Below, piece by piece: positions 1-30,611 of a stretch of 30,611 bases of DNA. Origin of the DNA: a virus; IMG/VR virus record IMGVR_UViG_3300010370_000155, positions 1-30,611 of that record. One strand, given 5' to 3'. How positions within the stretch are numbered: the stretch's first letter is position 1; each line of letters begins with the position of its first letter. The position numbers and the translations under genes were made by a program. The notes under the pieces were generated by a model. That model ran no database searches and had not been told where the DNA came from. It saw only the letters and a list, made by a program, of their open reading frames with translations.

Positions 1-420
1 GGTGAAGGGGCAGACGTTGTCTTCCTTGACCACCTGACCATCGTGATCAGCGGCTTGGCTGACCTTGATGAACGCCGGGCTATTGATGTCACCTGCACCA
101 AGCTGCGCCAAGTGGTGGAGCAGACCGGTGTTGGCATCATCCTTGTGTCCCACCTCAAGCGACCAGAAGGCCGCGGCCATGAAGAAGGGGCACAGACCTC
201 CCTGTCGCAACTGCGTGGCAGCCATGCCATTGCACAGTTGTCAGACATGGTGATTGGTGCAGAACGCAACCAGCAGGGCGATCCTGCAGAACGCAATGAG
301 CTGCAGCTACGGGTTTTGAAGAACCGCTTTAGCGGTACGACAGGCCTGGTTGACAAGCTCCTCTACGACCAAGACACAGGCCGTCTGGTTGTACCCATGT
401 CCTCTTACTTCGGAACCTAA
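1..420 (+). CDS. DNA primase/helicase (T7 gp4-like), C-terminal part
   Basis: This is the last 139 codons of a ring-shaped replicative helicase, cut by the window start. Seen: the Walker-B-like strand VVFLDH, then SHLKRP (T7 has CHLKNP), an LRGS segment followed by QLSD and ERNQQGD, and KNRFSGTTG, which matches the T7 arginine-finger region KCRFTGDTG. Known for the family: it unwinds DNA at the phage fork with 5'-3' polarity using dTTP/ATP, and in T7 carries a primase half at the N-terminus; that part is outside the window. The protein ends at SSYFGT. It therefore lacks the acidic tail with terminal Phe that T7 gp4 uses to contact the polymerase. The next gene starts 2 bases after the stop. 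Confidence 0.93.
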   Translation, partial: GEGADVVFLDHLTIVISGLADLDERRAIDVTCTKLRQVVEQTGVGIILVSHLKRPEGRGHEEGAQTSLSQLRGSHAIAQLSDMVIGAERNQQGDPAERNELQLRVLKNRFSGTTGLVDKLLYDQDTGRLVVPMSSYFGT

Positions 421-422
421 CC

Positions 423-683
423 ATGGCTGTGAATCGCCTGGGCCCTGCCTGTCCCGCCTGCGGTGCGCTGTGTACGGATGTGCTGCAAACAGCACGGACC
501 AAGGAAGGTCACTTTTTCAGACGACGCGAGTGCCCATCTTGCAATCACCGCTTCCAAACCATCCAACCCAGGGAGCTGATCCACGACGGCACTTGTGCTA
601 CGTGGAAAAACCGTGCTGTGTCGATTGACTGGTACAAGGTCAAGAACCTGGCCGCCTGGTTGATGCCGACCAATGAAGCGTGA
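423..683 (+). CDS. NrdR-like zinc-ribbon protein without ATP-cone
   Basis: An 86-residue protein. Residues 10-13 (CPAC) and 37-40 (CPSC) form a four-cysteine zinc ribbon. The region between and after them, with RRREC and NHRF, follows the pattern of the bacterial ribonucleotide-reductase repressor NrdR. NrdR proteins are about 150 residues and continue into an ATP-cone; here the chain stops after about 45 unrelated residues. It could be a DNA-binding protein that mimics or interferes with host NrdR, or simply a zinc ribbon used in replication. The ATG lies 2 bases after the helicase stop, and the 3' end overlaps the next gene by 11 bases, so it is translated with the replication genes. The fold call is good; the function is inferred. 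Confidence 0.72.
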   Translation: MAVNRLGPACPACGALCTDVLQTARTKEGHFFRRRECPSCNHRFQTIQPRELIHDGTCATWKNRAVSIDWYKVKNLAAWLMPTNEA

Positions 684-993
684 TGTCTTTGCCGTTCCCG
701 GCTTGTCCGTTGAACGGCAATGGGACCGTTGGAACGGTGCCCTGTTTATTGCCTACAAGCCGTGTGTATCCAAGTGCTTCAGGACCCGCAAGGAACTACT
801 CAAGTTCGTGGCATGGCCTGCCAAAACACCTACAGGTGACAAGTTGCGGGAATGGCTGGACAGCTTTGAGGATCACCAGCCACCTGTTGATGATCCACAA
901 CCGCAGTCGTCGCTAACCGATGAACAGCTAGCCACAGGCTTTGGCCCTGAGTGCCATGACATCGACAACGACAACACCCGCATGATCACCTGA
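673..993 (+). CDS. Hypothetical protein (106 aa) in the replication module
   Basis: I do not recognise this protein. It begins with a basic, aromatic-rich half (residues 1-65, with RQWDRWNG and KCFRTRKELLKFV). It ends in an acidic, proline-rich tail (about residues 66-106). There is no signal peptide or membrane segment. The ATG overlaps the 3' end of the zinc-ribbon gene by 11 bases and its TGA overlaps the ATG of the next small gene (TGATG), so translation is coupled. Its position between helicase and exonuclease suggests a role in DNA metabolism, but that is context only. Confidence 0.75.
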   Translation: MKRDVFAVPGLSVERQWDRWNGALFIAYKPCVSKCFRTRKELLKFVAWPAKTPTGDKLREWLDSFEDHQPPVDDPQPQSSLTDEQLATGFGPECHDIDNDNTRMIT

Positions 994-1076
994 TGAACAA
1001 CCTCATCACCCTGTCCATCTGCATCTTTAGTGCAGTTGGCATCGGGATCCTTTACATCGCAACCATTCACCCGTGA
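993..1076 (+). CDS. 27-aa single-span membrane peptide
   Basis: A very short gene: ATG at 993 overlaps the preceding TGA, and its TGA at 1074-1076 overlaps the GTG start of the exonuclease at 1073. The product is 27 residues. It is almost entirely one hydrophobic segment (about residues 4-24, rich in I, L, S, G) followed by a short polar end (TIHP). The perfect start/stop chaining on both sides is the main support, because it leaves no other use for these 84 bases. The function is unknown; a membrane peptide within a replication operon could act on the host envelope or anchor replication proteins. Confidence 0.6.
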   Translation: MNNLITLSICIFSAVGIGILYIATIHP

Positions 1077-1831
1077 CCCTGATCATCGACGCCGACTGGC
1101 TTGTCCATTCCGCTTGTGCCGCCTGTGAGGTGGACATCCGTTGGGATGAATGGATCAACACCCTGCACTTGGAGCAGGCTGATGTCAAAGACTTCATTGC
1201 CATGCGCCTGAATTACTGGCGTGACCTGACCAGTGACGACGCAGTGGTCATGTGCTTCTCGGACTACCCGACCTTCAGGCACGACCTGCACCAGGACTAC
1301 AAGGCCAACCGTGTTGGCAAACGTAAGCCCCTTGGCATGCGTGACATCAGGTTGTGGGTGGAACAGAACTATGAATGCCGCACCTGCGTTGGCCTTGAAG
1401 CTGATGACGTGATGGGTCTGCTGGCCACAAACGGCAGCTACGCCAACCCCATCCTGGTCTCCATCGACAAGGACATGAGAACAGTCCCTTGTTCACTGCT
1501 GGCCAAAGATGACCTTGAGACTGTGTCGTTGCTGGATGCCAACCGCAGTTGGATGAAGCAAGCCCTGATGGGTGACACCGCTGATAACTACTCAGGCCTT
1601 AAAGGATTTGGCCCTGTCACTGCAGAAAAGACACTGGGCACTGCTGCATCCTTGCCTGAGATGTGGGACAAGGTGGTTACTGCTTATCAGAAAGCAGGCC
1701 AAACCTTGTCCGATGCTTTATTTAATGCCCGCATGGCTCGCATCCTGCGGCATGGGGACTATGACTTTCATACGGGTGAGGTCCGCCTTTGGGATCCCGA
1801 CCGTGACCCTGCCATGAAAACCAATGGATGA
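1073..1831 (+). CDS. 5'-3' exonuclease (T7 gp6-like, FEN/PIN fold)
   Basis: A 252-residue flap-type nuclease. In T7 the homologue degrades host DNA and removes RNA primers from replicating phage DNA. Acidic metal-binding positions are visible: D6 and D8 (IIDAD), E109 with D111/D112 (LEADD), D132 and D134 (SIDKD), and D168 with D171 (GDTADN). The GDTADN segment runs into a helix-3-turn-helix (LKGFGPVTAEKTL, residues 176-188) that grips DNA. Basic residues near 70-86 (HDLHQDYKANRVGKRK) match the mobile arch region. I chose the GTG at 1073 because it gives the natural beta-strand start TLIIDAD and overlaps the upstream stop (GTGA). The 3' end overlaps the next gene by 8 bases. Confidence 0.88.
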   Translation: MTLIIDADWLVHSACAACEVDIRWDEWINTLHLEQADVKDFIAMRLNYWRDLTSDDAVVMCFSDYPTFRHDLHQDYKANRVGKRKPLGMRDIRLWVEQNYECRTCVGLEADDVMGLLATNGSYANPILVSIDKDMRTVPCSLLAKDDLETVSLLDANRSWMKQALMGDTADNYSGLKGFGPVTAEKTLGTAASLPEMWDKVVTAYQKAGQTLSDALFNARMARILRHGDYDFHTGEVRLWDPDRDPAMKTNG

Positions 1832-2006
1832 ATCTCTTTGGCCGTCTATTGATGAAGCCGTGCTGAAACGGCTTGAAGAGATCTTCCCGGAGCTTTGCCC
1901 CTCAGAGGACTGGACTGACCGGCAGATCTGGATTTACGTGGGACAGCGCAACGTGGTACGCATGTTGCGGGCCGTCTACATTGAACAGCAAAACACCGAG
2001 GATTAA
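1824..2006 (+). CDS. Hypothetical protein (60 aa)
   Basis: A small acidic protein of 60 residues, predicted largely helical, with W-rich and charged segments (SEDWTDRQIWIYVGQRNVVRMLRAVYIEQQ). I do not recognise the family. The ATG overlaps the end of the exonuclease gene by 8 bases, and the next gene starts 2 bases after its stop. It sits exactly at the replication/virion module boundary. No membrane segment or metal-binding motif is visible. Confidence 0.72.
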   Translation: MDESLWPSIDEAVLKRLEEIFPELCPSEDWTDRQIWIYVGQRNVVRMLRAVYIEQQNTED

Positions 2007-2008
2007 CT

Positions 2009-2536
2009 ATGTGCGGTGGTGGTGGCCCCAGCGGTCCTTCTCAAGCTGATTTGGATCGTCAACGTAGGGAGCAGGAAGCTGCTATGCAGCGTCAAGCTCA
2101 GGAGCAGCAAGCGGCTTACAACCGCATGCTGGAACAGCAGCGTCAATCTCAAGCCCAGGCCCAAGCCAATTTTCAAAGGCAACTGGCTGCTCAGCAAGCT
2201 GCTCAAATGCAAGCCGCTGAACGGCAGCGTGCTGCAATTGAATCGCAGCAAGCACAAGCACGAGCAGCGCAAGAACGAGCTATGGCAGAACAACGTGCTG
2301 CTGCGCTTGCAGCCCAAGCAGAGGCTGAGCGACGGTTTGAAGAGCAACGCAAGATTGCCCAAGCGCCCCCTGCCCCTGCCCCTAACCCCAGTGCCACTGA
2401 CATCAAGCCAAGCCTTGAGATTGCTACGCAACTGCGGGCCCAAGCGCGTGGTCGTCGCAAGTACCGCACTGACGTATCCGCCGCTGGAGCCCCTGCAGCT
2501 ACTGCACTTTCTATTCCTGGCGTGACTGCTGCCTGA
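2009..2536 (+). CDS. Q/A-rich virion or tail-assembly protein (gp7.3-like position)
   Basis: The 175-residue product starts MCGGGGPSGPSQ and then has a long Q/A/R/E-rich stretch (about residues 13-115) that should be a continuous helix or coiled coil. A PAPAP linker follows, and then a C-terminal basic segment (RARGRRKYRT) leading to an A/G/P end. T7 has a tail/host-range protein, gp7.3, directly before the portal with a similar basic, then small-residue C-terminus. The assignment rests on position, composition and that C-terminal resemblance, not on a clear motif. The N-terminal cysteine at position 2 is shared with the gp14-like protein of this phage. The start is 2 bases after the upstream stop; the portal gene follows after 6 bases. 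Confidence 0.68.
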   Translation: MCGGGGPSGPSQADLDRQRREQEAAMQRQAQEQQAAYNRMLEQQRQSQAQAQANFQRQLAAQQAAQMQAAERQRAAIESQQAQARAAQERAMAEQRAAALAAQAEAERRFEEQRKIAQAPPAPAPNPSATDIKPSLEIATQLRAQARGRRKYRTDVSAAGAPAATALSIPGVTAA

Positions 2537-2542
2537 TAAGCG

Positions 2543-4252
2543 ATGGAACTAAACCTTTCTGCCAACGTCGACCGACAGCGTCAGCCGTATTTCGATGACG
2601 ATGAGCAGCAAGGCAAGGTTGCTGCCAGCTATCACAGGTTGTCCTCTAACCGCTCTGCATTCCTGCAGCGGGCACGGGACTGCAGCAAGGTCACCATCCC
2701 TGGCTTGATCCCTGATGAAGGCGGCAGCGACCGCGGTGGACTAAAGACCCCCTACCAATCTCTTGGTGCTAGGGGTGTCAACTACCTGGCCAGCAAACTA
2801 CTGATCACTCTGTTCCCGCCCAACTCAGCTTTCTTCAAGCTGGAGGTGGACGACCTGGCACTGCGCATTGCAGAGCAAGGACCAGAGGTCAAAGCAGAGC
2901 TGGATCAAGCTCTGGTCCGGGTTGAGCATGCAGTGATGTCAGTGCTGGAGACGGCCAATGGCCGTGCCTCCATGCATGAAGCCTTTAAGCACTTGCTGGT
3001 CGGCGGCAACGTGCTGCTGTATGTCGACAGTGAAGGCATCAAGGTCATTCACTTCAACCGCTTCTGCGTTGTCCGTGATCCCATGGGCAATGTCGGCAAG
3101 ATCGTGGTGGAAGAGGAGGTCTACCCCGAGGTCCTGCCATCTGATTTCCTTGCTTCCATCCACCAGGAAGAGCACAACGACGACGAGGGTGGGTACGGCA
3201 AGAAGTCCGTCAAGATTTACACCTGCGTCGAATACGAAGAAGGCAAGTGCCACTGGTATCAAGAGGCGTTGGGCAAAGAGATCCCTGGCACCCATGGCAT
3301 GTGTGATGCAGAGGTCAGCCCTTGGGTACCCCTGCGGTGGGGTCGCATTGATGGTGAGGAATACGGCAGGGGCTATGTAGAGGAATATCTGGGTGACCTC
3401 TACGCCTTGGAAGGGTTGTACCAGGCAATGCTTGAGGGCTCAGCTGCTGCAGCCAAGATCCTGTTCTTGGTTAACCCTGCCGGTTCTACCCGTCCTCGCA
3501 CCCTGCAGAACGCACCCAATGGGGCCATCGTTCAAGGCAATGCGAATGACGTGACGGTCATTCAGAGCCAGAAGCAGCAGGACTTCAACGTGGTCCTGTC
3601 GACCATCCAGCGGATTGAAGAACGTTTGCAGTTTGCCTTTCTGCTAAACACTGCCATCCAACGCCCTGGTGAACGGGTGACAGCGGAAGAGATCCGCTAC
3701 ATGTCCCAGGAACTGGAAGCCGGTATCGGCGGCTTGTACTCCATCCTGACTCAGGAGTTGCAACTGCCTTTGATTCGACGGTTGATGCACCTGCTGCGGA
3801 AGCAACGCAAGCTGGCACCCTTCCCCAAAGTAGACGGCAAGTCGATTGTCAGCCCCAAACCTGTCACAGGTCTGGAAGCGATTGGCCGCGGCGATGACCG
3901 CAACAAACTGGTGGACTTCCTGACCATCGTTAATCAAGCGTTGGGTGCAGAAGTCATGGCCAAGTACATCAATGTCCAAGAAGCCTTGGCACGACTGGCT
4001 GCATCTGAGTCGATTGACACAACCAACCTGGTCAAGACAAGTGAAGAATTGGCAGCAGAAGATCAAGCAGCGCAAGAGCTGATGACACAGAGCCAACAAC
4101 GTGAAATGTCAATGGCTGGTCTTAAGTCACCAGCCTTGGCCAAACTGGCTGATGGTTACGTCCAACGACAACTCGCTGAAGGAGGAGCTATTGATGCCCC
4201 GCTCAACCGCCCCGAAACAACAGGAGCCCCAGCAGGAACCCCAGCCGGCTAA
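2543..4252 (+). CDS. Portal protein, head-tail connector (T7 gp8-like)
   Basis: 569 residues, slightly longer than T7 gp8 (536). It forms the dodecameric ring at one capsid vertex through which DNA is packaged and ejected. The early segment TPYQSLGARGVNYLASKL and the following LLITLFPPNSAFFKL are typical of T7-type connectors. So is the central stretch around residues 360-405 with RIEERLQFAFLL and RVTAEEIRYMSQELE. The C-terminal 45 residues are low-complexity (G, A, P, T, E). Order and size relative to the scaffold and capsid genes agree. Its 3' end overlaps the start of the next small gene by 59 bases in another frame. Confidence 0.95.
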   Translation: MELNLSANVDRQRQPYFDDDEQQGKVAASYHRLSSNRSAFLQRARDCSKVTIPGLIPDEGGSDRGGLKTPYQSLGARGVNYLASKLLITLFPPNSAFFKLEVDDLALRIAEQGPEVKAELDQALVRVEHAVMSVLETANGRASMHEAFKHLLVGGNVLLYVDSEGIKVIHFNRFCVVRDPMGNVGKIVVEEEVYPEVLPSDFLASIHQEEHNDDEGGYGKKSVKIYTCVEYEEGKCHWYQEALGKEIPGTHGMCDAEVSPWVPLRWGRIDGEEYGRGYVEEYLGDLYALEGLYQAMLEGSAAAAKILFLVNPAGSTRPRTLQNAPNGAIVQGNANDVTVIQSQKQQDFNVVLSTIQRIEERLQFAFLLNTAIQRPGERVTAEEIRYMSQELEAGIGGLYSILTQELQLPLIRRLMHLLRKQRKLAPFPKVDGKSIVSPKPVTGLEAIGRGDDRNKLVDFLTIVNQALGAEVMAKYINVQEALARLAASESIDTTNLVKTSEELAAEDQAAQELMTQSQQREMSMAGLKSPALAKLADGYVQRQLAEGGAIDAPLNRPETTGAPAGTPAG

Positions 4253-4406
4253 CGATCCGGTTTCATTGATTGGCAAGTTTGCTGATGTCCCTCAACCCCA
4301 AGCTGAGGAGATCATCATTGGCAAGGTTGCTGAATCTTCTGCTCCTGCCCCTGCCCCTAAACCCGTCGTGACCATTGACGACGACGGTTCCATCACCATC
4401 AAATAA
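4194..4406 (+). CDS. Small P/Q-rich protein overlapping the portal 3' end
   Basis: I placed the start at ATG 4194 because a strong ribosome site (AAGGAGG at about 4179-4185) lies just upstream. An earlier in-frame ATG at 4101 is deep inside the portal and has no such site. The 70-residue product has a P/Q-rich N-terminal half (the region overlapping the portal, residues 1-19), a central IGKFADV segment, a repeated related IIIGKVAES segment, an APAPAP linker and an acidic end (TIDDDGSITIK). It is unrecognised. Position between portal and scaffold suggests a minor head or assembly factor, but nothing in the sequence proves it. Confidence 0.7.
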   Translation: MPRSTAPKQQEPQQEPQPANDPVSLIGKFADVPQPQAEEIIIGKVAESSAPAPAPKPVVTIDDDGSITIK

Positions 4407-4417
4407 GACCCAACACC

Positions 4418-5251
4418 ATGCCAGAACCCGTCACTTTCATCACCCCTGAAACGCCGGCACTGTCTCCTGAAAACGAAGAAGCACTGAAAGCAACAGAGCA
4501 GTCATCTGAACAAGGTGACCAGCTGTTAGCTGGTAAGTACAAAAGCGTTGAAGAGCTAGAGAAGGCGTACAAAGAGCTGCAATCCAAACTGGGTGGTCGC
4601 CCTGCTACTGCTCAAGAGGAAGGCAGCACTGAACCTGCAGACGAGGAGGACGGCGAAGAAGGAGAGGAGGAAGAACCACCTGCCGGTAATGCCCGTGAAC
4701 TGTATGGGGAGTTCATTGGCAGTCGTTTGGAGGAAGCCAACATTGACTTCTCCTCCATGGCTGACCGGTGGCAACAAACCGGCAAGCTGGAAGACGCCGA
4801 CTACGGCGAGCTGGAAGGAGCAGGCTTCACCCGTGACATGGTGGATGCCTACTTGGCCGGCTTGAACTACAAAGCTGCACAAGACAGCCAACTCACAGCA
4901 CAAGAGATCACCAGCATCAAGGCTGAGTACGGCGGTGAGAAGGGTTACAGCGATCTGATTGCTTGGGCATCAACCAACCTGCCTGCTGATGAGGTGGATG
5001 CTTTCAACACCATCGTCAATTCACAGCCTCTGTCGACGGTGAAGCTGGCTATTGCTGGCTTGCATGCCAAGTACACAGCAGCAGTAGGTCGTGAACCCAA
5101 GCTGATTGGTGGTCGTTCTTCACGGTCAAACAATGACCGTTTTGAATCCACCGCTCAACTTGTCGCTGCCATGTCGGATCCCAGGTACAAAGACGATCCT
5201 GCATATAGACGGAAGATTGAAGACAAGTTGTCTAGATCTTCTATTCTTTAA
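4418..5251 (+). CDS. Capsid assembly scaffolding protein (T7 gp9-like)
   Basis: A 277-residue acidic protein lying between portal and major capsid as in T7. It has the segment LLAGKYKSVEELEKAYKEL (about residues 36-54), which is typical of podovirus scaffolds, followed by a very acidic low-complexity run (about residues 65-88). The middle is a long helix-rich region. The C-terminus is basic and helical (YRRKIEDKLSRSSIL), which in scaffolds binds the capsid protein. Scaffolds fill the procapsid and leave before maturation. A strong terminator begins 18 bases after the stop. Confidence 0.9.
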   Translation: MPEPVTFITPETPALSPENEEALKATEQSSEQGDQLLAGKYKSVEELEKAYKELQSKLGGRPATAQEEGSTEPADEEDGEEGEEEEPPAGNARELYGEFIGSRLEEANIDFSSMADRWQQTGKLEDADYGELEGAGFTRDMVDAYLAGLNYKAAQDSQLTAQEITSIKAEYGGEKGYSDLIAWASTNLPADEVDAFNTIVNSQPLSTVKLAIAGLHAKYTAAVGREPKLIGGRSSRSNNDRFESTAQLVAAMSDPRYKDDPAYRRKIEDKLSRSSIL

Positions 5252-5268
5252 TCGCCAAGGGAGAGTTT

Positions 5269-5300
5269 GCCCCGGTCCCAAAGTCCGGGGCTTTTTCTTT
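5269..5300 (+). terminator. Rho-independent terminator after the scaffold gene
   Basis: Perfect 7-bp GC stem GCCCCGG (5269-5275) / CCGGGGC (5285-5291), 9-base loop, then TTTTTCTTT. It lies between the scaffold and capsid genes and could lower readthrough or protect the mRNA 3' end. Confidence 0.88.
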
Positions 5301-5428
5301 GGCAATACAAGTGCTTACACTGCGTACACCTAGACCTTCTCACGGAAGCGACGGCCCTCTGCGGAGGATACCCCCAGTGGAAGGAGGCGAGGTCGGGGTA
5401 ACAACCCAACTTCTCTAGGAGTACAGCA
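5301..5428 (+). promoter_or_regulatory. Structured leader of the major capsid mRNA
   Basis: This 128-base non-coding stretch separates the scaffold terminator from the capsid ATG. It contains a CCTC-TGCG-GAGG tetraloop hairpin (5356-5367). A longer possible stem pairs TACCCC (5369-5374) with GGGGTA (5395-5400). A ribosome site AGGAG lies at 5417-5421, 7 bases before the ATG. A transcription start within it is plausible because the terminator precedes the most highly expressed gene, but I could not identify a convincing phage or host promoter. Confidence 0.45.
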
Positions 5429-6412
5429 ATGGCTGCACCTAATTTTGACGCTTCGCGTCTTGGCCTTGTCAACAACGCAGGTGGCGGCACCTGGGCTGGC
5501 GACAACGCCATGTTCCTGCAGATCTATGGCGGTGAAGTGCTGACTGCCTTCCGTAAAGCCACCGTGTTTGAGGCCCTTCATAAGGTCCGCACGATTGCTA
5601 ACGGCAAGAGCGCCAGCTTCCCGATCATCGGTCTGAACTCGGCTGCTTATCACACCCCCGGCAACATGCTGGTTGGGAACCAGGTGAAGCACGCTGAGGC
5701 CGTCATCAAGATCGACGACAAGCTGGTGTCCCAGGCTTTCATCGCTGACATTGATGAAGCCAAGAACCACTACGACGTCCGCTCTCAGTACACAACTGAG
5801 ATGGGTAACGCTCTGGCTTACACGTTCGATAAGAACGTGGCTGCCATGATTGCCAAGGCCGCTCGTACTGCGACCCACTTCAACACCGATCTGCCTGGCG
5901 GTACCCGCATCAAGATCGTGGCTGCCTCTAAGACCGCGATCACCGGTGCCCAACTGGCCACTGCGCTGTTCTCTGCAGCGCAGAAGATGGACGAGAACAA
6001 CCTGCCTGAGAACGAGCGTTACTGCGTTCTGGCTCCGGCTGAGTACTACAAGCTCGTCCAGACCACCGACGTCATCAATCGTGACTGGGGTGGCGCTGGT
6101 GCTTACGCAGACGGCACCGTGCTGCGTGTGGCTGGCATCCAGGTCATCAAGTCGAACCATCTGCCCACTACCAACCGGACCACGACCACTGGTGAGCAGA
6201 ACGACTACACCGCCAACTTCACTGATTCCGTGGCTCTGGTCTGGAATCCGGGTGCTGTTGGCACGGTGAAGCTGATGGATCTGCGCACCGAAATGACCGG
6301 ATCTGATGTCCATGCCCTCTGGCAAGGCACTTTCATGGTGGCTTCCATGGCACTGGGTACCAACATCCTGCGTCCTGACTGCGCTGTGGAGATCTACACG
6401 GCAACCAGCTGA
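5429..6412 (+). CDS. Major capsid protein (T7 gp10-like)
   Basis: 327 residues (T7 gp10A is 345), HK97-type shell protein. It sits alone between two strong terminators with a good AGGAG site, as expected for the most abundant virion protein. Seen: the glycine-rich start with NNAGGGTWAGDNAMFLQ, the segment GEVLTAFRKATVFE, FPIIGLNSAAYHTPG in the N-arm/E-loop area, then YTTEMGNALAYTFDKN (spine helix) and RYCVLAPAEYYKLVQ, all characteristic of T7-type capsids. Codons are strongly C/G-ending and uniform. No extension ORF or slippery site is seen downstream, so a gp10B-like frameshift product is not indicated. Confidence 0.96.
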   Translation: MAAPNFDASRLGLVNNAGGGTWAGDNAMFLQIYGGEVLTAFRKATVFEALHKVRTIANGKSASFPIIGLNSAAYHTPGNMLVGNQVKHAEAVIKIDDKLVSQAFIADIDEAKNHYDVRSQYTTEMGNALAYTFDKNVAAMIAKAARTATHFNTDLPGGTRIKIVAASKTAITGAQLATALFSAAQKMDENNLPENERYCVLAPAEYYKLVQTTDVINRDWGGAGAYADGTVLRVAGIQVIKSNHLPTTNRTTTTGEQNDYTANFTDSVALVWNPGAVGTVKLMDLRTEMTGSDVHALWQGTFMVASMALGTNILRPDCAVEIYTATS

Positions 6413-6424
6413 CGGTTCAACATG

Positions 6425-6456
6425 GGGGGACTTAGGTCCCCCTTCTTCCTTTTTTT
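6425..6456 (+). terminator. Rho-independent terminator after the capsid gene
   Basis: 7-bp stem GGGGGAC (6425-6431) / GTCCCCC (6436-6442) with a TTAG loop, followed by a pyrimidine tract ending in seven T. It lies 12 bases after the capsid stop, the same position as the main late terminator of T7. The ribosome site of the next gene (AGGAG, 6457-6461) directly follows. Confidence 0.9.
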
Positions 6457-6467
6457 AGGAGCGTCTC

Positions 6468-7076
6468 ATGGCATTAACCCGCACGTCGTTTCTGGAAGCC
6501 GTGAACACGGTCTTGCGGATGGTGGGAGAAGCTCCGGTCAATAGCACCGATAGCGGCTTTGGCTTGGCAGAGCAGGCCGAGGATCTGCTGCTAGAGGTCA
6601 GCCGCAAACTGCAGATGGAGAACTGGTCGTTCAATACCGACTACTCGTACAAGCTGCTGAAAGACAACAACGGGTACATCTATGTACCCAACACAGCTTT
6701 GCGGGTGGAGGTGAACCCGTTTGACTACCCCGGTTATGAGATCACCCAACGGGGTAACCGGCTGTACGAACGGCGCAACAACACCTTTGTCTTCACCCAA
6801 GACATCGTGGCGGATGTGACCCACGCCTTGGATTGGTCAGACCTGCCAGAGCATGCCCGTCGTTACATTGCAGTGAAGGCTGGTCGTGAGCTGCAACAAG
6901 GAACGATTGGTGCAGCAGAGCTGGATCAGATCAATGGGTCAATGGAGCTAGAGGCACGGTCAGCCTTTATGGAGCTGGAGACCACACTGTCCAGTCACAG
7001 CATGTTGCAGGGCAACCCCAGTGTCGTGAGTGGATATTTCAGCTACATCCCTACCAATGCCCTGCGTCGCTCCTGA
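6468..7076 (+). CDS. Tail tubular protein A / adaptor (T7 gp11-like)
   Basis: 202 residues (T7 gp11 is 196). It forms the ring that joins the portal to the nozzle. Seen: an N-terminal helix (FLEAVNTVLRMVGEAPVNS) typical of gp11 adaptors, then the sheet region with NWSFNTDYSYKL and ERRNNTFVF, and the helix PEHARRYIAVKAGRELQQ. AGGAG lies 7 bases before the ATG. The gp12-like gene starts 3 bases after the stop, so adaptor and nozzle are made together. Confidence 0.93.
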   Translation: MALTRTSFLEAVNTVLRMVGEAPVNSTDSGFGLAEQAEDLLLEVSRKLQMENWSFNTDYSYKLLKDNNGYIYVPNTALRVEVNPFDYPGYEITQRGNRLYERRNNTFVFTQDIVADVTHALDWSDLPEHARRYIAVKAGRELQQGTIGAAELDQINGSMELEARSAFMELETTLSSHSMLQGNPSVVSGYFSYIPTNALRRS

Positions 7077-7079
7077 TCC

Positions 7080-9710
7080 ATGGCCCTTGTCAGCAGCACC
7101 ATCCCCAACCTGATCAATGGGGTGAGCCAACAGCCTGCCGCATTGCGGTTGGCATCACAGGCTGAAGCAGTCATCAACTGCATGCCAAGCCCTGTAGAGG
7201 GTTTGAAGAAGCGACCGGCTAGCAACTACATCAAGCAGCTGTTTGCTGGATCAGCAGGCAGCGGTCGTCCGTTCTTCACCATTGTGGATCGAGACGGCAG
7301 CAACCGTTGGGGGATCTTGCTGCAAGACAATGCCATCAAGGTGTTTGACCTGGATGGCACGTTGAAGACTGTGGCGACACCCAATGGCACCAGTTATCTG
7401 GACGTTGCCGGTGAGCCCAGCCAAAAGTTCAGGGTTGCATCTATTGCGGACTACACCTTCATCGTGAACCGTGAAAAGACGGTGGCGATGAAGACGGATG
7501 CTGGCGACAAGAGCCCGACCTATGGCACCAAAAGCATGGTGTTTGTGAAAGCTGCTGAGTACAACACCACGTACACCGTCAATGTGGCTGGTACTGCGGT
7601 GTCGTACACCACGCCTGCTGTTGGCAGTGGTCAGCCAACTACGCCAACTATTGCTACCAGCCTGGGCAACAATCTGGCTGTGTCAGCATTAAATCCAGTC
7701 GCCACTACGCTGACCACTAATGCAGCGGGTACAACGACGACGGCTAATTTTGCTAGCACTACTGGCGTTGTTGTCGGTCAATACATTCGGGACGCTAACG
7801 GACGCATTCCGTTGCAAGCACGGGTCACAAATGTAACGTCAACCCAGGTGACGTTTTCTCCCGCCGCCTCGGCAAACGTTCTCGCTTCAGATACTGTCAC
7901 ATTTAGGACCGATAATTACATTATTAGCAGCACGGATTACATTATTGAAATTGAGAAGCAGGATGGCACTGATTACACGTTAAAGGCAACAGACGGATAC
8001 GACGGCGAATCAATCATTGCAATCAAGGGTACTGTTTCTGACGTTACCAAGCTGCCAACCATTGCACGGCATGGCTTCATTGTTGAGGTGCAAGGCAATA
8101 CCAGCACTGAGTTTGACGACTGGTATCTGATTTTTGAAACGACTGCAGGCAGCGGTTTTGGCCCTGGTGTGTGGAAAGAAACGGTGGCACCAGGGATTGA
8201 TTACAAGTTAGATCCAACAACCATGCCGCATGTGCTGGTCAAAGAAGCCAACGGCACTTTTACGTTCAAGCAATTTGATTGGGGCAACCGTCTGGCCGGG
8301 AATACGACTTCTGCCCCGAACCCAAGCTTTATTGGCGGCACCATCAACAACATCACGATCTTTAGAAACCGCCTGGGTTTGCTGACTGATGAAAACGTGG
8401 TGCTGTCAGCAGCAGATGCGTATGAGCAGTTCTTCCCAGAGACCGTACAGAGCACGCTGGATTCAGACCCGATCGACCTAGCAGCTGGCGGCAATCAGGT
8501 GAACATCCTGCTGTCGGCTGTGCCGTTTGCCAGCACGTTGCTGCTGTTCAGCAAGCACGGTCAGTTCCGGCTTGATAGTGGCACTTCATTGACCACACAG
8601 CCTTTGACGCCCAGGTCGGCAACGATCACGGCCATGACAGCGTTTGAGCTGTACGACGGCGCTGACCCTGTCACAGCAGGTCGAACAATCTTTTTCCCGG
8701 TACCGCGGGGTGAATACAGCGGGTTGCGGGAATACTTTTTACCAGACACGACCAGCCCTGTACCAGCTTCAGATGAAGTCACAGCAGCAGTACCGCGGTA
8801 CATCCCTAACAGCATCGTCCAGCTGGCAGCCAGCGTTTCAGAGGAGATGGTGGCAGTCCTGACCAAGGACGAAGCCAAGCGCATCTACATCTACAAGTTC
8901 TTCTTTCAGGGTGATCAGAAGCTGCAAAGCTCCTGGTCGTACTGGGAGATGCAGGGCAGCAAGACCGTGCTGGGCCTGCAGTTTCTGGATAGCGACCTGT
9001 ATGCCGTTGTGGAGTACGCCGATGGTGTGTACCTGGAAAAGCTGTATTGCCGTCCAGAGCATGTCGACACCGGGTCGGACTATGAGTTGCTGGTAGACCG
9101 CAAGGCCATTGAGACCAGCTGCACGGTGGCGTTAACCAACCCTGCTGGTTTGGACGTGCAATCCACGATCACCCTGCCGTACCCACGCAATACGGGGGCA
9201 CAGATGGTCGTTGTTGGCCGTCAGGTCAATGGCAACAGCATTCAGCCAGGGCAAGTGATCTTCCCTATTTCCCAAGGCAGCAACACGCTGACGGTGCGGG
9301 GCAACTTGACCAGCGCCAAGTTCTTTGTTGGTGAGCTGTATCCCATGCGGTATGAGTTTTCAACGCCGTACCTGAAGGAGCAACCGCAGGGTGGCGGCAT
9401 TGCAGTCATTGGTGGACCCAGGATGCAAATGCGCACTTGGACTGTCATCCACGACAAGGCTGGGCACTTTGAACTGTGGATCACCCCACGGGGTCGCACG
9501 ACCCGTAAGCACCCCTTTGACGGCCTGGTGATGGGCGATGGCGGTACGGGCCTAGGAGAAGTGGCACGACAGGTCGGCAAATTGCGAGTACCGGTCCTGG
9601 CGCAAAACATCGACACCAAGGTGGAGATCTACAGCAATAGCCCACTGCCATGTCGTATCCAGTCGGCAGAGTGGGAGGGCTACTACTTCAGCAGGACGCA
9701 ACGCCTGTGA
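7080..9710 (+). CDS. Tail tubular protein B / nozzle (T7 gp12-like) with inserted domain
   Basis: 876 residues versus 794 in T7. It forms the hexameric tail nozzle that carries the DNA channel. The N-terminus (IPNLINGVSQQPAALRL, then VEGLKKRP) is the classic gp12 signature. The beta-rich body has RNRLGLLTDENVVLS (about residues 423-437) and the C-terminal nozzle part ends SRTQRL. About residues 205-277 look like an extra domain with a repeat-like pattern (STTGVVVGQYI, then ARVTNVTSTQVTFSPAAS) resembling small beta repeats of bacterial adhesins and phage fibres. That roughly accounts for the extra length. The gp13-like GTG start overlaps its TGA. Confidence 0.93.
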   Translation: MALVSSTIPNLINGVSQQPAALRLASQAEAVINCMPSPVEGLKKRPASNYIKQLFAGSAGSGRPFFTIVDRDGSNRWGILLQDNAIKVFDLDGTLKTVATPNGTSYLDVAGEPSQKFRVASIADYTFIVNREKTVAMKTDAGDKSPTYGTKSMVFVKAAEYNTTYTVNVAGTAVSYTTPAVGSGQPTTPTIATSLGNNLAVSALNPVATTLTTNAAGTTTTANFASTTGVVVGQYIRDANGRIPLQARVTNVTSTQVTFSPAASANVLASDTVTFRTDNYIISSTDYIIEIEKQDGTDYTLKATDGYDGESIIAIKGTVSDVTKLPTIARHGFIVEVQGNTSTEFDDWYLIFETTAGSGFGPGVWKETVAPGIDYKLDPTTMPHVLVKEANGTFTFKQFDWGNRLAGNTTSAPNPSFIGGTINNITIFRNRLGLLTDENVVLSAADAYEQFFPETVQSTLDSDPIDLAAGGNQVNILLSAVPFASTLLLFSKHGQFRLDSGTSLTTQPLTPRSATITAMTAFELYDGADPVTAGRTIFFPVPRGEYSGLREYFLPDTTSPVPASDEVTAAVPRYIPNSIVQLAASVSEEMVAVLTKDEAKRIYIYKFFFQGDQKLQSSWSYWEMQGSKTVLGLQFLDSDLYAVVEYADGVYLEKLYCRPEHVDTGSDYELLVDRKAIETSCTVALTNPAGLDVQSTITLPYPRNTGAQMVVVGRQVNGNSIQPGQVIFPISQGSNTLTVRGNLTSAKFFVGELYPMRYEFSTPYLKEQPQGGGIAVIGGPRMQMRTWTVIHDKAGHFELWITPRGRTTRKHPFDGLVMGDGGTGLGEVARQVGKLRVPVLAQNIDTKVEIYSNSPLPCRIQSAEWEGYYFSRTQRL

Positions 9711-10198
9711 CTTTTGTTGGTTACACCCGCAGGACCATCCCGGCAGACATCCCTGTGATTGCCGCAAACATGCGTGCGGTGGACGCAGCAGAGGTCCAGG
9801 CGCAATCAGGCAGCAGCCCACAGGAGGCATTGCTGTATTGCTTCCTGTACAGCAAGCCATGCATGACGATCTGCAAGGCTGATGAGACCCCGATTGCCAT
9901 GTGGGGTGTCGTACCTGAAACGCCGTCTATTGGGAGGGTATGGATGCTGGGCACTGATGAGCTGGTACAGAACAGAGCAGTGCAGCTGCGGTTTTTGCGG
10001 GAAGTGCGGGCCTACTTGAAAGAGCTGTTTAAGACCTACGCTGTGCTGTGGAATTGCGTCGACATGCGCAATACGGTCCACGTCAGGTGGATTGGGTGGA
10101 TGGGCTTTACCTTTGTGGCAAAGCATCCAAACTATGGGGCAGAAGGCCGCCCGTTTCTTGAGTTCTGCCAGGTGAGTAAGTCATGTGTGACCCCGTAA
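9707..10198 (+). CDS. Internal virion protein A / assembly protein (T7 gp13-like, GNAT fold)
   Basis: I chose the GTG at 9707, which overlaps the gp12 stop (GTGA) and gives a 163-residue protein starting TFVGYTRRTIPADIP. This matches the N-terminus layout of T7 gp13 (TIRPTKSTDF). An in-frame ATG at 9650 would add 19 residues encoded inside gp12. The C-terminal half (LWNCVDMRNTVHVRWIGWMGF) closely follows T7 gp13 (LWNYVWVGNTSHIRFLKTIG) and has the acetyltransferase-like end of the DUF2833 family. In T7 it is needed for virion assembly, probably not as an enzyme. Its 3' end overlaps the gp14-like gene by 16 bases. Confidence 0.85.
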   Translation: MTFVGYTRRTIPADIPVIAANMRAVDAAEVQAQSGSSPQEALLYCFLYSKPCMTICKADETPIAMWGVVPETPSIGRVWMLGTDELVQNRAVQLRFLREVRAYLKELFKTYAVLWNCVDMRNTVHVRWIGWMGFTFVAKHPNYGAEGRPFLEFCQVSKSCVTP

Positions 10199-11202
10199 CC
10201 GTTGGTGCTATCGGCATTGCGACATCGGTCATCGGCACCGGCCTTGGAGTTTATGGCGCAATCTCCAATGCTCAAGCCGCTCAAGAGAAGGCTGACTACC
10301 AATACAGCATGCAGCAGGCACAGGCTCAATTTGAGTTCAGCCAGCAGCAGATGCAAATGGAATACGCTTTCCAAGAGCAGTTGCGTGTTGCGGAATCAAA
10401 CTATCAAACACAAATAACACAGCGAAACTTCGAGTATCAGAACCAACTGCTGCAGTTTGATTACGCGCAACAGGAACAGCAGCGCCAGTTTGAATATCAG
10501 CAAGCTGTCAACCAACAGAACTATGACTATCAAATGGCTCAAGCCGAATCACAGCGGGCCTTTGAAGAGCAGAAGCGACTGCAGCAAGAGTCCGTTATCC
10601 AGCTGAATGCTGACCTGGCGGGTTATGCGTATGCCAACGACTTGCGGCAGCTGGATGTGCGGTTCATGCAAGAGGAGGCAGCAGCAGCACAGCAGAAACT
10701 GAAGGGGGCACGAGAGGCAGCGCAAGCCAGGGCTGAGATCCGTGCATCAGGCAAGACCGGCAACACGGTCGACAACCTGATTGCTGATTTCTACCGGCAG
10801 CAAGGCATGTATGACTTTGCCGTGGGTCAGAACCTGGCATTTACAGGCCTCAGCCTGCAGGAGCAGAAGCGTGGGGCGCAGGCCACGTATGCCGGACGCA
10901 TGGCCGGCGAGCAGTCGTACATCAAACAACCCATCGTTGACCCGATTAAGGGCATTGCTTACCAAGGCAGTGCTGGCCCTGCTCCACTGATGGGTCCAAT
11001 GCCGATTAAGCAATCTGTGACTAGAGGCGTGGTTGCACAAAGCCCGATCTACAAGTCGTATGTAAAGACCACGCCGTATTACATCGAAGCTGCTGGTGCT
11101 TTGGTTAGCGGCATTGGCAAGGTTGCAAAAGCGTCTGTTGACTACAGCACAGCTAAGGCAAGTCAGCCAACTAAACCGTCCACGCCCGGTCGCACCAAGT
11201 AA
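10183..11202 (+). CDS. Internal virion protein B (T7 gp14-like)
   Basis: 339 residues, longer than T7 gp14 (196). In T7, gp14 is ejected first and forms a pore in the outer membrane. Seen: MCDPVT, then a hydrophobic small-residue segment at about residues 8-28 (GAIGIATSVIGTGLGVYGAI) that can insert in a membrane. A very Q/Y/F-rich helical region (about residues 33-135) follows, with loose heptads such as FEYQNQLLQFDYAQQ and FEYQQAVNQQNYDYQ. Then come NLIADFYRQQGMYDFAVGQN and a C-terminal basic tail. The Q-rich extension is what makes it longer than T7's. The gp15-like gene starts 3 bases after the stop. Confidence 0.85.
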   Translation: MCDPVTVGAIGIATSVIGTGLGVYGAISNAQAAQEKADYQYSMQQAQAQFEFSQQQMQMEYAFQEQLRVAESNYQTQITQRNFEYQNQLLQFDYAQQEQQRQFEYQQAVNQQNYDYQMAQAESQRAFEEQKRLQQESVIQLNADLAGYAYANDLRQLDVRFMQEEAAAAQQKLKGAREAAQARAEIRASGKTGNTVDNLIADFYRQQGMYDFAVGQNLAFTGLSLQEQKRGAQATYAGRMAGEQSYIKQPIVDPIKGIAYQGSAGPAPLMGPMPIKQSVTRGVVAQSPIYKSYVKTTPYYIEAAGALVSGIGKVAKASVDYSTAKASQPTKPSTPGRTK

Positions 11203-11205
11203 GCC

Positions 11206-14046
11206 ATGGCACGCCCTTCTCTCGGTCCTGCATACGGCGACACCGGTCGTCCTACATCTCCTCGTCTGCTAGGCGGCACACCTCAAGCCAGTAGTGCTGG
11301 TCCTATTGGCCTTAACCAACTAGCAGCACCGGCTATTCAAGCTGCTCAGCAGCTGGTCAATACCTTCTCCCAACCAGGGCAAGGGCCAACGGTTGGCGGC
11401 CCTGCACAGATGTTTGCCCCACCGGCGCTGCAGGCTCCAACGCCTACGCCACGGGCAGAACTGCCGCGGCCTGCAACAGTACCTAACCCGGTAGTGGGCC
11501 AGACGGTCATCACTGCACCGCGGTATGCGCCCTATGTGGACAACATGGGCGCCTTGGCGCAGTCACTGGCGAACTTCAGCAAGTACTTCGATGACTTCAG
11601 CAAGAGCATGACTCTGCTGGATCAAAAGAAAGATGCTGCAGCAAAGTCCGCTGGTGCATCACTTGCTGCAGGGGCACAGCAGTACGGCGGTTTTACCAGC
11701 CTGCAGGAACTGCAAAAGACACTGGAAAAGCGTGTAGCAGAGAACGCTCCTGGTGCTGAGGACATGCTGCGTCGTTTCCAAGCAGCAGATCCACGCACTT
11801 TGCGTTACGCCACAATCAACCTGCAGGACGCAGTGTTGAAGAACAATTTGGCGACCCTTAATGAACGGGTTAGCCAGACCAAGACACTGCTAGATGGCAC
11901 GCCGGTCAATGAAGTGCCGGCCAATGACCAGCGGTTCCAGCAAATGATGTCAGCCCTGGCAATGCCCCAGGGTGCAACAGGCATCTTGCCTGAGGTATGG
12001 CAGGTCAATCAGCAACAGATGTCGGCCATTTATGGCTCCATCTCTGCCAACCAAGAAAAGCGTTACGGCCAGTACAAGACGACAAAGGCACAGCAGGCCA
12101 CTGAGGCACAGATTGACGCCAACGTGAACAACCTGCTAACAGGCACCACACCTGTCGAACAGGTCTCTGGCAACCTCAGCCTGCTGCTCAATGACTTCTA
12201 CAACCAAAGCGGTCAGACGACTGAGGAGTACCAGAAGTACAAAGCCAACCTGCCGAAGCTGCTGGTTGCTTCCGCTTTGGCCTGGTCAAACGGCGACATG
12301 GCCAAGATCAGCAAGGCTGCGCAACTCCTGCCTGACGCCTTGGCTCGTGTAGCAGCAGGCCCTAACGGTGAATCACTACTGGATCAGATCGGTGGGGTGC
12401 GTGCTATTGACGGCATGCTGCAAAACCTGCTGAAAGACACCTCTGGTCGTCGTGAACTAACAGACAGGTTTAAGCAATACGAAGGCCAAGACCAGGCCGA
12501 TGCTGATGCTCAGGCAATGCTGACCCCAGCGGTCATTGGCGACCCTGCCAGCTTGAAGGTTGCAGGTGAAACCTTGCGGCAACAAGCAGCACAGCGTTTT
12601 CCGAACAACCCAGAGAAGCAGTTGGCGTACATGAGTCGTGTCGACAAGCTCCTGTCTGGTTACGACAAGGCGTACATCCAACCAGTTCAAGACGAGAACG
12701 CAGCACGGGAATACAGCCGCTTGGCAATGGATCCCAATTCAGGAACCAAGCAGGACATTGGTCGTCTGACGCAGATGTTCCGCAACAAGGAGCTGTCGGA
12801 GTCGGACTACAGAAGCCTGATTGGCACGATTGGCAGCCGCAATAGGGAAGACAACAAGGCCAACTATCAAGTGCTGCGTGGTTTGCAAAACGACCTCAAG
12901 AGTCGTCTGGAGACGCAGTACAAGATTGCTGGCTCTGATGGTGATGCCAACTACACGGCTCAGGAAGCACGGGACCTTGCGATTGCAATGGGCACCTTTT
13001 ACCGCCGTGGCGATGAAATGATCCGCAAGAACCCAGGCGTTGACTTGTCTCGCCAGCTTGGGGACATGTATGCAACTGCCGTAGAACAGTCAGTACGCAA
13101 GCCAAAGGACAAGGCATTTGCTGCTGACTCCCCTGCCCGTTTGCTGCAAGGCACACCCAGTAGCCGCGCAGGCAATCTGCAGCTGCGTCGTCAAGCTGAA
13201 AGCAAAGCTCTGTACCCACAGGAGCAGCTGCTGCAGCAACTGAACCGGGTGGATGCAGGGACAGAGCTGGATCCTGCTACCAAGCAGATCATCAAACGAT
13301 CTGGCATGAAGCCATCGGAATACTTCCGCAAGCAGATGCAAAACCATGGCTTGCGGTTGGATACAACCATTGAGCGCAAGCTGGAAGAACTGGACAACAG
13401 CGACCTGGTGTCACGGGCCCCTGGCGTTAGTGGCGATGGCCTGGCAGTGATGCCTACCAGCTATGTGGACGTTGCCCAGCGGATGGGCCAACGGTGGGCT
13501 TCTGCCATTCAGCGTGGCGTGTTGGCGCCAATTAACACTGCATTGGTGCCACCTGCCGCTGCAGGCGAGATGCCATTGGCGACAGTCGGTCCCGCCAGAC
13601 TTGGGTCAACCAATTTGATTGGTGTTATTCGCAGCCTGCAGGGAGCTAATCAATTCCGTGGCGTCAGCCTTATCAAGAACAAAAGGCCTGGCGATTATCA
13701 AAGCCATCCACAAGAAAACTGGTTCTTTGATTTCAACCCAGCAGTTGTTCCGTTAGCTGTTAAGCGTGCAAGACAGCTGTCTGCGCAAGACATCAATGCC
13801 CTTGCCTTTACGGCATTGACTGAGGCCGGACCAACACTGAGAGGCAAGTTGGAAGTAGCAGCAAACCTGATCAACCGGTCTGCTATTGCCGGCAACAAAC
13901 CGATTGTTGACATAGCCAAAGCACCTGGTCAGTACGAAGGGGTCTTTGGATACACAAGACAGCAAGTGATTAGTGCAGCAGAGGGGAGACGAATCTTTGG
14001 ACGCCGATACGATCAGCTGAGAAACCTGCTGCAACAAGGGAGCTAA
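11206..14046 (+). CDS. Internal virion protein C (T7 gp15-like) with C-terminal SleB/CwlJ-like hydrolase
   Basis: 946 residues (T7 gp15 is 747). In T7, gp15 with gp16 forms the ejected tube across the periplasm. The first ~110 residues are P/A-rich; residues ~110-720 are helical and soluble. The last ~89 residues (858-946) look like a different domain. There, ALAFTALTEAGPTLRGKLEVA, a NLINRS segment and PIVDIAKAPGQYEGVFG follow the pattern of SleB/CwlJ cell-wall hydrolases (GEARGE, GQ.AVA..VLNR, PGQF). E873, encoded at 13822-13824, is in the place of the catalytic glutamate. In T7 the wall-cutting domain is instead an SLT at the N-terminus of gp16. The gp15 call rests on order and size; the hydrolase call on motifs. 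Confidence 0.82.
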   Translation: MARPSLGPAYGDTGRPTSPRLLGGTPQASSAGPIGLNQLAAPAIQAAQQLVNTFSQPGQGPTVGGPAQMFAPPALQAPTPTPRAELPRPATVPNPVVGQTVITAPRYAPYVDNMGALAQSLANFSKYFDDFSKSMTLLDQKKDAAAKSAGASLAAGAQQYGGFTSLQELQKTLEKRVAENAPGAEDMLRRFQAADPRTLRYATINLQDAVLKNNLATLNERVSQTKTLLDGTPVNEVPANDQRFQQMMSALAMPQGATGILPEVWQVNQQQMSAIYGSISANQEKRYGQYKTTKAQQATEAQIDANVNNLLTGTTPVEQVSGNLSLLLNDFYNQSGQTTEEYQKYKANLPKLLVASALAWSNGDMAKISKAAQLLPDALARVAAGPNGESLLDQIGGVRAIDGMLQNLLKDTSGRRELTDRFKQYEGQDQADADAQAMLTPAVIGDPASLKVAGETLRQQAAQRFPNNPEKQLAYMSRVDKLLSGYDKAYIQPVQDENAAREYSRLAMDPNSGTKQDIGRLTQMFRNKELSESDYRSLIGTIGSRNREDNKANYQVLRGLQNDLKSRLETQYKIAGSDGDANYTAQEARDLAIAMGTFYRRGDEMIRKNPGVDLSRQLGDMYATAVEQSVRKPKDKAFAADSPARLLQGTPSSRAGNLQLRRQAESKALYPQEQLLQQLNRVDAGTELDPATKQIIKRSGMKPSEYFRKQMQNHGLRLDTTIERKLEELDNSDLVSRAPGVSGDGLAVMPTSYVDVAQRMGQRWASAIQRGVLAPINTALVPPAAAGEMPLATVGPARLGSTNLIGVIRSLQGANQFRGVSLIKNKRPGDYQSHPQENWFFDFNPAVVPLAVKRARQLSAQDINALAFTALTEAGPTLRGKLEVAANLINRSAIAGNKPIVDIAKAPGQYEGVFGYTRQQVISAAEGRRIFGRRYDQLRNLLQQGS

Positions 14047-14048
14047 CC

Positions 14049-17000
14049 ATGCCCTACGTCGTTACCGTCGACCCCAAGACCGGAGAGAAGACGGTCAGCT
14101 ACCAGGAGGGTGAGCAGCGAGCAGCCAAGCCACAACAGCAGCAGCAACAGGGTTTTAACCCTTTGCAGGCCATTGGGGGTGCAATGACCAATGCCATGCA
14201 GATGTCACCCATCGGTTTGGCAGCAGGCAATGTGCAGATGGTTGGTGGCGCCCTTGGTGCAGGTCTGCAGGAGTACGGACGTACAGGTGACCTTGGCAAG
14301 GCTGGCATCAAGGCACAGCAGACCTACCAGGAAGCGTTAGAGGCACCGACACCTGCTGCAACGGTTAGCCGTGTTGCGGTCAACGCTGCTCGCAACGTGG
14401 CCCAGGAACTGAGTGATGTCACGACAGCAGACCTGCCTGCTGCCCTTGGCGTTAAAGGCGCTAGGCCTACCACTGCACAGCAACCAGACGCTCCATTCCT
14501 TGGTAGGGGCGCACCACTGCCCAAGTTGAAGAGCAGTGGCCCTGGTGAAGACCTGGCTACTGGCATCGTGCAAGCAGCCATTGAATGGTTCCCTGCAGCC
14601 AAAGCTGTTGGCCTGGTTGGCAAAGGCTTGAAGTTGGTGCCTGGTGTGGCCAGCGCCGGTGCTGCAGTTGAAGCCGGCAAAGCCGCTTATACGACCCAGA
14701 AAGCAGCAACCATTGCGGCACTGCCAGCCAAGGCGCAGAAGCCTGCAGCTGCAGTTGCTGGTGTTGGTGAGGCTATTGCCAGCAATGTGCTGAGCAAAAG
14801 TGCTGCCACCGGCGCTGTCGTTGATGTCTTTGGTTTTGATCAGCACGGCGGTCGTTTGTACGACCTAGCCGATAACCTGCATCAGAAGGTTGTTGGCACA
14901 CCGTTAGAGGTGCCGTTCTTGGACTACTTGAAGTCCAAGCCAGGTGATGTCGGCATGGCCGGTCGCCTAAAGAACGGCATTGAAGGCGCAGGCTTGGGTG
15001 CTGTGGGGGAAGGCATCTACAAGGCCTTCCGTGCTGCCAAGTATGTAGAGCGTCTGCGCAATGCACCGGCTGAGCAAAAGCCAGCAGCAGCGGCAGCAGC
15101 AGCACAGGCGACTAAGGATCTGGAGGATTACGGGGCACAACAGGCCCAAGTGGTTACAGCACCGCGGGCTGTTGCGCCTGAAGTTGCCACTGTTCCGACT
15201 GTTGCGGCCCCTGGGGTCATTACCCCTGAGGTCATACCGCCTGGCGCCACAGGCCCTGGTACCGGTCGGACTCTGCTATCTCAGCAGTTCCGCGAGGGGA
15301 TGAATCGCCCAGGTCAAAGCATTGGCGAATACACGCAAACCGTTGAAGGCATGGTTACCCGTCAAGGGGAATCACTGCAGCAGCGGGCCGTAGACCTGGG
15401 ACAGCGGGCTCAAGACTTGGGCGCTGAGGCTGCAGCCATTCAAGGCGCTACAACCCCTGCCCCTGTTGCCAAGGTCAAGCTGACTGCGACCCAGCAAGCC
15501 GAGCTGGAAAACATGAACACAACGCTCATGCAAGAAATGGGCGTCAATTTCAATCAAGGTCTGACCAGAGAACAGCTCATAACACTGGAGCAAACCATCC
15601 GTATTGACTACGCCTCTCCTGAACAGGGCGGCATTGAAACGGTTTCTGCTGCTACTCGTCGATCAATGCTTGGCTTGGCCGACAAGTTCAAGAAGGTTGC
15701 AGACGAATTGCCTGCTGCGATTACTCCTGAGCCGAGTGTCCCAAGTGCGGGAACTCCAGAACCTGCAGGTGCTACTGCTGCTATCGCTGCTGAAGCACCT
15801 GTCGCTCCTGCTGCTGCTGCTGTTGCTGGCCCCACCCCAGAAGAAATCCGTCAGATAGACGAAAGCCTGGCCATGGGTATGGCCAACAGAACCCCTGAAG
15901 AGCGTGCAGCAATCAGGGATCAGATGCTGGTCCAGAAATACGGCACTAGCTCACCTGCTGAGCTACCCCCTGCCGAAGGCACAACAGCACCCGCTGCACC
16001 TGCCATGGCAGAAGCCGGTGGTGCAGGCACCCCTCCCCCACCCCCCGTTGAACCGCCTACTGCTGTTCAACCTTCAGTGCCAGATGACAACTGGGCACAG
16101 CAGTTGGTTGATCAAATGGCAGCTAACCGTGAAGCCTTAGAAGCTGGCGACCTACTGCCTGAAGACATCCTGCAAAACAACGTCCAGAAGATTGTCAGCC
16201 CGTCTGGTCGTACTCAGTACGTGCCAGCTCAAGCCGACATGGTGCAGGCCTACCGGGCGTTTAACGACACATTCACCAGGGCTGATGCCACTGGTATCCC
16301 TGCCATGAGCTTTGAAGCCATTGAACGGGATACACAGCGCAAGCTGGTAGAGCTGAACTTTGATGGCCCCTCTGTCCTTGACAACCTGAAGCGCCTGAGT
16401 GGTCCCCTGTCGCAGTACCAGGACAACCTGGTAGCCCTACGGGCAGCAATGCTCTACACGGATCACACCAACCTGCAGGCCGGTGTTGCTGCCAATAAGT
16501 GGCTCAATGCCCAAGCCGACGACCTGGCCAACATGAACCAGCTGACAGCAGAACTGCTGACTGCTGCAGCAGAACAGAAACGAGCCAACGTCGCTCTGGA
16601 CTCCGTCACCCGACCCATTGCTCAACTGCTGGCCAGCCTGCAGAACCCACGGCCTACACCGGGCACACTGCCTTTTGGTGAAGTGGAAATGGAACCTGCC
16701 AAGAACCTGCGGCAGGAGCTGGAAGATGCCATGGATGCTGAAACCGGCATCACTGTGGCTGACAGCATCGGCACTCCAATCAGCCCTGAGCTGCGGGATT
16801 CAATCCTTACCGGCGAATACACCCCGCAGGCCATGGCAGAACTGGATGTTCTGGCCCGCGGTATGGCGCAAACAGCTGTCACCCCAGGTCAAGCCATTGG
16901 TTTCTGGGACAAGTTCAACAAGTCCGTTGGTGTTGGTGCCCGTGGTCTTGTGATGTATCGCGCAGCCCAGCTGCTGTCGTCTGGTTTGACGTTCTGGCGC

Positions 17001-19199
17001 AACGTCATTGGCAACGGTGTTCGCCTTGTACAACTACCTGCCACCCAGGCCCTTGGTGCTGCAGTACAGGGTGAGTTCACTCGTGCCAGCCAAAGCATGT
17101 TGATCTATGGCCAGTACGTGCAGAACCTGCAGAACAGCATCCGACTTGGCGTGGAGTCGTTCAAGGTTGGCCGCGGCCTGTTTGACCTGGATGCCAGCTC
17201 TGCTGATTTCTTAGACCGCCTGGCAGCACAGGACGCAGATACCAACCTGGCCCGTCAGATCGCGACAGAGCAAGGTGAATGGACGTTAAACACGATGCCG
17301 TGGATTGACGTGCAGGACCGTGCGCCATGGGCCCTTGCACAACGCCGGATCTGGCAACTGCTGAACCTCAGCACCCGCATGCAGGTCAGTGCTGACACGT
17401 TCTTCAAGTCCATGGTGGGACAGTCGTTTGAGTACGTGCGCAACCTGCAGCCCGGTTTGGATCATGCGGTGCAGTTGGGCATGAAGCCTGGCAGTGCAGA
17501 GGCGCAGATCTTTGCCCGTGATTACGCCAAGGCTGCAGTGGATAAGACCCTGCGTGATGTCACGGTTGATGGCCGCACCATTCTTGATGCTGTGATGGAT
17601 AGCCCGCATGCACAGACAGCAATGCGGTGGGCCACATACACGGACGACATCATGGCCCAGATGCAACCGCGCACTACGACGCGGGGCATGGAGCTGGCAA
17701 CAGCTCAAGGCCTTGAAGGTGAAGCAGCTACAAAGTTTGCACAGGAGTACGTCGCCAAGGGCAGTGAAGACACTCCGATGTTCACCAAAGCGTTCAGCTT
17801 GATGCCTGCTGCATGGCAGAAGCTGATTGACTTCAGCCCAGTGTTCAGCGTTGTTCAGCCGTTTAACCGGACACCAGGCGACATTGTGAAGTCAGCAGCC
17901 AGGTCGACTCCTTTGGCTCCATTGGTTGATACCTGGTGGCGTGACATCAACAGTGAAGATGCTTTTACTCGTGATCGTGCCATTGGTGATGTGGCACTGG
18001 GCAGCACTGCAATGGCCCTTGCAACGCTGGCCGTTACGCAAGGCAACGTTGAGTTCACTGGTGGTGGCCCTATTGATCCGACAGCTCGTCGTAAGTGGTT
18101 TGACGAAGGCAAGCAGCCCTACTCATTCCGTGTGCGGGCTGGAGAGGATGAGAACGGAGAGCCGATCTACAGCGACTGGGTTGGCATGCAGGTGTTTGAA
18201 CCCTTTGCCACCTTGTTTGGTGCCATTGGGGACTACGTGGAGATCTCTAACAAGCTGCCTGTGGAAGCCAGGGAGAAGCTGGGTTCCACTTTGGTGTTGG
18301 ACGTGATCGGTGCTGTAGGTGCAGGCCAGCTCAGTAAGACCTACTACCAGGGCTTCATGCAGCTGTATGAGGCGTTCACGGGTGTTGGGCAGGTCGACAT
18401 CAGCCCCAATAAGCGCAACCCCATTGCCCGGTATGTGGAAAACATTGTTGCCTCCATGGTTCCAGGCAGCAGCGCCCTGCGGGCTGGACGTCGCATTCAG
18501 GACCCGACACTGCGGACAGTGCCGCCCAGCAATGAAGGCAACATGGTGATGAGCCTGTTCAACGAAACGCTTGGCGAACTGAAGAACATGATCCCTGGCT
18601 GGTCGGAGTCTCTGCCGCCGCGGTTGAACTGGGTCACGGCTGAACCACAGGCGCTGTCAGGCGTTTTTGCTGATCAGTTCCTGCCGCTGGATCAACCGTG
18701 GATTGCTTACCTGTTTCAGTTTGCGCCGACCTCTGCGTTCCCGATCAAGGCGGCGACCAAAGATCCGGTCATGAATGAAATGGCCAAGCTGTCGGGCAAG
18801 GGTGCATCGTTTATGGGACCACGGGAAAGCGACTTTGGGACTCAAAACCGCTTGGATCCTTACCAGTTCAACGAGTACATCAGGTCTGTGTCGCTGACCA
18901 AGGACGAGTTTGGACGGACATTGCATGACGCCTTATTGGAAGAGATCCAGTCGGAGCGGTACCAGCTGTTGCCAGAGGACTCAATCAGCCTCACTGTGAT
19001 GGGTGATCGTGCTGCATCGTTGAACCGGATCGTGACGTCGTTCATGAAGCGTGGGCGGGAGGACTTCTTGTCCAAGCCCATTGCCAAACCCATCGTGGAC
19101 AACCTTGAGTGGGTTGAAGGCCGTAACCGGGACGTCCAATTCCGGCTTAAATACGGTCAAGCTATTGATCCTCAGACCTTTGTGGAGAGCCTGCGCTAA
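14049..19199 (+). CDS. Internal virion protein D (T7 gp16-like), very large
   Basis: 1716 residues versus 1318 in T7. In T7 this protein is ejected into the host and helps draw in the genome. The N-terminus is Q-rich, without the transglycosylase domain found in T7 gp16. The region about residues 100-650 is A/P/T-rich with proline-rich linkers (for example GTPPPPPVEPP). The C-terminal ~750 residues are helical, with amphipathic and hydrophobic stretches (for example VGARGLVMYRAAQLLSSGLTFWRNVIGNGVRLVQ). These resemble the membrane-interacting part of gp16, and WRNVIGN and FFKSMV are typical of cyanopodovirus homologues. The tail-fibre ATG overlaps its TAA. The assignment comes from size, order and C-terminal character. 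Confidence 0.85.
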   Translation: MPYVVTVDPKTGEKTVSYQEGEQRAAKPQQQQQQGFNPLQAIGGAMTNAMQMSPIGLAAGNVQMVGGALGAGLQEYGRTGDLGKAGIKAQQTYQEALEAPTPAATVSRVAVNAARNVAQELSDVTTADLPAALGVKGARPTTAQQPDAPFLGRGAPLPKLKSSGPGEDLATGIVQAAIEWFPAAKAVGLVGKGLKLVPGVASAGAAVEAGKAAYTTQKAATIAALPAKAQKPAAAVAGVGEAIASNVLSKSAATGAVVDVFGFDQHGGRLYDLADNLHQKVVGTPLEVPFLDYLKSKPGDVGMAGRLKNGIEGAGLGAVGEGIYKAFRAAKYVERLRNAPAEQKPAAAAAAAQATKDLEDYGAQQAQVVTAPRAVAPEVATVPTVAAPGVITPEVIPPGATGPGTGRTLLSQQFREGMNRPGQSIGEYTQTVEGMVTRQGESLQQRAVDLGQRAQDLGAEAAAIQGATTPAPVAKVKLTATQQAELENMNTTLMQEMGVNFNQGLTREQLITLEQTIRIDYASPEQGGIETVSAATRRSMLGLADKFKKVADELPAAITPEPSVPSAGTPEPAGATAAIAAEAPVAPAAAAVAGPTPEEIRQIDESLAMGMANRTPEERAAIRDQMLVQKYGTSSPAELPPAEGTTAPAAPAMAEAGGAGTPPPPPVEPPTAVQPSVPDDNWAQQLVDQMAANREALEAGDLLPEDILQNNVQKIVSPSGRTQYVPAQADMVQAYRAFNDTFTRADATGIPAMSFEAIERDTQRKLVELNFDGPSVLDNLKRLSGPLSQYQDNLVALRAAMLYTDHTNLQAGVAANKWLNAQADDLANMNQLTAELLTAAAEQKRANVALDSVTRPIAQLLASLQNPRPTPGTLPFGEVEMEPAKNLRQELEDAMDAETGITVADSIGTPISPELRDSILTGEYTPQAMAELDVLARGMAQTAVTPGQAIGFWDKFNKSVGVGARGLVMYRAAQLLSSGLTFWRNVIGNGVRLVQLPATQALGAAVQGEFTRASQSMLIYGQYVQNLQNSIRLGVESFKVGRGLFDLDASSADFLDRLAAQDADTNLARQIATEQGEWTLNTMPWIDVQDRAPWALAQRRIWQLLNLSTRMQVSADTFFKSMVGQSFEYVRNLQPGLDHAVQLGMKPGSAEAQIFARDYAKAAVDKTLRDVTVDGRTILDAVMDSPHAQTAMRWATYTDDIMAQMQPRTTTRGMELATAQGLEGEAATKFAQEYVAKGSEDTPMFTKAFSLMPAAWQKLIDFSPVFSVVQPFNRTPGDIVKSAARSTPLAPLVDTWWRDINSEDAFTRDRAIGDVALGSTAMALATLAVTQGNVEFTGGGPIDPTARRKWFDEGKQPYSFRVRAGEDENGEPIYSDWVGMQVFEPFATLFGAIGDYVEISNKLPVEAREKLGSTLVLDVIGAVGAGQLSKTYYQGFMQLYEAFTGVGQVDISPNKRNPIARYVENIVASMVPGSSALRAGRRIQDPTLRTVPPSNEGNMVMSLFNETLGELKNMIPGWSESLPPRLNWVTAEPQALSGVFADQFLPLDQPWIAYLFQFAPTSAFPIKAATKDPVMNEMAKLSGKGASFMGPRESDFGTQNRLDPYQFNEYIRSVSLTKDEFGRTLHDALLEEIQSERYQLLPEDSISLTVMGDRAASLNRIVTSFMKRGREDFLSKPIAKPIVDNLEWVEGRNRDVQFRLKYGQAIDPQTFVESLR

Positions 19200-21463
19200 T
19201 GGCCTACTCATACATCACCTACACCGCAAACGGGTCGCAGACGCAGTTCTCGGTTCCCTTTGGTTACATCCGCAAGGAACACGTTTATGTGTCTGTTAAC
19301 CAGGTCAGCCAAAGCTATACCTGGGTTAATGACAGCACGGTGCAACTAGCGACAGCACCAACAGCTGGCTTGAAGGTTGAGGTGCGTCGTTCTACACCAG
19401 CTGATGCGTTGCTGGTGGACTTTGTTGACGGGTCTACGCCTGTTGCTGCTGACTTTGACACCAGCTCTCTGCAACACCTGTACTTAGAGCAGGAGCTGCA
19501 AGATAACCAAGGGCAGACCATTTCTATTGACCCAACAACAGGTCTCCCAACTGCAAACAACAACCGTATCACCAATGTTGGTACACCGGTCAATGCAAAT
19601 GATGCTGCGACCAAAAGTTATGTCGATGCAGCTGACGCCACTTTCCTAAAGAAGGACGGCAGCGTTACGGCGACAGGCGCTTTGCCCATGGGCGGGTTTA
19701 AGGTCACAAACCTTGGCACCCCTACTACAGGAACTGATGCCAGCACTAAGGCGTATGTAGACGCCAACATTGCTAGTGCTGCAGCCGATGCAGCATCAGC
19801 AGCAGCCAGTGCTGCATTGGCCAATGATTGGGCCACCAAAACCACTGGGGCGGTTGCTGGCGGGGAGTTCAGCGCCAAGTACCACGCACAGAACGCAGCA
19901 TCGTCCGCCAGTACAGCAAGCACTGCCTCTACCAGTGCGGCAAGCAGCAGCGCAGCTGCCAGTGCATCTGCCGTATCAGCGGCAGCCAGTGCAGCAAGTG
20001 CCGCGGCATTGCTGGATAACTTTGATGACCGCTATTTAGGCCCCAAGGCAAGCGACCCAACGCTGGACAATGACGGCAACGCGTTGGTAACCGGTGCGCT
20101 GTATTTCAACAGCACCACCGGTGTTATGCGTGTTTATACGGCCAGCGGGTGGGTAGATGCCACAACAGCGATTGTTGGCGTTCTGAATATTTTTGAATAC
20201 GTCGCCACCAATGGGCAAACAACGTTTACTGGCGCAGACGCCAATGGGGTAAGCCTGTCGTACACAGCAGGAGGGTTGATTGTTGTCCTTAACGGGGCTG
20301 TATTGCGCCCTGGAGATGACTACACCGCTAGCAATGGCACCAGCGTTGTTCTGGCATCAGCAGCAAGCGCAAATGACGAGTTGCAAATAATGGCCTTTGG
20401 CGACTTCAACGTTGCTAACCACTACACCAAAGCTGAATCAGATGCGCTGTTCCAGCCGTTAGATGCCAATACGGCAAAGCTAAACGTTGCTCAAAACTGG
20501 ACCGCTAACCAAACGCTTGGCAACCAAGCGGATCTGCGGTTTGGCGAGGCAACTGCCAATGGCACCAACTGGGTTGGCTTCCAAGCACCTGCGTCAATTG
20601 CAGCTGATGTGCTGTGGACGTTGCCTGCCGCAGATGGGACCAACGGCCAAGTGCTTAGCACCGACGGCTCTGGGGCATTGAGTTGGGCGGCTAGCACTGC
20701 TATTAGCGACAAAATTCAAGAAGGCAACACAAGCGCCGAAGTCATTGATACTGGCAGCGATGGCCAATTTGTTGTTACAACAGAAGGTTCAGAACGCCTT
20801 CGCGTCGACAGCTCCGGCAGGTTGCTGGCTGGCACGTCTTCGACTTCTCAGGCTTGCACTATTCAAGCTCAAGGCAATAGCTCCACTGGCGCAACTGGAC
20901 AAGGAATTATCAAGCTATCTCGTGGTGAGTCTTCACCTGCAAGTGGTGCTGCGTTAGGAGAAGTTTCTTTTGCGGATAGCGGACACGTAGCAGCAGCAAG
21001 CATTGCAATCTATCGAGATGGCGGAACTTGGACGTCTACAACAAGCCAGCCAACGCGATTGACGCTTTCAGTTAGCCAAAACAATTCGGCATCACAAACC
21101 GAAGCCCTTCGCATCACCAACGATCGAGTTATTTGCTACAACCAATCCACTCCTATCACCAAAGGTAGCAGCGCAACACTCACAGTTGATGAATTGAAAA
21201 CTGGCATTATTCTGGCTTCTGTAAGCGGTATAACCCTCACTCTTCCTCTTGGCAGCTCAATGGAAGGCGGCTTCAGTGGTATCTACACCAACATGACTTT
21301 TGAGTGGTCCTTGATAAACACTTCAAGCGGTAGCGTTAATATTGTTGGTAACACAAACCACACAATTGTTGGCTCAAGCGGATCGCTCGCAGCTAATACG
21401 TCTGGTCGCTTTGCATCGCGGAGAACGGCGGCTAATACTTTTGTTAGTTATCTTTTGGGCTAG
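19199..21463 (+). CDS. Tail fibre protein (T7 gp17-like N-terminus)
   Basis: 754 residues. The N-terminal ~110 residues (AYSYITYTANGSQTQFSVPF, YIRKEHVYVSVN) are the T7-type tail-attachment domain. Residues ~195-280 are an A/S-rich trimeric coiled-coil shaft. Residues ~440-500 (VLWTLPAADGTNGQVLSTDG) form a common phage fibre motif. From about residue 505 a different module begins (KIQEGNTSAEVIDTG, then ERLRVDSSGRLLAGTSS and a beta-rich end) of a kind I associate with cyanomyovirus fibres. The distal end sets host range. It starts with TAATG overlap to gp16. It is followed by 213 non-coding bases and a second fibre-like ORF, suggesting modular exchange. Confidence 0.88.
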   Translation: MAYSYITYTANGSQTQFSVPFGYIRKEHVYVSVNQVSQSYTWVNDSTVQLATAPTAGLKVEVRRSTPADALLVDFVDGSTPVAADFDTSSLQHLYLEQELQDNQGQTISIDPTTGLPTANNNRITNVGTPVNANDAATKSYVDAADATFLKKDGSVTATGALPMGGFKVTNLGTPTTGTDASTKAYVDANIASAAADAASAAASAALANDWATKTTGAVAGGEFSAKYHAQNAASSASTASTASTSAASSSAAASASAVSAAASAASAAALLDNFDDRYLGPKASDPTLDNDGNALVTGALYFNSTTGVMRVYTASGWVDATTAIVGVLNIFEYVATNGQTTFTGADANGVSLSYTAGGLIVVLNGAVLRPGDDYTASNGTSVVLASAASANDELQIMAFGDFNVANHYTKAESDALFQPLDANTAKLNVAQNWTANQTLGNQADLRFGEATANGTNWVGFQAPASIAADVLWTLPAADGTNGQVLSTDGSGALSWAASTAISDKIQEGNTSAEVIDTGSDGQFVVTTEGSERLRVDSSGRLLAGTSSTSQACTIQAQGNSSTGATGQGIIKLSRGESSPASGAALGEVSFADSGHVAAASIAIYRDGGTWTSTTSQPTRLTLSVSQNNSASQTEALRITNDRVICYNQSTPITKGSSATLTVDELKTGIILASVSGITLTLPLGSSMEGGFSGIYTNMTFEWSLINTSSGSVNIVGNTNHTIVGSSGSLAANTSGRFASRRTAANTFVSYLLG

Positions 21464-21676
21464 TAGCTCTACTTTCTACCCATAAGTCAAAGACCGGTTT
21501 GGCACTAAGAAGGTGGCTGAAATTGAAGCTGTTTTGCAAAGGTAACTTAATGAACAGCTCTATCCCATTGCTGCTGCAAGCATGCCGTGGCAGTAGAAAG
21601 CGAGAATGGCACAGCCGGAGTGGCAAAAAGTAGCGCAATCCTAATAAGCTGTTTCTAAGGCCTTCGCCTAGGAACA

Positions 21677-22183
21677 GTGGGTAAGTCACGGGATCTAGCC
21701 AGCAGCGTTAACGCAGGCAGCATTCCAGGCAGTCGCCTGGAGAACGATGCAATCACTGCCAGCAAGATGGCAGCCAACTCAGTGGATAGCAGTGAGTTGG
21801 CTAACGCAAGCGTGACCCCATCAAAGTTAAGTGGTGGGCAGTCTGGCTCTGCTCCTGTATTTGCAGCCCGTGCTTGGGTGCTATTTGACGGCACCAAGGA
21901 CACCAACGGGACCACAAGCACTGCCAATACAAACCGGCAGATCTTGGCCAGTGGGAACGTGACCAGTGTGCTGCGAAACGGAACTGGTGATTACACCATC
22001 ACGTTCACCACGGCCATGGCTGATGCCAACTATTGCGCCGTGAAGTCTGCTGGTGTTTCCAGCGGTTATGGGTACGAGATCTTTGACCAGGTCAAGACCA
22101 CGACCACATTGCGTCTTGGCTCTGGCCGTGACACTGCTAGTGCTGCTTTTGATGGCCAAATGAATGTGGTGGTGTTCCGTTGA
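21677..22183 (+). CDS. Tail-fibre-like distal domain protein (168 aa)
   Basis: Starts with GTG at 21677, with AGGAA about 6 bases upstream. The N-terminal half carries a repeat-like hinge seen in phage fibres (GSRLENDAITASKMAANSV and NASVTPSKLSGG). The second half begins ARAWVLFDGTKDTNGT and is a small beta domain ending NVVVFR, a common C-terminal receptor-binding type domain. It has no tail-attachment part of its own. Either it assembles onto the main fibre as a separate subunit, or it is the displaced distal end of an older, longer fibre. The next gene starts in TGATG overlap, so it is probably translated. Confidence 0.72.
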   Translation: MGKSRDLASSVNAGSIPGSRLENDAITASKMAANSVDSSELANASVTPSKLSGGQSGSAPVFAARAWVLFDGTKDTNGTTSTANTNRQILASGNVTSVLRNGTGDYTITFTTAMADANYCAVKSAGVSSGYGYEIFDQVKTTTTLRLGSGRDTASAAFDGQMNVVVFR

Positions 22184-22320
22184 TGGCCGTTAAATCCAAG
22201 ACTGCTCTGGGCCGAGTGGAGTTCAAGTCCAGGGCCAAGTTCAAAAAGACGAGCATTGGCAACTCCGTCAGGAGCAAGCCCAAACCTGGCCGGAAAAAGA
22301 GCCGCGGCCAAGGGTCTTAA
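22183..22320 (+). CDS. Small highly basic protein (45 aa)
   Basis: ATG at 22183 overlaps the TGA of the fibre-like gene, and the TAA at 22318-22320 overlaps the ATG of the next gene. The 45-residue product is mostly K, R, S and G (for example KSRAKFKKTSIG, KPGRKKSRGQGS), with few acidic residues. It could bind DNA or RNA or be a minor virion component; I do not recognise a family. The chained overlaps on both sides and the good codon use support a real gene. Confidence 0.7.
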   Translation: MAVKSKTALGRVEFKSRAKFKKTSIGNSVRSKPKPGRKKSRGQGS

Positions 22321-22577
22321 TGCCCAAATGGCTATGGCGATCAGTGGTGGGCGTCTCAGCAGCTATTGCTGTGATGGCTACAGCTCAATGGGGGGTCTGT
22401 CGTCTGGTCATCTTTCCGAAGGTATGGCCGTGGTATGCCAGGTACATCGGGACACCGCAGGGCAAAGCGATTGACCCGACACCAGTGGCTGGATGCAGTG
22501 ACGTGGATGCACGGACCATCACGGTAATGATGAGTGTATTGACCACATTGATTAGCCTGAGTCGTAGGGCTGAGTAG
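22320..22577 (+). CDS. Small membrane protein, holin candidate (85 aa)
   Basis: 85 residues with a strong N-terminal membrane segment (about residues 8-24, SVVGVSAAIAVMATAQW) after MPKWLWR. There is an amphipathic middle with several W/Y/P, and a C-terminal hydrophobic stretch (TVMMSVLTTLISL) ending in SRRAE. Two membrane segments and charged ends suit a holin, and the location after the tail fibre is where T7 has its holin gene 17.5. No sequence match to T7 gp17.5 is evident. It starts in TAATG overlap and is followed by a terminator. Confidence 0.62.
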   Translation: MPKWLWRSVVGVSAAIAVMATAQWGVCRLVIFPKVWPWYARYIGTPQGKAIDPTPVAGCSDVDARTITVMMSVLTTLISLSRRAE

Positions 22578-22603
22578 TTGGCGAAAAGAAAATGAAGGGA
22601 CTA

Positions 22604-22628
22604 AGGGGCTGATGGCCCCTTTTTTATT
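22604..22628 (+). terminator. Rho-independent terminator
   Basis: 6-bp stem AGGGGC (22604-22609) / GCCCCT (22615-22620), loop TGATG, then a run of T and A/T. It ends the late transcript after the holin-candidate gene; the next gene begins 22 bases further on. Confidence 0.85.
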
Positions 22629-22649
22629 GGCCCGGTAGGCTTTACAGGA

Positions 22650-22877
22650 ATGAATACCGCCGTAACGGTGCTAGAGGTCGTTTCAGTCCTTGGTGTTGCC
22701 GCTGTTGGGGCGTTATGGAAGCTAGCTGTCGAGCATGGCTCCATGAAGCGCGGCATGGACGACATCTTGAATGAGGTCCGGTTGTTGAGGGAGGACTTGC
22801 AGAAGGACATCCAGCTACTGGAAGCGGATCTGCGGGACCACGAAATCAGGATCCGCAGGTTGGAAATAAAGGAATGA
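22650..22877 (+). CDS. Membrane-anchored coiled-coil protein, lysis candidate (75 aa)
   Basis: 75 residues: an N-terminal hydrophobic segment (about residues 4-24, AVTVLEVVSVLGVAAVGALWK) followed by a charged heptad-type helix to the end (LNEVRLLREDLQKDIQLLEADL and RDHEIRIRRLEIKE). This layout is like small phage lysis-associated proteins (inner-membrane spanin or XhlA-like), although XhlA has its membrane part at the C-terminus. AGGAA lies just upstream of the ATG. The end overlaps the next ATG (ATGA). The function is inferred from shape and place only. Confidence 0.62.
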   Translation: MNTAVTVLEVVSVLGVAAVGALWKLAVEHGSMKRGMDDILNEVRLLREDLQKDIQLLEADLRDHEIRIRRLEIKE

Positions 22878-23104
22878 ACCCAGTCGAACAGCCACTGGAG
22901 TTAGCCCTGAAAAAAGAGGCAAGGTTCCGTGAGCTGTTGGACATGCACTCAAAGGAAGAATGGGACTGTTTGCTAGATGCAGCAGCTTTGTTGAATGATG
23001 CGCTTTATACGCAGCAGGTGATGAACCGGTGGCTTGCCAAAGAGGCTGCGGATAATCTGAAGGAAGCCTGGGAGGCTCAACGCAACCATGACTCAATTCA
23101 CTGA
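22874..23104 (+). CDS. Hypothetical helical protein (76 aa)
   Basis: 76 residues, predicted all-helical and soluble, rich in L, A, E, K (for example ALKKEARFRELLDMHSKEEW, LKEAWEAQRN). It starts in ATGA overlap with the membrane-coiled-coil gene and overlaps the next membrane-protein gene by 17 bases. At this place T7 has the small terminase gene 18, but the better small-terminase candidate here is on the other strand at 26684-26935. I cannot assign a function. Confidence 0.68.
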   Translation: MNPVEQPLELALKKEARFRELLDMHSKEEWDCLLDAAALLNDALYTQQVMNRWLAKEAADNLKEAWEAQRNHDSIH

Positions 23105-23273
23105 TTACGTCGCACTGGCCTTAGCCCTTCATGCGGCGGCACTGATCTTTGTGAACATGACCCCGACGCCTAAGGACAACAAGGCTTTGGGTGACCTGTC
23201 CAAGCTGGTTGTACGGATCTACCGCGTGGTGGAGATCTTGGCTGGCATTGTCAGCCGCAAAGCAAAGCAGTGA
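23088..23273 (+). CDS. Small membrane protein (61 aa), holin-like
   Basis: 61 residues. Residues about 6-24 (DYVALALALHAAALIFVNM) form one membrane segment, followed by TPTPKDNKALGDL and a C-terminal amphipathic helix (VVRIYRVVEILAGIVSR) ending KAKQ. The pattern of hydrophobic segment, NxTPTPKD and YRxxEILAGI is one I associate with small conserved phage and cyanobacterial-virus membrane proteins of unproven function. It is a second or third candidate for the holin. Its stop overlaps the GTG of the next gene. Confidence 0.65.
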   Translation: MTQFTDYVALALALHAAALIFVNMTPTPKDNKALGDLSKLVVRIYRVVEILAGIVSRKAKQ

Positions 23274-23419
23274 AAAAGGCCAGCCGGGAAGACCTGAAGA
23301 TCAAGAAGGTCATGCGAGAGTTCAAGGGCGGCAAGTTGCGGTCCTCCAGTGGTCAGAAAGTGACCAACCAAAAGCAGGCACTGGCTATTGCGCTGAGTGA
23401 AGCCCGCAGGGCCCGCTGA
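23270..23419 (+). CDS. DUF6496-like small basic protein (49 aa)
   Basis: GTG at 23270 overlaps the preceding TGA (GTGA). The 49-residue product contains KKVMREFKGGKLRSSSGQK and VTNQKQALAIALSEAR, the signature of the short DUF6496 family found in many phages and bacteria; its function is not known. It closes the rightward late cluster. Its stop codon is inside the loop of a terminator hairpin, 5 bases from the stop of the convergent leftward gene. Confidence 0.78.
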   Translation: MKKASREDLKIKKVMREFKGGKLRSSSGQKVTNQKQALAIALSEARRAR

Positions 23420-23436
23420 GGCCCTTACTTTTTCTT
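23408..23436 (+). terminator. Terminator overlapping convergent stop codons
   Basis: 6-bp stem AGGGCC (23408-23413) / GGCCCT (23420-23425), loop of 6, then TACTTTTTCTT. It acts on the rightward strand only; read leftward, the stem is followed by a G/C-rich stretch. The stop codons of both converging genes lie in or next to the hairpin. Confidence 0.75.
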
Positions 23437-23580
23437 GGCGGTCTTGGCTGAATCCTTAAACGCCTTGGCGGTTGGTGCGCCCTTCTCGCCGGGCTTACGC
23501 ATGCGTTCGCCAGAGCCGGCTTCAATGCGTTCCCGCTTGCGGTGAATGTTGATGTAGAGGCCTTGTCTGGGGTCAGCCAT
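23425..23580 (-). CDS. Small conserved basic phage protein (51 aa)
   Basis: Read leftward from ATG at 23580 to TAA at 23425. The 51-residue product starts MADPRQGLYINIHRKRERI and continues with SGERMRKPGEKGAPT and AFKDSAKTAKKK. This is a short motif I recognise as recurring in tailed-phage genomes next to structural or lysis genes, with no known function. Its ATG overlaps the TAA of the upstream gene (TAATG). It is the last gene of the leftward operon. Confidence 0.75.
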   Translation of the reverse strand: MADPRQGLYINIHRKRERIEAGSGERMRKPGEKGAPTAKAFKDSAKTAKKK

Positions 23581-23768
23581 TAGTCAAACTCCTGTCGATG
23601 CAGTTGAAACGCCACAGCGCCGTCTTTGTGAACAGCGTAAAGCGTGCCACCACCGTTGGCGTTATAGGCCTTGAGCAAGTAGCCGTAGAGGTCTTTGTGG
23701 GTGTCGGCGTACTTAGCCATCAGGTCAATCAGTACAGCCAGCTGAGAACGTGGAAGCAGGCGTTTCAT
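23580..23768 (-). CDS. Hypothetical protein (62 aa)
   Basis: I use the ATG at 23768 (MKRLLPRSQLAVLIDLMAKY). A TTG at 23783 would add five residues and overlap the upstream tiny gene. The 62-residue product has an N-terminal helical half and a C-terminal half with NGGGTLYAVHKDGAVAFQLH that could be a small beta hairpin. It is not recognised. It is tied to the downstream gene by a TAATG overlap. Confidence 0.65.
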   Translation of the reverse strand: MKRLLPRSQLAVLIDLMAKYADTHKDLYGYLLKAYNANGGGTLYAVHKDGAVAFQLHRQEFD

Positions 23769-23779
23769 CGGCCATCCGA

Positions 23780-23830
23780 TCAATAGCTTTTTTTGCCACC
23801 GCCTTTGCCGCCTTTGCCGCCTTTTTTCAT
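23780..23830 (-). CDS. 16-residue K/G peptide gene (tentative)
   Basis: A tiny ORF, ATG at 23830 to TGA at 23780-23782, encoding 16 residues that are nearly all K and G (a GGK repeat) ending KKSY. It begins 12 bases after the peptidase stop and fills the gap before the 62-aa gene. Without it this gap would be non-coding. The sequence is too short for statistical support and no strong ribosome site is visible, so this is tentative. Confidence 0.42.
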   Translation of the reverse strand: MKKGGKGGKGGGKKSY

Positions 23831-23842
23831 GAGCCTGAAGAA

Positions 23843-24433
23843 TCAGTAATCCCAGCGTACCCGTGGCTTGCCAGCACGTATGCCCAGATGGACAAACCCG
23901 CGGTCTGCGCCGTAACCAACTGAGTAAGGCCAGTACTGATCACAGAAATCTTGAACCCGATGGATGCTGGCACCGTCGACGTAGAAGTCCACAGCGCCAG
24001 TGTCACGACGGTCGTAGAGGTGTTCGCTGTTGGTGGCACCTCCGCAAGCCCGGTTGATAGCAGGGGGCCTGTAGCCGCTTGTGATGATCACAGGCTTGCT
24101 GCCAAAGGCAGAGCGCACACGCTCTAAGAACTGCGCCAACACCACTGCTGTGTCGCATTGGTATTGATACTGAAAGCGACGGTCCTCGCTGTTCAGTGCA
24201 AACTCGCCGTAGGTGATGTGCGGCGTGATCTTGATGGAGAACGACGACGCAGGGGTAAATACAACAGCTTGTGTTGGCTGTAAATCCTTGGGTTTTGGCG
24301 CTGCACGGTATAGCTCAGCAAACTCACTGACCTGATCTGGCGTCAGCTTTTGCTGCAGGGCGTTCCAAGCCGCCATTTGGTGTGGCAAGGCTTTGTATGC
24401 CTTGGCAGCGTCAGTCAGCCGGATTGTGCCCAT
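23843..24433 (-). CDS. M15-type peptidase, endolysin candidate
   Basis: I start at ATG 24433 (MGTIRLTDAA), giving 196 residues; an upstream in-frame ATG at 24505 would overlap the previous gene more deeply. The C-terminal half is a zinc peptidase of the M15 (D-Ala-D-Ala carboxypeptidase-like) type. It has ITSGYRPPAINR (about residues 117-128), SEH with H138, AVDF with D149 and FVHLG with H182, giving the His-Asp-His zinc set. The N-terminal ~75 residues are helical with a P/K linker. Such enzymes cut peptidoglycan cross-links and serve as phage endolysins. There is no signal peptide, so it would need a holin, consistent with the small membrane genes at 22320-23273. Confidence 0.8.
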   Translation of the reverse strand: MGTIRLTDAAKAYKALPHQMAAWNALQQKLTPDQVSEFAELYRAAPKPKDLQPTQAVVFTPASSFSIKITPHITYGEFALNSEDRRFQYQYQCDTAVVLAQFLERVRSAFGSKPVIITSGYRPPAINRACGGATNSEHLYDRRDTGAVDFYVDGASIHRVQDFCDQYWPYSVGYGADRGFVHLGIRAGKPRVRWDY

Positions 24434-24668
24434 GGATTGCGAGGGGGTCTTTGGGGAAGATCTGGCAGTTGGAGACCTTAAAGGGCAGCCGCTCCCATAC
24501 ATCACAGCTCATGGCGATCTCCCATGCCATGTCTTCCGTTTCAGCCATGACAATGGTCTGGAACGAACCCTTTTCCTTGTTGCCGTCGTAGCCAACAAAG
24601 ACACCAGGCAGACGAATCACCCAGGCCCTAGGCCGTGGAGCGAGATCTGGACGGGATCCAACTGCCAT
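24411..24668 (-). CDS. Hypothetical protein (85 aa) between terL and peptidase
   Basis: I use the ATG at 24668 (MAVGSRPDLAPRPRAWVIRL), which has AAGG upstream; an ATG at 24719 lies deeper in terL. The 85-residue product has a short beta-type core (WVIRLPGVFVGYDG, FQTIVMAETEDMAWEIA) and a C-terminal half with CDVWERLPFKV. It overlaps the end of terL by 41 bases and the peptidase start by 23. It is not recognised. A small protein after the large terminase is common in T7-like phages, but I see no match to T7 19.2/19.3/19.5. Confidence 0.62.
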   Translation of the reverse strand: MAVGSRPDLAPRPRAWVIRLPGVFVGYDGNKEKGSFQTIVMAETEDMAWEIAMSCDVWERLPFKVSNCQIFPKDPLAIHGHNPAD

Positions 24669-26373
24669 TTGCTGGTGCCTTAGGAAGGTCCGCAAGAGAA
24701 ATGCCAAGAAATTGAGCATCGAGTGCGCCGTGCAAATTCCCCATGAACGCTTCCAGTTCTAGATCCCACAACTCCGACTGTCGCTCCCTGATGGCTCTGT
24801 CTTCATCAATGGCCAGGGACTCGTTCCAGTACTCAACAGCACCGGCCAGGGCGTCTAAGCGGTCGTCGTGCTGCAGGCAGTTCTTGTCGACGGTGATGTG
24901 GGTGAGTTGGTGGAACAACTGGTAGGCCAGTTGCTTCTCAATTGATTCCTGCTCTCGTCCCTTGGTGTCGTTTTCAATGACGGAACGGTTAATGACCAGC
25001 CGGTGTTGGTTCATGACCGGCTCTAGGGCGTTAATGATCCGTCGTTCCTTCTGCATGTTGGAGCGACGGGGCTCAATGGTGCAGGGGTGGTGGACCTGCA
25101 GATAGGGCTTCAACAGGTTTTCCAGCATGCCTTGGCCAAACTGGTCTTCCAGGAGGATCAGGTTGACCTTGTTGCGTTTGGCAGCCTTGGCCATGGACTC
25201 CAAAACGGTGTCGGAGTAGCCATCACGGAAGGCACCGACCTCCAAGACGTAGAGGTTGCCGTTGAGTTGGGCGACGATGGCGTAGGCGGTCTCGTCAGAA
25301 CCCCGTCCAGAGGGGTCAATGAACATGACTACGCCTTGAAACTCAAGCCAGTTGCCGTGGATGTAGGCCGGACGGTGGTAGAAGTCACCGCTGAAACCCA
25401 CCGCGGGCAGGTCGGTAATGCGGTATTCGGCACCAGACGACCAGACGACTTTCTCTGGCCCGTGATCCGATACCTCTAAGACAATCAGGTCCGACAAACG
25501 GAGCGGGAAACGCTCCAAGTCGGACAAGCTGGTGTCCAGCTGGAACTGCAACGCAAACGCAGAGCGGCCATACGACGCTTCACGCTCCAGCAGGTCCAGT
25601 TCAGAAAAGCGACCAGGGTCTGTTGGCTTACCAACCAGGTCATTGGCGTCCCCTGCAATGACCGGAGCCAAGGCTTCACCGTATTTCTCAGGTTTTTCCG
25701 GGTACCTGGCAGGCCAAATGCGGGCTTCATAGCCCCGTAGACGGAGCTTGTTGTAGATGGATTCTTCAGTTTGTGGGGTGCCAAGGAACATGACTTCCCC
25801 GCCAGGCTTGAGGATGGCGTTGAACTCACCGACGCAGTTCAACAGCTTCTCCCTCATGCCAACTGTCCAGCTGGTATTGGGTACTTCAACGTCATCCGGC
25901 AGGATCAGGTCGGCACGGGAACCCGTGAGCTGACCAAAGACACCCACTGACTTGACCGATGGGCTCTGATCTGGAATAGCAGGCCTGACATCAAAGCGGT
26001 TTGCTGCAGATCGCTGTTCATCACGGTCTGGCTCCAGACATTGGAGCAATGGCATCTCACGGATTAAGCGCAAACAGAACTGAGCAAAGTCATCAGCCCG
26101 TGTCTTGGAGGCTGATACGACCATGATCTTTTTCTGTGGGTCATTGCGCAGTAACCACAACACATAGGCCGCGGCCATCCATGACTTACCGACACCACGG
26201 AAGGCTTCCACGATCCGCCGCTTGGGACCGTGTTGCATGAAATGAGCAATATCCAGCTGGATTGGCGTTGGATCCGGCAGACCTAAATGACGCCAGACAA
26301 CAACAAGAAAATACCGGAAGTCATCATTAAACGGCTCAGGAAGCGGTTGAAAGCCAACAGTAGGCTTAGCCAT
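24628..26373 (-). CDS. terL: Terminase large subunit (T7 gp19-like)
   Basis: 581 residues (T7 gp19 is 586). It is the ATPase-nuclease motor that pumps DNA into the capsid through the portal and cuts the concatemer. Motifs seen in order: Walker A FRGVGKSW (58-65), Walker B ADLILPDDVE (154-163), and the coupling motif FLGTPQTEES (196-205). The nuclease acidic residues follow at D353 (FIDPSGRG), E409/D410 (LLEDQFGQG) and D503/D504 (HDDRLDAL). All key residues are present. It is on the minus strand, opposite to the virion genes, and its ATG overlaps the TAA of the 103-aa gene. In T7 the gene is co-directional with the tail genes. Confidence 0.96.
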   Translation of the reverse strand: MAKPTVGFQPLPEPFNDDFRYFLVVVWRHLGLPDPTPIQLDIAHFMQHGPKRRIVEAFRGVGKSWMAAAYVLWLLRNDPQKKIMVVSASKTRADDFAQFCLRLIREMPLLQCLEPDRDEQRSAANRFDVRPAIPDQSPSVKSVGVFGQLTGSRADLILPDDVEVPNTSWTVGMREKLLNCVGEFNAILKPGGEVMFLGTPQTEESIYNKLRLRGYEARIWPARYPEKPEKYGEALAPVIAGDANDLVGKPTDPGRFSELDLLEREASYGRSAFALQFQLDTSLSDLERFPLRLSDLIVLEVSDHGPEKVVWSSGAEYRITDLPAVGFSGDFYHRPAYIHGNWLEFQGVVMFIDPSGRGSDETAYAIVAQLNGNLYVLEVGAFRDGYSDTVLESMAKAAKRNKVNLILLEDQFGQGMLENLLKPYLQVHHPCTIEPRRSNMQKERRIINALEPVMNQHRLVINRSVIENDTKGREQESIEKQLAYQLFHQLTHITVDKNCLQHDDRLDALAGAVEYWNESLAIDEDRAIRERQSELWDLELEAFMGNLHGALDAQFLGISLADLPKAPANGSWIPSRSRSTA

Positions 26374-26684
26374 TAAGCCTTACTGATTTTGACGGCAACA
26401 GTACCGCCATTGATTGCTGTGATGTTGACCCGTACATAGGCCGCGGCGTCTGCTACGTGTTTATGGATCACAACACCATTAGTCAGGTCTGCTTTTTTAG
26501 AGGTTTCATCGGCATACCAGTTGATGTTGTCAAGGGAGTCCTGAAACTCGAGGTTGACCTTATTGGCACCAGTAAGACCTGTGATAACAGCTTGAAACGC
26601 AACGCAGTTGCCATCAGAAATGACAGAAGGCGTTGCCCCAATAGCAGTAAACGACCCAAGGTCAGTAACAACAGGGAAAACCAT
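26373..26684 (-). CDS. Beta-rich small protein between terS and terL (103 aa)
   Basis: 103 residues, dominated by alternating hydrophobic/polar stretches that suggest a beta sandwich (FQAVITGLTGANKVNLEFQ, SLDNINWYADET, YVRVNITAINGGTVAVKIS). It has no catalytic motif. This looks like a decoration, neck or fibre-type virion protein rather than a packaging enzyme. Its start overlaps the stop of the small-terminase gene and its stop overlaps the terL start, so all three are coupled. I cannot name the family; an Ig-like virion protein is my best guess. Confidence 0.7.
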   Translation of the reverse strand: MVFPVVTDLGSFTAIGATPSVISDGNCVAFQAVITGLTGANKVNLEFQDSLDNINWYADETSKKADLTNGVVIHKHVADAAAYVRVNITAINGGTVAVKISKA

Positions 26685-26935
26685 CAGCCTGCTCTGCGAT
26701 TACGTGGATGCATCGTCACCACATTCTGTATGTCTGGCAACGAAGCGACCAGATCACCAAATGGTGTGCCTTGTACTGGCTGAGCACTGATGGCGTTGTC
26801 CTTCAAAAACTGCCGAAGGATTCCTAGTTCTGCTGTAGTGATCGACCCATCATCCAACTTGGCTTTGAGGTGATACGCCAGGTCGGCATGAAGAGACGAC
26901 AACAGCTCAGTGGTGTCGTTGTTCTTTCGGGCCAT
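26684..26935 (-). CDS. terS: Terminase small subunit (T7 gp18-like)
   Basis: 83 residues, close to T7 gp18 (89). Helical N-terminal part (TELLSSLHADLAYHLKAKL), then TTAELGILRQFLKDNAIS, which is the typical segment of T7-type small terminases. A less ordered C-terminus ends in basic residues (PRNRRAG). The small subunit recognises concatemer DNA and regulates the motor. It lies two genes upstream of terL with translational coupling in between. A G-rich run (AAGGGGGG on the minus strand) about 10 bases upstream of the ATG may serve as ribosome site. The call is based on size, motif and neighbourhood. Confidence 0.8.
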   Translation of the reverse strand: MARKNNDTTELLSSLHADLAYHLKAKLDDGSITTAELGILRQFLKDNAISAQPVQGTPFGDLVASLPDIQNVVTMHPRNRRAG

Positions 26936-26986
26936 GAATGGGCCCCCCTTGGTGGTGGTGGTATGCCCCTTGAGCTTAACGACACA

Positions 26987-27010
26987 CCCCAGTGTTCACT
27001 GCTACTGGGG
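26987..27010 (-). promoter_or_regulatory. Hairpin upstream of terS
   Basis: Perfect 7-bp inverted repeat CCCCAGT / ACTGGGG with a 10-base loop, in the 162-base gap between the 55-aa gene and terS. There is no T run after it on either strand. It may be an operator, a processing site or part of a terminase recognition site. Confidence 0.45.
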
Positions 27011-27015
27011 ATCTG

Positions 27016-27060
27016 GGGAAAGAAGGGGGAGTCAGTCACCCACCACAGGCCCTGACTCCC
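27016..27060 (-). terminator. Possible attenuator between regulator and packaging genes
   Basis: Perfect 9-bp inverted repeat GGGAGTCAG (27027-27035) / CTGACTCCC (27052-27060). Read leftward it is followed by CCTTCTTTCCCC, a weak T-containing tract. It could partly end transcripts of the regulator operon before terS. The strand preference is uncertain. Confidence 0.4.
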
Positions 27061-27097
27061 AGCCCCTGCAGAGGTGGGCTACAGGGAACAGTAGCAG

Positions 27098-27265
27098 CTA
27101 GACGACACCCGTCAGGTCTTGCCGCAGTTTCTCCAGCGGTTTTGCCCGTTGCTTGGCCATTTCAGCATCCATCTGCTCACGGAAACACAGCTCCGCCTCC
27201 CACTGCTGCCACTCATCAGGGGACGACTCAGGTTCTATGGCTTTGTTGTGGTGACTAGACCCCAT
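27098..27265 (-). CDS. Hypothetical protein (55 aa)
   Basis: I start at ATG 27265, which overlaps the regulator stop by 11 bases, giving 55 residues. A longer version from 27319 would share 65 bases with the regulator. The product is acidic at first (EPESSPDEWQQWEAELC), then a basic helix (MAKQRAKPLEKLRQDL). It is unrecognised. It is coupled to the upstream winged-helix gene, so a partner or regulatory role is possible. Confidence 0.6.
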   Translation of the reverse strand: MGSSHHNKAIEPESSPDEWQQWEAELCFREQMDAEMAKQRAKPLEKLRQDLTGVV

Positions 27266-27632
27266 TGATAGCCGACTCAAACAGCTTCCACAGGTAAGCC
27301 CGTTTGCTCCTGCCACCACAGGACACCAGCTTTGGGTTCGGCAGGATGCACGACTGGCCGCTGACGCTATCCCGCCACTTCACCAGCAGCATCTCCTTCT
27401 GCAACCGGCTGATGCTGTTCACCGTCTGCGTGTAGTTCATCTCAAGCTGGTCAGCCAGGTGCCGCACCGTGACCTCTGCATACCCCTTCCTGGGCTCCAC
27501 AAACGACACCACAGCCCAAAACACCTTCATGTCAGACCCACTAAGAGCCCTGCTCCTCAGTCGCTCTACGACTCGTCCAGCGTCCTCCAGATGAACCATT
27601 GCAAATCTCTCGGAAGGCCATTTAGGGTGCAT
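27255..27632 (-). CDS. Winged-helix DNA-binding protein (RepL/MarR-like), leader gene of the minus operon
   Basis: 125 residues from ATG 27632, which has AGGAG about 8 bases upstream. The central part reads as a winged helix: SDMKVFWAVVSFV (helix), VTVRHLADQLEMNYTQTVNSISRLQKEML (helix-turn-helix) and KWRDSVSG...ILPNPKLVSCGG (wing). It continues into RSKRAYLWKLF. The NPKLV-GG-R-YLWKLF end resembles RepL-type phage/plasmid proteins. It is the first gene of the leftward operon and directly follows a sigma70-like promoter and a hairpin covering its own ribosome site. Autoregulation of the packaging/lysis operon is a reasonable inference. Confidence 0.75.
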   Translation of the reverse strand: MHPKWPSERFAMVHLEDAGRVVERLRSRALSGSDMKVFWAVVSFVEPRKGYAEVTVRHLADQLEMNYTQTVNSISRLQKEMLLVKWRDSVSGQSCILPNPKLVSCGGRSKRAYLWKLFESAINGV

Positions 27633-27634
27633 AG

Positions 27635-27647
27635 GTCAGCTCCTGAC
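27635..27647 (-). promoter_or_regulatory. Hairpin over the regulator's ribosome-binding site
   Basis: Perfect inverted repeat GTCAG-CTC-CTGAC on the plus strand. In the leftward mRNA this places part of the AGGAG ribosome site in a 3-base loop, 2 bases from the ATG at 27632. It could limit translation of the winged-helix gene or serve as an operator. Confidence 0.45.
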
Positions 27648-27671
27648 TGACACGCCCCTGCTCTGACTGCT

Positions 27672-27696
27672 GACCGGGTTTTGAGCCAACCCAGTC
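27672..27696 (-). promoter_or_regulatory. Leader hairpin of the minus operon
   Basis: GACCGGGTT (27672-27680) pairs with AACCCAGTC (27688-27696) over 9 positions with one mismatch that becomes a T-G wobble in the leftward RNA. The loop is 7 bases. It lies between the predicted promoter and the first gene. No T tract follows, so it is not a simple terminator. Confidence 0.45.
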
Positions 27697-27719
27697 GGCA
27701 GAAGGGGTTTTACTTGCAG

Positions 27720-27748
27720 AAACTAAACCCCCCTGTTCAAAGCGTCAA
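27720..27748 (-). promoter_or_regulatory. Sigma70-like promoter of the leftward operon
   Basis: On the minus strand, TTGACG (-35; plus coordinates 27743-27748) and TAGTTT (-10; 27720-27725) are separated by exactly 17 bases. Transcription would start near 27712, leaving a leader of about 80 bases before the winged-helix gene. This is the best host-type promoter I can see in the window. The spacer contains a run of six G. Confidence 0.6.
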
Positions 27749-27973
27749 CGCAACCCACCACACCCACTGGCCTCACGACGCCTCTCTCTATTGATCTCTT
27801 CTTAAGACCCTTCTAGTGGAAATCCACAAGCCATCCCATGGCCCATCCATGGCTTGGTCTCCCTTTATCCCCCTCCCTCCCTTACCCCTGACCCACTAAG
27901 ACCAACCAAAGACCAACTCCAGTTTTTGGTGGAAAAATCTGTGGGGCTTACGCACTATGGCTGACCGGTCGTC

Positions 27974-27989
27974 ACCCCCCATGGGGGGT
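27974..27989. repeat. 16-base perfect palindrome, six C and six G arms
   Basis: ACCCCCC followed by ATGGGGGGT, a perfect palindrome in the divergent region. An 8-base palindrome GACCGGTC lies 3 bases upstream. It may be an operator, a cruciform, or a mark near the genome end. It is not followed by T residues, so a terminator is unlikely. Confidence 0.65.
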
Positions 27990-28293
27990 CTTGCGCCCGT
28001 GTGACATAGGCGGCCAGGGGGGGCAGATAGGCAACACCAGCCGCAACAGCAGGCCCAAAAGCCTTGCGGGACAATGGGTTACAAGGGACAGCAGATCCCA
28101 CGGGGACCAGCAGGAGGCCAACCGTCGCCAGCCCTGCACAGTGGGCGAGCCTGGGGTTCTCCTGCTGTCTCTGTTGTTGGCCGCCCCTTGCCTCAGCGGT
28201 CTTGGGCCTGAAACGGTGCGCCATCGTTGGTAGTGGTTAGGATGGGGTCAGCCTTGGGGGACCAGGGCTCACCCACCACAAGCACATCGACAA

Positions 28294-28557
28294 ATGAAGA
28301 CGCATACGGTGACCGAGGTCGTCCAAGATTTGGCCGACTGGTCGGAGAACTGCGAACGGCCTACGCCGTTTGGTTTGTTCTTGGATTTAGTGGGTTGGAG
28401 TGAGGAGATTTTTGGTTGCAACCTTTGTGATGGCCAGCTGCCAAGCCTTGGTTATGTCGAGGCAGGGAAGCTGGCTGCAGCCTTGGGAGCATGGTCGGAT
28501 AGGCCACGCGACGTAGAGGCAGCCATTGAGGCAGTTATGGGCAGGGAGGTTCAGTGA
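28294..28557 (+). CDS. Hypothetical early protein (87 aa)
   Basis: 87 residues, mixed helix, W- and acid-rich (VVQDLADWSENCE, FLDLVGWSEEIFG), with two cysteines (CNLC) and a helical end (VEAAIEAVMGREVQ). It is not recognised. It is the first gene of the rightward cluster, after a region with an ACCCACCAC motif 15 bases before the ATG. No strong ribosome site is seen. Its TGA overlaps the ATG of the next gene. Small unknown proteins at this place are usually early host-takeover factors in T7-like phages; that is inference. Confidence 0.72.
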   Translation: MKTHTVTEVVQDLADWSENCERPTPFGLFLDLVGWSEEIFGCNLCDGQLPSLGYVEAGKLAAALGAWSDRPRDVEAAIEAVMGREVQ

Positions 28558-28694
28558 TGGACCGCCAGACCTTGCCCGTAGCGGTTCTGGTGACCCTGGG
28601 GAGCGCAGTTTTGTGGCTGCTGGCCCTGGGGGAACTAGCCCGCCAGCCGGTGACCCATACCGGCACTCAACCCATCCACCACACAAGCCAATAA
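28557..28694 (+). CDS. Small single-span membrane protein (45 aa)
   Basis: The ATG overlaps the preceding TGA (TGATG). The 45-residue product has MDRQTLP, one clear membrane segment (about residues 7-24, VAVLVTLGSAVLWLLALG), then ELARQP and a polar H/T/Q tail. Its orientation and function are unknown. The next gene lies in the -1 frame and overlaps or follows it without a standard start after this stop. Confidence 0.62.
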   Translation: MDRQTLPVAVLVTLGSAVLWLLALGELARQPVTHTGTQPIHHTSQ

Positions 28695-28999
28695 ACGGAC
28701 TCAAGACCTACTGGGGGAAATGGTTTCAAGGTCGGGCGGCAATCAGCCGCCTACCTGAAGCCTGTATTGAGGACTGCTCAGCCCAGGGCCCTGTCGATGA
28801 GGCAGTGGCCTACTGGGTAAGCAGACTCAACCTAGAAGCCCCGGCATGGCTCCTTAGGGAGCATCTGGAGGGGTACGGCGCATGGGATGCCGCCGACCTT
28901 TGCGACCACAAGGCCAACCTTGAGCGTTTGCTCTGGACATGGGCTTGTGACTGCAAGGAGAACGGCGACCCTGATTACCTTCCCTACTTGGGAAGCTGA
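28613..28999 (+). CDS. Hypothetical protein (start uncertain)
   Basis: The frame is open from 28526 to the TGA at 28997-28999. The convincing part begins around INGLKTYWGKWFQGRA (from about 28691). It continues as a helical, acidic, W/C-containing protein (LEAPAWLLREHLEGYGAWDAADL, LLWTWACDCKENGDPDYLPYL). No ATG, GTG or TTG lies between the membrane gene's stop and that part. The nearest in-frame start is GTG 28613, inside the membrane gene, giving 128 residues with a G/P-rich N-terminus. A -1 frameshift from the membrane gene or a non-standard start is the alternative. It is not recognised. Confidence 0.62.
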   Translation: MAAGPGGTSPPAGDPYRHSTHPPHKPINGLKTYWGKWFQGRAAISRLPEACIEDCSAQGPVDEAVAYWVSRLNLEAPAWLLREHLEGYGAWDAADLCDHKANLERLLWTWACDCKENGDPDYLPYLGS

Positions 29000-29007
29000 C
29001 CCACCAC

Positions 29008-29027
29008 GGGCCCCAGCAATGGGGCCC
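29008..29027. repeat. GC hairpin GGGCCCC-AGCAAT-GGGGCCC
   Basis: Perfect 7-bp stem with a 6-base loop, 8 bases after the stop of the preceding gene and directly following an ACCCACCAC copy. There is no T tract, so it is not a standard terminator; it could be an mRNA-processing or stabilising element. It resembles the stem and loop of the terminator at 29318-29336. Confidence 0.6.
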
Positions 29028-29050
29028 ACCACCACACCCGCCACAGACCA

Positions 29051-29311
29051 ATGCCAAAGCTCACCACACTGCTCACACCCGAGGTCGTTAAGCCTTGGAC
29101 CACGGACCACAAACCAAGCCCGCAACTGATGGCTGACATCAGGGCAGGCATCAGCAATCTGGACCGCTTAGGAGCCACCAGGGTGGCTGACTGGTGGTCG
29201 TATGAACTGCACCACGTCAGCGGCTACCCAAACCTCAAGCGGTGGACCGTTGGGGCCCTTGCCCTGATTGAGCGAGACGTGATGCAGGCTGAACTTGAAG
29301 CCAGCTGCTGA
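29051..29311 (+). CDS. Hypothetical protein (86 aa)
   Basis: 86 residues. It has a short basic/proline start (PKLTTLLTPEVVKPW), then a helical body with SPQLMADIRAGISNL, VADWWSYELHHVSGYPN and LIERDVMQAELEASC. It is not recognised. The ATG lies 23 bases after a GC hairpin, without a strong ribosome site. A strong terminator begins 6 bases after the stop, closing this part of the cluster. Confidence 0.72.
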   Translation: MPKLTTLLTPEVVKPWTTDHKPSPQLMADIRAGISNLDRLGATRVADWWSYELHHVSGYPNLKRWTVGALALIERDVMQAELEASC

Positions 29312-29317
29312 CCACCA

Positions 29318-29345
29318 GGGGCCCGCAATGGGCCCCCTTTTTTTT
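29318..29345 (+). terminator. Rho-independent terminator
   Basis: 7-bp GC stem GGGGCCC (29318-29324) / GGGCCCC (29330-29336), loop GCAAT, then C and eight T. It is the strongest terminator in the window. It divides the rightward small-gene cluster. Confidence 0.92.
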
Positions 29346-29382
29346 ACCCAAACGGCAGCAGCAGCGGACCGGTGGTCGTTGC

Positions 29383-29450
29383 TTGTGTTGCCCGTGGTCT
29401 CAGATGTGAATCACGGGCAGTAACGAAGCCATGGGTTTGTGTTGCCCATG
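29383..29450 (+). repeat. Repeated 14-mer TTGTGTTGCCCRTG with two hairpins
   Basis: TTGTGTTGCCCGTG (29383-29396) and TTGTGTTGCCCATG (29437-29450) are spaced 54 bases apart. Each is part of its own inverted repeat: TGCCCGTG/CACGGGCA (29389-29396 with 29412-29419) and CATGGG/CCCATG (29430-29435 with 29445-29450). They sit in the 196-base gap after the terminator and before the next gene, where a promoter is expected. They could be phage promoters or operator sites. Confidence 0.6.
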
Positions 29451-29507
29451 CTGCAGACAGCACCATTATGGGTGGGCTCCAATAAGGGGCGCACACCCAC
29501 CACACCG

Positions 29508-29699
29508 ATGGACAAACCGCATGTGTTGCTCCTCAAAGCAGCAGCACGACTCCACGCTGATGGCCATGCAGCCTTGGCACAGGACATTCACCACCTAGCC
29601 AGGCGGTGGACACCACATGAATACCAAGAACAAGTGACGGACACGTCGTCACCTACCTTCATCACCCTTCAACAGCAACACCCAATACACGACCTATGA
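29508..29699 (+). CDS. Hypothetical protein (63 aa)
   Basis: I use ATG 29508 (MDKPHVLLLKAAARLHADGH), 5 bases after an ACCCACCAC copy; an upstream in-frame TTG at 29439 would start inside the hairpin repeat. The 63-residue product is helical and H/A/L-rich at first (AALAQDIHHLARRW), then polar (T, S, Q, H). It is not recognised. Its TGA overlaps the ATG of the next gene (ATGA). Confidence 0.65.
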   Translation: MDKPHVLLLKAAARLHADGHAALAQDIHHLARRWTPHEYQEQVTDTSSPTFITLQQQHPIHDL

Positions 29700-29908
29700 C
29701 TAACCCTTCTGAACTGGAACTGATGGAGCTGTACCGGGACTGGTGGAAAGCCAGCTACGGAGCAGCACCCAACAACCAAGCAACGGTGGTTGCCGCGGCC
29801 TTTGCTCGCCATGTGTTGGCCACCTATAGCCAACCTGCTGAGAGCAGCAGCAACCAACAGGGCTGCGTGTACCACCCGACCATGACCGGGGAACAGAGAG
29901 ATGACTGA
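29696..29908 (+). CDS. Hypothetical protein (70 aa)
   Basis: 70 residues. A helical part (ELELMELYRDWWKASYG, TVVAAAFARHVLATY) is followed by a polar tail with one cysteine. It is not recognised. It starts in ATGA overlap and its end overlaps the next ATG by 8 bases, so the genes from 29508 to the window end are all translationally coupled. Confidence 0.7.
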   Translation: MTNPSELELMELYRDWWKASYGAAPNNQATVVAAAFARHVLATYSQPAESSSNQQGCVYHPTMTGEQRDD

Positions 29909-30050
29909 TGCATGGGAAGAGTTCAAGAAGATCTATGGCGACAGCAATGAGACCAGCAGTGTCATGGCTGCTTGTGTCATGGACCTAGAAGCCAGGATCA
30001 AATGGCTGGAACAGCTGCTGCTGCTGCACAAAGAGGCCAGAGATGAATGA
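29901..30050 (+). CDS. Small helical protein (49 aa)
   Basis: 49 residues, ATG at 29901, overlapping the preceding gene by 8 bases and the following gene by 8 bases. The sequence is helical with a probable coiled-coil end (DLEARIKWLEQLLLLHKEA). It is acidic at the start (TDAWEEFKKIYGD). It is not recognised. The GAGAG upstream of the ATG may be its ribosome site. Confidence 0.62.
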   Translation: MTDAWEEFKKIYGDSNETSSVMAACVMDLEARIKWLEQLLLLHKEARDE

Positions 30051-30342
30051 CACCCAAGCCATGGCCCTTGTACGCCATGAGTTGTTGAACACCATGTACA
30101 ACCGCTTCCCATTGGGGTACTCCAGACCCCAACTCCTCTCGGAACTACGTCCCGCATTGGGAGATCGGGACAAGGCATGGCTTACTGATGCCATCAATGA
30201 ACAGATCACAGTGCTAATGCAGGCTGGTCTGGTACGTCCTGCTCAAGGCGGTTACACCCTTACCGACAAGGGACGTCGTGATAGGCAGCAAGCCCAGTGG
30301 TTGTTCAACAAACAGCTGAGCAAAGACAAGGAGGTTGCATGA
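30043..30342 (+). CDS. Probable winged-helix protein (99 aa)
   Basis: 99 residues. Helical start (LVRHELLNTMYNRFPLGYS), then PQLLSELRPAL and a recognition-helix-like stretch (AWLTDAINEQITVLMQAGLV), followed by a beta hairpin (GGYTLTDKGRRDRQQ). The order helix-helix-helix-wing, with the L-x-x-A-G-L-V then YxLTDKG pattern, is typical of winged-helix DNA-binding proteins. It could regulate phage or host transcription. It starts 8 bases inside the upstream gene and its stop overlaps the next ATG (ATGA). Confidence 0.68.
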   Translation: MNDTQAMALVRHELLNTMYNRFPLGYSRPQLLSELRPALGDRDKAWLTDAINEQITVLMQAGLVRPAQGGYTLTDKGRRDRQQAQWLFNKQLSKDKEVA

Positions 30343-30611
30343 CCATCAGATCCAGACTGTCGTTGTTCGATGAACGGGCTGAGTCCATCACCCATGACAG
30401 GGCTGCTGATTACGGTGACCCAAAGGTCAGCTTTGATCGCATTGCCTTGATGTGGTCAGCCATCACAGGTGCAGACATCAGTGCCCAACAGGTGGCACAC
30501 ATGATGATCTGCCTCAAGCTCAGCCGACTGCAGCACACACCCAATCACATCGACACCTTGGTGGATGTGGTCGGTTATGCCAGGTGTGCTGTCATGTGTG
30601 GCCCTGAGTAC
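30339..30611 (+). CDS. DUF6378-like protein, cut by window end
   Basis: 91 codons without a stop, running off the window. ATG 30339 overlaps the preceding TGA, with AAGGAGG 6-12 bases upstream. Motifs are DRAADYGDP, FDRIALMWSAITG, QVAHMMICLKLSRLQHTPNH and DTLVDVVGYA, the pattern of DUF6378, a family common in phages. It is all-helical and somewhat like MazG/PRA-PH-type nucleotide pyrophosphohydrolases, but the usual E-x-x-E metal motif is not obvious here. A role in nucleotide metabolism is possible and unproven. Confidence 0.75.
   Translation, partial: MTIRSRLSLFDERAESITHDRAADYGDPKVSFDRIALMWSAITGADISAQQVAHMMICLKLSRLQHTPNHIDTLVDVVGYARCAVMCGPEY

Follow-up and report, generated by a model that had tools for sequence, protein, structure and literature searches.

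How did the fibre locus of this virus come to hold a tail fibre gene with a switched distal end, a gap, and a small gene of its own behind them? The locus was analysed in a window of 30,611 bases, which is a whole IMG/VR virus record obtained by metagenome assembly; the record is incomplete. A sequence-only reading had placed a fibre gene at 19199-21463 and a GTG-started ORF of 168 aa at 21677-22183, separated by 213 bases, and this layout was confirmed. The features of the locus, all on the plus strand, are as follows.

19199..21463, + strand: fibre gene with a T7-type anchor and a mosaic distal part, 754 aa, ATG start (PF03906; several tail-fibre PHROGs)
19199..20510, + strand: own-lineage part of the fibre, residues 1 to about 437 (likeness to the L124 fibre)
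20711..21463, + strand: imported distal module, residues 505-754, with the terminal cap at about 21179-21463 (IMG/VR loci, named cyanophages, GC3 drop)
21464..21481, + strand: possible remnant of a donor leader after the fibre stop (weak likeness to L098, by eye)
21486..21596, + strand: relic of DUF7936 (PF25590), last 36 codons, 5' two thirds missing (tblastn, hmmsearch)
21587..21634, + strand: probable relic of the start of a donor SKT gene (MAVKSKT...), which overlaps the end of DUF7936 in the manner of the donors
21670..21676, + strand: leader with the ribosome-binding site for the 168-aa gene (alignment to L037)
21677..22183, + strand: accessory tail-tip gene, GTG start, with an RDLA tag (MGKSRDLAS), a shaft-like stem and a lectin-like head at about residues 64-168 (synteny, dN/dS, PHROG 11355, Foldseek)
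22183..22320, + strand: intact small basic SKT gene, the conserved 3' boundary of the fibre cluster, whose start overlaps the 168-aa gene's stop

Lineage of the virus

The window belongs to a T7-like phage group with the terminase genes on the opposite strand. Among isolates, the MPP-C Prochlorococcus phages P-SCSP1 have the closest terminase (77.7% identical). A search with the single window sequence of the virion protein gave no close relatives; a profile built from four relatives retrieved 36 loci. The IMG/VR relatives L037, L116/L117, L128 and L129 have virion proteins about 55-58% and terminases about 80-86% identical to those of the window (57% and 86%, respectively, in L037). The order of virion protein, fibre, cargo genes and inverted terminase is common to them, and most also contain the small SKT gene.

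The terminase genes of the window (24628-26935) are on the minus strand and convergent with the structural genes; a minus-strand terminase was likewise found in L037, L116, L128, L129, L134, L142 and the isolate P-SCSP1a. At 43-1831, a helicase fragment, an NrdR-like zinc-ribbon ORF (PF22811) and an exonuclease are closely spaced, with no DNA polymerase between them. This recalls the MPP-C cyanopodoviruses without a DNA polymerase gene; as the window record is incomplete, the absence is unproven. Comparison of L142 with window positions 22668-26349 showed 88-89% DNA identity in the right part and about 39% protein identity in the virion protein on the left, a contrast that represents backbone mosaicism around the fibre locus.

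The fibre gene and its distal module

Residues 2-144 of the fibre matched the T7 tail-fibre N-terminal domain PF03906 (E = 1.5e-35; 122.6 bits against a curated cut-off of 25.2), and the protein is a T7-type tail fibre by its N-terminal adaptor domain. The fibre of P-SCSP1u is a homotrimer attached between the adaptor and the nozzle (PMC10575957). Past residue 505, GC3 drops from about 0.55 to 0.25-0.42, and the module border at about this residue is real. The sequence-only reading had already placed a switch in a T7-like fibre there. The fibre of L124 is 74.6% identical to that of the window over residues 1-150 and 66.8% over residues 151-438, and has a different end thereafter. Another border therefore lies near residue 438, and the border at about residue 505 is the second of two.

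The distal module (residues 505-754, mostly the last 95 residues) was found at 32 IMG/VR loci, with the cap 59-72% identical. It is also present in S-LBS1, which is a cyanosiphovirus (PMC6157547), in S-RIP1 and DSL-LC07 (both Autographiviridae), and in DSL-LC02 (Kyanoviridae). The module is foreign to the lineage of the window. It is spread over cyano-podo-, sipho- and myoviruses, and its earlier assignment to a specifically cyanomyovirus type was too narrow. The structure model of the module (pLDDT 65.8) was too poor to interpret and gave chance-like matches only; a sequence search against solved structures gave only a weak match to a surface protein.

The usual next gene of the module encodes DUF7936 (PF25590). 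Among 25 IMG/VR loci where the module end is complete, 22 have this gene starting 6-345 bases 3' of it; some of these loci are near-duplicates. The distance is 25 bases in DSL-LC02 and 986 in S-LBS1. In S-LBS1 (L119, 4283-5400), the DUF7936-like sequence is separated from the fibre cap by an integrase gene. No mention of DUF7936 was found in the literature searched.

A DUF7936 relic in the 213-base gap

Translated, the gap reads VKDRFGTKKVAEIEAVLQR*LNEQLYPIAAASMPWQ*, which corresponds to the C-terminal third of DUF7936 interrupted by a single stop (TAA at 21543-21545, in frame). The match was found by tblastn (E = 1.7e-6), and it was the sole match across the six frames of the window when searched by hmmsearch with a profile built from 20 DUF7936 sequences (E = 1.1e-6). 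The gap DNA aligned to the donor-type locus L083 with a score of 58; the maximum in 100 shuffles was 27. The gap is therefore a real scar, above chance. Of the domain (about 103 residues when complete), only the last 36 codons are present, interrupted by the internal stop, and the sequence is a relic rather than a member of the family. The insertion of a foreign distal module that left a scar, as the sequence-only reading had proposed, thus found support, the scar being the truncated 3' end of the module's usual neighbour.

The best DUF7936 matches to the relic have 68-69% DNA identity. The relic matches the DUF7936 beside the same cap at 21-22 of 34 positions, against 13 of 34 for the backbone relative L129. 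Because the relic is closest to the DUF7936 of same-cap loci and less close to that of L129, the most likely course is a joint arrival of cap and DUF7936, with truncation of DUF7936 afterwards. L129 belongs to the window's own lineage and also has DUF7936, so it is not certain which arm was inserted. In another possible reading, DUF7936 would be a dispensable partner of the window-type fibre end.

Behind the DUF7936 relic comes what is probably the beginning (21587-21634) of SKT, the gene that is next in the donor. In L083, L085 and L088, SKT overlaps the DUF7936 end exactly as GTGGCAGTA does in the window; past GTGGCAGTA, the window has VAVESENGTAGV against VAVKSKTGTARI. The putative SKT relic ranked 2 of 61,098 positions, behind the window's own intact SKT copy. 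When its first three residues (VAV) were left out, the rank was 28 or 9, which is not outstanding. Upstream of the DUF7936 relic, TAGTAGCTCTACTTTCTA (from the stop codon at 21461) weakly resembles by eye the post-stop sequence TAGTAGTCCTACTCACTA of L098.

Past the DUF7936 relic, bases 21635-21669 included, the gap gave no alignment above shuffles. Against named phages, the gap DNA had only one meaningful match, a weak one to S-RIP1. A degenerate pattern for the relic peptide had no matches, and scans of the gap for promoters, terminators and Rfam families gave nothing usable. Two candidate genes were rejected as shadows of the relic: the small ORF at 21499-21633, and the antisense ORF at 21444-21689, whose frame aligns to the same donor DNA. 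Readthrough joining the fibre and the tail-tip gene was also ruled out, because stops occur in all three forward frames of the gap.

The 168-aa tail-tip gene

DNA homology to L037 begins at 21670, where AGGAACA-GTG of the window aligns with AGGAGCA-ATG. The gene starts are MAKPRDLANSVNSSSIPGSRLENDAITASKMAANSVDSSELAN in L037 and MGKSRDLASSVNAGSIPGSRLENDAITASKMAANSVDSSELAN in the window, and both are separate genes. The same stem is a separate gene with the same start in L037, L116/L117, L128 and L142, which lack the window's module. A start directly before K-x-RDLA, separate from the fibre, was found in L037, L116, L128, L142, L118 and L134; the start codon is GTG in L116 and L142 and ATG in L128, and the L118 gene opens with an identical MGKSRDLA. 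The dN/dS of the stem was 0.126, 0.122 and 0.109 in three pairs (about 0.12), and the stem is under purifying selection.

The heads of these genes are variable. By inspection, those of L037, L116 and L128 are C1q-like. L142 and L118 have a different type, and the tag of L134 stands before a protein resembling pectate lyases (PF12708). The gene could also be lost. For example, L127 and L128 are 97.7-97.9% identical, and L127 has lost most of the RDLA gene by an in-frame internal deletion with the fibre intact (L127 13080-13150 against L128 13079-13633; about 480 bases gone, an in-frame remnant of 23 residues left). Because relatives have the same-start stem gene, the stem is under purifying selection, and L127 lost the gene but kept its fibre, the 168-aa gene is an accessory unit whose turnover is independent of the fibre. 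It is a conserved gene with its own start, and not the orphan distal piece that it had been taken for. SKT homologues close the cluster at donor-type and backbone-type loci alike.

The head of the 168-aa protein matched PHROG 11355; a sequence search of the tail-tip alignment against solved structures was negative. The structure model had a pLDDT of 73.8, with about 90 over much of residues 71-120. Foldseek hits of the head were the Pam1 tailspike, AP22 gp53, R-pyocin feet, SLL-2 and Helix pomatia agglutinin; the single scores were weak (best E = 3e-3), though the set of phage feet and lectins is coherent. Pyocin feet, AP22 gp53, podophage tailspike ends, the agglutinin and the octocoral lectin form one discoidin-like lectin jellyroll group (PMC6363177). 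Our best guess from the model is that the protein might be a glycan-binding tail tip. Judging from its fold and its neighbours, it would most likely be present in the virion together with the fibre and bind surface glycans.

Proposed history and alternative explanations

The receptor-binding gene cluster was probably built by recombination. The order in the lineage, as seen in several relatives, is the internal virion protein, the T7-type anchor fibre, one or more variable cargo genes, SKT and the inverted terminase block. The distal end of the fibre would then have been replaced by the module of another phage. The incoming DNA would have extended past the fibre stop into the donor DUF7936, probably into the start of the donor SKT, and the junction would have formed ahead of the resident 168-aa gene. 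The cargo gene that relatives have at that site is absent from the window. About 240 bases, from the fibre stop to DUF7936 codon 66, may then have been deleted, so that the fibre stayed intact and a dead tail of 36 codons remained. The 168-aa gene would be a resident accessory tail-tip protein with a conserved tag and stem and an exchangeable head, which in the window would be a small jellyroll similar to the domains of pyocin feet and H-type lectins. We infer both the co-transfer, from the relic, and the order of the events.

The reverse polarity is unlikely. In that case fibre-DUF7936-SKT would be native, and a block comprising the tail-tip gene and SKT would have come in from an L037-like phage and disrupted both DUF7936 and the old SKT. 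The intact fibre-DUF7936-SKT of L129, a member of the same lineage, would agree with this, as would the gain or loss of the tail-tip gene elsewhere (L127/L128) and the partial SKT to its left with an intact SKT to its right. However, the relic resembles the copies beside the foreign cap and not the DUF7936 of L129; moreover, L037, L116 and L142 share the flanking backbone and have the tail-tip gene before SKT with no DUF7936. That the assembly fused two strains at the conserved start of the tail-tip gene is quite improbable. Both sides belong to the same lineage by virion protein and terminase identity to L037, and the relic lies wholly to the left of the suspected join and would be real even so. 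What suggests a fusion is that L142 matches the right part well and the left part poorly, and that the 4,730-base contig L114 (99.98% identical) starts at window position 21684, inside the tail-tip gene and in the junction region. Strain variation, or a fork of the assembly at the junction, may account for this start.

The sequence-only reading had regarded the 168-aa ORF as the former fibre end, displaced and with a newly gained start. It is true that the ORF consists of nothing but stem and distal domain, and that the fibre end before it has been replaced. This explanation is nevertheless extremely improbable, as at least four relatives that lack the module have this stem in a gene of its own with the same start, the L118 gene has the identical opening, the ribosome-binding site aligns with that of L037, and the stem is under purifying selection. 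The reading had also held that relatives with the same two-gene layout, and selection in the gap, would speak against an insertion; such relatives exist, but the gap is a decayed relic and not a conserved element. Its suggestion of two alternative receptor-binding ends was not supported: the parts examined contained only short, imperfect, chance-like repeats, with no flanking invertible repeat, and no recombinase family among the proteins scanned from this incomplete record. Two co-existing tail-tip proteins are more likely than alternative ends.

Exchange of fibre ends between phages is well known, and the mosaicism at this locus is of a known kind. Usually such an exchange is deduced from mosaic sequence; at this locus, a dead piece of the donor's next gene marks it. 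On the recombination history preferred here, the relic indicates that the module and its downstream neighbour moved as one, and that the neighbour need not persist intact. The comparison also separates replacement of the fibre end from independent turnover of a second tail-tip gene, in which the stem is fixed and the head changes.

The N-terminal tag

The opening of the 168-aa gene (M-x-K-x-RDLA) matches a short N-terminal tag, MTKARDLAN, of many unrelated aquatic phage tail proteins. The pattern MTK-x-RDLAN was found in at least 120 stretches in IMG/VR. Eight of the tag residues were fixed by the pattern in most loci, and only the fourth is an unbiased test; among the matches listed, 107 of 118 distinct contexts have Ala there. 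Exact copies of MTKARDLAN among these matches number 105 and have 51 different DNA codings; the tag is therefore conserved at the protein level. In most of the listed copies, a stop lies only a few codons ahead of the start, and the heads of the 88 listed proteins of at least 100 aa fall into 23 groups at the chosen threshold. Very short tagged ORFs (32-45 aa) with recurring ends (TPTALMTMGA or VIEDIMDSK) were observed in L159, L161, L179, L181, L193 and L222. The literature searched contained no mention of MTKARDLAN.

Tentatively, the tag might be a shared docking signal of stand-alone tail-tip proteins, by which unrelated heads plug into the tails of many aquatic phages. Under this possible but less than even reading, the heads would include lectin-like, C1q-like, pectate-lyase-like, glycine-rich and other types. 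If it is true, nine residues would reveal receptor-binding proteins in uncultured aquatic phages. The role is one that we infer, and the tag is the most novel and most interesting lead of this analysis.

Comparison with known systems

The MPP-C cyanopodoviruses (P-SCSP1a/P-SCSP1u; PMC9860041, PMC10575957) also have the terminase on the opposite strand and several tail-tip-like genes 3' of the fibre; whereas their fibre and tail-tip genes are only distantly similar to those of the window. Neither DUF7936 nor the SKT gene was found in the stretch of P-SCSP1a examined. The fibre-DUF7936-SKT cassette of the cyanophage-like contigs L083, L085, L088 and L098 has the same distal module or cap as the window, and so do S-RIP1 and DSL-LC02, in which the fibre is followed by DUF7936. 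The downstream genes of these cassette loci match the window relic; they are intact there, whereas the window retains a 36-codon relic of DUF7936.

The jellyroll heads of the R-pyocin foot, AP22 gp53 and the H-type lectins (PMC6363177) resemble the window head in fold, with weak scores, but have no sequence similarity to it. The KP32-type phages have a second receptor-binding protein beside the anchor fibre (PMC8262889). As in the window, the KP32/K11-type Klebsiella podoviruses encode receptor-binding proteins in separate genes behind that of a T7-type anchor fibre, with modules exchanged across phage groups. The second gene of the window differs from theirs in that it is small (168 aa), has a tag-stem-head plan with putative docking, and encodes no depolymerase.
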